From contig NZ_BLWF01000003.1 in the NCBI RefSeq assembly GCF_013167955.1, forward strand, positions 496,001 through 560,000: a DNA stretch of 64,000 nucleotides. The letters are read 5' to 3'. This document shows, piece after piece, positions 1 through 64,000 of this stretch. This DNA is from Thermanaeromonas sp. C210 (GTDB lineage Bacteria > Bacillota > DSM-521 > Neomoorellales > Neomoorellaceae). Within the stretch, counting starts at the first letter, position 1; every line of letters begins with the position of its first letter. The position numbers were made by a program, and so were the translations under genes. The notes below the pieces were generated by a model. The model had not been told where the DNA came from. It saw nothing but the letters and a program-made list of their open reading frames with translations, and searched no databases.

Positions 1-59
1 GGCGGAGAAAGCCACTGGGCGCTTGCAGGTAGTATAACCCGGAAGGGAGGGGCCACAGG

Positions 60-266
60 ATGAAACTACCCGTAATCTTAACCAAGGGCGAGGACGGCTT
101 TATCATAGCCGAATGCCCGGTACTGCCTGGGTGTTTATCCCAGGGGAAGACGCGAGAAGAGGCCCTGGCAAACATTCGGGAGGCGATTGAGCTGTATCTT
201 GAAACCGGAGAGGCACCACAGCTTCCCCCAGCCTTTGAGGTTGCCGAAGTGGAGGTCGCTATATAA
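60..266 (+). CDS. hicB: HicB-family antitoxin
   Basis: This 68-residue protein fits the short HicB antitoxin type: an N-terminal fold with FIIAECPVLPGCLSQGKTREEAL (residues about 15-36, seen here as the blocks IIAECPVLPGC and GKTREEAL), followed by an acidic helix. HicB proteins bind and neutralise HicA mRNA interferases and usually repress their own promoter. The ATG at 60 follows the purine-rich stretch GGGAGGGG with suitable spacing. The hicA-like reading frame begins at or just before its stop codon, the usual order for this pair when antitoxin comes first. No separate DNA-binding domain is evident, so it may be a minimal antitoxin. The upstream promoter lies mostly outside the window. 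Confidence 0.85.
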   Translation: MKLPVILTKGEDGFIIAECPVLPGCLSQGKTREEALANIREAIELYLETGEAPQLPPAFEVAEVEVAI

Positions 267-282
267 GGCCTAAGCTCCCGGT

Positions 283-492
283 GTGCTCGGGGGGGAAGAG
301 GCCGTCAGGGCCTTTGAGAAGGCCGGATGGCGTGTAGCAAGGCAAAAGGGAAGCCACGTGAGCATGGTCCAGCGGGGCACGCCCGTAATATTGACCATAC
401 CCCTCCATAGGGAGTTGGACCGGGGCCTCTTGCGGGCGCTGATACGCAAAGCCGGCCTCACTGTAGAGGAATTTACTGCGCTCCTGGGGTAG
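283..492 (+). CDS. hicA: HicA-family toxin, N-terminus probably frameshifted
   Basis: The frame encodes a HicA-type double-stranded-RNA-binding-like mRNA interferase. GSHVSM (residues about 23-28) holds the catalytic-type histidine, and ILTIPLHRELDRGLLRALIRKAGL matches the family C-terminal half. HicA proteins normally begin with a K-L-P-V-x-S-G block. That block (KLPVCSGG) is present at 272-295 but in a different frame from the rest. A run of seven G at 289-295 separates the two frames, and one added G would join them into a full HicA starting near 263 and overlapping the hicB stop. As it stands, translation would have to use GTG at 283, which has no good ribosome site. The gene may be inactivated, phase-variable or mis-sequenced. 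Confidence 0.7.
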   Translation: MLGGEEAVRAFEKAGWRVARQKGSHVSMVQRGTPVILTIPLHRELDRGLLRALIRKAGLTVEEFTALLG

Positions 493-520
493 CCAGGAAA
501 AAAGCGGCACAAATCCCTGG

Positions 521-690
521 CTAGACCACACCTTTGCCGCGTGGCTTTTGGAGATGAGGGAGCACCCCGGGGTGGTTTAGGAACGTCTGGGGACAGCCAA
601 ATAAGCGTGGTTATGGATACTCACAGCCACGTCCTCCCCTGTCTCACAGAGGAAGCCGTAGCCAGGAACAAAAACCTGACGCGTGGAGAG
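521..690 (+). pseudogene. Tyrosine recombinase (integrase) C-terminal remnant
   Basis: Two frames together spell the C-terminal end of a phage-type integrase. The frame from 527 gives HTFAAWLLEMREHPGVV, then a TAG at 578, then ERLG. The frame from about 595 gives SQISVVMDTHSHVLPCLTEEAV. Family members read roughly LRHTFAT-LLE-G-HPKVVQERLGHSQISVTLDTYSHVLP. The gene is dead: it has a stop codon, a frameshift, no N-terminal half, and the nucleophilic tyrosine of the DTYSHV motif is replaced by histidine. It ends about 80 bases from the 3' end of the tRNA-Lys gene, a common integration target, so it probably marks a former integrated element. Confidence 0.65.
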
Positions 691-769
691 ATAAACAAAA
701 AAACCTCCGACAGCCCGCACTCCTGCAGTAAATTCTATAAGGTGCGAGGCTTGGAGGCCTTGATTTTGT

Positions 770-845
<76 letters not shown>

Positions 846-854
846 ATGGATTGT

Positions 855-931
<77 letters not shown>

Positions 932-1050
932 TCCCTCAATGCAATAAACATTATAGCCAAAGAAATTCTCAAAGTCAAGCTTGAAATAGGGCGCCTGGAA
1001 TGCTATGCTATAGATAAGAATAATGTATACAAGGTACAGGGGGCGAGGCC

Positions 1051-1176
1051 GTGGAGTATCTCCTGACGTGGATTGAGGGGGAGGAAGTGGACTACCGCAT
1101 CCTGACCGAGGAAGAGCTGCAGGCCTTTCTCGAGGAAGAAAAGGAGAAAAACTGCATCACCGCTCCTTTAGCTTAA
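1051..1176 (+). CDS. Small acidic protein, unknown function (41 aa)
   Basis: An open frame from GTG 1051 to TAA 1174-1176 encodes 41 residues (VEYLLTWIEGEEVDYRILTE and on), rich in glutamate. A G-rich stretch with GGGGGCGAG lies just before the start, and an intrinsic terminator follows ten bases after the stop, which supports a real transcription unit. I do not recognise the family. The frame has no earlier in-frame start after the stop at 1021, so the product would be this short unless the gene is itself a remnant of something longer. Confidence 0.4.
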   Translation: MEYLLTWIEGEEVDYRILTEEELQAFLEEEKEKNCITAPLA

Positions 1177-1185
1177 GACTAACGG

Positions 1186-1210
1186 GCCGGCCTGACGGGC
1201 TGGCTTTTTT
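1186..1210 (+). terminator. Intrinsic terminator
   Basis: GCCGGCC (1186-1192) pairs with GGCTGGC (1198-1204), seven pairs with one G-T wobble, around a five-base loop. Six T residues follow directly. It sits just after the 41-aa reading frame and before the DUF3786 gene, and would insulate the two. Confidence 0.8.
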
Positions 1211-1244
1211 ATTTATCCTTGTCTTTAGGGGGAAACAAAGGGTC

Positions 1245-1859
1245 ATGGACAGAATGCCCTACAATTTAAACGTCACCCTGGAACTGGCCCGGGAGCGGCT
1301 CCGGGACCTTTCGCCCGAAGAAATAGCGGCCAGAAAAAACGTACGCTGGCAGGAGGACACCGGCGAAATACACTGTCCCTCCCTGGAATCCGTCTACCGC
1401 GTCCGGTACCCCGGCGGGCAGGTCTACGGAGAGGGAGGCGGGGAGGTAGACACCCGCTGCCAGGTTCTGATCCTCCACTATCTTGCCAGCAGCGGAACCT
1501 CCCTCCAGGGCCGGTGGATTTCCTTCAAGGAGCTTCCCGGCGGCTCCCTGTACCAGCAGCCCTTCTATTCCCGGTCCGTACTGCCCTTGGTGAAAACCTT
1601 CGGCTTCGACCTAGAGAAGTTCCTCGCCGCCGGCCGGGCCCTGGGGGGAGAAAGAGCTACCGTAGGGCACGCGGGGATGATTCTTTACCCCTTTCCCCTG
1701 GTACCGGTATGTATCTCCCTGTGGGCCGGCGACGAAGAAGTGCCTCCCAACGGGACCATCCTTTTCGACGGTTCGGCGGCCGAGCACCTGGCCACCGAAG
1801 ATTACGCCGTCCTCGCCGAGCTCCTGGTGCGCCGCTTGAAAGCTGCGGCGGCGGGATAA
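1245..1859 (+). CDS. DUF3786 domain protein
   Basis: This 204-residue soluble protein matches the DUF3786 type seen in anaerobic Firmicutes and deltaproteobacteria. It has an N-terminal helix (LELARERLRDLSPEEIAAR), a central YLASSGTSLQGRWISFKELPGG segment (LHYLASSG and WISFKELPGGSLYQQPF are the recognisable parts) and a conserved ILYPFPLVPVCISLWAGDEE strand region near residue 150. There are no membrane segments and no known catalytic motif. Members often occur in corrinoid or one-carbon metabolism contexts, but nothing here shows that role. The start could be ATG 1245 or ATG 1254. The stop is followed after one base by the next ATG, so the two genes are probably translationally coupled. Confidence 0.8.
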   Translation: MDRMPYNLNVTLELARERLRDLSPEEIAARKNVRWQEDTGEIHCPSLESVYRVRYPGGQVYGEGGGEVDTRCQVLILHYLASSGTSLQGRWISFKELPGGSLYQQPFYSRSVLPLVKTFGFDLEKFLAAGRALGGERATVGHAGMILYPFPLVPVCISLWAGDEEVPPNGTILFDGSAAEHLATEDYAVLAELLVRRLKAAAAG

Positions 1860-1860
1860 C

Positions 1861-2742
1861 ATGCTCCGGGTGGTAAGCGTCAGCCTGGGCACTCCCCGGC
1901 GAAATTACCGCTACCGGCTGGACCTCCGGGGCACTCCCGTTCTGGTGGAGCGCCTGGGCTGCGGAGGCGACCTCAACGAAGCCGGCCGGCTCCTGGAATC
2001 CCTGGAAGGGAAGGCGGCCGCCCTGGGGCTGGGGGGCGCCAACTTCTTCTACCAGGTGAGAGAATACCGCGTGCCGTGCCCGGCGGGCCAGTACTTAAAG
2101 CAGCGGGTTAAAGGCACGCCCCTGGTGGACGGTTCCGGCTGGAAGGAAGCCGTGGATCCCTGGAGCGTAGCGGCCCTGCAGGAAGAAGGAATAAAGCTGG
2201 CCGGCCGGACGGCCCTGGTGGTTTCGGTTTTAGACCGCAGCTGGCTCGCCTATGCCCTGGCCGAGGCCGGGTGCCGCGTGCTGGCCGGCGACCCGGCCTT
2301 CGCCTTAAAGCTGCCCGTAAGCCTGTCCCTGCCTTCCTTTGCGGCCATAGCCCGCTGCACTCTACCCCTGCTGGCCCGCATCCCCCTTAAATACCTCTAT
2401 CCCCTGGGCTCCCGTCAGGAGGCCCCCGGTCGGGGCCGGGCCTTCCTTTACCGGGAGGCGGACATCATTGCCGGCAACTGGCATTTCATCCGCAGCCACC
2501 TGCCTCCCACTTTAAAGGGGAAAATCGTCATCGCCGCCGGCACCACCGCCGAAGACCGCCGGCTCCTGCAGCAGCTGGGAGCCCGCTACCTGGTAACCAC
2601 CTCACCCCTGTGGGGGGAGACGGCCCCCTCAGCCAACATGCTGGAAGCCGTGCTGGTGGCCCTGGGGGCGACGAGGAAGGACGCCTACGCCGCCCTGGCA
2701 CGCGAGCTGGGCTGGAGGCCCCGGGTCCTCAAGTTGAATTGA
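1861..2742 (+). CDS. Quinate/shikimate 5-dehydrogenase-like protein
   Basis: The 293-residue protein opens with MLRVVSVSLGTPRRNYRY and then has AALGLGGANFF, a TPLVDGSG block and a Rossmann-like core (RTALVVSVLDRSWLAYALAEAGCRVLAGDP, about residues 118-147). This pattern is found in proteins annotated as quinate 5-dehydrogenase in anaerobic Firmicutes. Their actual substrate is not established, and the usual glycine-rich dinucleotide loop is poorly kept, so the enzyme name should be read loosely. A later segment (VIAAGTTAEDRRLLQQLGARYLVTTSP) looks like a second alpha/beta half. It begins one base after the DUF3786 gene and likely shares its transcript. Confidence 0.6.
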   Translation: MLRVVSVSLGTPRRNYRYRLDLRGTPVLVERLGCGGDLNEAGRLLESLEGKAAALGLGGANFFYQVREYRVPCPAGQYLKQRVKGTPLVDGSGWKEAVDPWSVAALQEEGIKLAGRTALVVSVLDRSWLAYALAEAGCRVLAGDPAFALKLPVSLSLPSFAAIARCTLPLLARIPLKYLYPLGSRQEAPGRGRAFLYREADIIAGNWHFIRSHLPPTLKGKIVIAAGTTAEDRRLLQQLGARYLVTTSPLWGETAPSANMLEAVLVALGATRKDAYAALARELGWRPRVLKLN

Positions 2743-2802
2743 GCATCATTTTCCTCCCGCCGCGGCCGTAAATATATAGGAAGAGCGGGGGAGGGAGATT
2801 GG

Positions 2803-3078
2803 GTGAGGGTAAAGATCGGGGACTTCTTCTTCGAGCGGAGCTACTTGGAAGACGGCTCCCGCTTTCTGGAATACTTAGGACGGGTGCGGAAAAACCCGCG
2901 GGACCTCGAAGCCCACCTGGCTTTGGGAGTGATCCACGATTATCACGGCCGGCCTGCCCAGGCGATAGGCCACTATTGGTCCGCCCTCCAGCTGGATCCC
3001 ACCGACCCCTTTGCCCGGGAGCGCCTCAAAGACCTGCTGGCCCACCTCCAAAACCTGATCAGTATGGCAGTCCGGTGA
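2803..3078 (+). CDS. Small TPR-repeat protein
   Basis: A 91-residue protein starting at GTG 2803, preceded by GGGGGAGGGAGA. Residues about 28-78 form tetratricopeptide-like helices (FLEYLGRVRKNPRDLEAHLA, then GRPAQAIGHYWSALQLDPTD), with the usual A/G-Y/F-DP spacing of TPRs. It carries one full and two partial repeats, so it would act as a protein-protein adaptor. No partner can be named. It lies between the quinate-dehydrogenase-like gene and thiL. Confidence 0.7.
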   Translation: MRVKIGDFFFERSYLEDGSRFLEYLGRVRKNPRDLEAHLALGVIHDYHGRPAQAIGHYWSALQLDPTDPFARERLKDLLAHLQNLISMAVR

Positions 3079-3163
3079 CTGGTCGGAAGAGAACACCTTG
3101 CGCCGGCCCTTTTCTTATGGCAATATAGGAGGGGAAGTCTGCCAAAAGGAAAGGGCGTTATCG

Positions 3164-4174
3164 TTGCGCCTCAAAGACCTGGGCGAATTCGGCCTCATCC
3201 AACGCATCCAAGAAGGCTGCCTCGTAAAGCCGGAGCGCGTCCTGCAGGGCATCGGCGACGACGCCGCCGTTCTCCACGCCGGGGGAGACCATCTCCTCCT
3301 GGCCTCCACCGATATGCTGGTAGAGGGCATCCACTTCACCCTGGAAACCGCCACCCCCTTCGAAATCGGCTATAAAGCGGTGGCGGTGAACATCAGCGAC
3401 ATCGCCGCCATGGGGGGCATTCCCCTGGAAATCTTAATATCGGTGGGATTGTACCCCGACCAGGAAGTGGAATTCGTCGACGAACTGTACCGGGGTATGA
3501 AGACTTGCTGCCGCCTCTACGGCGTCAACATCATCGGCGGGGACACCGTTGCCTCTCCCCGCGCCGTAATCGTCAACGTAGCCATTCTAGGCCGGGTGGA
3601 AGCCGGGGCCGTCCTGTACCGGTCCACCGCCCGTCCCGGAGACGTGATCCTGGTTACCGGCGACCTGGGAGCCTCGGCCGCGGGCCTCGACATCCTCCTG
3701 AACCCCAAACCCGTGGACGCGGAAGTGGCCGCCCGCCTGCGGAAGCGCCATTTCCGGCCCACCCCCCGCGTGGAAGAAACCCGGGCCGCGGTGGAGGCCG
3801 GGGGACTGACGGCCGCCGACGACATCAGCGACGGCCTGGCCAGGGAAATAAAGGAGATCGCCTCGGCCTCCGGCGTGGGCGCCCTCCTGTACGGCGAACA
3901 GATCCCCATATCCCCGGACGTGCGGGAAGCGGCGGCCGCCTACGGGAAGGACCCATTGGACTACGCCCTCTTCGGCGGCGAGGATTTCGAGCTACTCTGG
4001 ACCTGCCGGCCGGAAGCCGTGGAGGAAATCCGCCGGGCCGTAGCCGCCCGCTGCGGCACTCCGGTCACCGTAATAGGAGAAATCGTCCCGGCGGCGGAGG
4101 GTGTAAACCTCCGGTATCAGGGCTGCCGCCGTCCTCTTCTGAAGGGGGGCTACACCCACTTCGCCCAGCCTTAA
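3164..4174 (+). CDS. thiL: Thiamine-monophosphate kinase
   Basis: ThiL phosphorylates thiamine monophosphate with ATP to give the cofactor thiamine diphosphate. The family's start, MRLKDLGEFGLIQRI, falls at TTG 3164, nine bases after AAAGGAAAGG. An upstream GTG would add an unlikely 22-residue tail. Signature blocks are GIGDDAAV (about residues 30-37), STDMLVEGIHF (49-59), NISDIAAMGG (76-85), GGDTV (about 125) and DISDGL in the C-terminal half, which hold the acidic Mg/ATP ligands. At 336 residues the length is normal. A YjbQ protein, which can also make thiamine phosphate, is encoded 21 kb away. Confidence 0.95.
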   Translation: MRLKDLGEFGLIQRIQEGCLVKPERVLQGIGDDAAVLHAGGDHLLLASTDMLVEGIHFTLETATPFEIGYKAVAVNISDIAAMGGIPLEILISVGLYPDQEVEFVDELYRGMKTCCRLYGVNIIGGDTVASPRAVIVNVAILGRVEAGAVLYRSTARPGDVILVTGDLGASAAGLDILLNPKPVDAEVAARLRKRHFRPTPRVEETRAAVEAGGLTAADDISDGLAREIKEIASASGVGALLYGEQIPISPDVREAAAAYGKDPLDYALFGGEDFELLWTCRPEAVEEIRRAVAARCGTPVTVIGEIVPAAEGVNLRYQGCRRPLLKGGYTHFAQP

Positions 4175-4262
4175 AAGGCCGGGCCGGGAACGGATGACCC
4201 CTTTGCCTCGACCCGGAAGGGGTCGGTGCGGACGGGATGAACTGCAGAGGTGGAGGCCTTAA

Positions 4263-7031
4263 ATGATAGCCCCCAGCTACGTAGTGTTGGACTTGGAGAC
4301 CACCGGTCTGGATCCCGACCGGGACCGCATACTGGAGATCGCCGCCCTGCGCTTTGAAGGAGGGGTGCTGGTGGAGGAATTCAGCACCCTGGTCAACCCC
4401 GGCATCCCCGTTCCGCCCCCCATCCGGCGTCTGACCGGCATCGACGACGACATGGTTACCGCCGCCCCCTCCTTAGACGAGGTCCTGCCCGGTTTGCTCT
4501 CCCTCCTCCGGGGCGCCGCCGTCTTCGCCCACAACAGCTCCTTTGACCTGGCCTTCCTGGAGCGGGCCGTGGGCCTTCCCTGGCCGGAGCCCGCCCTGGA
4601 CACCCTGGAGCTCAGCCGCATCCTATTTCCCTGCCTGCCCTCCCACAAGCTGGGCTTCCTGGCCGGCCATTTCGGCCTCCACGTGGAGCCCTGCCACCGG
4701 GCCCTGGCCGACGCCCGTGCGGCGGCCGGACTCCTGGAGATCCTGTGGGAGGAAACCCTGCGGCTGCCCCCGCACCTTCTGCACCGCCTGCAGTTCCTGG
4801 CCCCGCCGCCCCTCAGCCTTTGGTTCAAGGCGGCCGGCGAGCGGCAGGCCCACCGCGCCCCGGCGGAAGAGGCCGCCGCGGCCCACCAGGGTCTTTTCGC
4901 CCCGCCCGGAGGGGCCAGTGCTCCCGTACCCTTTTCCCCGGACCTCCTGGCGGAGCACCTGGCTCCCGGCGGCACCTTGTCGTCCCGCCTGCCCGGGTAC
5001 GAGTACAGGCCGGAGCAGGAAAAAGTACTGCGTACGGTTGCCTCGGCCCTGGCCGAAAGCCGGCATGCCGTAGTGGAAGCGGGTACCGGCACCGGCAAAT
5101 CCCTGGCCTACCTAATCCCGGCCGTCTACTGGGCCCGCCACAACCAATGCCGCGTGGCCGTAGCCACCCACACCATCAGCCTGCAGGAACAACTATGGCA
5201 CAAGGACATACCCCTCCTGCAGGAAGTCCTACCCGTGCCATTCAGGGCGGCTCTCCTCAAGGGCCGCAACAACTACCTCTGCCGGCGGCGCCTGCGCGAG
5301 CTGGAAGAAAACCTGGCCACCGGGGGCCCTGCCGAAAGGCTCTTCCTCATGCGCCTCCTGCGGTGGCTGCACCTTACCTCCACCGGGGACTGGGGCGAAT
5401 TGAAAATAACGCCCGAAGAAGAAGCCTGGAGGAACATGCTATCCTCGGACAACGAAACCTGCCTGGGCTCCTCATGCCCCTTTGCCTCCGGCGCCTGCTT
5501 CGTCACCGCAGCCCGGCGCCGGGCCGAAGAGGCCGATATCCTCATCCTCAACCACTCCCTGCTACTGAGCGACCTTTGCATGGACAACCAGGTGCTGCCC
5601 TCCTTCGCCCACGTTATCATCGACGAGGCCCACCACCTGGAAGAAACCGCCACCGACCACCTGGCCACCAGCTGCAGCCAGGCCGGCCTCCTTTCCTTTT
5701 TCCGCCGCCTGGAGGGGAGCGATCGCTTTCCAGGCTTCCTCCACCAGCTTGCCCTGCTGGCCGCAAAGCTCCCGCCCGAAAGGCGGGACGACCTGGGCCG
5801 CCGGGTGGAACGGGCCCTGTCCGCCGCCTCCGCGGCCCGGGAGGCCGTCGGGGCGTTTTTCGACGCCCTCCGCTCCTGGTGGGAGGGACTTAGAATTCCC
5901 GCCCAGGAACCCCAGCTACGCCTTACCGCCAGGGTAAAGGAACACCCCCTGTGGGAAAACGTGCTGGCCGCGGCGGATGTGGTGGACGAAACCTGGGCCC
6001 GTCTGGGGCAGAGCCTGGAAAAGCTGGCTCCCCTCCTGGACGGGATCGGGGCCGCGGAAAAGGCCCGGGAGGCCGAAAAACTGGCCGCCGCCCTCAAAAA
6101 ACAGTGGCAGGCCTTAAGCCTCATCCTCGACGAAGAGGGCCGGGGCAGCGTAGCCTGGATCGAAAAAAGCACCGGCGGCTCCCTGACCCTGTACAGCGCA
6201 CCCGTGGAAGTGGGGCCCATCCTCCAGGAAATTCTGTTTAAGCCCTTAAAGAGCGTCATCCTGACTTCGGCCACCCTCCGGGTGGACGGCAGCTTCGACT
6301 TCTACTGCCGGCGCACCGGCCTGGACCTCCTGCCGCCGGAAAAACTCTGCACCTCGGCCTTCGAATCTCCCTTCAACTACAGGAACCAGGCTTTAATCTG
6401 CGCCGCCACCGACCTGCCCAATCCCGGTAAACTCACCGACGAGGAATACGCCGAAGCCACGGCCCAGGCCATAGCCGAAGTCTCCCTGGCGGCCGGGGGC
6501 CGCACCCTCATCCTCTGCAGCTCCCACCGCTTCCTGAGGGCGGCCTATGAAGCCGTGGGCCGGGCCCTCGCCGGCACTCCCTTTGTCATCCTGGGCCAGG
6601 GCCTGGACGGCAACCGCTTCCAGCTCCTGGAGGAATTCGCCCGCTACCCCCAGGTCGTACTCCTGGGGGCCAGTAGCTTCTGGGAAGGGATCGACCTGCC
6701 GGGCGAGCTACTCCGCTGCGTCGTCATCCCCCGCCTGCCCTTCCCGGCGCCCAACGTGCCCGTGCTGGCCGCCCGCCTGGAAAACCTGGCGGCCGAAGGT
6801 CTCAATCCCTTCACCGCCCTGAGCCTCCCCCTGGCCGTCATCCGCTTCCGCCAGGGTTTTGGCCGCCTCATACGCAGATCTTCTGACCGGGGAGCCGTCG
6901 TCGTCCTCGATCCCCGGTTGGCGGGCCAACCGTACGGCGCCTCTTTCCTCAAGTCCCTGCCTCCGGTCCGGGTCCAGCAGGGGCCCATGGCCCACCTCCT
7001 CCGATATCTCTCCGCCTTCTTCAACTTTTAA
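4263..7031 (+). CDS. dinG: DnaQ exonuclease-DinG helicase fusion
   Basis: This 922-residue protein joins a DEDD 3'-5' exonuclease to an XPD/DinG-like superfamily 2 helicase, the layout usual in Firmicutes. ExoI is LDLETTG (D10, E12), ExoII is AHNSSFDLAFLE (about 90-101), and ExoIII is CHRALADAR (about 143-151). The helicase half has Walker A GTGTGKS (about 275), the iron-sulphur cysteine set NYLCRRRL plus CLGSSCPFASGAC, DEAH in IIDEAHHLEE (about 453), SATL (about 672) and QGFGRLIRR near 865. It probably unwinds and trims damaged or stalled DNA structures. In several Firmicutes the helicase activity of such fusions is lost, but the motifs here look complete. AGGTGGAGG precedes the ATG. Confidence 0.92.
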   Translation: MIAPSYVVLDLETTGLDPDRDRILEIAALRFEGGVLVEEFSTLVNPGIPVPPPIRRLTGIDDDMVTAAPSLDEVLPGLLSLLRGAAVFAHNSSFDLAFLERAVGLPWPEPALDTLELSRILFPCLPSHKLGFLAGHFGLHVEPCHRALADARAAAGLLEILWEETLRLPPHLLHRLQFLAPPPLSLWFKAAGERQAHRAPAEEAAAAHQGLFAPPGGASAPVPFSPDLLAEHLAPGGTLSSRLPGYEYRPEQEKVLRTVASALAESRHAVVEAGTGTGKSLAYLIPAVYWARHNQCRVAVATHTISLQEQLWHKDIPLLQEVLPVPFRAALLKGRNNYLCRRRLRELEENLATGGPAERLFLMRLLRWLHLTSTGDWGELKITPEEEAWRNMLSSDNETCLGSSCPFASGACFVTAARRRAEEADILILNHSLLLSDLCMDNQVLPSFAHVIIDEAHHLEETATDHLATSCSQAGLLSFFRRLEGSDRFPGFLHQLALLAAKLPPERRDDLGRRVERALSAASAAREAVGAFFDALRSWWEGLRIPAQEPQLRLTARVKEHPLWENVLAAADVVDETWARLGQSLEKLAPLLDGIGAAEKAREAEKLAAALKKQWQALSLILDEEGRGSVAWIEKSTGGSLTLYSAPVEVGPILQEILFKPLKSVILTSATLRVDGSFDFYCRRTGLDLLPPEKLCTSAFESPFNYRNQALICAATDLPNPGKLTDEEYAEATAQAIAEVSLAAGGRTLILCSSHRFLRAAYEAVGRALAGTPFVILGQGLDGNRFQLLEEFARYPQVVLLGASSFWEGIDLPGELLRCVVIPRLPFPAPNVPVLAARLENLAAEGLNPFTALSLPLAVIRFRQGFGRLIRRSSDRGAVVVLDPRLAGQPYGASFLKSLPPVRVQQGPMAHLLRYLSAFFNF

Positions 7032-7112
7032 TCACTTTCCCCCGCCGGGGTTAATAGTATATAAGGGAGGAAGCCGGGACGGCCATTAACCCTCCGGGAG
7101 GTGAAAGGAGCC

Positions 7113-7184
7113 ATGCGCGTTTACTTCATACCCCTGCCGGGCTTCCTGAAACGGCTTTTGAAGAAACTGCTCCACCAGGAATGA
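7113..7184 (+). CDS. spoVM: SpoVM, sporulation membrane-curvature peptide
   Basis: A 23-codon gene begins MRVYFIPLPGFL and continues KRLLKKLLHQE. Bacillus SpoVM is 26 residues and begins with the same layout: M-K-x-Y-x-I-x-L-P-x-F-L followed by a basic amphipathic helix. The proline at position 9, the FL pair and the amphipathic tail are all present. SpoVM embeds in the outer forespore membrane, recognises its positive curvature and anchors SpoIVA to start spore-coat assembly. A strong ribosome site (GGAGGTGAAAGGAG) precedes the ATG, and a terminator overlaps the stop, so it is a monocistronic or terminal gene. It is too short for most gene callers and is easily missed. Confidence 0.85.
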   Translation: MRVYFIPLPGFLKRLLKKLLHQE

Positions 7185-7204
7185 GGTGAAAACCCCTCTT
7201 TTTT
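7183..7204 (+). terminator. Intrinsic terminator after spoVM
   Basis: GAGG (7183-7186) can pair with CCTC (7195-7198), with a further G-C pair inside, followed by six T residues (7199-7204). The stem is short but the T run is good and it lies right at the end of spoVM. Confidence 0.6.
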
Positions 7205-7257
7205 AGCATAAACCCTTCCCTCGACTCCTAGAATTAAATAGAAGGGGGGAAGGGTCG

Positions 7258-8079
7258 GTGCGGGCTGCCGTCGTCAAATTCGTGGGGTTGGGCTTTATAC
7301 TGGGGCTGCTCTTCGGCTATACATTATGGGGATGGGGAAACGGGGGGAGGGAGGAGGAAGCGACACCGGACCGGCCGGTCATGTCCTCCATCACGGCCTC
7401 CTCTCCTTCTCCCTTTGACGTAATCTACCTCTTCTACAAAGCCGTAGAAGAAGGAAACGGGGAGAAAGTGCGCGAGCTGGTAACGCCCGAATTATGGACC
7501 AAACTGCAGCAGGAAGGATTCCTGGAGGAATGGCGGGCGCGGAAAAACCTGGAGCCAGAACTCCGCTTTGTCCTGTTCCTGGTGTCCGATCAGAGCGTCG
7601 ACGAGGATAGCGGCCGGGCCTGGGCCCGGGGCCGGGCCGAATGGGAATCGCCGCGGCGGGGCCTCATAAGCACCGAAGAAACCGTCCACCTGGTGCGCAG
7701 GGGCGAGACCTGGCTAATAGAGTCCATCGAAAGAAACTCTCCCCTCCAGGCCGCCAACGAAATGTACCATGCCATAGAACAGGCCGACTGGAGCCGCCTG
7801 CGGGCCGTCCTGGAACCCAGCTACTGGAGAAAGCTCAACGCCGCTGGCATCATTTCCGCCCTAAAAAAAGACCGCCGGAGTTCCACCTCCGGCGTCTACG
7901 TCATCTTTTATATTAACGATTATGCCGTCTCCGGGAACAAGGCGTGGGTAAAGGGTGACGCCATCTGGCATCCCTTAAGCCCAGGAACCTACGAAACCCC
8001 GGTAACCCTATCCCTCCAGAAGGTGGGTCGTCGGTGGCTGATAACCTCCATCCAGGGCCACTGGGAAATCACTAAATAA
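7258..8079 (+). CDS. Membrane-anchored protein with two NTF2-like domains
   Basis: A 273-residue protein starting at GTG 7258 after AGGGGGGAAGGG. Residues about 5-27 (VKFVGLGFILGLLFGYTLWGW) form a single membrane helix with little before it, so the rest is probably outside the cell. Two similar halves follow, each starting with an FYKAVEEGNGEKVRELV / MYHAIEQADWSRLRAVL helix and ending in a WLIESIE / WLITSIQ strand. This is the layout of an NTF2/SnoaL-like (DUF4878-type) duplication. Such domains bind small ligands or partners in surface proteins. I cannot name a function. The adjacent spoVM is separated by a terminator. Confidence 0.6.
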   Translation: MRAAVVKFVGLGFILGLLFGYTLWGWGNGGREEEATPDRPVMSSITASSPSPFDVIYLFYKAVEEGNGEKVRELVTPELWTKLQQEGFLEEWRARKNLEPELRFVLFLVSDQSVDEDSGRAWARGRAEWESPRRGLISTEETVHLVRRGETWLIESIERNSPLQAANEMYHAIEQADWSRLRAVLEPSYWRKLNAAGIISALKKDRRSSTSGVYVIFYINDYAVSGNKAWVKGDAIWHPLSPGTYETPVTLSLQKVGRRWLITSIQGHWEITK

Positions 8080-8088
8080 CCTACTCCT

Positions 8089-8466
8089 CTACCGTCCCGC
8101 TACCCCGGCAATGCCCCCCAGGGCGCCGGCCAGGAGGGAGAGGCCCAGCTTCTCGCCCCAGGCCGCCAACCCGGGGGGAGCGCCTGTCCAGCTCAAAAGG
8201 AGCACCACCAGGGAAAAAAGCATTCCCACCCCCAATCCATGCCAGAGACCGGCGCTGCCGACCATGTGCGAAGCCTTAAGAGCTCCCCAAAACACGGCCA
8301 GGGCCCCGCCCACCGCCGCCAGCAGCGGCAGCCTGACCTCGGAAAGGGGAGTAGCGTAAAGGACAACTCCCAGGACCAGTGCTATCCCCAGAGCCGCCCC
8401 TAAAGCGTGCAACAGGCCGACCATGAGGTGACGCAATGCCCTCGCCTCCCTTGACAGCTCTTCCAC
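8089..8466 (-). CDS. TIGR04086-family membrane protein
   Basis: A 125-residue protein with four predicted membrane helices: LLHALGAALGIALVLGVVLY, LPLLAAVGGALAVFWGAL, GLGVGMLFSLVVLLLSW and LGLSLLAGALGGIAGVAG. Spacing and the ALKASHMVGSAGLWHGLGVG loop fit the TIGR04086/YrzE family, which is restricted to Firmicutes and found mostly in spore formers. Its role is unknown. It is transcribed against its neighbours; the coding end lies ten bases from the end of the NTF2-like gene. Confidence 0.7.
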   Translation of the reverse strand: MEELSREARALRHLMVGLLHALGAALGIALVLGVVLYATPLSEVRLPLLAAVGGALAVFWGALKASHMVGSAGLWHGLGVGMLFSLVVLLLSWTGAPPGLAAWGEKLGLSLLAGALGGIAGVAGR

Positions 8467-8589
8467 TTAAACCTTATGCGGCTCCTTCCCGGAAAATAAC
8501 CGGCGTTCCGCGGGGAGGTTTTTTCCCACTCGCGTCGAATTTAGGGAGTAGGCAAGGGGTCCCATCAAAAATAAGGGAGTGAGCCTCTT

Positions 8590-9567
8590 TTGCGGGAAAG
8601 CATCTTTTCCTTCTGGCAGGATCCGGACTTCAACGCCCTGGCGGATAAGCCCCCGGCCGCGGGCGAAGACGGCCTCCGTCCGGATCCCGGGAGGGCGGGG
8701 GAGGAGAGCTGGGTCTTCGAAGCCTTTACCGCCCGTCCCTACCACCTGCGGGTTTCCTTCACCCTGAGCACCTCCGCCGCCGGAACCGCGTCCCTCCTCC
8801 GGATCTGCTGGTACGGCGACGGGGGCACGGTGCACGAAACCTGGCCCGGACCAGAGGCCGCGCCGTCGGCGGGAGCCGGGAACGGCGGACTTTCCGCCGG
8901 TCCCAACAGGGTCCGCTTCGAGTCCGGGAAATACCTCCTCCGTCTGGAAACCGATAACATAGCCGGGGAACTGGAATGGGAGCCCCTGGTTCCCGGGTGG
9001 CAGCCGGGCGCCGGGCGCCTGGCCTTCGGCGACCAGGGCCGCCTGCAGCTCTTCTGGCGGGTGCCGGTTCCGCGGGCGGCGGTCAGGGGCCGCATAACCA
9101 TCGACGGGAAGGACTACGCCCTGGAGGGCCTGGGATACCACGACTACCGCCGGTACAATTTCCCCCTGGGCCAGGCCCTGGCCGGGATCTGCCTGGGCCG
9201 CTTCTACCACGACCAATACACCCTTTTATTTGCCGATTTTGGGGGAAACCTACTATACAGCGGCAAACACGTCGCCGCCCTGTACCTGGTGGGGGAGAAC
9301 GGCACCCTTATCAGCACCCCCCATGTAGAAACAAACCCGGCCGGCCAGAGCTCCTCGCCCCCCAAGGAGGTCCGGGCCGCCGCCCACCCGCCGGTGTACC
9401 TCGTCCTCGACCCACCCCTGAACTTATGGCAGGAGGAGTTAAAGGGGGGACTGGCCGCCGGCTCCTTAAGGATGTGGCTCGCCTCCGGCCGGCTCCGCCT
9501 GGCTACCGATCCGGAGAGGGAGGTAAGGGTCTGGGGACGGGTTGAAAACTTAACGGTGACAGGGTGA
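8590..9567 (+). CDS. CrtC/AttH lipocalin-like protein
   Basis: A 325-residue protein with no signal peptide or membrane helix, starting at TTG 8590 after AGGGAGTGAG. The strongest landmark is LEGLGYHDYRRYNFPLGQAL followed by GRFYHDQYTLLFADF (about residues 178-215). It resembles the GxGYHDHNWG and WxWGRxxxxxxTxxxA blocks of the CrtC/AttH family, paired lipocalin-like barrels that include carotenoid 1,2-hydratase. The N-terminal half, rich in strands, would be the first barrel. No carotenoid genes are nearby. The stop overlaps the fur start by four bases (GTGA), so it is cotranscribed with fur. Function unknown; the family assignment is moderately secure. Confidence 0.55.
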   Translation: MRESIFSFWQDPDFNALADKPPAAGEDGLRPDPGRAGEESWVFEAFTARPYHLRVSFTLSTSAAGTASLLRICWYGDGGTVHETWPGPEAAPSAGAGNGGLSAGPNRVRFESGKYLLRLETDNIAGELEWEPLVPGWQPGAGRLAFGDQGRLQLFWRVPVPRAAVRGRITIDGKDYALEGLGYHDYRRYNFPLGQALAGICLGRFYHDQYTLLFADFGGNLLYSGKHVAALYLVGENGTLISTPHVETNPAGQSSSPPKEVRAAAHPPVYLVLDPPLNLWQEELKGGLAAGSLRMWLASGRLRLATDPEREVRVWGRVENLTVTG

Positions 9568-10028
9568 AGGGAACCGTGGAAGAACATCTCCAGGAGATCT
9601 ACAAAAAGCTCCACGACAAGGATTACAAAATAACCCCCCAGAGGCGCGTGATCCTCAAGGCCTTCTTAAACAACGCCCGGGAGCACCTGAGCGCCGAAGA
9701 GGTCTACAACATTGTCAAGGGACAGTATCCCGACATAGGCCTGGCCACCGTATACCGCACTCTGGATCTCCTGGTGGACCTGGACATCCTGCAGCGCATA
9801 AACTTCGGCGACGGCCGGGCGCGGTATGAATTCAGCCACCGGGACGAACACCATCACCACCATTTGATCTGCGTCAACTGCGGCCGGGTGGAAGAATTCG
9901 ATCACGACCTTCTGGAATTCCTGGAAGCCCTTGTCACCGAGAAGACCGGCTTTCGGATCACCGACCACCAGCTAAAGTTCTACGGCTACTGCCGGGAATG
10001 TCGAGGAGAGGCGGATAAGGGCAAGTAA
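9564..10028 (+). CDS. fur: Fur-family metalloregulator
   Basis: A 154-residue Fur/PerR/Zur-type repressor. The N-terminal winged helix covers LHDKDYKITPQRRVILKAF to GLATVYRTLDLLV (about residues 14-75). The dimer domain holds the metal-binding HRDEHHHHHLICVNCG block and a second CRECR pair near the C-terminus, giving the CxxC...CxxC structural zinc site. The sequence does not by itself separate Fur from PerR or Zur; the unusually histidine-rich HHHHH and EEFDHD are typical of Fur in this group. GTG 9564 overlaps the preceding stop, so translation is probably coupled. Confidence 0.85.
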   Translation: MKGTVEEHLQEIYKKLHDKDYKITPQRRVILKAFLNNAREHLSAEEVYNIVKGQYPDIGLATVYRTLDLLVDLDILQRINFGDGRARYEFSHRDEHHHHHLICVNCGRVEEFDHDLLEFLEALVTEKTGFRITDHQLKFYGYCRECRGEADKGK

Positions 10029-10142
10029 TTCGGGGAAGACCGCGGTTTTTTGCTATAAATTTTATGGTATTTCTGGTAGGAATTAGCATACCTGGGGGCG
10101 AAAAAGTAGAGGCAGGAACAAGAAAAAAGGGAGAGATGAAGG

Positions 10143-11024
10143 TTGCCCGTTCCTGCCTTGCATCCTTTTGCCTCCAAGTATCCCCGCAAGGGAGCCCTCC
10201 GTTCCCTTAAAGAGGGGGCCGAGGGCCTGCTGGAGAAAGGCCTCTACCGGCAGGCGGCCGAGGCCTACCGCCGCTATCTGGAGCGGCGGCCGCGGGACGC
10301 CTCCGCCTGGCACAACCTCGGCTACTGCTACCTGCAGATGGGCCGCAACGACCTCGCGCTGGAGGCCTGCCAGCAGGCGGCCCAACTGGCCCCACGGGAC
10401 CCAGCGGCGGCCTTCAACGCCGGCATCGCCGCCCAGCGCCTCGGGAAGTGGCCCGAGGCCCACCGCTTCTTCACCCGGGCTCTCCGGTACAACAAAGAGG
10501 ATCCTGCGGCCTGGAACAATGCAGGGGTATGCCTCTTCCACCTGGGCAGGCCGGAAGAAGCCCTGGCCTGCTACCGGCGGGCTCTGGCCCTGGACCCCTC
10601 AGCCGGGGAGTTCTGGCTGAACCTGGGCCAGGCCCTGGCGGCTCTGGGCCGGTGGACCGAGGCCGTGGACTGCTGCGAGCAGGCCCTAAAGGTCTGCCCG
10701 TCCGACGCCAGCGTATACGTGGAAATCGGAGATCTGCTGGTCCGCCTGGGAAAGGAAGCCCTGGCCCTGACTTACTACCGCCGGGCCCTAACCCTGGACC
10801 CCGGCAGCGAAAGGGCCGGCCTCGGCTACGCCGAGACTTTGGACCGGCTGGGCCATTGCCGGGAAGCCCTGGATTTCCTGGACGAGCTCCTTAAGCAGTT
10901 TCCCCGGAGCATCCCGGCCTGGGAGTTAAAGGGCCGCCTTTACACTCAACTAGACCTGGAAGAAGAGGCGGTATATTGCTATAATAAGGCCTTGGGTTTA
11001 ATCCGTGAAACCGAGGCCGTCTAG
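10143..11024 (+). CDS. TPR-repeat protein
   Basis: A 293-residue soluble protein made almost wholly of about eight tandem 34-residue tetratricopeptide repeats, for example YRQAAEAYRRYLERRPRD, RPEEALACYRRALALDPS and GKEALALTYYRRALTLDPGS. There is no signal peptide, membrane helix or catalytic domain. TPR solenoids serve as scaffolds for protein complexes. The chosen start is TTG 10143 after a GAAGG; a later start is possible because the first 20 residues lie outside the repeats. It is followed closely by ypmA and surE in what looks like one operon. Confidence 0.75.
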   Translation: MPVPALHPFASKYPRKGALRSLKEGAEGLLEKGLYRQAAEAYRRYLERRPRDASAWHNLGYCYLQMGRNDLALEACQQAAQLAPRDPAAAFNAGIAAQRLGKWPEAHRFFTRALRYNKEDPAAWNNAGVCLFHLGRPEEALACYRRALALDPSAGEFWLNLGQALAALGRWTEAVDCCEQALKVCPSDASVYVEIGDLLVRLGKEALALTYYRRALTLDPGSERAGLGYAETLDRLGHCREALDFLDELLKQFPRSIPAWELKGRLYTQLDLEEEAVYCYNKALGLIRETEAV

Positions 11025-11040
11025 CGGGGGGATCGAGAAT

Positions 11041-11199
11041 ATGCGGCTCCTGGCCTCCAAGGCCGTTCCCTCTCACGAAAGCCTTTACCAGATCGTCGAT
11101 TTTCTCAACAAGAACCTCAAGGAATACCGCCTGATGTTCGGCCTCGCCAAGGACAGGGAGAACGGCGAGGTCATGATCATCTCCGTCTACGAGGTGTAA
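11041..11199 (+). CDS. ypmA: YpmA family protein (DUF4264)
   Basis: A 52-residue protein, MRLLASKAVPSHESLYQIVD onwards, ending GEVMIISVYEV. It matches the small YpmA/DUF4264 family of Firmicutes. The ATG at 11041 follows CGGGGGGATCGAG with normal spacing; an upstream in-frame ATG would overlap the TPR gene and lacks a ribosome site. Its function is unknown, though the gene is widely kept in spore formers. It ends four bases before surE and carries the GAGGTG that probably serves as the surE ribosome site. Confidence 0.7.
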   Translation: MRLLASKAVPSHESLYQIVDFLNKNLKEYRLMFGLAKDRENGEVMIISVYEV

Positions 11200-11203
11200 G
11201 TCT

Positions 11204-11995
11204 TTGTTCATCCTTCTCACCAACGACGACGGCATTGCCGCAGAAGGACTCAAAGTTCTGGCCCAGCACCTCTCGGCCGTGGCCACCGTGTTCATCGTGG
11301 CCCCGGAGAAGGAAAGGAGCGCCATCGGCCACGGCATCACCATGCATAAGCCCCTGCGGGTCACCGAAACCGCAGTGGGGGAGAACCTGACCGGTTTGGC
11401 GGTCAACGGGACGCCCGCCGACTGTGTCAAACTAGCCCTGGACGCCCTGGTACCCCGTCCGCCCGACATCGTTATTTCCGGCATCAACCGGGGGGAAAAC
11501 GTGGGCACCGACGTCCTTTATTCCGGCACCGTTTCGGGCGCCATTGAAGGGTGCATCAACGGCATCCCCTCCCTGGCCGTGTCCCTCGCCGGGGAGGACG
11601 AGCCGGACTTCCGCCCGGCCGCTTCCTTCGTCGTTTCCCTGTGCCGGGAGCTCCCCAACCTGGGCCTGCCCCCCGGCACCCTCTTAAACATCAACATCCC
11701 CAACCTGCCCCCGGAAAGGATTGCCGGCGTGGCCTTCACCCGCCTCGGCCGGCGGCGGTACGTCAACAGCGTGGAAAGGCGTTACGATCCCCGCGGCCGG
11801 GTATACTTCTGGCTCGGCGGAGAAGCCCAGGACCTGGATCCCGAGCCGGAAACCGACATCGGAGCCGTCCAGGCCGGCTACATCTCCATCACCCCCATAC
11901 ACCTCGACCTAACCGACCACACGTTCCTGGAGCAGCTTCGCCGCCGGGGGTTTTCCTTCGCCTTCCCTCAGATCCATTTCCAGAACGATAAGTAA
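11204..11995 (+). CDS. surE: 5'/3'-nucleotidase SurE
   Basis: SurE is a metal-dependent nucleoside monophosphatase, also active on short polyphosphate and 3'-nucleotides. The protein has 263 residues. The N-terminal NDDGI metal site (residues 6-10), PEKERSAIGHGITMHKPLRV, VNGTPADCVKLAL and ISGINRGENVGTDVLYSGTVSGAIEG are the family blocks, in order. Start is TTG 11204 with GAGGTG nearby. The last 28 bases overlap the end of the convergent spoVB-like gene. Confidence 0.93.
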   Translation: MFILLTNDDGIAAEGLKVLAQHLSAVATVFIVAPEKERSAIGHGITMHKPLRVTETAVGENLTGLAVNGTPADCVKLALDALVPRPPDIVISGINRGENVGTDVLYSGTVSGAIEGCINGIPSLAVSLAGEDEPDFRPAASFVVSLCRELPNLGLPPGTLLNINIPNLPPERIAGVAFTRLGRRRYVNSVERRYDPRGRVYFWLGGEAQDLDPEPETDIGAVQAGYISITPIHLDLTDHTFLEQLRRRGFSFAFPQIHFQNDK

Positions 11996-13491
11996 CGGCC
12001 GGACACCGCCCGGGTGAGGAGGAGGGCCGCCAGATAAATCACCCCGCCCCCCATCAGCGCCCCCGACAGCCGCCAGGGGCCGGGCCACAGGCCCAGGACG
12101 TCCCAGGCGGTCTTCAATCCCAGCCCCAGCACGCCCGTTGCCAGGAGGGGACGCCAGACTACAGAACCGAGGTCCGGGCGCCAGCCGGTGAGCCGGGCTA
12201 TGGCCGCCAGGTTCAGCAGGGTGCTCACCCCGCAGCCCAGGTTCACCCCCCAGGCCGCACCGGCGATGCCCCACAGGGGAACCAGGAAATACACAGCCAG
12301 GATATCCACCACCCCGTCAACGAGGGTAGTGAAGAGGGCCGTCTTCACGGCGCCCAGCCCGTTTAGAATCCCGTTGGTGGTCTGCTGCAGGTAGAGGAAA
12401 ACGCAGCCCCAGGCCAGGGCCCTCAAGGGCATGGCGGCCGCCGGGGTATTGAACACGGCCTTGGAGATTTCCGCCCCCAGGAAATAAAACACAACGGCGA
12501 AGGGCAGGCCCGTCAGTATGGTGATGCGCAGGGCCTGGTCGCAGCGCCGGTGGAGGAGGGTGTAATTCTTCAGGGCCTGGGCTTCGGACATGGCCGGCAC
12601 CATCACCATGGCCACGGCCACCGTGACGATCATGGGCAGGTAAACCAGGGTCATGGCAATGCCCGAATACTCCCCGTACAGGGTAGTGGCCTCCCGCATG
12701 GAAGCCCCCCAGGCCTGGAGCTGGCGGGGTATCAGCAAGGCCTCCAGGGTGAGCATAATCCCGCCGGCCCCCCGGGCCAGGGTCACGGGCACAGCCAACC
12801 TGAGGAGGGGTAGGAGATCCCCCCCTACCGGGGCCCGGCCGCCGTCCAGTTCATAATAGGGCCGGGCGAGCCGGAAAATGAGGAGGTTGGTGAGGAGGCC
12901 CACCGCCTCGCCCAGGACCATGCCCCAAGCCAGCCCGGCCGCCGCCCACTCAATCCCCCGGGGCAGCAGGAGCAGGGCCAGCCACAGCCCGCTCGTCACC
13001 CGCACCACCTGTTCCGCCACCTGGGCCAGGGCCAGGGGCTGCATAAACTGCAGGCCTTGAAAATATCCCCGGAAGGCCGAGGCGGTGCACACCAGGGGCA
13101 GGGCAAACAGCATGGCCGTAAAGGCGTGAAACACCCGGTGGTCGGCAAAAACCCGCTGGGAAAGGTAGGGGGCCCCCCCATAGAGGATCGCGGTGAAGAG
13201 GAGCCCGCTTAAGGTCAGAAACCAGAAAGACAGGCGGAAGACCCCCCGCACCCGGCTCCATTCCCCCCGGGCCGCCCTCTCGGCCACCATCTTGGCCAGG
13301 GCCACCGGAACCCCCGCCGTGGCCACCAACAGGACCAGGGTATAAAAGGGAAACACCATTTCATAAAGGCCCATACTCTCCGCACCGATGAGCCGGATCA
13401 CCAGAATGCGGTAGGCAAAACTCAGCAGGCGGTTAAACAGGTTGGCCATCACCAGCACGATAGCGCCCTGCCAGATGACCCTTGCGGCCAC
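11968..13491 (-). CDS. spoVB: SpoVB-type MATE-like flippase (polysaccharide/lipid II transporter)
   Basis: A roughly 507-residue membrane protein of the MurJ/SpoVB flippase superfamily. The N-terminus (VIWQGAIVLVMANLFNRLLS, then IGAESMGLYEMVFPFYTLVL) is close to SpoVB, which is needed for spore cortex synthesis and is thought to flip lipid-linked precursors. About 14 hydrophobic segments are visible. I place the start at GTG 13491 because a strong AGGGGGGAAGG lies eight bases before it; a longer frame to 13623 exists but encodes an unlikely tail. The gene faces surE and their coding ends overlap by 28 bases. Confidence 0.8.
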   Translation of the reverse strand: MAARVIWQGAIVLVMANLFNRLLSFAYRILVIRLIGAESMGLYEMVFPFYTLVLLVATAGVPVALAKMVAERAARGEWSRVRGVFRLSFWFLTLSGLLFTAILYGGAPYLSQRVFADHRVFHAFTAMLFALPLVCTASAFRGYFQGLQFMQPLALAQVAEQVVRVTSGLWLALLLLPRGIEWAAAGLAWGMVLGEAVGLLTNLLIFRLARPYYELDGGRAPVGGDLLPLLRLAVPVTLARGAGGIMLTLEALLIPRQLQAWGASMREATTLYGEYSGIAMTLVYLPMIVTVAVAMVMVPAMSEAQALKNYTLLHRRCDQALRITILTGLPFAVVFYFLGAEISKAVFNTPAAAMPLRALAWGCVFLYLQQTTNGILNGLGAVKTALFTTLVDGVVDILAVYFLVPLWGIAGAAWGVNLGCGVSTLLNLAAIARLTGWRPDLGSVVWRPLLATGVLGLGLKTAWDVLGLWPGPWRLSGALMGGGVIYLAALLLTRAVSGRYLSFWKWI

Positions 13492-13673
13492 GGCCCTTCC
13501 CCCCTCGCCTAAAATCCTTATGCTCGTCCCCGCGGGTTTAGAAGAATGAAATTGGGGAAAAGTAGAAAAGGGGAAAGGGCAGGTGAAAAAATATTGCAGG
13601 AAAAAAGGATTTTTCTTAAGCAAGAGCCAATTATATTCATAAACCAGTAGAGAAGCGAGGAGGTCTTATCTTA

Positions 13674-15722
13674 ATGAAGGTGTACCCCACAGAAAGCATC
13701 CGCAACGTCGCCATTGTGGCCCACGGCGGGGCAGGGAAGACCAGCCTTACCGAGGCGCTCCTGTACAACGCGGGCGCCACCAAGCGCCTGGGCAGGGTAG
13801 AAGAGGGCAACACGGTGACCGATTTCCACCCTGAAGAGGTCAAGCGCAAGGTAACCATCAACACTTCCCTGGCTTTTTGCGAGTGGAAGGATAACAAAAT
13901 AAATCTCCTGGACACCCCGGGTTACGCCGATTTCTTCGGCGACGTCCTGGCCGCCCTCCGGGTGGCAGACGGCCTGGTGGTGGTCTTAAGCGCCGTGGCC
14001 GGCGTGGAAGTTCAGACCGAGATCGTCTGGGAGCATGCCGACGCCCACGGCCTACCGCGGCTGGCCTACATCAACAAGATGGACCGGGAGAATGCCAACT
14101 TCCACAAAGCCCTGGAAAGCATGAAAGAACGTCTGAGCGGCAATATAGTTCCGGTCCAGCTCCCCATAGGAGCGGCGGAAACCTTCACCGGCATCGTCGA
14201 CATCCTGAACTTAAAGGCCTACTCCTACCAGAACGGAAAAGCCCAGGAAATCCCCATACCGCCCGAGTACGAAGACGAAGTAAATACCATAAGGGAATCC
14301 CTAATTGAAGCGGCGGCCGAAGGCGACGACGAGCTCTTGATGAAATACCTGGAAGGGGAAGAGCTTACGGAAGAAGAGATACGCCGGGGCCTGAAAGAGG
14401 CGGTGGCCGGCGGCAAGGTCATCCCCGTGCTCTGCGGTTCGGCCGTCAAGAATATAGCCGTGGAACCCCTCCTCGACTTCATCGTGGATTACCTGCCTTC
14501 CCCGGCGGCCAGGGCGGGCAAATCGAGCGAAGAACTGGAGAAGGAGCCCCTGGCGGCCCTCATCTTCAAAACCCTGGCCGACCCCTACGTCGGGAAGCTC
14601 AGCATGTTCCGCGTCTACGGCGGCACCTTCCGGCCCGATACCACCGTCTACAACGCCAACAAAGAAACCGAAGAAAAAATCGGGTCCGTCTTCGCCCTCC
14701 AGGGCAAAAACCAGGTAGCCGTAACCGAGCTCAAACCCGGAGACATAGGAGCGGTAACGAAGCTCTCCGTTTCGGCCACCTGCGACACCTTGACCACTAA
14801 GGCCCATCCCGCGCGCCTGGAGGGCATAGAGTTCCCCGAACCCACCCTCCCCGTGGCCATCCGGCCCAAGAGCAAGGGAGATGAAGATAAGCTCAGCAAC
14901 GGCCTGGCCCGCCTCCTGGAAGAGGATCCCACCCTGCGCATCGAGAAGAACAACGAAACCCGCGAAACTATCCTCACCGGCATGGGCGAGCTCCACCTGG
15001 ACATCACCGTGGAGCGCCTCCAGTCCAAATTCGGCGTGGCCGTGGAAATGTCCACCCCCAAAGTGCCCTACCGCGAAACCATCAAAGGCTCTGTTACCCG
15101 CATCGAGGGTAAGTACAAGAAGCAGACGGGCGGCCGCGGCCAGTACGGCCACGTCTTCCTCGACATGTCGCCCCTGCCGGACCAGGAATTCGAGTTTACG
15201 GAAACCATCTTCGGCGGGGTGGTGCCGCGCCAGTACATCCCCGCCGTGGAAAAGGGCGTGAGGGAGGCCATGCAGGAAGGCATCCTGGCAGGCTACCCGG
15301 TGACCAACATCAAGATAAACCTGGCGGACGGTTCCTACCACCCCGTGGACTCTTCGGAGATGGCCTTCAAGATCGCGGCGAGCATGGCCTTCAAGAAAGC
15401 CATGGAGCAGGCCAAGCCGGTCCTGCTGGAGCCCATCATGAACGTGGAGATCACCGTGCCCGAGCAGTTCATGGGCGACATCATCGGCGACCTCAACGGC
15501 CGCCGCGGCCGCGTCTTCGGCATGGAGCCCCGAGGCAAGTACCAGGTCATCCGCGCCCAGGTGCCCCTGGCCGAGATGTACCGCTACGCCATCGACCTGA
15601 AGTCCCTCACCCAGGGCCGGGGCCGCTTCCACATGGAGTTCGACCACTACGAGGAAGTGCCGGCCGGCATTGCCGACAAGGTCATCCAGGCGGCCAGGGC
15701 GGCCCGGGAGAAGGAAGAATAA
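13674..15722 (+). CDS. fusA: Elongation factor G-like GTPase (EF-G paralogue)
   Basis: A 682-residue five-domain translational GTPase. G1 is AHGGAGKTS (canonical EF-G has AHIDAGKTT), G3 is DTPGYADFFGD, and G4 is NKMD. The domain IV loop GGRGQYGHVFLDM and C-terminal GDIIGDLNGRRGRVFGME are EF-G features. The changed P-loop, and the lack of rpsL/rpsG/tuf neighbours, mark it as the second EF-G type (EF-G2-like) rather than the operon-encoded translocase. Such paralogues may act in ribosome recycling or under stress; which applies here is unknown. AGGAGG lies 13 bases before the ATG. Confidence 0.85.
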   Translation: MKVYPTESIRNVAIVAHGGAGKTSLTEALLYNAGATKRLGRVEEGNTVTDFHPEEVKRKVTINTSLAFCEWKDNKINLLDTPGYADFFGDVLAALRVADGLVVVLSAVAGVEVQTEIVWEHADAHGLPRLAYINKMDRENANFHKALESMKERLSGNIVPVQLPIGAAETFTGIVDILNLKAYSYQNGKAQEIPIPPEYEDEVNTIRESLIEAAAEGDDELLMKYLEGEELTEEEIRRGLKEAVAGGKVIPVLCGSAVKNIAVEPLLDFIVDYLPSPAARAGKSSEELEKEPLAALIFKTLADPYVGKLSMFRVYGGTFRPDTTVYNANKETEEKIGSVFALQGKNQVAVTELKPGDIGAVTKLSVSATCDTLTTKAHPARLEGIEFPEPTLPVAIRPKSKGDEDKLSNGLARLLEEDPTLRIEKNNETRETILTGMGELHLDITVERLQSKFGVAVEMSTPKVPYRETIKGSVTRIEGKYKKQTGGRGQYGHVFLDMSPLPDQEFEFTETIFGGVVPRQYIPAVEKGVREAMQEGILAGYPVTNIKINLADGSYHPVDSSEMAFKIAASMAFKKAMEQAKPVLLEPIMNVEITVPEQFMGDIIGDLNGRRGRVFGMEPRGKYQVIRAQVPLAEMYRYAIDLKSLTQGRGRFHMEFDHYEEVPAGIADKVIQAARAAREKEE

Positions 15723-15827
15723 GGAAAGACCTGTTAAGGGGAGCGGCGAAGGCCCGTGCCACCCGGGCCGGGAGCCGGGCAACCTATGGCAGGCTTCTTA
15801 TGGAGCAGGGTGTCGGCATGTTAGCGG

Positions 15828-16028
15828 GCCTGCCTTGGCTCACGCTCGCTCCGGTGAACTTCGCGGGCCAAACTAGCCCCCGGCTGAGGGCTCCGGCAGG
15901 CTTCCCGGCAAATTCGCCATCCTGTCTCAGTTGCCGGCCTCGGCCATCCATGGCCTCGGGCCGGCCTCCGCCCTCCGCCGGAGCGCAAGTTTAGCTAGCC
16001 GCTCAGTTCAAGTCGCTCGCTTTGGAGC
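15828..16028 (+). repeat. Dispersed repeat element, copy A (upstream of addB)
   Basis: This stretch recurs in inverted orientation at 19621-19820. A 57-base core (15904-15960) differs from the other copy at one position. Patches outside it, such as GCGGGCCAAACTAGC and CAAGTCGCTCGC, are also shared, with diverged sequence between. The core holds a hairpin, CCGGCAA (15905-15911) with TTGCCGG (15931-15937) and a 19-base loop, then the palindrome GGCCATCCATGGCC. No convincing gene is present. The whole 15723-16109 gap between fusA and addB contains only this element plus unremarkable GC-rich sequence. Confidence 0.8.
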
Positions 16029-16109
16029 CAAGGCAGGCCCGCCTTCTTAGGCCCTTCCTGCCTCCCCACGCGAGGGCCCGGCCGCCGCTCCCACCTTGGA
16101 GAGACCTGC

Positions 16110-19100
16110 ATGAGCCTTCACTTCATCCTCGGCCGCGCCGGCACCGGAAAAACCCGCTACTGCCTCGAAGCCATCCGCCGGGAACTCCTGGCCGCCCCAG
16201 ACGGCCCGGCCCTCATCCTGTTGGTTCCCGAACAGGCCACCTTCCAGATGGAAAAGGCCCTGGTCACCGCCCCGGGCCTCAAGGGCTCCATCCGCGCCCA
16301 GGTCCTGAGTTTCCGCCGGCTGGCCTGGCGGGTTGCCCAGGAAGTAGGAGGTGCCGTTCGCCCCTACATCGGAGACCTGGCCAGGCACATGCTCCTGCGG
16401 CGCCTCCTGGAACACCACGCCGGGCAACTCCAGATCCTCGGCCGCGCCGCCTGGCGGCAGCCCGGCTTCCTGGCCGAAGTGGCCTCCACCCTGCGGGAGT
16501 TCAAGCACTACCGCCTCACCCCCGGACTAGTGCGCCAGGCCGCCGCCCAGGTTGCCTCCTCCGATCCTTCCGGCACCCTGGCGGCCAAGCTCCGGGACCT
16601 GGCCCTCCTGTGGGAGGAAATGGAGAAGGCCCTGGCCCCCAAATTCCAGGACCCCGAGGACACCCTGGAGCACCTGGCCGCCAACCTCCTGCGGAGCAGG
16701 GAACTCCGAGAAGCCGAGATCTGGGTGGACGGCTTCACCGGCTTCACCCCCCAGGAATACGCCGTGCTGGAGGGCCTCCTCAAGATCGGCCGCCGCGTCC
16801 ACGTCACCCTGTGCCTGGACCGCCCGGGCCCGGCGCCCGCCTCCCCGGGAGTCGACCCCTTTTATCCCGCCCGGGAAACCCGGGACAAACTTAAAGACCT
16901 TGCCCGCCGGTTGGGTATGACCGTAGAGCCGCCCACAGTGCTGGACGGGGAGCCTCCCCCTCGCTTCTCCGCGGCCCCGGCCCTGGCCTACATAGAACGC
17001 AACTTCTTCCGGCCCGGCGCCCCGGCCTTCGCCGGGGAAACGGCCTCCGTCCGCCTCCTCGCCGCCTCCGACCGTAGGGCTGAGGTGGAGGGAGTGGCCC
17101 GGGAGATCGTCCACCTCTGCCGCACCCGGGGCTACCGCTGGCGGGACGTAGCCGTAATGGTGCGCGACCTGGACCTCTACCGGGACCTCCTGGTCAATGT
17201 CTTCACCGACTACGGCATCCCCTTCTTCCTGGACGCCAAGCGGCCCCTTTTGCATCATCCCGCGGTAGAGCTCCTGCGGGCCGCGGTGGAAACCGTGGAC
17301 CGGGACTGGGCCTACGAGCCCCTTTTCCGGCTCCTAAAAACCGACCTCGCGCCTTTAAGCCGGGAGGAAGTGGACGTCCTGGAAAACTACGTCCTGGCCC
17401 ACGGCATCCGCGGCGAGCGCTGGATCGACGGCCGTCCGTGGACCTACCGCCTCCGCTACACCCTGGACGAAGACTGGGAGCCCGGCCCCGGCGACGAAGA
17501 AGACCTGGAGCGCATTAACCATCTCAGGGAACGGGTGGTGGCCTTCCTCGGCCCCTTCCACCGGGCCCTCCGCAGCTCCCGGAACGTGCGGGAAACCACC
17601 CTGGCCCTCTACAACCTCCTCCTCCGGCTGGACGTCCCCGGCCGCCTCGAGGCCTGGCGCACCCGGGCCATGGAAGAAGGCCGCCTGGACGAGGCCCAGG
17701 AGCACGCCCAGATCTGGGAGGCCGTGGTGGAGGTCCTGGAGCAGCTGGTGGAGATCCTGGGAGATGAAACCCTCACCTTGAGGGAGTACGCCCAGATCCT
17801 CGCCGCGGGCCTGGAGGGCTGGCGCCTGAGCCTGGTGCCCCAGGGGCTGGACCAGGTCCTCATAGCCTCCCTGGACCGCTCCCGCCACCCGGAAGTGCGG
17901 GCCGCCTTCCTCGTAGGGGTCAACGAGGGCGTCTTCCCCGCCCGGCCCCCCGCCGGCGGCTTCCTCAAGGACGCCGAGAGGGAGCGCCTCAAAGAGAAGG
18001 GCATCGACCTCGCCCCCTACGGCGAAAGGCTGCTGCTGGAGGAGCAGCACCTCATCTACCTGGCCCTCACGCGCTCCCGGGAACTCCTCACCCTGAGCTA
18101 TGCCCAGGCCGACGAAGAGGGCAGGGCTCTGCGGCCCTCCCAGGTTATAAACCGCCTAAAGGCCTTGCTGCCTGGCGTGGAGGAGACAACCCTGGGCCCG
18201 GAGCCGTCCCCGGCCGGGGATTCCCTCTCCTACATAGCCCGCCCCGGCCCCGTCCTGTCCTTCCTCGCCGGCCAGCTCCGCCGCTTCAAGGACGGTGAAG
18301 AAATAGACCCGGCGTGGTTTGACGTGTATAATTGGGCCCGGGAGCACCCGGAGTACCGCCCCCGGCTGGCCAAAATCCTTGACGGCCTGTTCTACACCAA
18401 CCGGGAAGAGCCCCTGAGCCCGGAGATAAGCCGGGCCCTGTACGGCGACACCGTAAAGAGCAGCGTCTCCCGCCTGGAGAGCTTCCAGGCCTGTCCCTTT
18501 TCCCACTTCCTGGGCCACGGTCTGAAGCTCAAGGAGCGGCGCCGCTATAAACTCGTGGCGCCGGACCTGGGCCGGTTTTTCCACGCCGCCCTCAAAAAAC
18601 TGGCCGCCGCGGTAATGGAAGGGGAGGTGGACTGGGGGACTCTGGACCCCGATTACTGCCGGGACCTCGGCCGCCGCATCGCCGAGGAACTGGCCCCCCA
18701 GCTCCAAAACGAGATCCTCCTCAGCACGGCCCGCTACCGCTACCTCACCCGCAAACTCCGGCAGACGGTGGAGCAGGCCGCCGGCGTCCTCACCGAGCAG
18801 GCCCGGCACAGCGCCTTCCGGCCCGCCGGGTTGGAGCTGGCCTTCGGCCGGGGGGAAAGCCTGCCGCCCCTGGAAATCCCCCTGGCCGGGGGAAGGGTGC
18901 TGGAGATCTCCGGACGCATCGACCGGGTGGACGTGGCCCCCGGCCCCGAAGGGCTCTGGGTGCGGGTGGTGGACTACAAATCCGGCCCCGCCGACCTCAA
19001 GCTCCCGGATCTCTACTGGGGCCTGAAGCTCCAGCTCTTCACCTACTTGGAAGTGCTCCTCACCTTCGGTCCCGGCCTCTTCGGCCGGCCGTGCCTCCCG

Positions 19101-19565
19101 GCAGGGGTCCTGTACTTCCCGGTCGTCAACCCCCTGGTCAGGACCCCGGGCCCGGCCGCCGGGGCGCCCGAAGAGGAGCTCCTGAAAAAATTCCGGATGA
19201 AGGGCTTCGTGGTGGCCCACCTGCCGGCCCTGAAGCTCATGGACGACCACCTGCCGGAGCCGTCGCCCTTCCTGCCCGTAAGCGTCAGGAGGGACGGCAC
19301 CCTGGACGCCCGGTCCGCCGCCCTCACGGCGGACCAGATCCAGTCCCTCAGGCGGCACCTCCGCCGCCTCCTGCAGGAAATAGGCGAGCGCATCGCCCGG
19401 GGCGAGGTGGACATCGCCCCCTACCGCCGGCGGGGAACCTCGCCGTGCCGTTACTGCCCCTACCGGCCCGTCTGCGGCTTCGATCCGCTGCTGCCTGGCG
19501 GCGGCTACCGCTTCCTGCCCGACCCGGACGCCCGGGAGATCTGGAAGCGGCTGCTACAAGAGTGA
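16110..19565 (+). CDS. addB: AddB, helicase-nuclease subunit B
   Basis: AddB (1151 residues) partners AddA in the AddAB helicase-nuclease, which processes double-strand breaks and degrades linear foreign DNA until it meets a Chi site. The N-terminal P-loop is GRAGTGKT (residues 7-14). Near the C-terminus, GRIDRVD and VDYKSG (about 935-958) form the RecB-type nuclease site. Four cysteines at C795, C1113, C1116 and C1122 make the iron-sulphur staple typical of AddB. It lies between two inverted repeat elements, and addA follows about 350 bases later, an unusually long gap for this pair. Confidence 0.94.
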   Translation: MSLHFILGRAGTGKTRYCLEAIRRELLAAPDGPALILLVPEQATFQMEKALVTAPGLKGSIRAQVLSFRRLAWRVAQEVGGAVRPYIGDLARHMLLRRLLEHHAGQLQILGRAAWRQPGFLAEVASTLREFKHYRLTPGLVRQAAAQVASSDPSGTLAAKLRDLALLWEEMEKALAPKFQDPEDTLEHLAANLLRSRELREAEIWVDGFTGFTPQEYAVLEGLLKIGRRVHVTLCLDRPGPAPASPGVDPFYPARETRDKLKDLARRLGMTVEPPTVLDGEPPPRFSAAPALAYIERNFFRPGAPAFAGETASVRLLAASDRRAEVEGVAREIVHLCRTRGYRWRDVAVMVRDLDLYRDLLVNVFTDYGIPFFLDAKRPLLHHPAVELLRAAVETVDRDWAYEPLFRLLKTDLAPLSREEVDVLENYVLAHGIRGERWIDGRPWTYRLRYTLDEDWEPGPGDEEDLERINHLRERVVAFLGPFHRALRSSRNVRETTLALYNLLLRLDVPGRLEAWRTRAMEEGRLDEAQEHAQIWEAVVEVLEQLVEILGDETLTLREYAQILAAGLEGWRLSLVPQGLDQVLIASLDRSRHPEVRAAFLVGVNEGVFPARPPAGGFLKDAERERLKEKGIDLAPYGERLLLEEQHLIYLALTRSRELLTLSYAQADEEGRALRPSQVINRLKALLPGVEETTLGPEPSPAGDSLSYIARPGPVLSFLAGQLRRFKDGEEIDPAWFDVYNWAREHPEYRPRLAKILDGLFYTNREEPLSPEISRALYGDTVKSSVSRLESFQACPFSHFLGHGLKLKERRRYKLVAPDLGRFFHAALKKLAAAVMEGEVDWGTLDPDYCRDLGRRIAEELAPQLQNEILLSTARYRYLTRKLRQTVEQAAGVLTEQARHSAFRPAGLELAFGRGESLPPLEIPLAGGRVLEISGRIDRVDVAPGPEGLWVRVVDYKSGPADLKLPDLYWGLKLQLFTYLEVLLTFGPGLFGRPCLPAGVLYFPVVNPLVRTPGPAAGAPEEELLKKFRMKGFVVAHLPALKLMDDHLPEPSPFLPVSVRRDGTLDARSAALTADQIQSLRRHLRRLLQEIGERIARGEVDIAPYRRRGTSPCRYCPYRPVCGFDPLLPGGGYRFLPDPDAREIWKRLLQE

Positions 19566-19620
19566 CCGGCGCCACCCGGGCAGGCCCTCGTGTACCGCCC
19601 GTCTTGATGAGGGTGATTTA

Positions 19621-19820
19621 GCTCGCAAGCGAGCGACTTGAGCCGAGCGGAACACCAAACTTAGCGAAATCGAGGCCGGAGGCGGACCCGAGGCCATGGA
19701 TGGCCGAGGCCGGCAACTGAGACAGGATGTCGAATTTGCCGGGAAGTCCGCCGAAGCTTGAGGCCTTTGTGCTAGTTTGGCCCGCGAGGGTTTCCGGAGC
19801 GAGCGAAAGCCAGGCAGGCC
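19621..19820 (-). repeat. Dispersed repeat element, copy B (between addB and addA)
   Basis: Inverted copy of the 15828-16028 element. The core at 19687-19743 matches copy A on the opposite strand with one mismatch in 57 bases. The hairpin arms are CCGGCAA (19710-19716) and TTGCCGG (19736-19742), again with a 19-base loop, and the palindrome is kept. It fills most of the 19566-19917 gap. A short, shared hypothetical peptide can be read across both copies, but the pattern of gaps argues against coding. Confidence 0.8.
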
Positions 19821-19917
19821 TAGGCTCGAAAGTGGGGATAACGCAAGGCCAAGCCCGGCGCGGGAGGAGAATATTTTAAGGTAGAATAAGGCAGAGTAGG
19901 GGAGAGGGAGAAACCGG

Positions 19918-22900
19918 ATGCCGACAACCTGGACGCCCGAACAGAGGGAAGCCATCGAAACGAGGGACGCCCACCTCCTCATCTCGGCCTCCGCCGGGGC
20001 GGGGAAGACCGCCGTCCTCGTGCAGCGGGTAATCGAGCGCCTCACCGATCCCAGGTGCCCCGCGGACATCGACCGCCTCCTGGTGGTCACCTTCACCCAG
20101 GCGGCGGCCGCCGAAATGCGCGAGCGCATCGGGCTGGCCCTGGCCCAGGCCCTGGCCCGGGAGCCCCATGCGGCCCACCTTCGGCGTCAGCTCCTCCTCC
20201 TGGAGCAGGCCAGCATCACCACCCTCCACTCCTTCTGCCTGGACCTCATGCGCCGGTACTTCTACCTCCTCCAGCTCCCGCCCTCCTTCCGGGTCATGGG
20301 GGAGACAGAATCCTCCCTCCTCCGCCAGGAAATCCTGGAAGAAGTGCTGGAGGACCGCTACGCCCGGGCCCTGGAGGCCGCGTCCCCCTTCGGCCGCCTG
20401 GTGGACTCCTTCGGCGGCCAGAGGGACGACCGCCTCCTCCAGGACCTCATCCTCCGCCTCTACACCTTCTCCCGCACCCATCCCTGGCCCCGCTGGTGGC
20501 TGGAAAGGCTCCCGGAGGCCTACCGGAACGATGCCGCGGCCTCCCCGGACGACCTCCCCTGGGTGCGAGCCTTGAGGGAGGGCCTCGCCCGGGAAATAAA
20601 GGATCTCGTGGCCAAGGCCAGGGAGGCCCTGGCCCTGGCCCAGAGCCCCGGAGGCCCGGCGCCCTATGCCGACGCCCTCAGGGCCGACCTGGCCCAGATG
20701 GAAGACCTTTACCAAGCGGCCCGCAGGTCCTGGGACGACCTCTGCCGCGCCGCCCGGAACATGGAGTTCCCCGCCTTAAGGCGCTGTCCCGCCGGGGTGG
20801 ACCCCGAACTCAAAGACCGGGTCCAGGCCCTGCGGCAGGACTATAAAGACCGCCTGCGCTCCTGGCAGCAGACCTACTTCACCCACACCTCCGCCGCCGT
20901 CCTCTCCGCCCTGCGGGACCTGGCGCCCCTGGTGGAAGAGCTGGTCCAGGCAGTGCTGGACTTCGGTCGGGCCTACCAGGAGGCCAAGGAACAGCAGGGC
21001 CTGGTGGACTTCAGCGACCTCGAGCACTACTGCCTGCGCCTCCTCCTAGACCCCGAGGCCACCCCCGGGGACCCCCGCCCGTCAGACCTCGCCCGGGAGC
21101 TCCGGGAACACTTTGTAGAGGTCCTGGTGGACGAATACCAGGACATAAACGCCCTCCAGGAACTCATCCTCCACCTCGTCTCCCGGCCGGAGGGGGAGGG
21201 GCCCAACCTGGTCCTCATAGGGGACGTGAAGCAGAGCATCTACCGCTTCCGCTGGGCCGAGCCGGGCCTCTTCCTGGAAAAATACCTCACCTACGGCCGG
21301 AGTCCCGGCAGCCGGCGGCGCCGCGTGGACCTCACCGTCAACTTCCGCAGCCGCCCCGAGATCCTCCACGCCGTGAACTTCATCTTCCGCCAGATCATGA
21401 CCCCGGAGGTGGGGGAACTGGACTACGACGAAGCCGCCGAGCTGCGCCCCGGCGCCTCCTACCCGGCGGGGGAAGGGGGCGGCCAGGTGGAGGTGCACCT
21501 CCTGGAGCTGGCCGGCCGGGACGAGCCCGCCCCGCCCGCCGGGCCCGAAGGCGAGGAACCTGACGAAGAAGAGCCGGAGGCCGTCCAGGCCGAGGCCCGC
21601 CTGGTGGCCCGCCGCATCCGGGAGCTCCTGGAGGACACCCGCGTATGGGACCCGGCCACCGGCTCCTGCCGGCCCCTGGCCTACCGCGACATAGCCGTGC
21701 TCCTGCGCTCCACCCGGGGAAGGGCCGGGATTTTCCTAGAAGAGTTGGCCCGGGCGGGGATTCCGGCCTACGCCGACACCGGGGAGGGCTACTTCGCCTC
21801 CCCTGAGGTGGCCACGGTGGTGTCCCTCCTCCAGGTCATCGACAACCCCTACCAGGACATCCCCCTGGCCGCCGTCCTCCGCTCGCCCCTGGTGGGCCTC
21901 AAGGCCGCCGACCTGGCCCGGATCCGCGCCGCCCACCCCGGGGAGGAATTCGCCGCCGCCGTCCTGGCGGAGGCCCGGTCCGGGCGGGGTCCCCTGGCCG
22001 CCCGGCTGGCCGCCTTCTGGCAAAAACTCGAATCCTGGCGCACCCTGGCCCGCCGGGGTAAGCCCTCGGACCTCATCTGGACCATCTTCCGCGAAACCGG
22101 CTACTACGACTGGGCCGGGGGACTGCCAGGCGGCCGCTACCGCCAGGCCAACCTGCGGGCCCTCATCGACCGGGCCCGCCAGTACGAACAAACCTCCTTG
22201 CGCGGCCTTTTCGGTTTCCTGCGCTTCATCGACCGGCTCATGGAGAGGGGAGAAGACCTGGCCGAGGCCCAGCCCCTGGGGGAGAAGGAAGACGTGGTGA
22301 GGGTCATAAGCGTCCACAAGAGCAAGGGCCTCGAGTTCCCCGTAGTTATCGTGGCCGGCCTGGGCACCCGGTTCAACTTCCAGGACCTCTACCGGAACAG
22401 TCTCATCCACCGGGAACTCGGCCTCGGCCTGGAGTGGGTGGACCCCGAAAGGAGGCTCGCCTATCCCACCCTCCTGCACCTCGCCGTGCGGGACCGCCTG
22501 AAAAAGGAGACCCTGGCCGAGGAAATGCGCATCCTCTACGTGGCCCTCACCCGCGCCCGGGAAAAGCTCATCCTGGTGGGCAGCTTCAGGGGAGGGGAGA
22601 AGGGCCTGCCGGGCCTCAACCCTGCGGCGGCTGCGGCCAGTGCTAAGCTGCCGGCATCCTCCCTGGCCCGGGCCCGCTCCTTTCTCGACTGGCTCCTGCC
22701 CGCCCTGGCCCGCCACCCCGACGGGGAGGAAATCCGCCGCCGGGCGGGCTCGTCCCAGGCTCCGCCACGGCTCCTCCAGGACCCCTCCTCCTGGGAAATA
22801 CGCTTCTTCACCCTGCGGGACCTGGCCGGTGCGGCAGAGCCCGGCGCTGAAGAGGAACTCGGCGCCCTGGCCGCCCTGCGGGCCCTGGAGCCCGTGCCCG

Positions 22901-23625
22901 CCGGGCCCCGCCGGGAGGAGATAGTGTCCGTCCTGGAGTGGGAATACCCTTACCACGCCTGGGCCTCTGTCCCCGCCAAGGTATCCGTCAGCGACCTGAC
23001 CACGCGGGAGGACCACCTCTTCCTCCAGGACGACGTGGCCGTGCGTCCCTACCTTCCCCGCGTGGCCCGGCAGCCGCGCTTCGCCACGCAAGCGGCCGGG
23101 CTTTCCGCCGCCGAGGTGGGCAGCGCATACCACCTGGTCATGCAGCACCTCAACCTCAAGGCGGACCTCGACGCGGCCGGCATCGCCCGCCAGATACAGG
23201 ACCTCGTGGACCGGGAAATCCTCACCGCCGAACAGGCCGCCGCCGTGTCCTGCGCGGACATCGCTGCCTTGTTTGCCACGGATCTCGGCCGCCGCCTGCT
23301 GGCCGCCCGGACCGTGCGGCGGGAAGTTCCCTTCACCCTGTCCCTGCCCGCGTGCCGCCTGTACCCGGAGCTGGAAGGGGAGGGGGCCGGGGAAAGCGTG
23401 GTAGTACAGGGCATCATCGACTGCCTGGCCGATGAAGGCGACGGCTGGCTCCTCATCGACTACAAGACGGACCGGGTAGACCCCGGCAACCTGCAGGAAG
23501 TGGTACGGCACTACACACCGCAGTTAAACATATACGGCCTAGCCGTAGAAACCATCTACGGCCGGCCCGTCAAAGAAAAATACCTCTACTTCTTCACACC
23601 CGGCATCCCCGTAAGCTGCCCCTAG
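19918..23625 (+). CDS. addA: AddA, helicase-nuclease subunit A
   Basis: A 1235-residue UvrD-like helicase with a C-terminal RecB-family nuclease, the catalytic partner of AddB. Walker A is SASAGAGKTA (about residues 23-32). Motif II is DEYQDINALQE (about 405), then VKQSIYRFR (about 440), VISVHKSKGLEFPVVIV (about 798) and ILYVALTRAREKLI (about 870). The nuclease site is GIIDCLADEGDGWLLIDYKTD (about 1165-1185; GIID and DYKTD are its ends). The ATG follows GGGGAGAGGGAG. The length and motif set suggest it is fully active. Confidence 0.95.
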   Translation: MPTTWTPEQREAIETRDAHLLISASAGAGKTAVLVQRVIERLTDPRCPADIDRLLVVTFTQAAAAEMRERIGLALAQALAREPHAAHLRRQLLLLEQASITTLHSFCLDLMRRYFYLLQLPPSFRVMGETESSLLRQEILEEVLEDRYARALEAASPFGRLVDSFGGQRDDRLLQDLILRLYTFSRTHPWPRWWLERLPEAYRNDAAASPDDLPWVRALREGLAREIKDLVAKAREALALAQSPGGPAPYADALRADLAQMEDLYQAARRSWDDLCRAARNMEFPALRRCPAGVDPELKDRVQALRQDYKDRLRSWQQTYFTHTSAAVLSALRDLAPLVEELVQAVLDFGRAYQEAKEQQGLVDFSDLEHYCLRLLLDPEATPGDPRPSDLARELREHFVEVLVDEYQDINALQELILHLVSRPEGEGPNLVLIGDVKQSIYRFRWAEPGLFLEKYLTYGRSPGSRRRRVDLTVNFRSRPEILHAVNFIFRQIMTPEVGELDYDEAAELRPGASYPAGEGGGQVEVHLLELAGRDEPAPPAGPEGEEPDEEEPEAVQAEARLVARRIRELLEDTRVWDPATGSCRPLAYRDIAVLLRSTRGRAGIFLEELARAGIPAYADTGEGYFASPEVATVVSLLQVIDNPYQDIPLAAVLRSPLVGLKAADLARIRAAHPGEEFAAAVLAEARSGRGPLAARLAAFWQKLESWRTLARRGKPSDLIWTIFRETGYYDWAGGLPGGRYRQANLRALIDRARQYEQTSLRGLFGFLRFIDRLMERGEDLAEAQPLGEKEDVVRVISVHKSKGLEFPVVIVAGLGTRFNFQDLYRNSLIHRELGLGLEWVDPERRLAYPTLLHLAVRDRLKKETLAEEMRILYVALTRAREKLILVGSFRGGEKGLPGLNPAAAAASAKLPASSLARARSFLDWLLPALARHPDGEEIRRRAGSSQAPPRLLQDPSSWEIRFFTLRDLAGAAEPGAEEELGALAALRALEPVPAGPRREEIVSVLEWEYPYHAWASVPAKVSVSDLTTREDHLFLQDDVAVRPYLPRVARQPRFATQAAGLSAAEVGSAYHLVMQHLNLKADLDAAGIARQIQDLVDREILTAEQAAAVSCADIAALFATDLGRRLLAARTVRREVPFTLSLPACRLYPELEGEGAGESVVVQGIIDCLADEGDGWLLIDYKTDRVDPGNLQEVVRHYTPQLNIYGLAVETIYGRPVKEKYLYFFTPGIPVSCP

Positions 23626-23815
23626 AAGGCCCGCGTGTCACCGTAATGTCCGGTCCCTCTCGCCTCCTTCACGCAACCCGCCGCACATATACCCGCATTA
23701 GGCCCGGCGCCATGTACCCTTCGTCCCATGCCGGGCACCTTTCGCCATTCACTACCGGCACGGCCCGGCGCCCGCAAGGCGGCATGCAAAATTTGTTTGC
23801 CTGTTCAGAATCGTA

Positions 23816-23844
23816 TTGACAACAAAAATGTCGTCTGATAGACT
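23816..23844 (+). promoter_or_regulatory. Sigma-A-type promoter for the winged-helix gene
   Basis: TTGACA (23816-23821) and TAGACT (23839-23844) are separated by 17 bases, a good housekeeping promoter about 47 bases before the GTG start at 23891. GTCTGATAGAC around the -10 box is a small palindrome and could be an operator, perhaps for the adjacent regulator. The 23626-23815 stretch before it shows nothing else I can name. Confidence 0.55.
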
Positions 23845-23890
23845 GTTATCAGGAAAAACATACCACTTACACCAATAGGAGGTGAAACCG

Positions 23891-24373
23891 GTGCAGGCTT
23901 ACTGCAGAATAGCCGTGCACGGGGGCAAACTGGTCCTCAAGGGCGAAGCGGAGTTCGTCAAGGAAGTTTTGCGCGAGCATCTATCAGAACTTTTACATGA
24001 GTGGGGCAAAGAAAGCGATAGGGTAGAAGTAGCAGTGGAGCCCGTTCCCGCGGTGGAGGAAGCCGCCCCCGCGCCGCCCCCGGCGTCGCCCACCATGGCC
24101 GAACTGCGCTCCAGGGCCAGGGTGGAGAACAACAAGGAACTGGTCACCCTCGCCGTGTACTACTGCGAGCACTGCCGCCACGAGCAGCCCACCAACGAAG
24201 ACCTCCGCCGCATCCTCAAAGACGAGCTCCGCGAAAAAACAAGCACCATCAACAGCCTCACCACCTACCTCCAGCGGGCAAAGAAGGAAGGCTGGCTCGG
24301 CCAGGAGGGTAAACGTTGGCGCCTCACTTCTACCGGACTGGAAAAGGTGCAGGAACTGCTGGAAGAACGCTGA
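23891..24373 (+). CDS. Winged-helix domain protein, unknown function
   Basis: About 160 residues from GTG 23891, eight bases after AGGAGGTGAAAC; an earlier GTG at 23882 would sit inside that ribosome site. The N-terminal 55 residues form an alpha/beta segment (CRIAVHGGKLVLKGEAEFVK), then a proline-alanine linker (PAPPPASP), then a helical C-terminal domain from about residue 70. Its end, STINSLTTYLQRAKKEGWLG plus GKRWRLTSTGLEKV, is winged-helix-like. The cysteine cluster CEHC could bind metal but has no second pair. It has its own promoter. I do not recognise the family; a role in regulation is inferred only from the fold. Confidence 0.5.
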   Translation: MQAYCRIAVHGGKLVLKGEAEFVKEVLREHLSELLHEWGKESDRVEVAVEPVPAVEEAAPAPPPASPTMAELRSRARVENNKELVTLAVYYCEHCRHEQPTNEDLRRILKDELREKTSTINSLTTYLQRAKKEGWLGQEGKRWRLTSTGLEKVQELLEER

Positions 24374-24568
24374 TAATTCACACCAAACTGTATCCGCCGC
24401 TGCTTAGATCTGCGTAATACGCTGGGATACGACCTTCAACCTTTCGTCCGCACTGCAAATACTTAAACCTTTCTTCGCTTCCCCGAACTTTCGTAGTTTG
24501 ATCTTCCCCGGCTGCATGGGGGACAATACAATCAACTTCTAACATCTTCGTTTGGGAGGTGTCTGACG

Positions 24569-25186
24569 GTGAAAGCCACGCAATATTCGTGGCTGCGGGA
24601 GAGCGAGCTTGCGCGTTTGGTATGCCTCGTACCCGTCTACGGTCCCGACGGGGGCAATTACACAGAGGTGTGGTTCGATAACGGGGACAAGGTTACGGTG
24701 AGGTACCGCGTGCCAACCGTCGCCAAGAACACAGCGGCCTTCCTAGGCGTAAGCCGCCACCAGAGCTCGGCGGCCTGGCACCGCGGTAAGCGCCGGCACG
24801 GGCCTCCCATAGTATTGCCCCCCGGCATCACCCTCGTGGCCCTGCCCGTCCGCCGGCCCCTGTACCGGGACCACGGCGGCATAGGCTATGTTGTACTGCA
24901 GAAAATAGACTCGTGGGAGCGCATAGAAGAAGGGGAATTCCGCACCCGGCTTCACCTGGCCGGCGGCCACCGCTTAAACTGCCTCCTCAAAATAGAAACC
25001 CTGGAACTCCGGCTCCTGGATGCGGCCAAAGTGTCCCACCGCAGCCGCGAGCTCTTCGAAAAGCTCTCCAAGCACCAGAGTACCCGCATCCCCATTCCCT
25101 TCTGTCTCAGTGAGATAAAGGAATTAACAGACCCGGGCGGGGTGTGTAAGTGTGCAAATTCTTCTAGAGGAGGTAACGTCCAATGA
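24569..25186 (+). CDS. Possible divergent ComK-like protein
   Basis: A 205-residue protein starting at GTG 24569 after GGGAGGTG. I see a resemblance in layout to ComK, the competence master regulator of Bacilli. Matching points include a short conserved N-terminal strand region ([16 protein letters not shown]), an F-G-S-like turn (FLGVSRHQ), H-G-P-P-I-V (residues about 87-92; ComK has H-K-P-P-I) and a basic strand-loop segment [19 protein letters not shown]. No membrane segments or other known domains. The match is by eye and weak. Bacillus ComK is of similar length. It sits in an operon-like run with yjbQ, whose ATG overlaps its stop. Confidence 0.3.
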
Positions 25187-25596
25187 AGTCCTACACCAAA
25201 TACCTCTGGTTTAACACCGAACGCCGCCGCGAGTACATCAACATAACGGGCGAAGTGGAAAAGGCCGTGGAAGAGAGCGGCATCCAGGAAGGTATGGTCC
25301 TGGTGTCGGCCATGCACATCACGGCCGGCGTGTACGTCAACGACGCCGAGCCGGGCATCATCCAGGACATAGACGAAATGCTGGAGAAGCTGGCCCCCTA
25401 CGGCCGGCCCTACAGGCACCACCGGACGGGGGAGGATAACGGCGACGCCCACCTCAAAAGCATCCTCGTCCACCACCAGGTGGTGGTGCCGGTAACCGGG
25501 GGAAAGCTCGATCTGGGCCCGTGGCAGCAGATCTACTACGCCGAATTCGACGGGCAGAGGAGAAAAAGGGTGGTCATCAAAGTCATGGGCGAATGA
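25183..25596 (+). CDS. yjbQ: YjbQ family protein (secondary thiamine-phosphate synthase)
   Basis: A 137-residue UPF0047/YjbQ protein. Key blocks are [10 protein letters not shown] (about residues 46-55), [20 protein letters not shown] (about 83-102) and [18 protein letters not shown] near the C-terminus, holding the histidines and acidic residues of the active-site pocket. Some members replace ThiE for thiamine phosphate synthesis, and thiL is encoded in this window. Others have no proven role. The ATG overlaps the preceding stop (ATGA), and AGGAGG provides the ribosome site. Confidence 0.9.
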
Positions 25597-25682
25597 GGAG
25601 GAATAGATGGCAGGATTTTTCCTCTTCTTGTCGAAAAGGACTCCCCAACAGTCCCCTAGAACTTCGGGTACCGGAAAGGAAA

Positions 25683-27575
25683 ATGACCTTGACCGACGCG
25701 CAGCGACTCTTCAAAAAAGGCCAGAAACTGCTGGAGAAAGGCGAATTCAACAAGGCCGCCTGGGCCTTCGCCGCCGCCCTGGAAGAAGAGGACGCGGTGC
25801 CCACCCGCAACAACCTGGCCGTGGCCCTCTTCATGGCCGGAAAACCCGGGGAGGCCCTGGAAGCCCTGGCCCCCGCCCTGGAGGGCGGCGAAGCCGGGGC
25901 CCGGGCCCACCCCTTCACCTACGCCCTGGCCTCCCGCCTCTGCACCGCCTTAAACCGGGAAGAAGAGGCCAGGGCCTGGCTTGACCGGTCCGTAGAGGTC
26001 TTCGAGGGGCTCGTGGCAGAAATGCTGAGCACCCGCGGAGAGGTCCCCCCGGGCCTGGCGGACTGCACCACCCCCATCCTCCAGGCCGCGGCGGCTCTCA
26101 AAGACTACCCCCTGGTCCTGGAGCTCTACCGCCGCTGGAAGCCCTACCACTCCTCCCCGGAAAACACCTTCCTGGCCGGCGCCGCCTGCTTCAACCTGGG
26201 CCGGTACAACCTAGCCGCCGCCCTGTGGTCCTCCATAGCCGGGGTCCATCCTTATTCATCGGGCCTCCAGCAGGTAGCCTTCCTGGTGCAGAGGGGAGTA
26301 ATCCCTCCCTTTCAAATGAACTTCGATACCTTCTACGGGAGGCCGGCCCCGGAAAAACCCCTCGAGCCCACCTCCCTGGAGGAAGGCCTGGAGCGCGCCT
26401 TCCAGGACGGCTACATCCGCATGTCCTCCCTGGTCCTCATCCTCCAGCGCGGTGAGCACCACGATGCGGCGAAGGCCGCCCACGCCCTCGTCCTCTACGG
26501 CGGCGAGTGGGGCCGGAAGCTGGGCTTAAGCATCCTCGATTCCCCCCTCTTCGGCCGGGCGGTAAAAATGGGGGCCGCCCGGGCCCTGGTGGAAGCCGGG
26601 GTCCTCCCCGAAGGCGAACCCTTTTCCATGGTCCTCGACGGCCAAAAGCGCAAGGTGGAGCTCAAAAAAGTCCCCATCGTCACGGAACCCAATCCCGAAG
26701 TGGACGCCGTAGTCAAGAAGGCCCTGGAACTGCGGGGCAAGGGCAAGGTGGATGAGGCCCTGAAGCTCCTCTGGAACCTTTACGAAAAAGGGCCCTATTC
26801 CCCCCAGGCCGTCCTCACCCTGGCAGACCTCCTGCGGGAAAAGGGAGAAGTGGAGCAGGCCCTTATCCTGGTGCAGGAGCTGGAAGAACTGGCCCCCGGG
26901 GACCCGACCGTGCTCTTCTATTCCGCCGCCTTAATGTTCCTCCTGGACAGGCTCGAGGAGGCCCGGCAGCGGCTCGGGAATATAAACCGGGCCGCCGTAC
27001 CGGCGGAGCTCCGGCGCAAAATCGAGTTCCTGGATCAGGAGATACAACTGCAGGAACTCCTGGCGGATCTCCCCCAAGGCCTGGCGGAGATGTTCGAAGA
27101 GGAGGAGCGCAAGAAAATAGAAGAGAAGCCCCTACCCGTAGACCCCACCCTGGCCCGCGGCCTCAAAAATATGCCCGCCGGGTGGCTCGACGCCGCCTGC
27201 CTAAGGTACGGCCTGGAACCCGCCCGGTTGCGCCGCGACCGGGAAAAGCAGCTCATAGAGTTCCTCACCTGCCGCGAAAACCTGGAGAGGATCCTGCAGG
27301 AGGATATAGAAGGAGAGGACCGGGTGCTCCTCAAATATCTCCTGCGCAAGGGCGGGTGGAGCAGGCTAAACGCCGTAACCCGCAAGTTCGGCTCCATGGA
27401 AGGCGACGGCTTCTTCTGGGAGGAGAAAGACCCCAACTCCTGCCTGGGCTTCCTCTGGTCCCGGGCCCTGGTCATGGTCGGCAGGGCCGTGATAGACGGC
27501 CGCCGCACCAAAATCGCCACCATACCCGTAGAACTCCGCCGGCCCCTGCAGGAAATACTCCTGGGCAAGCCCTAA
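25683..27575 (+). CDS. Large TPR-repeat protein
   Basis: A 630-residue soluble protein beginning MTLTDAQRLFKKGQKLLEKG at ATG 25683, after GGAAAGGA. An upstream extension overlaps yjbQ and lacks support. TPR-like helices run from about residue 8 to 270 and again from about 340 to 455 (ALELRGKGKVDEALKLLWNL, EKGEVEQALILVQELEELAPGD). The last 150 residues form a separate helical domain ending in a winged-helix-like KYLLRKGGWSRLNAVTRKFG segment. No enzyme motif is visible. The SEC-C protein at 57712 has a broadly similar helical build, but I see no clear sequence identity. Confidence 0.65.
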   Translation: MTLTDAQRLFKKGQKLLEKGEFNKAAWAFAAALEEEDAVPTRNNLAVALFMAGKPGEALEALAPALEGGEAGARAHPFTYALASRLCTALNREEEARAWLDRSVEVFEGLVAEMLSTRGEVPPGLADCTTPILQAAAALKDYPLVLELYRRWKPYHSSPENTFLAGAACFNLGRYNLAAALWSSIAGVHPYSSGLQQVAFLVQRGVIPPFQMNFDTFYGRPAPEKPLEPTSLEEGLERAFQDGYIRMSSLVLILQRGEHHDAAKAAHALVLYGGEWGRKLGLSILDSPLFGRAVKMGAARALVEAGVLPEGEPFSMVLDGQKRKVELKKVPIVTEPNPEVDAVVKKALELRGKGKVDEALKLLWNLYEKGPYSPQAVLTLADLLREKGEVEQALILVQELEELAPGDPTVLFYSAALMFLLDRLEEARQRLGNINRAAVPAELRRKIEFLDQEIQLQELLADLPQGLAEMFEEEERKKIEEKPLPVDPTLARGLKNMPAGWLDAACLRYGLEPARLRRDREKQLIEFLTCRENLERILQEDIEGEDRVLLKYLLRKGGWSRLNAVTRKFGSMEGDGFFWEEKDPNSCLGFLWSRALVMVGRAVIDGRRTKIATIPVELRRPLQEILLGKP

Positions 27576-27679
27576 CCCAAACCCGCCCATCCTGCAACTG
27601 CCGCCTACAACCCAGGACGCCGCCGCCTGCGGCACCAACCCTCACCGCGGCGGCAGGAAACCACAGGCAAAAACCCACC

Positions 27680-27710
27680 GGCCCGGGCACCGACCTCCCC
27701 GGGCCTTTAT
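27680..27710 (+). terminator. Intrinsic terminator after the TPR gene
   Basis: GGCCCGGG (27680-27687) pairs perfectly with CCCGGGCC (27698-27705), eight pairs with a ten-base loop, followed by TTTAT. It closes the GC-rich block. The T run is short, so strength is moderate. Confidence 0.65.
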
Positions 27711-27968
27711 AATCTTACGCCCTCTTTTAAACCCACCTCGCTACCGCAGGCGCCCACCGCGCCGGACTATACCACACCTCGCGTACCTTTCTTTGCCTGT
27801 GCCCCCTTTCCGCCGTACCCTAAGGATTACCAGGAAGGAATTAGGCGTTTTATGGCGAATAACGTAACCTTATGAGGATAGATCTGGTAGGCACCGCCTC
27901 CCGTTAAAATTATCGCGGGAAATTTAAAGACACTCAATTTGGTAGTAACTGTTATTATAGAAACACGC

Positions 27969-28005
27969 ATCGATGAAAGATTTCCTAATCGATGAAAGAT
28001 TTCCT
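27969..28005 (+). repeat. Short tandem repeat at the composition boundary
   Basis: The 18-base unit ATCGATGAAAGATTTCCT occurs twice in tandem, at 27969-27986 and 27988-28005, separated by one base. It lies where base composition falls from GC-rich to AT-rich, in the long gap 27576-28118 before the polysaccharide locus. Apart from this repeat and the terminator at 27680, I see nothing else in the gap. Confidence 0.6.
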
Positions 28006-28118
28006 TTCAAAGACAACATTTGACGCATTAAAAGCAAAGTTAATCTTACGTGGAGTCTCTTGAGCGACAGCGTAAGACATCCACAGAATTGGGAAACGCA
28101 CTGTAGGTGAATGCTAAA

Positions 28119-29620
28119 ATGGAAATTAAAGGAACCTTACTCGCCCGCAACACCTTATTCAATTTTTTGGGCCAGGTGTTGCCTTTACTGGTTGGAGTAG
28201 TTACTATCCCCTTCATTGTTCGTGGATTAGGTACAGAGCGATTTGGGTTGCTCTCGCTGGCATGGGTAATCCTGGGTTACTTTTCCGTTTTCGACCTGGG
28301 GCTGGGACGGGCCACTACAAAGTACGTGGCTGAGGCCTTGGGTAAAGGTGAAACGGACCGGGTGCCAGGACTCCTCTGGACCACCGTGACAACCCAGGCA
28401 GTTTTCGGTGTGGCGGGTGGGCTTACTCTAGCTCTCATAACTCCTTTATTAGTCGAACGGATATTGAATGTTCCCCCAGGTTTAGTGGAAGAAGCCAGAA
28501 CTGCTTTTTACGTGCTTGCCCTTGGTGTTCCAGTAGCTTTAATTTCTGGTTCCTTTGCGGGGGCTTTAGGAGCTGCTCAGAGATTCGACCTGGTAAATGC
28601 CGTTAAGGTTCCTGCTAGTTGCTTGACCTTTATTCTTCCTCTGGTGGGGTTAGCCTTAGGGTTTCATTTTCCAGGTATTGTGGGTTTAATTCTCGGGGCG
28701 CGGTTAGTTGCCATGATTGCCTTTCTCCTTCTAACTCTTCGCGTCCTTCCAGGATTGAACCACTGGGTGGCGAGTTTTTCCCTTTTCCTGCAACTTTTGT
28801 CGTTTGGGGCATGGGTTACCATTTCTAGCGTAATAAGCCCTATTCTGGTCTATCTCGATCGACTGCTGGTCGGTTCGTTTTTGACTATGTCCGATGTTGC
28901 TTATTACACTGCACCTTATGAAGTTGTGACCCGTTTGCTCATAATTCCAGGAAGCCTTGCTACGACTCTGTTTCCGGCGTTTAGCGCCATCCAGGGGATT
29001 GAGGATAGGACGAGACTCAATTTTTTTTTGGGCGGTCGATAAAGTACATCCTGCTCGGAGTGGGGCCTATAGTTTTGGTGTTGGGTGTATTTGCCCATGA
29101 CGCTCTCGGGCTGTGGTTAGGATCTGACTTTGCTACAGAGAGCAGTAGAGTGCTGCAAATTCTTGGAATAGGTGTCTTGTTCAATTCACTTGCTCAGATC
29201 CCTTACACACTGCTCCAAGGAGTGGGGCGGCCTGACGTTCCGGCGAAATTTCACCTGCTAGAGCTGCCCCTTTACGTTGGGATTGCATGGTTTTTGATTA
29301 ATCGGTGGGGTATAACCGGGGCAGCAGCTTCATGGGCGCTAAGGGTAACTTTAGATGCAGCCCTGCTGTTCGGTGCCGCTTTTCAGATTTGCCGGTTATC
29401 AAAAAGTCTGCTGAGAGCAAATAGCGTGATGGTTACTTTTCTTGCTGTCGTTGTGCTTGGGGCAGGGATTTATACCGTAAGGAGATTGCTTATATGTTCA
29501 CCGTTGGTAATTCAGGTACTTATAGTTCTGGGTTTTCTTGCCTGTTTTGCTTGGTTTTGCTGGTGTCGCATTTTAGAACAATCGGAACGCGAGGGAATTT
29601 TGAAGGGTATCAAGCCTTAG
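28119..29620 (+). pseudogene. wzx: Wzx-type polysaccharide flippase, frameshifted
   Basis: Two adjacent frames make one flippase of the MATE/Wzx superfamily. The first, from ATG 28119 (MEIKGTLLARNTLFNFLGQV, with TAGGTGA upstream), covers about ten membrane helices and ends at 29042. The second continues in another frame as GRSIKYILLGVGPIVLVLGV to 29620. The frames meet at a run of nine T (29021-29029); one more T would restore a single protein of about 500 residues. Wzx exports lipid-linked repeat units for assembly by Wzy. The gene is either recently inactivated, slipped at the homopolymer, or mis-sequenced. It opens the surface-polysaccharide locus. Confidence 0.75.
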
Positions 29621-29629
29621 GAGGTTCCC

Positions 29630-30547
29630 ATGCGTATTCTGATTCTTGGTGCTGCCGGTCAACTGGGTTCGGAGCTGTGCGCGCTTCTTGCGCCGGAGCA
29701 CAAGTTGACTACTGCGACGCGGACTGAGGCCGATGTCACTGACCTTGAGCAGCTTTTGGCGCTGGCGAAGCGGACAAGCCCCCACGTGATTATCAATGCT
29801 GCGGCCTACACCGATGTGGACCGGGCGGAGAGGGAGCGGGACCGTGCTTTTCTCGTTAACGCCCTGGGAGCGCGGAACGCCGCCATCGCCGCCCGTGAGG
29901 TGGGGGCGAAGCTGGCGCACGTGAGCACCGATTACGTTTTCGACGGGGGGAAAGAGGGCCCTTACTTGGAGTTCGATCCCCCCAACCCCATCAACACCTA
30001 CGGAGCTTCCAAGCTTGTGGGCGAAAATCTGGTAAAGGAGCAGTGGTTCAGGTTCTTCATCGTGCGTACGGCCTGGCTCTACGGACGGACCGGCAAGAAT
30101 TTCGTCAAGACCATCCTGCGCCTGGCGAGGGAGCAGAAGGAGCTCCGGGTGGTGAACGACCAGCGGGGGACTCCGACTTGGGCAGCGGACCTTGCCCACC
30201 AGCTCGCGAGGCTCATCGAAACCGACAGTTACGGCACCTACCACTGCACCGCCCAGGGGAGCTGCACGTGGTTTGAATTCGCCCTGGAGATCCTCAAGGG
30301 TGTAGGTTACGAAGCTAGGGAAGAACTGGACGGGGCGGTCCAACTAATACCCCCCGCGGGGCTTCCGGGACCCGTGACTGTGAGGCCAGTGGCAACGGAA
30401 GAATTCCCCCGGCCGGCGCGGCGGCCTAAAAACTCTGTCTTGGAAAATTACATGCTCAAATTGCAGGGGCTCGACGTTATGCCTCCTTGGGAGGAGGCCC
30501 TGGCAAAGTTTTTGGGCGAAATCAAGGAAGAAGGGGAGAAGCTGTGA
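29630..30547 (+). CDS. rfbD: dTDP-4-dehydrorhamnose reductase
   Basis: RfbD/RmlD reduces dTDP-4-dehydro-L-rhamnose to dTDP-L-rhamnose with NAD(P)H, the last step of rhamnose precursor synthesis. The 305-residue protein opens with the Rossmann loop GAAGQLGSEL (residues 7-16). It has INAAAYTDVDRAE, STDYVFDG (about 101-108), NTYGASKLVGE (the Y-x-x-x-K pair) and RTAWLYGRTGKNFV in order. Start is ATG 29630 after TAGGAGG. The stop overlaps the next gene's GTG by four bases, making a D-A-C-B operon. Confidence 0.95.
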   Translation: MRILILGAAGQLGSELCALLAPEHKLTTATRTEADVTDLEQLLALAKRTSPHVIINAAAYTDVDRAERERDRAFLVNALGARNAAIAAREVGAKLAHVSTDYVFDGGKEGPYLEFDPPNPINTYGASKLVGENLVKEQWFRFFIVRTAWLYGRTGKNFVKTILRLAREQKELRVVNDQRGTPTWAADLAHQLARLIETDSYGTYHCTAQGSCTWFEFALEILKGVGYEAREELDGAVQLIPPAGLPGPVTVRPVATEEFPRPARRPKNSVLENYMLKLQGLDVMPPWEEALAKFLGEIKEEGEKL

Positions 30548-31608
30548 AGGGTTTGGTTTTAGCTGGTGGCAGGGGCACGCGGCTGCGTCCTTTGACCTAC
30601 ACCATGGCCAAGCAGCTCGTCCCGGTGGCCAACCGGCCGATCATCCACTACGTGATGGATCAGATTGCTGCGGTAGGAATCAGAGAGGTGGGGGTGGTGA
30701 TTGCCCCCGAAACGGGCGACCAGATCCAAGCGGCGCTGGCGGAAAACCCCTGGGGCCTTTCCTTTACCTTCATCGTTCAGGACGAGCCCAAAGGTCTGGC
30801 GCACGCCGTGATGGTGGCCCGGGACTACCTGGGTGACGAACCCTTTCTCATGTATTTGGGCGACAACCTCATCGGACAGAGCATCGAAAGCCTCGTCGAG
30901 GAGTTCCGAAATTCGCGCCCTGAGGCTTTGATCCTCCTGAAACCCGTTGAGGACCCCCGCATGTTCGGTGTGGCTGCAGTCGACGGAAAGGGCAACGTCC
31001 TGCGGTTGGTGGAGAAGCCCAAGGACCCGCCCTCCAACCTCGCCCTGGTGGGTATCTACCTCTTCTCGCCGGCGATCCACGAGGCTATCGGCAGGATCAA
31101 GCCTTCCTTCCGGGGGGAGCTGGAGATAACTGACGCCATCCAGGAGCTCCTTGATGCTGGCAAGAGGGTGCGGAGCCACGTCCTTGAGGGCTGGTGGCTT
31201 GACACAGGGAAAAAAGACGACCTTTTAGAGGCCAACCGTGTAGTCCTCGACGAGCTCATCAACAGGGAGCTTAGCGGCGAGGTGGATGGGGAAAGCAGGA
31301 TCGTGGGGAGGGTGAAGGTGGAGGTAGGAGCCCGGATCGAGCGGAGCACGGTACGGGGGCCGGTGGTCATCGGCGCAGGAAGTGTCGTCCGCGATGCCTT
31401 CATCGGGCCTTACACCAGCGTGGGGCGCAACTGCCACATTGAAGGGACGGCCCTGGAGCACTCTGTGGTCCTGGACGGGGCGCGGCTGGTGAACATCGAG
31501 CGGCTGGAGGACAGCATCATTGGCAGAAACGCCGTGGTCGCCGGAGGGAAGCAGAACAGCAAAGCACTGCGCCTGATGATCGGAGATGACGCGGAGGTGA
31601 ACATCTAG
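30544..31608 (+). CDS. rfbA: Glucose-1-phosphate thymidylyltransferase
   Basis: RfbA/RmlA makes dTDP-glucose from glucose 1-phosphate and dTTP. The 354-residue protein starts at GTG 30544 overlapping rfbD and follows GGGGAG. The nucleotide-binding loop is LAGGRGTRLRPLTYTMAKQL (about residues 6-25), then MYLGDNLI and VEKPKDPPSNLALVGIYLF. It is the long form: a C-terminal left-handed beta-helix (VRGPVVIGAGSVVRDAFIGP) follows the catalytic domain, as in many Firmicutes and archaea. Enterobacterial RmlA lacks this tail. Confidence 0.93.
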   Translation: MKGLVLAGGRGTRLRPLTYTMAKQLVPVANRPIIHYVMDQIAAVGIREVGVVIAPETGDQIQAALAENPWGLSFTFIVQDEPKGLAHAVMVARDYLGDEPFLMYLGDNLIGQSIESLVEEFRNSRPEALILLKPVEDPRMFGVAAVDGKGNVLRLVEKPKDPPSNLALVGIYLFSPAIHEAIGRIKPSFRGELEITDAIQELLDAGKRVRSHVLEGWWLDTGKKDDLLEANRVVLDELINRELSGEVDGESRIVGRVKVEVGARIERSTVRGPVVIGAGSVVRDAFIGPYTSVGRNCHIEGTALEHSVVLDGARLVNIERLEDSIIGRNAVVAGGKQNSKALRLMIGDDAEVNI

Positions 31609-31611
31609 CCC

Positions 31612-32184
31612 ATGCCCTTCCGGTTTACGCGCCTGGAGATACCCGAAGTTGTTCTCATCGAGCCGGTGGTCTTCCCCGATGAGAGGGGCTTTTTCCTGGA
31701 AGCCTACAAGTATTCGGAATTCGCCGCCTTTGGCATCACCGAGCGCTTTCTTCAGGACAACCACTCCCGTTCGAGAAAAGGAGTGTTGAGAGGGCTGCAC
31801 TATCAGAACCCTCCCAAGGCTCAGGGGAAGCTCATCCGGGTGGTTGTCGGCGAGATTTTCGACGTGGCCGTTGATATCCGGAAAGGTTCCCCGACCTACG
31901 GCAGGTGGGTTGGTGTCAGGCTTTCTTCCGAGAACAAGCGGATGCTCTACATTCCACCGGGGTTTGCCCACGGGTTTTGCGTGCTGAGCGAGGCGGCCGA
32001 GGTCCTCTACAAGACTACGGAGGAGTATGCTCCGGAGTGCGAGGCCGGCATCATCTGGAACGACCCCGACATCAGGATCAGCTGGCCGGTGGAGAACCCC
32101 GTCCTCTCTCCCAAAGACGCCAGGTGGCCGCCGCTCAAGGACGCCGTGAACGGTTTTACTTACCAGGGAGGAGGGTCTTCGTGA
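31612..32184 (+). CDS. rfbC: dTDP-4-dehydrorhamnose 3,5-epimerase
   Basis: RfbC/RmlC is a cupin that epimerises dTDP-4-dehydro-6-deoxyglucose at C3 and C5. The 190-residue protein has DERGFFLEAYK (about 23-33), DNHSRSRKGVLRGLHYQNPP (catalytic His about 62), VVVGEIFDVAVDIRKGSPTYGRW and IPPGFAHGFCVLSE (about 117-130), the family order. The ATG lies three bases after the rfbA stop. Its end overlaps the rfbB GTG by four bases. Confidence 0.94.
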   Translation: MPFRFTRLEIPEVVLIEPVVFPDERGFFLEAYKYSEFAAFGITERFLQDNHSRSRKGVLRGLHYQNPPKAQGKLIRVVVGEIFDVAVDIRKGSPTYGRWVGVRLSSENKRMLYIPPGFAHGFCVLSEAAEVLYKTTEEYAPECEAGIIWNDPDIRISWPVENPVLSPKDARWPPLKDAVNGFTYQGGGSS

Positions 32185-33230
32185 AACTTCTGGTGACCGG
32201 AGGTTGCGGCTTCATCGGCAGCAACTTTGTCCGCTACGTGCTGAAGGAGCGCCCGGAATGGGAAGTGGTCAATTTAGATAAGCTCACCTACGCGGGCAAC
32301 CTGGCTAATCTCAGGGATGTTGAAATACACCCCCGCTACAAGTTCGTCCAGGGAGACATTGCTGATGCTGGCCTGGTGGAAGAGCTTTTCGCCCAGGAGC
32401 AGCCTGATGTGGTGGTCAACTTTGCCGCTGAATCCCACGTGGACCGTAGCATCCTCGACTCCACCCCCTTTATCGAAACCAACGTCAAGGGGGTACAGGT
32501 GCTCCTCGAGGCGGCAAGGAAATACAGAGTGGAGCGGTTTCTTCAGATATCTACCGATGAAGTCTACGGCAGCCTCGGGGAGGAGGGCTACTTCAGTGAG
32601 GAAGCGCCCCTGCGCCCGAACTCCCCTTACGCCGCGAGCAAGGCGGCAGCGGACCTCCTCTGCCGGGCTTACTACAAGGCCTACGGCGTCCCTGTGGTGA
32701 TTACCCGAAGTTCGAACAACTACGGGCCTTACCAGTTTCCTGAAAAGCTCATTCCCCTGATGATCCGCAACGCCTTGCTGGGCAAGGAGCTCCCGGTTTA
32801 CGGCGAAGGGAAGCAGGTGCGCGACTGGCTCTTTGTCGAGGACAACTGCCGGGCCATCGCCCTGGTCCTGGAGAAGGGCCGGACCGGCGAGATCTACAAC
32901 ATTGGAGGAGGCTGCGAGAAGAGAAACCTAGAAGTAGTCCACAGCATCTGCCGGATTGTTGCTGATGTGGTTCGGAAACCAGTGGAGGTTATCTTAAGCC
33001 TGGTGAAGTTTATCCCAGATCCCCGGGGTAGTGCGCATGATTTTCGGTATGCTTTGGACTGTTCAAAAATTAAGTACGAGTTGGGATGGCAGCCGTCGGT
33101 TGATTTTGAAAAGGGGTTGCGGTCTACAGTTGACTGGTATCTTCGCAACCAGGAATGGGTGGAAAGCATAATTACAGGGGAGTACTACGAATTCTATCGA
33201 AAAGTATATGGAACAAGTGTTTCACATTAA
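32181..33230 (+). CDS. rfbB: dTDP-glucose 4,6-dehydratase
   Basis: RfbB/RmlB converts dTDP-glucose to dTDP-4-dehydro-6-deoxyglucose with bound NAD. The 349-residue extended short-chain dehydrogenase begins at GTG 32181 after GGGAGGAGGG. Motifs are TGGCGFIGSNF (about 6-16), AAESHVDRSI, ISTDEVYGSLG (catalytic D-E), SPYAASKAAADLL (Y-x-x-x-K) and RSSNNYGPYQ. It completes the rhamnose pathway. Base composition grows more AT-rich over its last 250 bases, the start of the AT-rich core of the locus. Confidence 0.95.
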   Translation: MKLLVTGGCGFIGSNFVRYVLKERPEWEVVNLDKLTYAGNLANLRDVEIHPRYKFVQGDIADAGLVEELFAQEQPDVVVNFAAESHVDRSILDSTPFIETNVKGVQVLLEAARKYRVERFLQISTDEVYGSLGEEGYFSEEAPLRPNSPYAASKAAADLLCRAYYKAYGVPVVITRSSNNYGPYQFPEKLIPLMIRNALLGKELPVYGEGKQVRDWLFVEDNCRAIALVLEKGRTGEIYNIGGGCEKRNLEVVHSICRIVADVVRKPVEVILSLVKFIPDPRGSAHDFRYALDCSKIKYELGWQPSVDFEKGLRSTVDWYLRNQEWVESIITGEYYEFYRKVYGTSVSH

Positions 33231-33420
33231 GCAGACAGAAGATGCTGCCAATAGTGATATAGTTTTAGAATGAAGTAAAGAGGGAGTAAGAGAAAAATCA
33301 TTTTAGTGATGTAGTTTCCGAAAGCGATATTGAAGCTAGAACGTTGGATTTAGAGTTATCTTGCTAACATGCGTGATTATTGTCACATGTATAAAAGGGG
33401 AAGGAGATTATTAGGTTAAA

Positions 33421-34539
33421 ATGCGTATAGGATTTGCATGCGCTTGGGATGACCCTCCAGAGCGAACCTGGTCGTATACTCCTTGGAATCTTTTCAATGC
33501 CATGAAAAATAAAATAGAAGTTGTTGATTTTGGTCCGAAGATTGGGCGAGTGCAACGTTTGGCACTAAAGGCTTTGTATACGAAAAGGAGAAATAATCGG
33601 TGGGTTAGTACGTGGAACAGGTCTTCTCTTTGGGATTTTGTCTGTACTCGATACATAATTAATAAATTGAAGGAGCATGATGTAGCAGCTGTACTCGAGA
33701 TTGGAGATTTAGCTCAATTGCCTGTTCCGTTTTATCTTTATCAAGACCTGAGTTATGATGTTTTGGAGCGTTACTATGATAAATCACACGGGGTTCCGGG
33801 TTTTCCTGGTCTTAGTATTGAGATTATTCGGAAGCGGCGAGATAGGCAACGAAAAATCTACGAGCAAGCAGCTGGTGTCTTTGCTATGAGTGCGTGGTTT
33901 GCCTCTACTTTGATTAAGTGGACTGGACTTCCCCCGAAGAAAGTTCATGTGGTCCACGCAGGAATTAATGCCGCAGTAGAGCCAAAGCTTGTACTGCAAG
34001 CGAAACAGAGGATGGGAACACGTAGGGGACGTCTACTTTTTGTTGGGAGGGATTTTTGGCGTAAGGGTGGCGATCTATGCGTGAGAGCGCTTGAGCTTTT
34101 GCGGAGGGAGTATAGTCATCATGTGACTCTCACAATAGCTGGTCCACCGAACTGGCCTATGCCTGGCCCGGTTCCAGAAGGGATCAGCTTTCTCGGGCAA
34201 GTACCAATAGATCAAGTTGGCCAACTTTTTGAGGATCATGATTTGTTTGTTATGCCTTCACGCTTTGAACCATTTGGTATTGTTTTTGCGGAAGCTATTG
34301 CTCACGGACTTCCCTGCATAGGAAGGAATGCATTCGCAATGCCTGAGATTATTACGCCTGGGCATAATGGAGAGCTTCTCGAAGACGATAACATATATGA
34401 CCTCGCAGAGCTGATAGTAAAGATCCTTGAGAATGATAAATACTATACTGCGGCTCAGGCTGAAAGTTATCGCGCAGCTGCGTATTTTTCCTGGAATAGA
34501 GTAGCCGACGACATGATTCGAGTTATGGCAGGACCATAG
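33421..34539 (+). CDS. Family 4 glycosyltransferase
   Basis: A 372-residue GT-B-fold enzyme, MRIGFACAWDDPPERTWSYT onwards, of the GT4 type. The C-terminal nucleotide-sugar domain has FVGRDFWRKGGDLCVRALEL and SRFEPFGIVFAEAIAHGLPC (about residues 280-299), with the E-x7-E-like signature EPFGIVFAE. The donor and acceptor cannot be told from sequence. It is distinctly AT-rich compared with rfbDACB, a sign that this part of the locus came from another source. The 190 bases before it show no other feature. Confidence 0.8.
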   Translation: MRIGFACAWDDPPERTWSYTPWNLFNAMKNKIEVVDFGPKIGRVQRLALKALYTKRRNNRWVSTWNRSSLWDFVCTRYIINKLKEHDVAAVLEIGDLAQLPVPFYLYQDLSYDVLERYYDKSHGVPGFPGLSIEIIRKRRDRQRKIYEQAAGVFAMSAWFASTLIKWTGLPPKKVHVVHAGINAAVEPKLVLQAKQRMGTRRGRLLFVGRDFWRKGGDLCVRALELLRREYSHHVTLTIAGPPNWPMPGPVPEGISFLGQVPIDQVGQLFEDHDLFVMPSRFEPFGIVFAEAIAHGLPCIGRNAFAMPEIITPGHNGELLEDDNIYDLAELIVKILENDKYYTAAQAESYRAAAYFSWNRVADDMIRVMAGP

Positions 34540-34738
34540 AGGGCGATAAAGTTTATGGTGTGTGGTTACGATTGTCATTGGACTGTGAAGCTAAAGTTTA
34601 CTTTGAAGCTAAAGATCACTTCGGAGGATATGCTTTTATTAAGTTGTTGCAAACTATTTCCGTTGCAAAGGATGAAGTCAATTAGAGTATAATTTGAGGA
34701 AAAAAGAAAGTTTAAAGGGTTCATGGGGAAGTGATTCA

Positions 34739-36097
34739 ATGTCCGAAATTATTCTCACCTTTTTTGCAGCAGTTATGATAGTTTCTTCGTGGATTGCTAC
34801 AAATCATTTTTTTAATCCCCTCGGAATATACACATTTGTGTGGTACATTGGACTGCTCGCTGCAACGCTGAATTGGGTCGGTTTTAAGGAAATAGATCCT
34901 TATGGGTGGATAATGATCGCAATATCATATTTTGCTTTTGCATTAGGTTTTTTTACAATTGTGCTAGCTCACAAAGTAATAAATTCAAAATATAGCAATA
35001 AGACTGCATATGCTTTTTATAACGCTAGAAGTGAGATAAATAAAATAAGAAAATTAACTTTTCTGTTTTGTATGGCGGCAGCAATTGGAATTTGTTATGA
35101 GTGGCTTGGTATTCTTAGTACCTATGGCGGTTTTTCAGGCTTTATCAAAAATGCTAATTTGATATACTCTGAGCGAATTGAAGGTCGTTATGCTTTTTCA
35201 ATTCCATATTTAAGTTCTTTCGCTCTCGCTGCTTCTGCATTGGCAGGGGTACAAATCGCTTTGACGCGGCAATTTACTTTTTTGAACATTTTTCCATTAA
35301 TTTTAGTGTTTTTATCAAACCTAGCTTCTATGAGTCGAGCAGGTATATTTATGGCACTAGGGTTGTATATCACTCCTTATTTAATTCTTGCCAATGTTAA
35401 ACTAGGAAAAAAGAAAAACAAGTTGGTTATTAAAAAGACTTCTAAATTGGTTATTGTTGTTCTACTGATAAGTTTGGTCGTCTTTATGGGGACAAATTTT
35501 ATTCGGGACATACGGGGTGGCATCGAGAGTTACTCAGTGCCACAATCTGATCTGTTAAATTTCTTACAAAAAACTGGGCTTTTCAGGCCTTCACTTTATG
35601 TATACGTTGGTGGACCGCCGATAGCGTTTGCTGAAAGCCTTAAGATGGATCGTGATGTTCTTGGTAGGGGCGAAATTCCGGGAACCCAGACATTTGCGCC
35701 TTTTTTTAGGCTTTTGTCGAAGTTTGGTTTATCAACATATGTTTCTTATTACGAAGAGTTCGTTGATATTGGAATTCGAGAAATGAACACTGGGACATAT
35801 TTAAAAGATGTTTATATTGATTTTGGAATTCCTGGAGTAGTTATATTTCCTTACCTACTTGGGCTTTTTGTAACGTTTCTCTATCAACATATAAGGCGAA
35901 AACCTAATATCCTTTGTTTGACTGCTGTATCATTTCTTTATCTTTATATCGAAATGTCAGCAATAATGAACATTTTCAGACTGGGTTATTACGTAATTTC
36001 TTTTGCGGTTGCCCTTGCAGGGATTATTCTTATAAAGCCAAAGGAAAGTAAAAAGTTCAGCATGGGAAGTGAGCATGTTGAATTTTCCGCTCGTTAG
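34739..36097 (+). CDS. wzy: Wzy-like O-antigen/repeat-unit polymerase
   Basis: A 452-residue integral membrane protein with about 12 hydrophobic helices, for example IILTFFAAVMIVSSWIATNH, FLNIFPLILVFLSNLASMSR and KLVIVVLLISLVVFMGTNFI. A large external loop lies between the later helices (about residues 255-350, with GGIESYSVPQSDLL). This is the layout of Wzy polymerases, which join lipid-linked repeats outside the membrane. Wzy proteins share little sequence, so the call rests on topology and on position between wzx and glycosyltransferases. ATG 34739 has GGGGAAGTGA before it. Very AT-rich. Confidence 0.7.
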   Translation: MSEIILTFFAAVMIVSSWIATNHFFNPLGIYTFVWYIGLLAATLNWVGFKEIDPYGWIMIAISYFAFALGFFTIVLAHKVINSKYSNKTAYAFYNARSEINKIRKLTFLFCMAAAIGICYEWLGILSTYGGFSGFIKNANLIYSERIEGRYAFSIPYLSSFALAASALAGVQIALTRQFTFLNIFPLILVFLSNLASMSRAGIFMALGLYITPYLILANVKLGKKKNKLVIKKTSKLVIVVLLISLVVFMGTNFIRDIRGGIESYSVPQSDLLNFLQKTGLFRPSLYVYVGGPPIAFAESLKMDRDVLGRGEIPGTQTFAPFFRLLSKFGLSTYVSYYEEFVDIGIREMNTGTYLKDVYIDFGIPGVVIFPYLLGLFVTFLYQHIRRKPNILCLTAVSFLYLYIEMSAIMNIFRLGYYVISFAVALAGIILIKPKESKKFSMGSEHVEFSAR

Positions 36098-36386
36098 TAT
36101 AATCATCATTTCACATAATTGCAGAAATTATACCTTTCAGTGTCTTAATTCGCTGTTATTTTATAGTGGTCTGATTGGCGAAATCATTGTAGTGGACAAC
36201 TGCTCTACAGATGGCACAGTTGAGATGATCAGAGAAAAATTCGAGTCAGTTAAGATTATAGCAAACGACGAAAACAAGGGTTATGCATATGCCGTAAATG
36301 TAGGTGTCACCAATGCCCAAGGGAATTTTGTTATCATTACTAATGCAGATGTAGTAATAGACCAAAAAGCAATTGATTTGCTAATT
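36075..36386 (+). pseudogene. Family 2 glycosyltransferase, N-terminal part (cut by IS)
   Basis: The N-terminal GT-A domain of a rhamnosyltransferase-like family 2 enzyme: PLVSIIIISHNCRNYTFQCL, VVDNCSTDGTVEMIREKF and IITNADVVIDQKAIDLLI. It runs out where the IS at 36387 begins and stops a few codons inside it. Removing the IS and one copy of the 5-bp target repeat joins it in frame to the C-terminal part at 38123. Its start overlaps the wzy end. Without repair, the product has only the donor-binding half. Confidence 0.85.
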
Positions 36387-38117
36387 GAGGCATCTGCGTT
36401 GTGGCCGATTTTTTAGAAGGCCTTGACATAATCTTACAGAAGCAACCCTATAATTAATAGGGTAGGCGCCTCAGGAATATAAAAAGCCTTAAGGAGATGG
36501 CAAGCGTTGGTAAAATAACCCCAAAAAGGGTATATTACTTCTTCTACCACCCTTTATGGTAGTATCTACCACTTAATTTAGGCTGCCTTTACTAAACTGC
36601 GTAGGTTTTCTCCTTTCTTTTCTCGTATCCTCCCTAGCGCCATGGCCAGCATCACCGCTAACGCTAGAGCGCATGTTAAACTCATCTTCTTTAATCCTCG
36701 AATAAAGTGTTGCTCAAAACCAAAACTCTGGTCTAATCGGCTGTTTACTCGCTCCACCGCTGTACGCTTCTTGTAAAGTTCCTCCCAGCGGTAGCTGGAA
36801 CGTGCTAGCGGCGTGAACACCCTCCGGTCTTCCTTAAGGGGTATCCGAATACTGCTCTTAACCGGACATTTATCTATTCCCTTGCATCTTAACCCATAAT
36901 GCCTGGCCGGACAGCGGTATTTTAATGTTTCCCGGTCCTTCTCAAATCCTCCATAGGCCATCTCCCTCTTTATCCCCGTCTCCGGACAGTAACAGTATAC
37001 TTTCCCCTTATAGTCGTATACTACGCTCTCCTGCCCCGCTATTAGTTTAGTTTCTTCCCCGTCTTTCCATTGGTTCCTTATGTCTATGACCGGCTTTATT
37101 TGATACTCTTCCCATAGCTCGATGATTAGTTCTGTGGAGTCGTAGGCCTTGTCTGCTGTAAGATATTTAATCCTTTCAAAGGTCCCCGGTGCCTTCTCTT
37201 TTACCCTCTCCAGAAGCTTGGGCGCCTCTTTTACTTCGCTCGCCGACGCCTTGGTAACTTTAAACCCTAGAGGCAGTTCGTATAGGGCATCTACTATTAG
37301 GTGCAGCCGAAATCCAAACCATTTCACTACTTTTTCCCACTGGCTGCCGTCTTCCCTCTTACCCCGGTAAACCTTACACCCCCAGTCTGCATCTTGTTCC
37401 CGCCGACCGTCAGGTCTAAGCTCCCCCACTTTTTCCTTCTTCCTCCCACGACTTAAGCTCGCCAAGGCTTTGCCGTCTATGGCCGCTACTTCTCCAAAAC
37501 CCGGTAGTTCCTCCCTTAGCTCCTCTACCAGCCGGTAAAATATTTCTTCGACCTTCTCTTCTTTCTTAAGCAGTTTCCCCAAAAACCGGCTGTATACCCA
37601 TGACGGCGGTACGGCTTTTTCTCCCTTCGTTAGGTCAAATCCGCATAGCTCTCGTAATTGGGCATTACGCCAAAGTTCCCGCCTTAAACTTTCTATCGAA
37701 GGATGTTGGTATACTATCCCTGCCAGTACAGAGTTCCATACGGCCCTTATGGGATAGTCATCCCGCCCATTCGCCCGTTCCTTCTCCAGTTCCACCATCA
37801 ATTCTTCGTCCGGCATGTATTCAAGTACTAGCCTAAGTCGTTCGAGCTCCCCTAAATTTTCGATTTCCCTCCACCCAAAAAGCCTCTGTTGTGGTATAAT
37901 AGCCATGGATGACCCTCCTTTGTTTGGTTGGTTTGGTCTTACTTAACAGATTCGCTCTGAAGGAGGGTCATCCTCTTTTTTGGGGTCAATTTTTTAATTC
38001 CTTAAACCCAATCCCCCTCAACCCCAACCAAATTCATGCCTTTCCCGGGGTAAAATTTTTTCCCCCAATCCCTTCATACCTTCACCTTTCTTATTTCCGC
38101 GTCAGCGCAGATGGCTC
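36387..38117 (-). mobile_element. 1.7-kb insertion sequence, copy 1 (intact transposase)
   Basis: The element has imperfect terminal inverted repeats: GAGGCATCTGCG at the left (36387-36398) and CGCAGATGGCTC at the right (38106-38117), one mismatch in 12. It is flanked by a 5-bp direct repeat TAATT (36382-36386 and 38118-38122). It encodes one transposase on the minus strand. Copy 2 at 48766-50377 has the same ends. Between the transposase end and the left terminus this copy has about 130 bases that copy 2 lacks, including an inverted repeat CTACCA...TGGTAG. Confidence 0.9.
36578..37906 (-). CDS. DDE transposase (IS4/IS5 superfamily)
   Basis: A 442-residue transposase with an N-terminal DUF772-type domain (YPIRAVWNSVLAGIVYQHPS, then LCGFDLTKGEKAVPPSWVYS) and an RNase H-like DDE core: IDGKALASL (first Asp), LTADKAYDSTELI (second Asp) and KKRTAVERVNSRLDQSFGF (Glu). 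All three look intact, so the element may be active and could act on the broken copy 2. AGGAGGGTCATCC lies just before the ATG. Exact IS family (IS1182 or a relative) is not certain from sequence alone. Confidence 0.85.
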   Translation of the reverse strand: MAIIPQQRLFGWREIENLGELERLRLVLEYMPDEELMVELEKERANGRDDYPIRAVWNSVLAGIVYQHPSIESLRRELWRNAQLRELCGFDLTKGEKAVPPSWVYSRFLGKLLKKEEKVEEIFYRLVEELREELPGFGEVAAIDGKALASLSRGRKKEKVGELRPDGRREQDADWGCKVYRGKREDGSQWEKVVKWFGFRLHLIVDALYELPLGFKVTKASASEVKEAPKLLERVKEKAPGTFERIKYLTADKAYDSTELIIELWEEYQIKPVIDIRNQWKDGEETKLIAGQESVVYDYKGKVYCYCPETGIKREMAYGGFEKDRETLKYRCPARHYGLRCKGIDKCPVKSSIRIPLKEDRRVFTPLARSSYRWEELYKKRTAVERVNSRLDQSFGFEQHFIRGLKKMSLTCALALAVMLAMALGRIREKKGENLRSLVKAA

Positions 38118-38773
38118 TAATTAATTGCCTCAAAAAAAATCCAAAGGTTGGAACAGTGGGTCCTCAGCAAGTGTTCCCCGATGGCAAGTGGCAAAGGAGC
38201 TACGGAGATATACCAGGGCCTTTGAGTAGCATTAAAAACATTTTAGGCATCACCAGCAGCAAGCACCTGCTGAAGGCACTAACATGGCCTTGGTTTCGCT
38301 GGGATAGAAAACCCCGGGAAGTGGGATATATCGATGGTGCAGTGATGGCTATTCGACGGGAAGCTTTCGAAGCTGTAGGGGGCTTTGATGAGGATTTCTT
38401 CTTTTACGGTGAAGATGTGGATTTTTGTATGCGACTTCGCAAGGCAGGTTGGAAGGTTGTTTTTCTTCCCGAAGCAAAGGTAATCCATGTGCGCGGGGGA
38501 AGCTCTACTAAAGTCTGTCCTGACGATAGATTTTTAAAACTTCAGGTTCAGAGCAACATGCTGTTTTTGAGAAAGCATTACCCAGAGTGGAAGATACACC
38601 TTACTTTGATATTGCAGCTGATTTACTGCAAATTGCGGAAATTTACAAGTTACCTGTTGTCCTTTCTTCCTTCTAAAAAGGCGCACGAGTTTTTCAAGGT
38701 AAGAGAAAGAGTGTTTGAGACTCTCTCTATTTTGTGGGCAGAACAGTTAAGGCAATTCAAATCTACGATTTAA
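38118..38773 (+). pseudogene. Family 2 glycosyltransferase, C-terminal part
   Basis: Continuation of the enzyme begun at 36075, reading NCLKKNPKVGTVGPQQVFPD after the target repeat. It has the family's WDRKPREVGYIDGAVMAIRR, FDEDFFFYGEDVDFCMRLRK (the ED-V-D-x-C-x-R motif that binds the acceptor side) and WKVVFLPEAKVIHVRGGSS. This half resembles rhamnosyltransferases such as RfbF/RgpB, which fits the dTDP-rhamnose genes upstream, but the acceptor is unknown. It lacks its own clear start and is probably silent. Confidence 0.8.
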
Positions 38774-38786
38774 AGTGGTGGGGAAA

Positions 38787-39971
38787 ATGAGTAAAAAATT
38801 GAGTGTCCTTCTGCTAGATGGCCTGTGTATGAGTCCTTGGTATGATTTTTACCTTTACAAGGCCCTGTGTGCATATGCTAATGTAATTTTGGGGTGTATC
38901 ACATTCCATCTTGATAAGGATTTTTTTAAAAAGAACAATGTCAAAAACTACCCTGGCCCTCTTGATATTGTGGCTCGCTTGGGGATCCGGGGTAAATTGA
39001 CGCGTCAGCTTTTAAAAGCCTTTGAGTACTATTTTAACTTAATTTTTTGGGTAATTCGATTTTGTTTGCGCCCCATGGATATTGTTCATATCCAGTGGTT
39101 GCCTCTTATCACTGTTTTACCTTTCGAGTTGTGGTTTATAAAAGTACTTAAAAAAAGGGGAATCAAAATAGTTTATACGGTGCATAATGTCCTTCCCCAC
39201 GATACGAGCTTGAAGTACCGAGAAGTTTTCAAACGGGTCTACCATGAGGTTGATGCACTGATATGCCATACAGAGCAGGCAAGGAAGGAATTAATAAGTG
39301 GTTTTAATGTTCCGGAACAGAAAATTTGGGTGATTCCACATGGTCCCTTGTTCCATGATCGCCCTAAAATAGAGCAAGAAGAGGCTAAAGCCCGCTTGAA
39401 CCTAGCAGGTAAAAACGTGGTTCTGCATTTTGGAAGTCTCAGGCCCTACAAGGGCACGGAGTTCCTACTTCAAGCTTGGGAGTGGGTCGCGAAGGCTCAT
39501 CCTAAAGCCATACTGCTTCTAGCTGGGCATGGCGAACCGTCGTATCTTGAAGAGATTCGACGTTTAATTGCAAGGCTGGAAATTCAAAAGCAGGTGAGGT
39601 GTGACTTTAGGTATATACCAGATGAGGAATTGCCTGTATATTACCAGGCCGCGGATATTGTTGTTTACCCCTATAGGGATATTACCCAAAGCGGTGCCCT
39701 TCTTACGGGGATGGCCTTCGGAAAGGCAATTGTCGCCACAGCGGTTGGAGGATTTAAAGAGACAATCATTTCTGGGAAAACAGGACTGCTTGTTTCCTAT
39801 GGAGATGTTAGAGGGCTGGCCAATGCACTTAATGAGTTAATAGATAACCCAGTAAAGCGAGAACAATTAGGAAGAGAAGTAAGCTTTTACCTAAAGCAAC
39901 ATTATTCGTGGGAGGCAATCGCTAAGAAAACTCTCGATTGTTATGAATGTATTTTGCGAGAGAAAACTTGA
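38787..39971 (+). CDS. Family 4 glycosyltransferase
   Basis: A 394-residue GT4-type enzyme from ATG 38787 (MSKKLSVLLLDGLCMSPWYD). Hydrophobic but probably peripheral N-terminal half: IVHIQWLPLITVLPFELWFI. The C-terminal domain has LHFGSLRPYKGTEFLLQAWE and YQAADIVVYPYRDITQSGAL (about residues 288-307), then GGFKETI. It likely adds one sugar of the repeat unit to a lipid-linked acceptor. It is AT-rich like its neighbours. The start could also be GTG 38775, but the ATG has a GTGGGG before it. Confidence 0.8.
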   Translation: MSKKLSVLLLDGLCMSPWYDFYLYKALCAYANVILGCITFHLDKDFFKKNNVKNYPGPLDIVARLGIRGKLTRQLLKAFEYYFNLIFWVIRFCLRPMDIVHIQWLPLITVLPFELWFIKVLKKRGIKIVYTVHNVLPHDTSLKYREVFKRVYHEVDALICHTEQARKELISGFNVPEQKIWVIPHGPLFHDRPKIEQEEAKARLNLAGKNVVLHFGSLRPYKGTEFLLQAWEWVAKAHPKAILLLAGHGEPSYLEEIRRLIARLEIQKQVRCDFRYIPDEELPVYYQAADIVVYPYRDITQSGALLTGMAFGKAIVATAVGGFKETIISGKTGLLVSYGDVRGLANALNELIDNPVKREQLGREVSFYLKQHYSWEAIAKKTLDCYECILREKT

Positions 39972-40146
39972 TGACATTTTGGTGACATTCTTTGTAAAAA
40001 GCTACAAATCTGCGTGTCTTAGAAGCTATGGTATGCCCATCTCCTATCCGAGGTTAGGGGATATCCCTAAAAATAGTGTACGGTGGAAAAAGTTTTCTTG
40101 TAGAACAGGCGAACCATAGAGCATTGGCAAAAGCCTATATGTGTGA

Positions 40147-40258
40147 CTGTTAGCGACAGCCTTACTGGAAATTATTACCGCTCCTTCCATAAAGGTGAAA
40201 ACGGCTTAAAAAACGCGAAAGAGGACTCTACTGAAATTCCATGACGTCTAGGACATGC
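40147..40258 (+). pseudogene. IS256-family remnant, transposase 3' end plus terminus
   Basis: The sequence LLATALLEIITAPSIKVKTA can be read here and matches the end of the intact IS256 transposase at 62613 (LLATALLEVITTPE then RRVKTA). The bases after it also match that element's terminus, ending in a copy of GGAGCATGTCCTA (inverse complement). The rest of the element is missing. Together with the region before it, this accounts for the 39972-40295 gap; no other feature is seen there. Confidence 0.75.
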
Positions 40259-40295
40259 TCCCTAAGGACTATAAAGACTAAAGGGGAAAATCTCT

Positions 40296-41792
40296 GTGCA
40301 CAAAGCCTCAGCAGTGATCATGGCCGGTGGCCGGGGGGAGAGGTTCTGGCCTTACAGCCGTACTGACTATCCCAAGCAGTTCCTGCAAGTAGTCGGGGAA
40401 GGTACCCTCCTGCAGCAAGCAGTACGACGGGCACTAAGGCTGGTACCTTTGGAAGAGCTATACATAGTCACCAGCCAAGAGCTGGTAGATGCCGTAAGGC
40501 AGCAGGTACCAGAGATAAATTCCAGAAACATTATCCTAGAGCCCGTAGGCCGGGATACGGCACCTTGCATTGGCCTAGCGGCCCTCTACCTTGCCCGCCA
40601 GGACCCAGAGCAGGTCATGATAGTGCTGCCGGCAGACCACTTTATACCCGATGAAGCTCGCTTCGCCGATACCCTGCACATGGCTAAAGAACTAGCTGGT
40701 AGCACTGATTGTCTAGTCACCATAGGTATCTGCCCCACCCGGCCGGAGACAGGTTACGGCTATATCCGCCTGGGCGAGTCCTACCCAGGGGAATGGGGAA
40801 AGCCCGTGTTCTGGGTGAAGGAATTTACCGAGAAGCCAGATCTCGAAAAAGCCCTTACCTTTTTGAGTACTAACCAGTACCTCTGGAACAGCGGCATGTT
40901 TATCTGGAAGGTAAGGGTGATACTTAAAGCCATCGAGCGTTACTTACCCGAACTCTTCCAGGGGTTAAAGCGTATAGAAGCTCACCTGGGAAGCGAGAGG
41001 GAAGCCCAAATACTGGCCCAAGAATTCCCTAGGCTTCCCCGCATATCCATCGATTACGGCGTGATGGAGAAGGCAGATAAAGTTTTGGTGATCCCCGGGG
41101 ACTTTGCCTGGGACGACCTGGGGACCTGGACGGCCCTGGAAAGAGTATGCGAGCTTGACGGGCAGGGCAACCTCTTGCAAGCCCAAGCTGTGCTTATGGA
41201 CACCGAAGGTAGCGTCATACGAGCCCAGAAAGAAGACAAACTAGTCGTCGCCTTCGGGGTAAAGAACGCCCTCATCATTGACACCGAAGATGTGCTGCTG
41301 GTAGCCGATAAATCCCGCGCCCCCCAGCTAAAAGAGGTCATCCTGGAGCTTAAACGCCGTGGCTTAGAACAGTATTTAACCTCCAAAACCACAAGCAGCG
41401 GGGAAAGGGCCAGGCCCCAGGATTTGGGGCTGGCCTTCCTAGAGAACGGAACCTTTCCCCATTGCCCTGTACAAGAAAAGCCCTGGGGGCGGGAGGTATG
41501 GTGGAGCGTGACTGAAAAATATGTGGGCAAGGTGATATACGTCCGGGGAGGGCATTCTTTAAGCCGCCAGTACCACCGCCTAAAGCAAGAGACCATGATG
41601 TTCCTCTCTGGAGAAGGGATCTTAGAGCTAGGGGAAGAGAAGATCTCCATTTACCCCGGATTAATTGTAGATATTTTACCAGGCACTATACATAGAGTTT
41701 CGGCCACTACCGATATTACTTTCCTAGAGGTATCCACACCCGAACTAGATGACGTAGTGCGGCTGCAAGACGAATACGGAAGGGTAGGGTAG
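40296..41792 (+). CDS. manC: Mannose-1-phosphate guanylyltransferase/mannose-6-phosphate isomerase
   Basis: A 498-residue bifunctional ManC/CpsB-type enzyme. The N-terminal nucleotidyltransferase begins IMAGGRGERFWPYSRTDYPK (about residues 8-27), with LPADHFI and VKEFTEKPD downstream. It makes GDP-mannose from mannose 1-phosphate and GTP. The C-terminal cupin (about 395-498), VQEKPWGREVWW and RQYHRLKQETMMFLSGEG, resembles the PMI-type isomerase half. GTG 40296 follows AAAGGGGAAA. It pairs with the mutase directly downstream. Confidence 0.92.
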   Translation: MHKASAVIMAGGRGERFWPYSRTDYPKQFLQVVGEGTLLQQAVRRALRLVPLEELYIVTSQELVDAVRQQVPEINSRNIILEPVGRDTAPCIGLAALYLARQDPEQVMIVLPADHFIPDEARFADTLHMAKELAGSTDCLVTIGICPTRPETGYGYIRLGESYPGEWGKPVFWVKEFTEKPDLEKALTFLSTNQYLWNSGMFIWKVRVILKAIERYLPELFQGLKRIEAHLGSEREAQILAQEFPRLPRISIDYGVMEKADKVLVIPGDFAWDDLGTWTALERVCELDGQGNLLQAQAVLMDTEGSVIRAQKEDKLVVAFGVKNALIIDTEDVLLVADKSRAPQLKEVILELKRRGLEQYLTSKTTSSGERARPQDLGLAFLENGTFPHCPVQEKPWGREVWWSVTEKYVGKVIYVRGGHSLSRQYHRLKQETMMFLSGEGILELGEEKISIYPGLIVDILPGTIHRVSATTDITFLEVSTPELDDVVRLQDEYGRVG

Positions 41793-41798
41793 AAGAGA

Positions 41799-43172
41799 AT
41801 GAATCCCATAGTTTTCCGCGCTTATGATATAAGGGGCAAGGCTGAGGTAGACTTTCCCCCAGAGGAAGTAAAACTTTTGGGCCGGGCGCTGGCCACTTAC
41901 TTTAAAAGCCGGGGAGAAAAGGAGGTAATAGTAGCCCGGGACAACCGGAAGCACTCCCCCCTTCTCCGCCAGAGGCTAATAGAGGGTCTTATAGCCGGTG
42001 GCTGCCGGGTGGTGGATATAGGGGAGAACCCTACGCCCGTCTTTTATTTCTCCCATCATTATTACGGCTTGACAGCGGGGGTCATGATCACGGCCAGTCA
42101 TAACCCTCCGGAAGATAACGGGTTTAAAATATCCTCCGGGGGAACCACCATATATGGAGAGGAAATCCAAAAAATACGCCGCCTCCTGGAACAAAAAGAA
42201 CTTGTGGAGGGAGAAGGCTATCTGGAGGAGAAAGACCCCAGGGGAGCGTACATAAGCTGCATAAAAGAAAGAATAAGGCTGGAAAGACCCCTTAAGGTAG
42301 CAGTGGATGCAGGAAATGGAGTAGCCGGGCCCCTGGCGGTAGAGCTCCTTAAAGCCCTGGGCTGCGACGTGATACCTTTATACTGTGAGCCGGACAGCAC
42401 CTATCCCCACCACCATCCTGACCCCACCGTCCCCGCCAACCTAAAAGATTTAAAAAAGGTGGTCCTTGTCGAGAGGGCCGATGTGGGCCTGGCCCTGGAC
42501 GGGGACGGCGACCGCCTGGGGGTAATAGATGAAAAAGGGAACATCCTCTGGGGAGATATGCTGCAGATCCTCTTCTGGCGGGAGATACTGCCCCGTCATC
42601 CTGAAGCTCCGGCTATTGTAGAAGTCAAATGCTCGCAAGCTCTGGTAGAAGAGATAGAAAAGCTAGGAGGCCGTCCCTTTTTCTATAAAACCGGTCACTC
42701 CTTGATCAAAGCCAAAATGCGGGAAATAGGCGCCCTCTTTACTGGTGAAATGTCTGGCCATTTCTTTTTTGCTGATGAGTATTACGGGTACGATGACGCC
42801 CTATATGCGGCAGCAAGGCTCCTTCGGCTTCTATCCCGGCAAGAAAAGCCCTTGTCTTGCCTCCTGGAAGATGTTCCTAAGTATTATGCTACGCCCGAGA
42901 CCCGCATTCCCTGCCCGGATGAGCAAAAAGCGCTGGTAGTGGCAGGGATAGTTAAGCATTTTAAGGAGAGGAGATATGAGGTTATAGAGGTGGATGGCGC
43001 AAGGGTTATCTTCCCCGGGGGCTGGGGCCTGGTGCGGGCTTCCAATACCCAGCCGGTCCTGGTAGCAAGATGCGAGGCTAAGACAAAAGAGAGGCTAAAG
43101 GAGATTTGCGCAATTATGAAGGAGGCGCTTGGAGAGTTCCTTGAGGTTGATGAGTTTGAGTGGGGTATTTAA
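41799..43172 (+). CDS. manB: Phosphomannomutase/phosphoglucomutase
   Basis: A 457-residue alpha-D-phosphohexomutase, interconverting mannose 6- and 1-phosphate (or the glucose forms). Catalytic serine loop TASHNPPEDNGFK (about residues 96-108), metal loop DGDGDRLGVID (about 230-240), sugar loop GEMSGHFFF (about 311-319) and phosphate loop RASNTQPVLVARCEAKT near the end are all intact. ATG 41799 is six bases after the manC stop, so the pair is one operon and supplies GDP-mannose to the locus. Confidence 0.93.
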   Translation: MNPIVFRAYDIRGKAEVDFPPEEVKLLGRALATYFKSRGEKEVIVARDNRKHSPLLRQRLIEGLIAGGCRVVDIGENPTPVFYFSHHYYGLTAGVMITASHNPPEDNGFKISSGGTTIYGEEIQKIRRLLEQKELVEGEGYLEEKDPRGAYISCIKERIRLERPLKVAVDAGNGVAGPLAVELLKALGCDVIPLYCEPDSTYPHHHPDPTVPANLKDLKKVVLVERADVGLALDGDGDRLGVIDEKGNILWGDMLQILFWREILPRHPEAPAIVEVKCSQALVEEIEKLGGRPFFYKTGHSLIKAKMREIGALFTGEMSGHFFFADEYYGYDDALYAAARLLRLLSRQEKPLSCLLEDVPKYYATPETRIPCPDEQKALVVAGIVKHFKERRYEVIEVDGARVIFPGGWGLVRASNTQPVLVARCEAKTKERLKEICAIMKEALGEFLEVDEFEWGI

Positions 43173-43329
43173 AGATCACTGGGCTGACAAAACCATCTGT
43201 AAGGAACTAGGAGGCAATGAGTGTGGAAACGGGTACGTATCAGGGATCCCATTCCATAGAATGCTCATTCAAGGACGAAAGGTGGAATGGGGCCTTAAGC
43301 GTATTTAAGCGCGGAGAGGACGCTATGAG

Positions 43330-43490
43330 CAGGACTAAAGAGGTCTCTTAGCTCTTTCAGTTGCCATAGGCTTAGGTGTCTTTAAGGCCATGATGGAAGC
43401 CAAAGTTTAATAAGATAGCAGGCCCTAAAGGCAAGTACATTCTGGGACGTAGAGCCAGGCGTCATGAGATTGAGAAGGAAAGCAGGCTAA
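43330..43490 (+). pseudogene. IS256-family transposase remnant, N-terminal part
   Basis: Reading on the plus strand gives LALSVAIGLGVFKAMMEAKV, then stops, then AGPKGKY and GRRARRHE. This follows the intact transposase (LALSVAVGLDVVQSMMEAEV, then AGPKGKH and RTARRHG) with clear identity but frame breaks. It is a second, older IS256-type fragment, not part of the 40147 remnant. The stretch 43173-43329 before it shows nothing I can name. Confidence 0.7.
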
Positions 43491-43526
43491 GATTGTAAAA
43501 TTGTAAAACCGGTGAATGGTATGCTA

Positions 43527-43993
43527 CTGGGGCGGAAAACACCGATGATCCCTTAAGGCTTTGGGCTACTGTCGGGGGTCTCTGCGAGGTGGGGAAAGAA
43601 ATCCCGGTAGTCTTCCCTGTTCATCCCAGCACCCGCAAGGCCATGGAGAGTTAGAGGCTCCTTGAGAAAGCTGCGGCTCACCTGCGCCTCATCGAGCCGG
43701 TGGGATACTCGATATGATCATGCTGGAGCAGAACGTCTGCCTCATCGCCACTGCTTCCGGAGGGGTGCAGAAGGCGGCCTTTTTCTACCGTGTTCCCTGT
43801 GTAACGCTACTTGAGGAGACCGAGTAGGTGGAACTGGTAGAGCTTGGGGGGAACAAACTTTGTCCACCATATCGTGTCGCACATATAATAGAGAGTATTG
43901 AGTCGTTGATTTGGTTCTCGGGGCAGGGAAGCAGAGCTATATGGAAATGGTCATGCTGCCAGTAAAATAGTAGCTAGATTGGTGGGAGATTAA
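43527..43993 (+). pseudogene. wecB: UDP-N-acetylglucosamine 2-epimerase remnant
   Basis: Several frames together spell the C-terminal half of a WecB-type epimerase: ENTDDPLRLWATVGGLCEVG then IPVVFPVHPSTRKAME, HLRLIEPVGY, SGGVQKAAFFYRVPCVTLLE, and finally LYGNGHAASKIVARLVGD to the TAA at 43991. WecB proteins read roughly ENTDDPERL, VFPVHPRTR, LIEPLGY, DSGGVQEEA, PCVTLRENTERPET, NPYGDGKAS. Stops and frameshifts break it at least three times. WecB makes UDP-ManNAc from UDP-GlcNAc, so the locus may once have used ManNAc. ugd begins 32 bases later. Confidence 0.75.
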
Positions 43994-44025
43994 CTTACTT
44001 CGATGTAATTTTCTGAGAAAGAGGT

Positions 44026-45345
44026 GTGTTGCAGAACGTGAAGATTGTCGTAGTTGGCATGGGGTATGTCGGCCTAGTAGCTGCCTGCTGCCTGGCTCGT
44101 TCAGGCCATCAGGTGATCGGTGTCGAAAGCGCTCCGGAAAAACTCAGCAAACTCAGAAGCGGCATTTTGCCCCTTTACGAAGAAGGTTTGGAGGAGGTCT
44201 ACCGAAAGACTGTTGAATCTCAGCACCTCTCTTTTACCGACGATCTACGGGAGGCAATTGAGGTTGCAGACATTATCATGATCGCCGTAGGAACACCATC
44301 CCTCCCAGACGGCAGAGTGGATCTGTCACAAGTATACGAAGTGTCAGGGACGATTTGTGAGGCTGCGGATCATCCCTTCATCGTCGTGATGAAAAGCACG
44401 GTTCCCCCGGGAACGGGTAAATACCTCATCGAAAGGTTTTTCAGTAAAGCAAGGGTGCCTATATCCTATGTGTCTAATCCTGAGTTTCTCCGGGAAGGGA
44501 TAGCTGTATGGGATTGGTACCATCCGGACCGGATTGTTGTAGGTTGCGATGACGCCCGCACTGCTGAGAAGGTATTAGAGCTCTACAGCGATATCGAGGC
44601 CCCTAAGGTTACCATGGATATTACCAGCGCCGAGATGGTGAAGTATGCCTCCAATGCGTTTTTGGCCACCAAGATATCCTTCATTAACGAGATTGCCAAT
44701 TTGTGCGAATTGGTAGGAGCAGATATTAAGGCCGTGGCGCCTGCCGTCGGGATGGACAAGCGGATAGGTCCCCATTTTTTGCAAGCGGGGTTGGGCTATG
44801 GTGGTTCGTGCTTCCCCAAAGACACCAAGGGGTTGGATTTTGTCTCCACCTTTAACGGCTATAGTTTCAATCTCTTGAAGGCCGTAATCGAGGTCAACGC
44901 GAAGCAACGTATTCTTGCCGTAAGGAAGTTACATAAGCTTTTGGGAGGGTTGGTCGGAAGAAGGATCGCTGTGTTGGGTTTGGCCTTTAAGCCTAACACA
45001 GACGACATCCGGGAAGCTCCCGCCATTGACATTATTCGGTATTTGGTGGACGAAGGGGCGGAGGTAGCTGCCGCTGATCCCCTCGCTATTCGGAACGCAG
45101 CTTCCCAGTTGCCTCCGTGTGTGAAGCTTTCCCCAGACCCGTATGAGGTTTTGCATGGGGCGCAGGCTGTTCTCCTTGCGACAGAGTGGCCCCAGTTCAT
45201 TGTGCTGGACTGGGGGAAGGTGAAAGGTTTGATGCGTGAGCCTTTCGTTATCGTGGATGGAAGAAATGCTCTGGATCCCGAAAAACTTACGGAATTGGGA
45301 TTTATTTATTGCGGTTTCGGGGTTTTACCTAAGTTCCGCGGCTGA
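44026..45345 (+). CDS. ugd: UDP-glucose 6-dehydrogenase
   Basis: A 439-residue UDP-glucose/GDP-mannose dehydrogenase family enzyme; oxidation to the uronic acid needs two NAD. The N-terminal Rossmann loop is VVGMGYVGLVAA (about residues 9-20). MKSTVPPGT, SNPEFLREG, the catalytic-cysteine block GYGGSCFPKDTKGL (about 258-271) and GLAFKPNTDDIREAP follow. It likely provides UDP-glucuronate to the polysaccharide; other members make UDP-ManNAcA, which matters because a wecB remnant lies next door. Start could be GTG 44026 or GTG 44038; AGAGGTG precedes both. Confidence 0.88.
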   Translation: MLQNVKIVVVGMGYVGLVAACCLARSGHQVIGVESAPEKLSKLRSGILPLYEEGLEEVYRKTVESQHLSFTDDLREAIEVADIIMIAVGTPSLPDGRVDLSQVYEVSGTICEAADHPFIVVMKSTVPPGTGKYLIERFFSKARVPISYVSNPEFLREGIAVWDWYHPDRIVVGCDDARTAEKVLELYSDIEAPKVTMDITSAEMVKYASNAFLATKISFINEIANLCELVGADIKAVAPAVGMDKRIGPHFLQAGLGYGGSCFPKDTKGLDFVSTFNGYSFNLLKAVIEVNAKQRILAVRKLHKLLGGLVGRRIAVLGLAFKPNTDDIREAPAIDIIRYLVDEGAEVAAADPLAIRNAASQLPPCVKLSPDPYEVLHGAQAVLLATEWPQFIVLDWGKVKGLMREPFVIVDGRNALDPEKLTELGFIYCGFGVLPKFRG

Positions 45346-45363
45346 GGTAGGAGGGTTGTTTAC

Positions 45364-46584
45364 TTGCTTGGCTCTCTGTGGATTTTGAATCATTACGCCA
45401 TCAGTCCCGATATGCCCGGCGGCACCAGGCATTACGACCTGGGGCGGGAACTGGTCAAGCGGGGGTACGAAGTCGTCATTTTTGCTTCAGGCTTTGACCA
45501 CAGCACCCGCAGGTATGCCAAGGTAAAACCTGGTGAAAAGATGAGGGTAGAACAATACGACGGTGTGACATTTGTCTGGATCAATACCGTACCTTATGCC
45601 GGTAATGATTGGCGTCGTGTGTTGAATATGTTGTCCTACGGCTGGAGGGTTCTTGGATGCAGTCGGGGGTTTGCTACCCCGGATGTTGTCATCGGGTCTT
45701 CGATGCATCCCTTTGCAGCTTTGGCAGGTTGGCGGCTGGCGCAAAAGCATCGCGCTAAGTTTATCTTCGAAGTTAGGGATCTGTGGCCTCAGGTATTAGT
45801 TGATATGGGAAGGATGAGGGAGGCTCATCCCGTCGTCAAGCTGCTTCGGGCGCTGGAGCTTTTTTTGTACCGGAAATCAGACCGCATCGTTATTTTGGGG
45901 AATCAGATGAAGGACTACATTACAAGTAGGTACAACATCAGTGAAGAGAAAATTGTCTGGATTCCCAACGGTGTAGACCTTACTCGATTTAGCAGCATTA
46001 CACCTCCGAAGGGGAGCAATCCAGACTTCCTTGTAATGTATCTTGGGGCGCATAGCGCAACTAATGCTCTCCACGTGCTGGTGGAAGCTGCTAAGATAGT
46101 CCAGGAGCGGGGATACGAAAGGATCCGTTTTTCCTTAGTGGGTGATGGTCCCGAAAAGCAGAATCTTATGCGGCTGGCCAGGGAAATGGGGCTTACAAAT
46201 ATTGAGTTCTTACCGCCAGTGCCAAAAGATGAGGTCCCTATCGTTCTGGCCAAAGCAGATGCTCTTGTGCTGACGAAAGATCCGACTTTCGGTGCCTATA
46301 GTGGCAGTGTTCTCAAAATGTTTGATTATATGGCTTCGTATAGACCGGTAATTTTTTCTGGTGACCTTGCTTATAATCCCGTAAAAGAGAGCGGCTGCGG
46401 GTATACCGTTCCTCCGGGAGACAGCAAAGCCCTGGCAGAAGCCGTAATCGCTCTGTACGAAATGCCGGAAAGCGAACGTTTAACTTTAGGTCTTCGAGGC
46501 CGCCAATATGTAGAAAAACACCACAGCATCGAGGTTCTGGGAGAAAAGCTTTTCCAGGTGATCACCGAAGTGCTGCAAAATTAA
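45364..46584 (+). CDS. Family 4 glycosyltransferase (WbuB-like)
   Basis: A 406-residue GT-B enzyme beginning at TTG 45364 (LGSLWILNHYAISPDMPGGT), after AGGAGGG. The opening HYA-x-x-PDMPGGTRHYDLGREL and the later LWPQVLVDMG are typical of WbuB-type glycosyltransferases. The C-terminal domain has MYLGAHSATNALHVLVEAAK and KMFDYMASYRPVIFSGD, which lacks the classic E-x7-E but keeps its place. It is in the same direction and spacing as ugd and the deacetylase, so one transcript is likely. Confidence 0.82.
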   Translation: MLGSLWILNHYAISPDMPGGTRHYDLGRELVKRGYEVVIFASGFDHSTRRYAKVKPGEKMRVEQYDGVTFVWINTVPYAGNDWRRVLNMLSYGWRVLGCSRGFATPDVVIGSSMHPFAALAGWRLAQKHRAKFIFEVRDLWPQVLVDMGRMREAHPVVKLLRALELFLYRKSDRIVILGNQMKDYITSRYNISEEKIVWIPNGVDLTRFSSITPPKGSNPDFLVMYLGAHSATNALHVLVEAAKIVQERGYERIRFSLVGDGPEKQNLMRLAREMGLTNIEFLPPVPKDEVPIVLAKADALVLTKDPTFGAYSGSVLKMFDYMASYRPVIFSGDLAYNPVKESGCGYTVPPGDSKALAEAVIALYEMPESERLTLGLRGRQYVEKHHSIEVLGEKLFQVITEVLQN

Positions 46585-46633
46585 GGGCGGTTTAAGGTGG
46601 GGTTTTATTACCTTGAATTAGGGGGTTAACATC

Positions 46634-47398
46634 TTGGATTTTACGCTTAAGGCTTACCAAAGCTTTTTGCGTGTTATTGTCGAAAGTGGCTACAGAGTAA
46701 TTACTGTGAGAGATTATCTCGCCAGTGAGCAACTCTCTCCTTTTGTAATTTTACGCCATGATGTGGAGTGGAACCCCCGCCGGGCGCAGCACATTGCTGA
46801 TGCGGAACTTAGGCTCGGTTTAAGATCCACATTTTATTTTCGTGCTAATACCAGGGCCTATGATATTCCTTTAATGTTACAGTTGCAGAACGAGGGTTTT
46901 GAGATTGGGTATCACTACGACACTTTAGACCGTTGCAATGGAGACTTTGATAAGGCTATTGCTTTGTTCGAGGAAGAACTATCCCGCTTCCGGCGTGCTG
47001 GGGTCAATGTCCAGACGGTTTGTTCCCATGGGAATCCAAGAGTTAGAAAACGCGGTTATCAGGCAAACTATGATATTTTTTTAAAGGACGAAGGTCTTAA
47101 GCGTAGGGCTGATATCCTGGGAGAAGCCTATCTTGATTTGGATTTCTCAGCTGTAAAATACCTCAGTGATGCTGGCATTCGATGGAATGTAGGGCTCACG
47201 ACAAGGCAGATCGAAGCTTTGATTCGAACAAAAGAACAACCTGCATTTTACATCTTAGTCCATCCCGATTACTGGTCGAGAACGTGGATACGGGCGCTGG
47301 CGCTGAAGTGCGCGGCGCGTGGTATAAAGATTTTCCGCATAAATAATATCATTGCCGCAATAAGAGAATATAGTAGCATCCTATCGAGAACACGATAG
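46634..47398 (+). CDS. Polysaccharide deacetylase family protein
   Basis: A 254-residue NodB/CE4-like protein without signal peptide. VILRHDVEWNPRRAQHIADA holds the HDVE-type metal site (about residues 38-41), with STFYFRANTRAYD and GFEIGYHYDTLDRCNGDFDK (His pair) after it, and VCSHGNPR. It could act on a nucleotide- or lipid-linked sugar in the cytoplasm. Start is TTG 46634 with few alternatives. It is the last gene of the locus before the defence-like remnant. Confidence 0.75.
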   Translation: MDFTLKAYQSFLRVIVESGYRVITVRDYLASEQLSPFVILRHDVEWNPRRAQHIADAELRLGLRSTFYFRANTRAYDIPLMLQLQNEGFEIGYHYDTLDRCNGDFDKAIALFEEELSRFRRAGVNVQTVCSHGNPRVRKRGYQANYDIFLKDEGLKRRADILGEAYLDLDFSAVKYLSDAGIRWNVGLTTRQIEALIRTKEQPAFYILVHPDYWSRTWIRALALKCAARGIKIFRINNIIAAIREYSSILSRTR

Positions 47399-47413
47399 GT
47401 AAGCAGGGGACTG

Positions 47414-48765
47414 ATGGCCCTTGACTGGGTTTTGCCTGGAGGAAGAGATTTTGGGGGGCGGGTTATAGTGCAGCAGCTTGCAAAAACGAAGCAGCTTCTT
47501 GCTTTCCTTCAAAACTTCGCCACCCTGAGGCGGAAGCGGGTTACGGCCTACGGAAGCGGGGATAAGGTTCTTTGGCTAGCCGATCTCCCCCGTGACCTGC
47601 CTTCCGGTTGGAAGGACGCCTGCAGGTCGGCCTTTAGCACGGAGAAGCCCGATGAAATTCCCGAACTGTGGCTGGAGGTCCGCAAGAAGCGCAGGCCGGA
47701 GCCGCCACCGATCCCGGAAGAAATAAAACCTTGGCTTCCAGATGAGTTTTTGGATAAACCGGAAGAATATGCCTTAAAAAACACGGAGGACCTCTTCGAC
47801 CTGGTGCAGGGGAAGACCAATTCAGCTACCAAAAGAAATGCTCCGAAATCTCAACCGAATCGTCGGGATTGGTCGGCGACTGAAAAGTTGGAACAGTTGT
47901 GGCTTGAGTATCTGGTGAACCAGTGGGAACCCTGGGCAAAGGAATTTCGCATTTGGCGGGAAGTGCAACAACTCTATGAGGACGTAGACTTTATACGCCG
48001 TCGCCTCGAGGAAGCTGAGGAACGTTATGAGCTCGTCCTCGCTGTAGGGCTGCTCCAGTGGCGCGATCCTGCTGGGGTTACTATTAAACGCCATCTTCTT
48101 ACGGCTTCGGCGGAGATCTCTCAAGATGCCGTCCGCGGCGTGCTGACCGTGACCCCTGCTGCCTCCTTCGACGGGTTCCGGATCGAGTTGGATATGCTGG
48201 AATTTCAACACCGGCCTGATTTGGGCCCGGTAAAAGACGAGCTTGAAGATCTTCTGGAGGAACTAGACGTTAGGGCATGGGACAAGGCCAGGATGGGAAA
48301 AATTTTGCGGCTTATTGCCAACCGTGCCACACCAGATGCCCAGGTGGATGAAAACGGCTGGAGGCCCCTCGAGAGAGCAGATAAAACATTTCGCATTGTC
48401 CTGGCCCCAGCTTTAGTTCTACGCGAACGCCGGCCCACAACCTATGATGAGCTGATCACCCGCTTCCTGGAAGCTGCAGAAAATGACCCCCGGTTCTCTA
48501 CCACAATCCCTTGGGAGCACTTCGTTGCCGAAGGCGAAGCTCTGAGTGATTCATCCGAAACAGTGCCTGAAGACGGTGGTCTATCCGGCAATGTAGGTGA
48601 CAGGCTGTATTTTCCCCTCCCTATGAACGACGAACAAAGGAAGATCGCAGAACAGCTCAGGAAGCGTCCCTATGTCCTGGTCAAGGGGCCTCCGGGAACG
48701 GGGAAGAGCCACACCATAGCCAACCGGAAATTATCAGCGCCACTCGTGCCCTGGGTGGGGCCTCT
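47414..48765 (+). pseudogene. Superfamily 1 helicase-like AAA protein, truncated by IS
   Basis: A 450-residue N-terminal fragment ending in Walker A KGPPGTGKSHTIAN (about residues 426-439). Relatives I know go on for several hundred residues of SF1 helicase domain. After IAN the sequence departs from the family (RKLSAPLVPWVG), and the IS begins 40 bases later. The upstream part has no recognised catalytic site, being helical and acidic (WREVQQLYEDVDFIRRRLEE). Large AAA/SF1 proteins of this kind often occur in defence loci, and a DUF262 gene lies beyond the IS. That link is inference. Confidence 0.6.
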
Positions 48766-50377
48766 GAGCCATCTGCGCTGACCGGGGAATAAGATAAGGT
48801 GAAGGTATGAAGGGATTGGGGGGAAATATTTTACCCCAGGAAAGGCATGAATTTTGTTGGGGTTGAGGGGAATTGGGTTTAAGGGATTAAAAAATTGACC
48901 CCCAAAAGAGGATGACCCTCCTTAAGAAGCGAATCTGTTAAGTAACGACAAACCAACCAAACAAAGGAGGGTCATCCATGGCTATTATACCACAACAGGC
49001 GCTTTTTGGATGGAGGAAAATCCAAAATTTAGGGGAGCTCGAACGACTTAGGCTAGTGCTTGAATACATGCCGGACGAAGAATTGATGGTAGAACTGGAG
49101 AGGGAACGGGCTAATGGGCGGGATGACTATCCCATAAGGGCCGTATGGAACTCTGTACCGGCAGGGATAGTATACCAACATCCTTCGATAGAGAGTTTAA
49201 GGCGGGAGCTAAAACGAAACGCTCAATTAAGGGAGCCATGTGGATTTGACCTTGTTAAGGGAGAAAAAGCTGTACCGCCGTCATGGGTATACAGCCGGTT
49301 TTTGCGGAAACTGCTTAAGAAAGAAGAAAAGGTCGAAGAAATATTTTACCGGCTGGTAGAGGAGATAAGGGAGGAACTACCGCGTTTTGGAGAAGTAGCG
49401 GCCATAGACGGCAAAGCCTTGGCGAGCTTAAGTCGTGGGAGGAAGAAGGAAAAAGTGGGGGAGCTTAGACCTGATGGTCGGCGGGAACGAGATGCAGACT
49501 GGGGGTGTAAGATTTACCGGGGTAAAAGGGAAGACGGCAGCCAGTGGGAAAAAGTAGTGAAATAGTTTGGATTTCGCCTGCACCTAATAGTAGATGCCCT
49601 ATAAGAACTACCCATAGGGTTCAAAGTGACCAAGGCGTCGGCGAGCGAAGTAAAAGAGGCGCCTAGGCTTTTGGAGAAGCTAAAAGAGAAGGCACCGGGG
49701 ACCTTTGAAAGGATTAAATATCTTGCAGCAGACAAGGCCTACGATTCCACAGAACTGAACATTAAGCTATGGGAAGAGTATCAAATAAAGCCGGTCATAG
49801 ACATAAGGAACCAATGGAAAGACGGGGAAGAAACTAAACTAATAGCGGGGCAGGAGAACGTAGTATACGACTATAAGGGCAAAGTTAGCTGTTACTGTCC
49901 GGATACGGGGATAAAGAGGGAGATGGCCTATGGAGGATTTGAGAGAGACCGGGAAGCATTAAAATACCGCTGTCCGGCCAGGCATTATGGGTTAAGATGC
50001 AAGGGTATAGATAAATGTCCGGTCAAGAGCAGTATTCGGATACCCCTTAAAGAAGACCGGAGGGTGTTTACACCATTGGCTCGTTCCAGCTACCGTTGGC
50101 AGGAACTTTACAAGAAGCGTACAGCGGTGGAGCGAGTAAACAGCCGATTAGACCAGAGTTTTGGTTTTGAGCAACACCTTATCCGGGGATTACAGAAGAT
50201 GAGTTTAAGATGCGCTCTAGCGTTAGCGGTGATGCTGGCCATGGCGCTAGGGAGGATACGAGAAAAGAAAGGAGAAAACCTACGTAGTAGTTTAGTAAAG
50301 GCAGCCTAAGGCTAAGGGTTGCTTTTGTAAGATTATGGCAAAACCCTCTAAAAAATCGGCCACAACGCAGATGCCTC
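48766..50377 (+). mobile_element. 1.6-kb insertion sequence, copy 2 (inactive)
   Basis: Ends GAGCCATCTGCG (48766-48777) and CGCAGATGCCTC (50366-50377) match copy 1. It is in the opposite orientation to copy 1. The flanks CCTCT and TTATT do not match, so there is no target duplication. A deletion next to the element, or recombination between two copies, would explain this. Its transposase has two internal stops. It is about 120 bases shorter than copy 1. Confidence 0.88.
48978..50309 (+). pseudogene. DDE transposase with two nonsense codons
   Basis: Nearly identical to the transposase of copy 1. A TAG at 49563 replaces the tryptophan of VVKWFGFRL, and a TAA about 13 codons later replaces a tyrosine in DALYELPLGF. 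Only fragments of 195 and 227 residues remain. The DDE residues in the rest are kept, so the decay is recent. Copy 1 could still supply transposase for its ends. Confidence 0.9.
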
Positions 50378-50402
50378 TTTATTGGAAAGGGGTTGACGCC
50401 TT

Positions 50403-52349
50403 TTGAAAATCGCTACTATCCTCGACCAGATCGATTTGGGAAGCATGGCCCTGCCCGAGTTTCAACGGGGGTATGTATGGAACCGCGACCAGGTGCGCGG
50501 CCTGATGCAGTCCCTTTACCGCCGCTATCCCATCGGAAGCCTCCTGGTGTGGGTCACACGTTCGGAGGGCGCCGCTTCTAGAGGTGACCAAGCCCCGGCC
50601 CCGGGAGTGGTAAAACTTTTGCTCGACGGCCAGCAGCGGATAACCACCCTTTACGGGATCATCAGGGGCAGGCCGCCCCGGTTTTTCGACGGCAACGCCC
50701 AGGCCTTCACCGGCCTTTATTTTCACCTGGAGGATGAAGTCTTCGAGTTCTATATGCCTACTAAAATGAAAGACAACCCCCTCTGGGTGAATATCACCGA
50801 GCTCATGCAGGCCGGGGTGGGCAAGTTCATCGGCCGGCTGTACGCTGTGCCGGAGCTGGCGAACCGGATGGAGGTCTATATCCAGCGCCTGACTGCTATT
50901 GATGGGATCAAGAATATAGACCTGCATGTGGAAGAGGTGACCGGCGAGGACAAGACCATTGACGTGGTGGTGGACATCTTTAATCGGGTCAACAGCGGCG
51001 GCACCAAGCTTTCCCAGGGCGACCTGGCCCTGGCCAAGATCTGCGCCGCATGGCCGGAAGCCAGGCAGGCCATGAAGGAGGTGCTTGTCGGCTGGGAAAA
51101 GGCCGGTTTCCACTTCAACCTCGACTGGCTGCTGCGTAATATCACCACCATCCTCACCGGGGAGGCTTCTTTTTCCGCTTTAAAAGATGTAAATGCGCCG
51201 CAGTTTCAAAAGGGTCTTGTCCTGGCCCAGGATGCCTGCAACTACCTGTTGAATATGATTTCCGGCCGCCTGGGCCTCGACCATGACCGGGTTCTGGGCG
51301 GGCGCTATGCCTTTCCGGTGATGACCAGGTATCTTGTCCTGCGGGGCGGCAAGCTGAAGGATGCCAGGGAGCGCGACCGCCTTCTGTACTGGTACGTTCA
51401 CAGCTTCCTCTGGGGCCGCTTTGCCGGCTCCACGGAAACTGTTTTGAATCAGGACCTAAAAGTCCTGGAGCCGGTGGACGGTGCCCTGGACCGGCTGATC
51501 GAGCAGCTCCGCCTCTCCCGGGGCAGCCTCACCATCCGGCCGGAAGACTTTGCCGGGTGGAGCCTGGGTGCCAGGTTTTATCCCATGCTTTATCTTTTGA
51601 CCAGGGTTTACGGCGCCCGGGACTGGTGCAGCGGCGTGCCCCTTTCGGCGAATCTGCTGGGCAAACTCAATGCCCTGCAGGTGCACCACATCTTTCCCAA
51701 GGCCCTTCTTTATGAACATGGTTACCAGAAGGCGGAGGTCAACGCCATTGCCAACCTCTGCTTTCTCACCCAGGGAGCCAACCTGGCCATTAGCGACAGG
51801 AGGCCTGAGGTTTATTTAGAGGAAGTGGAAAAGAGGTTCCCGGGGGCCCTGGCCTCTCAGTGGGTGCCCCTGGACCGGGAGCTCTGGCGGGTGGAAAACT
51901 ACAGGGAGTTTCTCGCTGAGCGGCGGCGCCTTTTGGCTGCAGCGGCCAATCGTTTCGTGGAGGAGCTGCTTAACGGTTCGCCTGCCGCCCCGGCCGCGGT
52001 CAGCTATTCGACAACTTTAGAGGCGGCCCCGGCGCCCATGGCGGCGGATGACGAAGAAATCGGCGCCCTGCTGGAATGGCTGCAGGCAAACAAACTTCCC
52101 AGGCCGGAGCTTGATTTTGAAATATGCGGCCCTGCCGGGGAGGTGCTGACTGTTGTGGACCTGGCCTGGCCTAACGGGGTGCAGGAGGGCTACAGCCAGC
52201 CGGTAGCCCTGGTCCTGCAGGAGGATAGGGAGCAGAATAGGATTCTAAATCAGTTGGGCTATCGCTATTTTAACAGCGCAAAAGACTTGCGGGCTTATTT
52301 GGAAAAGCTGGTAGGAATCGCCGGTGAAGAGGAAGAGGTGGGGCATTAA
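50403..52349 (+). CDS. DUF262/HNH protein (GmrSD-like)
   Basis: A 648-residue protein. The N-terminal DUF262 (ParB/Srx-like fold) has LPEFQRGYVWNRDQVRGLMQ (about residues 18-37) and LLLDGQQRITTLYGI (about 76-90; DGQQR is the key motif). A central region follows, then an HNH-type DUF1524-like block LNALQVHHIFPKALLYEHG (about 419-437) with NLCFLTQGANLAIS. This two-domain design is that of GmrS-GmrD type IV restriction enzymes, which cut modified phage DNA using nucleotide energy. Start TTG 50403 lies 26 bases inside the IS boundary, with GGAAAGGGG upstream, so transcription might come from the IS. Confidence 0.75.
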   Translation: MKIATILDQIDLGSMALPEFQRGYVWNRDQVRGLMQSLYRRYPIGSLLVWVTRSEGAASRGDQAPAPGVVKLLLDGQQRITTLYGIIRGRPPRFFDGNAQAFTGLYFHLEDEVFEFYMPTKMKDNPLWVNITELMQAGVGKFIGRLYAVPELANRMEVYIQRLTAIDGIKNIDLHVEEVTGEDKTIDVVVDIFNRVNSGGTKLSQGDLALAKICAAWPEARQAMKEVLVGWEKAGFHFNLDWLLRNITTILTGEASFSALKDVNAPQFQKGLVLAQDACNYLLNMISGRLGLDHDRVLGGRYAFPVMTRYLVLRGGKLKDARERDRLLYWYVHSFLWGRFAGSTETVLNQDLKVLEPVDGALDRLIEQLRLSRGSLTIRPEDFAGWSLGARFYPMLYLLTRVYGARDWCSGVPLSANLLGKLNALQVHHIFPKALLYEHGYQKAEVNAIANLCFLTQGANLAISDRRPEVYLEEVEKRFPGALASQWVPLDRELWRVENYREFLAERRRLLAAAANRFVEELLNGSPAAPAAVSYSTTLEAAPAPMAADDEEIGALLEWLQANKLPRPELDFEICGPAGEVLTVVDLAWPNGVQEGYSQPVALVLQEDREQNRILNQLGYRYFNSAKDLRAYLEKLVGIAGEEEEVGH

Positions 52350-52418
52350 GGTTATCTTTACATATAAATCGATCTTCTTTACAATAAAATTAGAGTAAAG
52401 GTAATTGAAGTGGTTATT

Positions 52419-52676
52419 ATGCCTATCGCTAAGATATCATCGAAAGGCCAGGTAACCATCCCGGCAGAAATACGCAAGTTTTTAGGCGTCGCACCGGGCT
52501 CACATCTTCGCTTTATAATAAAGGAAGGTACCGTACAGATTGAAAAAGGTAGTCATGACATAGCCGCCCTGAAAGGCAGCGTACCGGTAGAGGGGGAACA
52601 GGATTTTTTGAAGGCACGTCATCAGGCCATGGAAGAGGTTGCCATAGAGATTGCAAGGGAAGGCAAGAGTGATTGA
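52419..52676 (+). CDS. AbrB/MazE-type antitoxin
   Basis: An 85-residue swapped-hairpin AbrB protein: ISSKGQVTIPAEIRKFLGVA (about residues 5-24) and LRFIIKEGTVQIEKG form the DNA-binding domain, and the C-terminal helix QAMEEVAIEIAREG would cap a toxin. It overlaps the start of a PIN gene by eight bases, the usual VapBC layout. The ATG at 52419 fits the family better than the in-frame GTG at 52410. Its partner is broken, so it may be an orphan. Confidence 0.8.
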   Translation: MPIAKISSKGQVTIPAEIRKFLGVAPGSHLRFIIKEGTVQIEKGSHDIAALKGSVPVEGEQDFLKARHQAMEEVAIEIAREGKSD

Positions 52677-52973
52677 CGCCAACATCATCCTACGTTTTCT
52701 TGTGAATGACGATCAGTTAAAAGCTGAACGATGTTCTGCCCTTTTACAAAGGGTTGAAGACGGGGTAGAGGAAGTTTTTTGTTTTCTCTTCGTGGCATGC
52801 GTCTTTCCAGCAAGTCGGTGGCCAGGAAAGCTCCCGAGTGGTATGTAGAAAAGAATGTTGATTGGACGGATGCCTTCGTTGCTGCTAAAATGGCAGCGGG
52901 AAAGAAGCCGGAGATATATTCTTACGATCGTCATTTTGATAAGTTTCCGGAAATTAAAAGAATTGAGCCCTGA
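52669..52973 (+). pseudogene. PIN-domain (VapC-like) toxin, internally deleted
   Basis: The N-terminal PIN strand is VIDANIILRFLVNDDQLKAE (residues 1-20, catalytic Asp 3) and the C-terminal block is WTDAFVAAKMAAGKKPEIYS then YDRHFDKFPEI (last catalytic Asp region). Between them only about 25 codons remain, in a shifted frame, where some 70 residues would be normal, so the middle acidic residue is lost. It overlaps the AbrB antitoxin gene. It cannot form a working PIN nuclease. Confidence 0.75.
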
Positions 52974-53051
52974 CATACTACGGCTAAACCGGATAAGGCG
53001 ACCGTTAGAGCGCGTATCGTGGGATAGAACATTTTTTGCCGGAGGGTTTTT

Positions 53052-53894
53052 ATGGGCACGTGCATTTACTGCGGAAAGCCGGCCGGATTTCTTCGTAAAA
53101 AGCACCGGGAGTGCGCGGAGAAGCGCGACCGGGGCTGGGCCGAAATGGTCAACCTGGCCAAAGACGCTGCCCTGGGAGAAAGTCCCGAAGGCACGCTGGA
53201 AACCCTTGCCGGCCGGCTGGAAGAAGTGGCCCGGGAGAGTTTTATCCCGCCGGAACAGGTGCGGGATGCATTAATTGCCGGGTGGGAGAAGGCGGTAAAC
53301 CACTTTCTGGAGGACGGCAACCTGGATGCCCAGGAAGAAAACAGGCTGGCCCAGTTCGCCAGGCATTTTGACTTCACCCAGGAAGACCTGGACAGAAACG
53401 GCTTCTATACCCGGTTCGTCAAGGGCGCAGTGCTAAGGGAGCTTATGGAAGGCAAGGTTCCTTCCCGCTTCCACCCGGTAGGGGAGTTGCCCTTTAACTT
53501 TCAAAAGAGCGAGGCCCTCATCTGGGCCTTTAACGATGTGGCCTACTATGAAGAAAAAACCCGGCGGGGATATGTGGGCGGGAGCCACGGGGTAAGTTTT
53601 AGGATTGCCAAGGGGGTATATTACCGGGTCGGCTCTTTCCGGGGCCGGCCGGTGGAAATAACGGAAAAGGTGTTGGTAGACAGGGGGATCCTCGCGGTGA
53701 CTACCAAACACCTCTATTTCCAAGGGGCCAAGAAGGCTTTTCGCGTGCGGTGGGACAAAGTGGTTTCCTTTATGCCGTACTCGGATGGTATTGGGATCCA
53801 GAGGGATGCGACCACGGCCAAACCCCAGTTCTTTGTTACCGGTGACGGCTGGTTTACTTACAACCTGCTAGCTAATATCGCCAACTTGGGCTAG
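53052..53894 (+). CDS. Zinc-ribbon protein with C-terminal PH-like domain
   Basis: A 280-residue protein. It starts MGTCIYCGKPAGFLRKKHRE with a C-x2-C...H...C cluster (C4, C7, H18, C21). The middle is helical (residues about 25-150), with a tandem EDGNLDAQEENRLAQFARHF segment seen in some phage-defence and secretion-linked proteins. The last 90 residues (GVYYRVGSFRGRP, ILAVTTKHLYFQGAKKAFRV) form strands like a bacterial PH domain. I cannot name its job. Start ATG 53052 follows GGAGGG. It has no overlap with neighbours; gaps either side suggest it is monocistronic. Confidence 0.6.
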   Translation: MGTCIYCGKPAGFLRKKHRECAEKRDRGWAEMVNLAKDAALGESPEGTLETLAGRLEEVARESFIPPEQVRDALIAGWEKAVNHFLEDGNLDAQEENRLAQFARHFDFTQEDLDRNGFYTRFVKGAVLRELMEGKVPSRFHPVGELPFNFQKSEALIWAFNDVAYYEEKTRRGYVGGSHGVSFRIAKGVYYRVGSFRGRPVEITEKVLVDRGILAVTTKHLYFQGAKKAFRVRWDKVVSFMPYSDGIGIQRDATTAKPQFFVTGDGWFTYNLLANIANLG

Positions 53895-54309
53895 CTTCCA
53901 TTGGTAAACACCTTAGCCAAATAGAAACTTTCCAGGGCCGTACGACGGGTTCGGGCGGCCTTTTCTATATCCTTATGCCCGCAGGATGTTTGCCGCGTGA
54001 TGTATTTTAGGAGCTGCTGGCCTAGTTTTTATACCCTTGTGCCCGGTAGAGGCCCTGGCTATAGTTCACCGTTACCTCCAGCCGCCTAAGAAGGAATATT
54101 TACCACTGTTGTCGAAACTTGATAGAAGTATCCTGGTGGTAACGTTGTAAAGCAAGGGGTTGCGGGTTATGCCGGGAAGAGGGCGCATGCTTTTGATTTA
54201 TTTGGATAATAGGGCGGGCTGGCGGCAAGCCTGCTGGGTAAAAAGAAGGAATATTTTTTTCTAGTGTAGAAATTTACGTCACGTATATAGGGTCCACCGT
54301 GGGGGAGGG
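53895..54309 (+). other. Gene-free stretch before the sugar transferase gene
   Basis: No convincing gene, RNA or terminator is seen in these 415 bases. A minus-strand frame between about 53905 and 54010 (QLLKYITRQTSCGHKDIEKA then ARTRRTALESFYLAKVF) looks like coding sequence and may be a remnant, but I do not recognise it. Base composition is mixed. Confidence 0.4.
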
Positions 54310-55671
54310 TTGCAGGCCTTGCGCTGGACGAAGCTGGTCAAGATCCTGGGGGACCTCTTTATTATTAACTTTAGCTTTTATTTGGCTTTTTTAATACGTT
54401 TTGAGGGCCGGATTCCCACTGTTAACTGGCAGGCCTACTGGACGTCGGCCATCTGGATTACCTTGGTGGCCTTCATTCTTTTTTACAGCTACGGTCTTTA
54501 TGTCGGCGGCCGCCACCAGTGGATAGAGATTTTCGCGGCTCTGGTATGGGTTGTTGTCTTAACCTCCCTTTTCGGCATTGCCCTATCTTACATGCTGCAG
54601 AAATATACCTTTCCCCGCTCGGTTTTCATTTTAACGGCGCCGCTGCAACTTTTGCTTTTAAGTGCCTGGCGGTATGGCCTATGGCGCTATAGCATCTGGC
54701 GCCAAGGAGTCTTAACCCTGGTAGTTGTGGGGCCACACGAAGCAGCTTCTGCTCGGGCTCGCCAGCTTCACAGCGATGGGGGGCGCCTCTACCGGGTTGT
54801 CGGGCTGGTAGTTGAGCCCGGAGCCGCGCCCGCCCCTGGCGACTTGGAGGTTCCGGTACGCGGTACATATGAGGAGCTAGGAAAAATTCTGGATGAAAGC
54901 AGGCCCAGGGCGGTTATGCTCTGCGACGGCCTCCCCTTGGAGCAGCGAGAGAGGATGCTGCGGGAAGTCACCGCCCGCAATTTGGCCGTCTTTATCGTTC
55001 CCGACATCTATGAAATACTCCTCTCCCAGTCACGGATGGGACACCTCGACGGTATACCTATTCTAAGGGTGGACGGTTTTACATATGCACCTTCGGGTGC
55101 CTGGAAGCGCATTTTTGATATAGCTTTGTCTTTATTCCTGGGCGTAGTTGCCGTACCTCTGATTTTGCTGGCCGCCGTTGCCATAAAAATAGAATCCCCC
55201 GGAGGCCCGGTATTTTACCGCCAATGGCGGGTGGGACAGGGAGGCCGGGTGTTCCGGCTGATCAAGCTGCGGACCATGGTCCCCGACGCGGAAAAGTTAA
55301 CAGGTCCGGTCCTCGCTACGGCAGAAGACCCTCGCGTAACCCGAGTGGGCAGGGTTTTAAGGGCTACCCGCATTGACGAGTTGCCGCAGCTCTGGAACGT
55401 TCTAAAAGGGGAAATGAGCTTTATTGGCCCCAGGCCGGAGCGGCCGGTTTTTGTGGAGCAGTTTAAAAAAGAAGTGCCGGGTTACGACTGGCGGCACCGG
55501 CTGCCGGTGGGCATCACAGGGCTGGCCCAAATTTTAGGACGCTACAGCACCACCCCGGCGGACAAGCTTCGTTATGATCTACTCTACGCTAAAACCCTTT
55601 CACCGCTGAATGATGTCCAGATTTTGTTACATACCTTGAAAGTTATGCTCATTCGCGACAAGGCTTCGTAA
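54310..55671 (+). CDS. WcaJ-type undecaprenyl-phosphate sugar phosphotransferase
   Basis: A 453-residue polyprenyl-phosphate hexose-1-phosphate transferase, which starts repeat-unit synthesis on undecaprenyl phosphate. Four N-terminal membrane helices (IINFSFYLAFLIRF, IWITLVAFILFYSYGLYV and two more) precede a CoA-binding-like cytoplasmic domain, a fifth helix (DIALSLFLGVVAVPLILLAA) and the catalytic domain. In that domain, YRQWRVGQGGRVFRLIKLRT, RATRIDELPQLWNVLKGEMS and IGPRPERPVFVEQF (about residues 300-390) match WcaJ/WbaP. The sugar could be glucose or galactose. It lies 7 kb from the rest of the locus, beyond defence-like remnants. Start TTG 54310 has GGGGGAGGG. Confidence 0.88.
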   Translation: MQALRWTKLVKILGDLFIINFSFYLAFLIRFEGRIPTVNWQAYWTSAIWITLVAFILFYSYGLYVGGRHQWIEIFAALVWVVVLTSLFGIALSYMLQKYTFPRSVFILTAPLQLLLLSAWRYGLWRYSIWRQGVLTLVVVGPHEAASARARQLHSDGGRLYRVVGLVVEPGAAPAPGDLEVPVRGTYEELGKILDESRPRAVMLCDGLPLEQRERMLREVTARNLAVFIVPDIYEILLSQSRMGHLDGIPILRVDGFTYAPSGAWKRIFDIALSLFLGVVAVPLILLAAVAIKIESPGGPVFYRQWRVGQGGRVFRLIKLRTMVPDAEKLTGPVLATAEDPRVTRVGRVLRATRIDELPQLWNVLKGEMSFIGPRPERPVFVEQFKKEVPGYDWRHRLPVGITGLAQILGRYSTTPADKLRYDLLYAKTLSPLNDVQILLHTLKVMLIRDKAS

Positions 55672-55677
55672 ATTCCG

Positions 55678-55797
55678 TTCGACCCCGTGGGGCTTGAGCG
55701 CTTCCTGGCCCTTATTTCCCTGCCCAGCTGGCGGGCGGACATGGTCGGGGTGGAGGAGCTCTTACGCCTGGTGCTGCCGGGTTTCCGGAGGGAGTAA
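55678..55797 (+). pseudogene. Unidentified C-terminal coding remnant
   Basis: An open frame of 39 codons (FDPVGLERFLALISLPSWRA and on, ending LPGFRRE) closes at 55795-55797 just after the sugar transferase. It has no start codon or ribosome site and a composition like coding DNA, so it is probably the tail of a lost gene. I do not recognise it. Confidence 0.35.
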
Positions 55798-55849
55798 ACT
55801 TGTCCTTGAAGAGGTAGAGAAGCAGTAACAGCAAGTGGTGAAGGTTAGA

Positions 55850-56553
55850 ATGGCTGAGAGTAAATTATTCCGAGACCCTGTACATGGGTATATCGTTGTA
55901 CCAAAGGAATTTATGGCACTAGTTACGACAAAGGAGTTTCAGCGGTTAAGGCGGATCCGCTAGCTTGGCCTCTCCTTTCTTACATATTACGGTGCCGAAC
56001 ATTCTCGTTTTGCCATTCCCTTGGCGTCTTTCACCTATTTGTAAGATTGGAGACCGAGCTCGAACACAAAGGATTCCAGTTTTCTGAGGAAGAAAAGCTA
56101 CTAGGTCGTTGTCTCGGGCTCCTGCACGATATAGGGCATGGCCCGCTGTCACATGTCCTAGAAGGTATAATGACTCCAGATAAAAGGCATGAAACCTGGG
56201 CTATAGAAATTATCACGGCTCCCACAGAAATCCGGTGCGTTCTAGAAAGCATGGACTCGGGGGGTTGCCCAAAAAGATATGTCAAGTATTCCAAGGTGAT
56301 CCTCAATGGCAGCTGGTAAAAAATATCATTTCCTCGCAACTTGATATAGACCGTATGGACTACCTTTTGCGTGATGCCTTGATGACGGGGGCTAGTTACG
56401 GGCATTTTGACTTGAGTAGGCTATTGGCAGCTCTCGAGTTAAACGATAGACAAACCAACTTGATGGTAAGTCATAAGGGGTTCATGGCCGCAGAGCAATT
56501 CGTTTTTGCCCGCTATTATGCCTACTGGCAAATATACTTTCACAAGACCACGA
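55850..56553 (+). pseudogene. HD-domain phosphohydrolase remnant (COG1078-like)
   Basis: It begins MAESKLFRDPVHGYIVVPKE at ATG 55850 and has LGLSFLTYYGAEHSRFAIPL, LLHDIGHGPLSHVLEGI (the H-D pair), then DIDRMDYLLRDALMTGASYG and VSHKGFMAAEQFVFARYYAY, all landmarks of the YwfO/COG1078 HD family. It is broken by a TAG at 55961 (Q in RRIRQLG), a frameshift near 56040 and another near 56270. It ends where an IS3 fragment starts (about 56553). Living relatives can act on dNTPs or nucleotides. Confidence 0.82.
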
Positions 56554-56690
56554 GGTCCATGATGGCTACCAGGTACATCCAGCCCCGGACTAGCCTGATG
56601 TAGGTGATGTCTATACCCCAGACCTGGTTGGGGTAAGCAATAGAAAGGCCTCGCAACAAGTAGGGATATACTCTATGCTCATGGTTTCTT
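56553..56690 (-). pseudogene. IS3-family transposase (OrfB) fragment
   Basis: Read on the minus strand: VYPYLLRGLSIAYPNQVWGI then DITYIRLVRGWMYLVAIMDL. This is the integrase core start of IS3/IS150-type OrfB (W-x-x-D-I-T-Y and the catalytic first Asp). Only about 45 codons remain, and it abuts the end of the HD gene at KTTR. No terminus or target repeat can be identified. Whether its arrival truncated the HD gene or came later is unknown. Confidence 0.75.
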
Positions 56691-56704
56691 TTGCCCTGTC
56701 AGGG

Positions 56705-56754
56705 TTGCTGTTGTAGGCGGCAAATGTTATAATGATGCTATCAAAATGATAGCA
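56705..56754 (+). promoter_or_regulatory. Promoter and operator of the FitA/VapC pair
   Basis: TATAAT (56728-56733) is preceded by TG at the extended -10 position and, 17 bases earlier, by TTGCTG (56705-56710). Three bases downstream of the -10 box is a perfect inverted repeat, TGCTATCA - AAA - TGATAGCA (56736-56754). It lies over the likely transcription start and just before the ribosome site, as expected for an autoregulated toxin-antitoxin operator. Confidence 0.75.
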
Positions 56755-56768
56755 AGGGGGTGCCGGCT

Positions 56769-57001
56769 TTGCCCGACGTCCTTATCCGCAATGTGTCCAG
56801 GGAGGTTTTAGCTACTTTAAAGCAGCGGGCTGCCGCTAAAGGCAGGTCTTTACAGGCGGAACTGCATAAGATTTTGGAAGAAGCCGCGGGTGAAAAAGGC
56901 CTGGACGGCACCAAGCTGGCTGCCGAGATAAGGAAGCAGCTGCAGGCAAAAGGGAAAGGCTACAGCGACAGCGTCGATTTAATCAGAGAGGACAGGGAAA
57001 G

Positions 57002-57005
<4 letters not shown>
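56769..57005 (+). CDS. FitA-like ribbon-helix-helix antitoxin
   Basis: A 78-residue protein, LPDVLIRNVSREVLATLKQR onwards. The N-terminal block V-L-I-R-N-V-x-x-E-V-L-x-x-L-x-x-R-A-x-x-x-G-R-S-L-Q is a FitA/VapB-type ribbon-helix-helix. It is followed by a helix that binds the toxin. TTG 56769 gives the family's start and has AAGGGGG eight bases before; GTG 56760 is an alternative. The stop overlaps the PIN gene's GTG by four bases. Its operator is the inverted repeat at 56736. Confidence 0.8.
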
Positions 57006-57660
<655 letters not shown>

Positions 57661-57711
57661 AGGGAGTAATTTAGTTCTGAGAAACTGCAGGATTGGTAGG
57701 GGTGCTATACA

Positions 57712-59079
57712 GTGCCAATTTACCGGGTTGAAAGAAATGACGATTGTCCCTGCGGCAGCGGCCGGAAATATAAAAAGTGCTGCCTTTCCCGGGTGGAAGA
57801 AGCCACTCGCCTTTTGCAGCGGGCTGTTGGGCCGGGAGTATACACCGCCACCGAGAGGGAGGTTATTACTACCCTGGGTTTCCAGTGTGGCCTTGCCATG
57901 GGTGAAGGGGGAACGCCTCCCGATCCTGAACGGTTGGGGCGGCTGTTAATAGAAGCCTGGGAGGAAGAGGAGAAGGCATTAGAAACCTCTGGGCCGGGAG
58001 GTCTGGAAATCCTGATCAACCGCTTACAAAAATTGCTGAAGGCCAAAGAACATCTCCGCTCTATCCGCATTCCCGGTGATTTGTTGCTGGAACTTGAACG
58101 GGCACAAGACGAGGGCGAAGAGCACTTAAAGAGATTCATCCGACGGCTTTCGGCAGAACTTGCTGCCCGCGACGATTTTGTTTTTGAAGCTATCTACTCT
58201 ATGGCCTATTCCCTGCACCATGAAAACTACGCAGATGGAGAGCTAAAAACCTTTCTTATCGGTTTAGGGTGGTTCGTTGATGATAATACCCGGGACTTTT
58301 TCAACACGGCCGTTATAAGGGCGACGGCAGAAGAATTGGAAGAAGCCGAGGATACAATAGAAGAGATCGCGAAGGAAATCGGGGAAGGCAGCGAAGAAGA
58401 AGCCCAAAATAAAATAATGGACCTCTTGGAAGGGAATTTGGTTTACGGTGAATATTTATACACGAAATTATTGCCGCAGGTCCGACCTGTTCTGAAGGCC
58501 ATCAGGGAAGGGAGGATAAAGCTGATTTTGCCCCTGTACGCAGTGATCCAGGGCCTCTACGGTTTTCTTATCAATGCGGTCGCCCTATTGCCGCTGGAGT
58601 TCCTTAAGAAGGCCATCGATGAAGATATGTGGGGTTTCGGCTGGGTTAGGGAATGCCTGTGGGAAAAGAAGGAGGCCGAATGCTTTTGGCCCGAACTTGT
58701 CCGGATTTTAAAAGAACAGGCAGACCGGACGGAGGATAAGGAGCTGGCCGGGGCGGTCGAAAAACTAATCTTTTTGGTGAATATAGGTGTGGGGATAGAG
58801 AAGCCGGGTTTGGTTGAAATGCTTTACCTGATAAGTATATATAACTTTTTTGCCCATATGCCCGTTACTTTAGACGGTACCAATATGAGTGTGCGCGAGC
58901 CTGAGGACCTGTTTGACGAAAAGCTCATAGCCGGGTATACCGAGTGGTTAAAGGCTCAGGGCCGGGAAAGGGAAGCGGAATACCTCTGGAGCCAGTTCGA
59001 GGCCCTGGCCCGGGAGGCCAGGGAAAAATGCGAAGCCGGCATCGCCCGCCTGGCAGAGATGCTGTCAGCTGTTAAGTAA
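57712..59079 (+). CDS. SEC-C motif protein, helical
   Basis: A 455-residue protein starting GTG 57712. The N-terminal SEC-C zinc-binding motif CPCGSGRKYKKCCL (about residues 12-25) is the module found at the SecA C-terminus and in many unrelated proteins. The rest is acidic and helical (EELEEAEDTIEEIAKEIGEG, and repeats about residues 200-240), with no enzyme motif. It has no membrane helix other than a weakly hydrophobic stretch near 285 (FLINAVALLPLEFLKKA). The SEC-C motif suggests contact with ribosomes or other proteins, but no role is known. Confidence 0.6.
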   Translation: MPIYRVERNDDCPCGSGRKYKKCCLSRVEEATRLLQRAVGPGVYTATEREVITTLGFQCGLAMGEGGTPPDPERLGRLLIEAWEEEEKALETSGPGGLEILINRLQKLLKAKEHLRSIRIPGDLLLELERAQDEGEEHLKRFIRRLSAELAARDDFVFEAIYSMAYSLHHENYADGELKTFLIGLGWFVDDNTRDFFNTAVIRATAEELEEAEDTIEEIAKEIGEGSEEEAQNKIMDLLEGNLVYGEYLYTKLLPQVRPVLKAIREGRIKLILPLYAVIQGLYGFLINAVALLPLEFLKKAIDEDMWGFGWVRECLWEKKEAECFWPELVRILKEQADRTEDKELAGAVEKLIFLVNIGVGIEKPGLVEMLYLISIYNFFAHMPVTLDGTNMSVREPEDLFDEKLIAGYTEWLKAQGREREAEYLWSQFEALAREAREKCEAGIARLAEMLSAVK

Positions 59080-59133
59080 GGGTGTTAAACGCTAAAGGCC
59101 GGCCCGGGGGAAACCGGCCGGCCTGGGAAAGGT

Positions 59134-59319
59134 TCAATGTTTTATAGTAAGAATTTTGAGCAGCTCATCCTGACTTGATATGTCCAGTATCTTTTCCGCC
59201 AGCCCATCGAGTTCCTCCACGGACAAAGTCTTTATCTTCCCTTCCACTTATGAAGACACACTGCCCAGCCGTTTCCTTAACAGCCTCAGGATTATTTCCT
59301 GCCTGCCTTCCTGCCTGTC
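59134..59319 (-). pseudogene. Rpn/DUF4351-type C-terminal remnant
   Basis: The minus strand reads DRQEGRQEIILRLLRKRLGS then, after one TAA in place of Glu, VEGKIKTLSVEELDGLAEKI and LDISSQDELLKIL. This is the DUF4351 tail of Rpn-type putative nuclease/transposase-like proteins (typically EGRQEGRQEGxxxLLLRLL-x-R-R, then RIEALSLEELExLAEALLDF). The upstream nuclease domain is absent. The remaining bases 59080-59585 hold a short GC-rich hairpin (59098-59122) without a T run, and the arcC promoter. Confidence 0.7.
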
Positions 59320-59520
59320 GGCCGTTATATATCCAGCTTAATCCAACTAAGGAAATTTTTCAAGCTATGCTGTCGATTAAAGGCATGGGCTTCGGGGAAA
59401 AGGAGTTCCATAAATGGCTGGGTGGTGTGTGTTCATAAGAGCGCCCCAGCTTTTTGTATGTTTACTATAAAGGACTCTTTCTCCTTGAAAATGTAATATT
59501 TATGACTAAGCCTCGAAATC

Positions 59521-59549
59521 TTGACGTCCTTGGGGCTAAAGCATATGAC
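59521..59549 (+). promoter_or_regulatory. Sigma-A-type promoter for arcC
   Basis: TTGACG (59521-59526) and TATGAC (59544-59549) have a 17-base spacer and lie about 37 bases before the carbamate kinase ATG at 59586. AAAGGGGGAGC gives the ribosome site. Confidence 0.55.
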
Positions 59550-59585
59550 GAATTTTAGATGTAAAGGGGGAGCATAAGACAAGAT

Positions 59586-60524
59586 ATGGACAAGCTGGCT
59601 GTAATAGCCATTGGCGGCAATTCCTTAATTAAAACGAAAGGGCAAGTTGATTTAAAGTCTCAGCTGGAAACGGTAAAAGAAACATGCCATAACATTGCTG
59701 AACTAGTCGAGCAGGGCTGGAATGTAGCCATTACCCACGGGAACGGTCCCCAGGTCGGTTTCCTAATTCGCAGGGCTGAACTGGCTGCTCAGGAGCTACC
59801 CCTGATACCCCTTGAATTTGCCGTGGCCGATACCCAGGGGGCCATCGGCTATATGATTCAACAGTCCCTCATTAATGAATTTCGCCGACGTGGCATAAGA
59901 AGAGAGCCGGTTACTGTAGTCACCCAAGTGGTAGTAGATAGTAACGATCCAGCCTTTCAAAACCCCAGCAAACCTATTGGTTCCTTTATGACCAGGGAAG
60001 AAGCGGAGCGGCATAAGCAGGAAGATGGCTGGACTTTAGTTGAGGATGCCGGGCGCGGTTGGCGGCGGGTAGTACCCTCGCCGGAACCGCGGGCCATTGT
60101 GGAAAGCGCGGCCATCAGGGACTTAATTACCAATGGCTACATTGTTATCTGCGTTGGCGGGGGCGGGATCCCTGTGATAGAAAAGGATGGCCGGCTGGAA
60201 GGAATAGCTGCCGTCATTGACAAGGATTATGCCTCAGCGCTCTTGGCTACCGAAATTAAGGCCGATATGCTGGTTATCTCTACCGGGGTAAGCAAGGTGG
60301 CCATTAATTTTGGCCAGCCCGACCAGAAGGAACTGGATCTCCTGACGGTGCCGGAGGCAGAGGCCTACCTGGAGGCGGGACACTTCCCACCGGGGAATAT
60401 GGGGCCTAAAATTATGGCGATTTTGCGGTACCTCAGAAATAATGGTGGCCAGGGCATAATTACTTCACCGGAGGCCATAGTTGCTGCGGTGGCAGGAAAA
60501 GCCGGGACCAGGATAGTGCCATAA
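59586..60524 (+). CDS. arcC: Carbamate kinase
   Basis: A 312-residue carbamate kinase: carbamoyl phosphate + ADP gives ATP, CO2 and ammonia. AIGGNSLIKTKGQVDLKSQL (phosphate loop, about 7-26), THGNGPQVG (about 51-59), PLEFAVADTQGAIGYMIQQS, VVPSPEPRAIVESAAIRDLI and VGGGGIPVIEKDG run in family order, and VIDKDYASALLATEIKADML is the nucleotide site. The neighbours (AllH-like, FdrA) point to oxamate or carbamoyl-compound breakdown rather than arginine deiminase. The ATG has GGGGGAG before it. Confidence 0.93.
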   Translation: MDKLAVIAIGGNSLIKTKGQVDLKSQLETVKETCHNIAELVEQGWNVAITHGNGPQVGFLIRRAELAAQELPLIPLEFAVADTQGAIGYMIQQSLINEFRRRGIRREPVTVVTQVVVDSNDPAFQNPSKPIGSFMTREEAERHKQEDGWTLVEDAGRGWRRVVPSPEPRAIVESAAIRDLITNGYIVICVGGGGIPVIEKDGRLEGIAAVIDKDYASALLATEIKADMLVISTGVSKVAINFGQPDQKELDLLTVPEAEAYLEAGHFPPGNMGPKIMAILRYLRNNGGQGIITSPEAIVAAVAGKAGTRIVP

Positions 60525-60619
60525 AACATGAGGGTCAAGATTAAAAAGGGAAGTGTGGAAGGGGGACGGGTGGGATTTATTCTTTTACGGCAACCTGTGC
60601 TGGCTGGCGCTTTTACCGG

Positions 60620-61525
60620 TTGTTGCAGCCCGGCCTGAGAGGCAAAGGGTCGGGAAGGCACCGGTTAAACTTTAGTGTCCACAGCGTTTTTCACCGGGTG
60701 TTGAACCTCTACCAGGAAGAAAGGTTATTTTCCCTGGTATGCCGGGGTACGGGCAACGCGCCAGGCTTTCTCGTTATTGATCTCCCGGAAAATATGGATT
60801 TTACAACCCTGGGCCTGCGGCGGGGTATGTCAGTTAGCCTAGAGGGAGAATGGCTGGTGGTAGGAGAAGTTCTGGCCGTGGACTGCCGGTGCGTGCGGTT
60901 ATGGCCAGGACGAGACCGGGCGGCTTTGACCTGGGACAGGGAAAATTTGCCACCCAATAATCTACAGGCATTACAGGCAGCAATTTGCCACTGGGGAACC
61001 AGGGGCGGGATGAAGGACATAATCGACCATTACGAAGGCCATCCCCTGGCCGCCTCCCTCAATCTCCTGGCCAGGGGCTTGTGTTACGGCCGGGTAGATG
61101 ACCTAGCAGCGGCCGTGGTTGGTATCTTGGGCTATGGTCCGGGCCTGACCCCTGCAGGGGATGATTTAGTTGTGGGCCTTGCGGCCGCGGCCGGTGTCGG
61201 AGCAGAGTACCAGGTTTACCTCCCCCTGTTACGACAGGCAATAATTGATAACCTCGACCGTACCACTTCCCTGAGTGCCCATATTCTACGCCAGGTCCTG
61301 GCGGGTGATTATCACGAGTATTTACAGGAGGTACTGTACAGTGTTACTCGGGGGACGCCGGAAAATGTAACTGTAGCCGTACGAAACTTGATGGGGTTAG
61401 GGGCCACCTCGGGAACGGATATAGCTACAGGCCTTTACCTGGCTTTTCTCTGGCAATTAGAGAGCAGGCCTGGTATCTACGAAGAGTATAGGCAAAATGC
61501 CGGCCAGAACCTCAGTCAAAGCTAA
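60620..61525 (+). CDS. AllH-like DUF2877 protein
   Basis: A DUF2877 protein of about 300 residues: VHSVFHRVLNLYQEERLFSL, VVGILGYGPGLTPAGDDLVV (G-L-x-P-G-L-T-P-A-G-D-D core, about residues 170-185) and LMGLGATSGTDIATGLYLAF. In Escherichia coli the YlbF/AllH protein works with FdrA/AllF and AllG in an oxamate carbamoyltransferase that feeds carbamoyl phosphate to carbamate kinase. The order arcC-AllH-fdrA fits this. The start is uncertain: TTG 60620 keeps the frame, but the first 20 residues look unlike relatives. A further frame upstream (from about 60570) may hint at a lost start. Confidence 0.75.
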   Translation: MLQPGLRGKGSGRHRLNFSVHSVFHRVLNLYQEERLFSLVCRGTGNAPGFLVIDLPENMDFTTLGLRRGMSVSLEGEWLVVGEVLAVDCRCVRLWPGRDRAALTWDRENLPPNNLQALQAAICHWGTRGGMKDIIDHYEGHPLAASLNLLARGLCYGRVDDLAAAVVGILGYGPGLTPAGDDLVVGLAAAAGVGAEYQVYLPLLRQAIIDNLDRTTSLSAHILRQVLAGDYHEYLQEVLYSVTRGTPENVTVAVRNLMGLGATSGTDIATGLYLAFLWQLESRPGIYEEYRQNAGQNLSQS

Positions 61526-61834
61526 TAGCTATTTTGAGTTCGTCATGTTAATGCGTATCTCCAGGCAAGTAGCGCCCCTAGCACAGGTAGAAGACGTCCT
61601 GGTGGACATGGCAAAAGATATCAGTAAACCGGCTGCTCAGCGGGCCCAATAGTATATGGCTAACTTACGTTTGGCGCGACATCCCAATAATTCGCTTTTT
61701 TGCCATTCTTTTATAATTATAGAAAGTATGTTGGTGTCGAGTCATAAGATGAAGTCAGAGGTTTCATTAATGGATACCAAAGGTTCAAGAATGTACTTTG
61801 AAGAACATACGTAAATAGACAAGGAGGGCCAGAA
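61526..61834 (+). other. Gap between allH-like gene and fdrA
   Basis: No firm gene here. A 35-codon frame at 61545-61652 (MLMRISRQVAPLAQVEDVLV and on) lacks a ribosome site. TATAAT at 61712-61717 stands without a recognisable -35 box and may start an fdrA transcript. Otherwise I see nothing. Confidence 0.35.
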
Positions 61835-62560
61835 ATGTTTTTGAAAGCAGAAATAAGGAAAGGTGAATATTACGATTCCGTTAAATTGATGTTAGTTACC
61901 CAGCAACTATCTAGTATGGACGGCATCGAAGAAGCCGCCGTTCAGATGGGGACAAATCTGAATAAAGAAGTCCTTAGAAATATGGGGATGCTAGCTCCAG
62001 AATTAGAAGAGGCAACGGCCGATGACTTAATGATTAGCATTAAGGGGATAAGTGAAAAAGCGGTTGATCAGGCACTGAAGCAGGTTGATTTGCTTTTAAG
62101 CCAACGCGGCAGCAAAGATGAATCATATGATTATCGGCCCAGATCATTTGACGCGGCTATGAAGGCTTGCCCAGACCTGAATCTGTGTATAATTTCTGTC
62201 CCCGGCCGTTATGCCAAAAGGGAAGCCATGAAGGCTCTGGAAAAAGGCCTCCATGTAATGCTTTTTAGTGACAACGTAGCTCTTGAAGACGAATTGGAAC
62301 TTAAAATTTATGCCCGCAATCACAATCTCTTACTTATGGGGCCTGATTGCGGGACGGCGATGCTTAATAATATTCCCCTGGGGTTCGCCAACAAAGTCAG
62401 GCGTGGGAAAATAGGGATTGTCGGCGCTTCCGGGACAGGAACCCAGGAAGTAATGACCCTTATTCATAAACGAGGTGGGGGAGTCAGTCATGCTATTGGT
62501 ACCGGCAGCCGGGACTTAAGATCGGAAATTGGCGGAATAACGACGCTACAGGGCTTGGAA
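61835..62560 (+). pseudogene. fdrA: FdrA (oxamate carbamoyltransferase subunit), truncated by IS256
   Basis: The first 242 residues of FdrA, a succinyl-CoA-synthetase-like protein. MFLKAEIRKGEYYDSVKLML, MGPDCGTAMLNNIPLGFANK and GIVGASGTGTQEVMTLIHKRG (CoA/phosphate loop) are as in the family, whose members have about 500 residues. It breaks off at GGITTLQGLE where the IS256 begins, and a short foreign tail follows. The downstream half and the rest of the cluster lie beyond the window. ATG 61835 has AAGGAGGG. Carbamate kinase and AllH-like genes probably no longer serve a full pathway. Confidence 0.85.
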
Positions 62561-64000
62561 GGAGCATGTCCTAAACGTCGTGGAATTTTGGTGGCGCCCT
62601 CTTTCGCGTTTTTTAAGCCGTTTTCACCCTCCTGGAAGTCTCTGGAGTAGTAATGACTTCCAGCAAAGCCGTGGCCAATAAGGGTAACTCTCGGTATCCT
62701 TTGATGCGGTTAAACCCCTTCTCGGCCTGAAGCAGTCCAGCTGCAGCCCAGCGCAAAACCTGCATCCCATTTCGCCACCTCTTTACGTTCCGGGTAACAA
62801 CCCTGACCTTGTCAAAGGCCGTCTCTATTACATTCGTTGACCGTAAAGTTTTCCACAGGGTTTCGGGTAGACCTAGACGGGTAACGGTCAGCGTCTCCTC
62901 TAATCCCTCCCGCAGGCTCCTCGCTGCCCCAGGGTACTTATCTTCAAGGGCATCAGCTAGCCTATTTAGTTCCGTTAAAGCCTTATGATAATCCTTTTCT
63001 GACCAGGCTTGCTCTAGCTTCTTACCCACCCATTCTTGGGCTCCTTTGGGCAGGTGTTCTAAGACGTTCCGCTTCTTATGCACCTGGCACCTCTGTACTA
63101 CGGCCCGATTACCAAAAACTTCTTTAACCGCCGCCCTTAAAGCTTTGGAGCCGTCTATGACCACCAGTATACCCTCTTCCACCTTTAGGCCGCGTTCTAC
63201 AAGGTTGGTAAGAAGAGACCTACAGACTGCAGCATTCTCTGTAGCCCCTTCCCATAAGCCCAAGACCTCTTTTTCGCCTTTGTCAGTGATGCCTAAAGCA
63301 GCTACCACTGTATGCCCGGCAAACACAACCCCATCAATTACCAGAACCAAGAAACGTTTGTCTCCCAAAGGCCTGCTTAGCAGCTCCTCTAAGGCCTTAC
63401 GGGTAGCGTAGATAAATCGCCGGCTTATGGTGCTCTTGGAAGTCCCATGAACAGGTAATTCTTCTCCTATGGGTTCAAGGCTATGCTTATAGTGCCTTAT
63501 GGATAACCCGTAAAGTATATGCTCTAGAACTGTCTCAGTTATGAACCTTTCATCCTGGAAGGCTTCATAGGTTTTAAGTTTTACTTCTCTGCCGTTTATG
63601 GCGCGCACCCGGGGACGCCGGATCGCCACCTTTCGCCCCCCTAACACCACGCTACCTTTCTCGCTCCCATGACGTCTAGCTGTGCGCTCCGGATTGTGCT
63701 TTCCTTTGGGTCCCGCTATCTCAGTTACTTCGGCCTCCATCATGGATTGAACCACATCCAAGCCTACGGCAACGGAAAGGGCTAAGAGCCCTTCCTTGGC
63801 TTTACCTATGATCTCCCTTAAGGATACTTGTACATGGTCAGGTAAGTTAGGAAAGCCTCCGGAGGATATTGGGTTTTCTTTTGACTTGTGATATACTGGC
63901 ATTGGTGGCGGTTACCTCCTTTTGTATGGATTGTCCACCTCTGTTATATCACAGAGGATTGAGGGACCGCCACCTTCATTTTCCACGATTTTTGGGACAA
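62561..64000 (-). mobile_element. IS256-family insertion sequence (right end at window edge)
   Basis: It holds an intact transposase on the minus strand. The left end reads GGAGCATGTCCTAAACGTCG (62561-62580) and the right end, read inward on the other strand, begins TTGTCCCAAAAATCGTGG. The two share TGTCC, AAA and TCGTGGAA, giving an imperfect inverted repeat of about 30 bases. The left end GGAGCATGTCCTA recurs at the 40258 remnant, so the true end probably includes GGAGCA. The far end and any target repeat lie at or beyond 64000. Confidence 0.85.
62613..63902 (-). CDS. IS256-family (mutator-type) transposase
   Basis: A 429-residue transposase of the IS256/MULE group. The N-terminal part has LALSVAVGLDVVQSMMEAEV, then the catalytic DDE: VIDGVVFAG (Asp), VIDGSKALRAAVKEVFGN (Asp) and a later Glu in the C-terminal helix region near RSTNVIETAFDKV. 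ERGLKVEEGILVVIDGSKAL and QRCQVHKKRNVLEHLPKGAQ are family signatures. It is full length and has no stops, so the element may be active. GGAGGTAACC precedes the ATG. Two decayed relatives lie at 40147 and 43330. Confidence 0.93.
   Translation of the reverse strand: MPVYHKSKENPISSGGFPNLPDHVQVSLREIIGKAKEGLLALSVAVGLDVVQSMMEAEVTEIAGPKGKHNPERTARRHGSEKGSVVLGGRKVAIRRPRVRAINGREVKLKTYEAFQDERFITETVLEHILYGLSIRHYKHSLEPIGEELPVHGTSKSTISRRFIYATRKALEELLSRPLGDKRFLVLVIDGVVFAGHTVVAALGITDKGEKEVLGLWEGATENAAVCRSLLTNLVERGLKVEEGILVVIDGSKALRAAVKEVFGNRAVVQRCQVHKKRNVLEHLPKGAQEWVGKKLEQAWSEKDYHKALTELNRLADALEDKYPGAARSLREGLEETLTVTRLGLPETLWKTLRSTNVIETAFDKVRVVTRNVKRWRNGMQVLRWAAAGLLQAEKGFNRIKGYRELPLLATALLEVITTPETSRRVKTA

Follow-up and report, generated by a model that had tools for sequence, protein, structure and literature searches.

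ERIC, bcr1, RUP, BOX and NEMIS are short, palindromic, RNA-structured repeats, non-autonomous, multicopy and mostly intergenic, and each is usually confined to one group. The TwoAYGGAY RNA motif (Rfam RF01731), whose function has been unknown since its description in 2010 (Weinberg, PMC2864571), was later proposed to bind CsrA (Gardner and Eldai, PMC4333381). Here we describe a repeat that is like the ERIC-type repeats in all of these features except the confinement to one group and has a core related to TwoAYGGAY. Two of its copies lie in inverted orientation on either side of addB in the stretch of 64,000 nucleotides that was analysed (the window). On balance we favor the reading that a TwoAYGGAY-like, possibly CsrA-binding RNA core is carried by several families of MITEs.

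Results

The first window copy (15824..16042, with its GGA strand on the minus strand) is located between a gene that we take, from recognition of its sequence, to encode an EF-G-like GTPase (13674..15722, plus strand) and addB (16110..19565, plus strand). Its terminal repeats are no longer recognizable, and a perfect 18-bp inner inverted repeat lies at its edges. The second copy, terminal repeats included, spans 19587..19846, with its GGA strand on the plus strand, between addB and addA (19918..23625, plus strand). As read from the sequence, its left end (19587-19605) is degraded and its right end (19829-19846) is good, and it is flanked by imperfect 9-bp repeats (gggcaggcc and ggccaagcc, 7/9 identical). 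The two copies have complementary arms, the central ones of 86 nt (15890-15975 and 19672-19757, 92% complementary) and further ones of 42 nt (15836-15877 and 19771-19812, 86%) and 45 nt (15987-16031 and 19618-19662, 78%), confirming the original prediction of an inverted non-coding pair around addB. The predicted 57-base common core with one mismatch was recovered as ~59 nt with a single difference (C versus A), and the hairpin CCGGCAA/TTGCCGG with its 19-nt loop, as well as the palindrome GGCCATCCATGGCC, is present as claimed. Apart from the two copies, both of which score above 100 bits with the R1 family model, the window contains no match to this model at an E value of 0.01. A scan of the window at Rfam gathering thresholds returned tRNAs only, and an E-value scan of near copies against Rfam gave no match for the element, whose link to Rfam emerged only with distant homologs (see below). 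A direct 7-bp repeat, CTTCTTA, is found on both sides of copy 1 (15794-15800 and 16043-16049) and could represent an old insertion mark or chance.

A search of 23 genomes found addB conserved in 21. In all 13 relatives examined it is followed by addA across an element-free gap of ~45-100 bp, compared with 352 bp here (19566-19917); the element thus does split the two genes as predicted, and they are still neighbors in their normal order. In two relatives (G004 and G007), the EF-G-like gene directly precedes addB. Because these sites are empty in relatives, the window copies represent independent insertions in this lineage, one in the EF-G/addB gap and the other in the addB/addA gap.

The pair belongs to a dispersed repeat family, one of the possibilities originally put forward: covariance model R1 identifies 57 core copies in this genome (G000) at E values up to 0.01, with covarying stems (see below), the kind of support named in the original prediction, and a DNA search scored 40 copies. 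By our rough estimate, chance would place a few pairs less than 4 kb apart, and the spacing of the window pair is unremarkable for 57 copies in 2.68 Mb. Alignment of 30 copies with their flanks gives a full element of ~262 bp, with a pairwise identity of 0.72-0.86 inside and 0.26-0.27 immediately outside. The element terminates in inverted repeats that follow the pattern CTGRSKTATCCCCAVTTT, which occurs 46+40 times in the genome as opposed to 3+1 times for the reversed control. Among the 31 copies with both ends, the flanking 9-mers agree at at least seven of nine positions in 19 (for example, GTGGCAGTA, ATGAATAAT, GATAATAAT, and CTCCTTCCC), compared with 8 of 930 mismatched pairings, which indicates a target duplication of 9 bp. 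Nearly all copies are intergenic, and the interior is non-coding by inspection, with no transposase gene inside. Three copies have the same interior at three different sites, so the family has recently been active. Two derivatives of ~110 bp, L107 (G000:C2:494416-494528) and L108 (C4:403525-403634), retain both ends and have lost the structured core; they are MITEs of this family that have undergone internal deletion. In the draft assembly G002 (L091-L099, L102, L103), many contigs start or stop inside the element, which indicates that the repeat breaks assemblies and that copy numbers in G002 are underestimates.

A 1120-bp element in the same genome (G000:C4:17613-18732) has MITE-type ends, a 9-bp duplication (cctgccggc), and a broken transposase, and its main reading frame matches the IS4-family model NF033591 (162.9 bits, cut-off 152) and also DDE_Tnp_1. 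Within L106 (G000:C4:16500-20000), this element occupies positions 1114-2233, its transposase is split into frames of 67 and 267 aa, and a further MITE-like copy starts right next to it. In G018, a genome of the same order in which the MITE is also present, a related intact transposase of 405 aa lies between the same kind of ends. The shared ends, the 9-bp duplications, the IS4 element, and the empty sites in relatives together lead us to classify the repeats as MITEs, and their mobile nature is close to certain. Judging from the common ends, an IS4-type transposase is the probable mobilizer: a member of the IS4 family that recognizes CTGRSKTATCCCC ends would mobilize the ~262-bp non-autonomous element in trans and produce the 9-bp target duplications.

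The central 90 nt form a three-way junction in which stem P1 meets two hairpins, P2, which has an inner stem, and P3. Across 39 distinct sequences, 92.9% of pairing cells are paired (80.9% in shuffles), two-sided changes occur at 12 pairs, and the covariation score, although inflated by the relatedness of the sequences, is 0.353, compared with 0.140 (SD 0.010) for shuffles and 0.03-0.11 for slid versions. Explicit stem variants are CCGGCAA/TTGCCGG, CCGGCTC/GAGCCGG, CCGGCCT/AGGCCGG, and CCGGCCC/GGGCCGG. Conservation is 0.86 in the core and 0.73-0.79 in the arms; since, within the same copies, the core is better conserved than either the arms or the ends, constraint is probable besides common descent. 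In copy 2, the core has a predicted fold of -43.5 kcal/mol (z -4.2) with the loops AUGGAU and AGGAU, and its GGA strand is the sense strand of addB and addA. In copy 1, a substitution makes the inner stem of P2 weaker.

Across 300 genomes of the phylum, R1 detects the core in 49. Of twelve distant R1 loci compared with Rfam, seven gave RF01731 at the R1 places, at 29-48 bits and on the opposite strand; the R1-linked homologs reach 48.3 and 42.7 bits, one of them above the gathering score of 43 bits. Used directly as a query against the genomes, RF01731 matched in 44 of them, with coordinates coinciding with those of R1 in G139, G150, G233, and G244. The cores of copy 1 (15886..15975, minus strand) and copy 2 (19672..19761, plus strand) match R1 on the strand opposite to these at 103.1 and 101.3 bits, and on these strands reach 16.4 and 21.1 bits with RF01731, far under the gathering score. 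Given the low direct scores and the matches of linked homologs, the window copies are relatives of TwoAYGGAY through a chain of matches rather than Rfam members, and the homology of the core to TwoAYGGAY-bearing elements is directly supported by these sequence matches. On the TwoAYGGAY strand, the apical loops keep GGA in 57 and 52 of 62 sequences (both loops in 49), and the tandem G-A is kept in 50 of 62, with Watson-Crick pairs sometimes in its place; this conservation favors the TwoAYGGAY strand as the folded one. Because of the covariation and of two models matching the same places, the MITE interior is taken to be a conserved three-way junction related to TwoAYGGAY, and the element is more than a deleted IS. 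A HEARO-type guide RNA was also considered and is absent from the Rfam matches.

The same core is found between other transposon ends. In G267, multi-copy alignment reveals sharply bounded elements with CAGACTGTAGACAAA ends and flanking direct repeats of ~9-13 bp, and CAGACTGTAGACAAA-type ends also enclose the copies in G138 that pass the Rfam cut-off. Elements with CGGAAATGACC ends contain the core in G116 and G032, elements with AAAACCCGGC ends in G243, and elements with GACAATTTTGA ends in genus g91. These sharply bounded elements with unrelated ends in other lineages place the core in several MITE families, and its different ends may have been either swapped or diverged. In G138 (L256-L261), the same intrinsic-terminator-like hairpin lies on both sides of the TwoAYGGAY-bearing elements, as if the target terminator had been duplicated on insertion. 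Genus g7 (L037-L060) has different ends again (CCCTGAAAATAA and TTATTTTCA), partly common to G307; a gene's ribosome-binding site often lies right beside these elements, whose GGA strand is mostly co-directional with genes (14 to 3).

CsrA presence in a first set of 41 relatives was weak evidence, and the comparison was hence enlarged to 300 genomes. In counts compiled manually from the genome listings, and without correction for phylogeny, CsrA is present in 47 of 49 R1-positive genomes and in 166 of 251 others (p 4e-6; genus level, p 1.4e-4), in 68 of 71 genomes positive by either model and in 145 of 229 others (p about 1e-8), and in 21 of 22 genomes found by the Rfam model only (p 0.0016). 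Two or three carriers of the element are without a CsrA match, and the present genome has two such matches. Spo0A, counted as a control in the same way, is present in 67 of 71 and 190 of 229 genomes, respectively (p 0.02). The CsrA link is stronger than this control, some lineage effect is present, and the co-occurrence may be due in part to lineage or motility.

Discussion

Several observations suggest what the structured interior might do. A transcript of the GGA strand would present GGA in both of its hairpin loops and would bind CsrA, such that the element would act as a dispersed CsrA sponge or as a local CsrA site, a reading we propose because of the loop conservation, the co-occurrence with CsrA, and the published prediction for the motif. 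That the GGA strand is transcribed and that CsrA binds it are what we infer from sequence, and an RNA-level role is plausible given the TwoAYGGAY homology, the conserved GGA loops, and the CsrA co-occurrence. A more far-reaching version, which we put forward tentatively and regard as less likely than not, is that several unrelated Bacillota MITE families carry as their cargo TwoAYGGAY, a CsrA-binding RNA that has repeatedly acquired transposon ends and disperses tens of CsrA sponges through host genomes, where they would either adjust the CsrA network or shield the element. The finding of TwoAYGGAY relatives between several kinds of transposon ends, nearly only together with CsrA, accounts for the scattered, multicopy distribution of the motif and opens the CsrA-sponge prediction to direct tests in Clostridia. 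A caution follows as well, as searches for structured RNAs can pick up mobile elements.

The repeat could alternatively be an ordinary MITE with a palindromic interior of no RNA function, its compensatory changes arising by template switching between the arms (quasipalindrome correction) and its conservation from recent spread and horizontal transfer. We regard this as unlikely, though it has several observations in its favor: within helices P1-P3, G-U departures are balanced against A-C departures (33 to 34) and show no strand asymmetry, the copies overall do not significantly prefer either orientation with respect to genes (44 to 33), mobility is strongly evidenced, and the core occurs in many lineages. 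An early impression of an orientation bias held in one genus only. Template switching, however, acts on stems, whereas here conservation extends to the loops and to the tandem G-A; moreover, the same core persists in elements with unrelated ends and is nearly confined to genomes with CsrA.

Less probable still is that the interior works at the level of the transposon or its DNA, as a hairpin or cruciform for a host factor or the transposase, or as a terminator or RNase site, and not through CsrA. Both strands are predicted to fold very stably, copies are almost all intergenic, and insertion in some lineages is at terminator-like hairpins, all of which would fit such a role. However, DDE transposition is not known to require an internal hairpin, the different ends imply that different transposases act on the same core, and this reading does not predict a link to CsrA.

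That the two repeats serve to invert addB, as the original prediction allowed, or form a composite transposon carrying it, is suggested by the two inverted copies bracketing the gene but can be rejected as highly improbable: in the 13 relatives compared, there is no sign of addB inversion, its order and orientation beside addA being the same at element-free sites, meaning that the repeats did not bring the gene in; 57 core copies are present in the genome, most of them away from addB; copy 1 has lost its terminal repeats; and no recombinase is implicated, since a DDE transposase with matching ends accounts for the spread. There is no evidence at the locus for a specific effect on addB, and the addB setting looks incidental.

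The papers retrieved make no mention of a TIR-bounded, target-duplicating context for TwoAYGGAY, and literature searches that paired MITEs with Moorella, Desulfotomaculum, or CsrA returned nothing about this element. Compared with TwoAYGGAY itself, the core has the same two GGA-loop hairpins on one strand, the three-way junction, and the tandem G-A beside one hairpin, and it marks the same genomic places when distant homologs are scanned; it differs in that the window copies reach 16-21 bits and sit within a TIR-bounded, target-duplicating element. With the sponge RNAs CsrB, CsrC, and RsmX/Y/Z, it has in common GGA in hairpin loops and paired sites, yet each element offers two predicted sites instead of many and exists in many dispersed, mobile copies. 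Like MITEs of IS4-family transposases, it has TIRs common to an IS4-family element, 9-bp duplications, a non-coding interior, and an intergenic spread, but this interior is a conserved structured core in place of an IS remnant and is also found with other ends. From ERIC, bcr1, RUP, BOX, and NEMIS, finally, it differs in its sequences and ends, and in having a core that is found across many families and with ends of several types.
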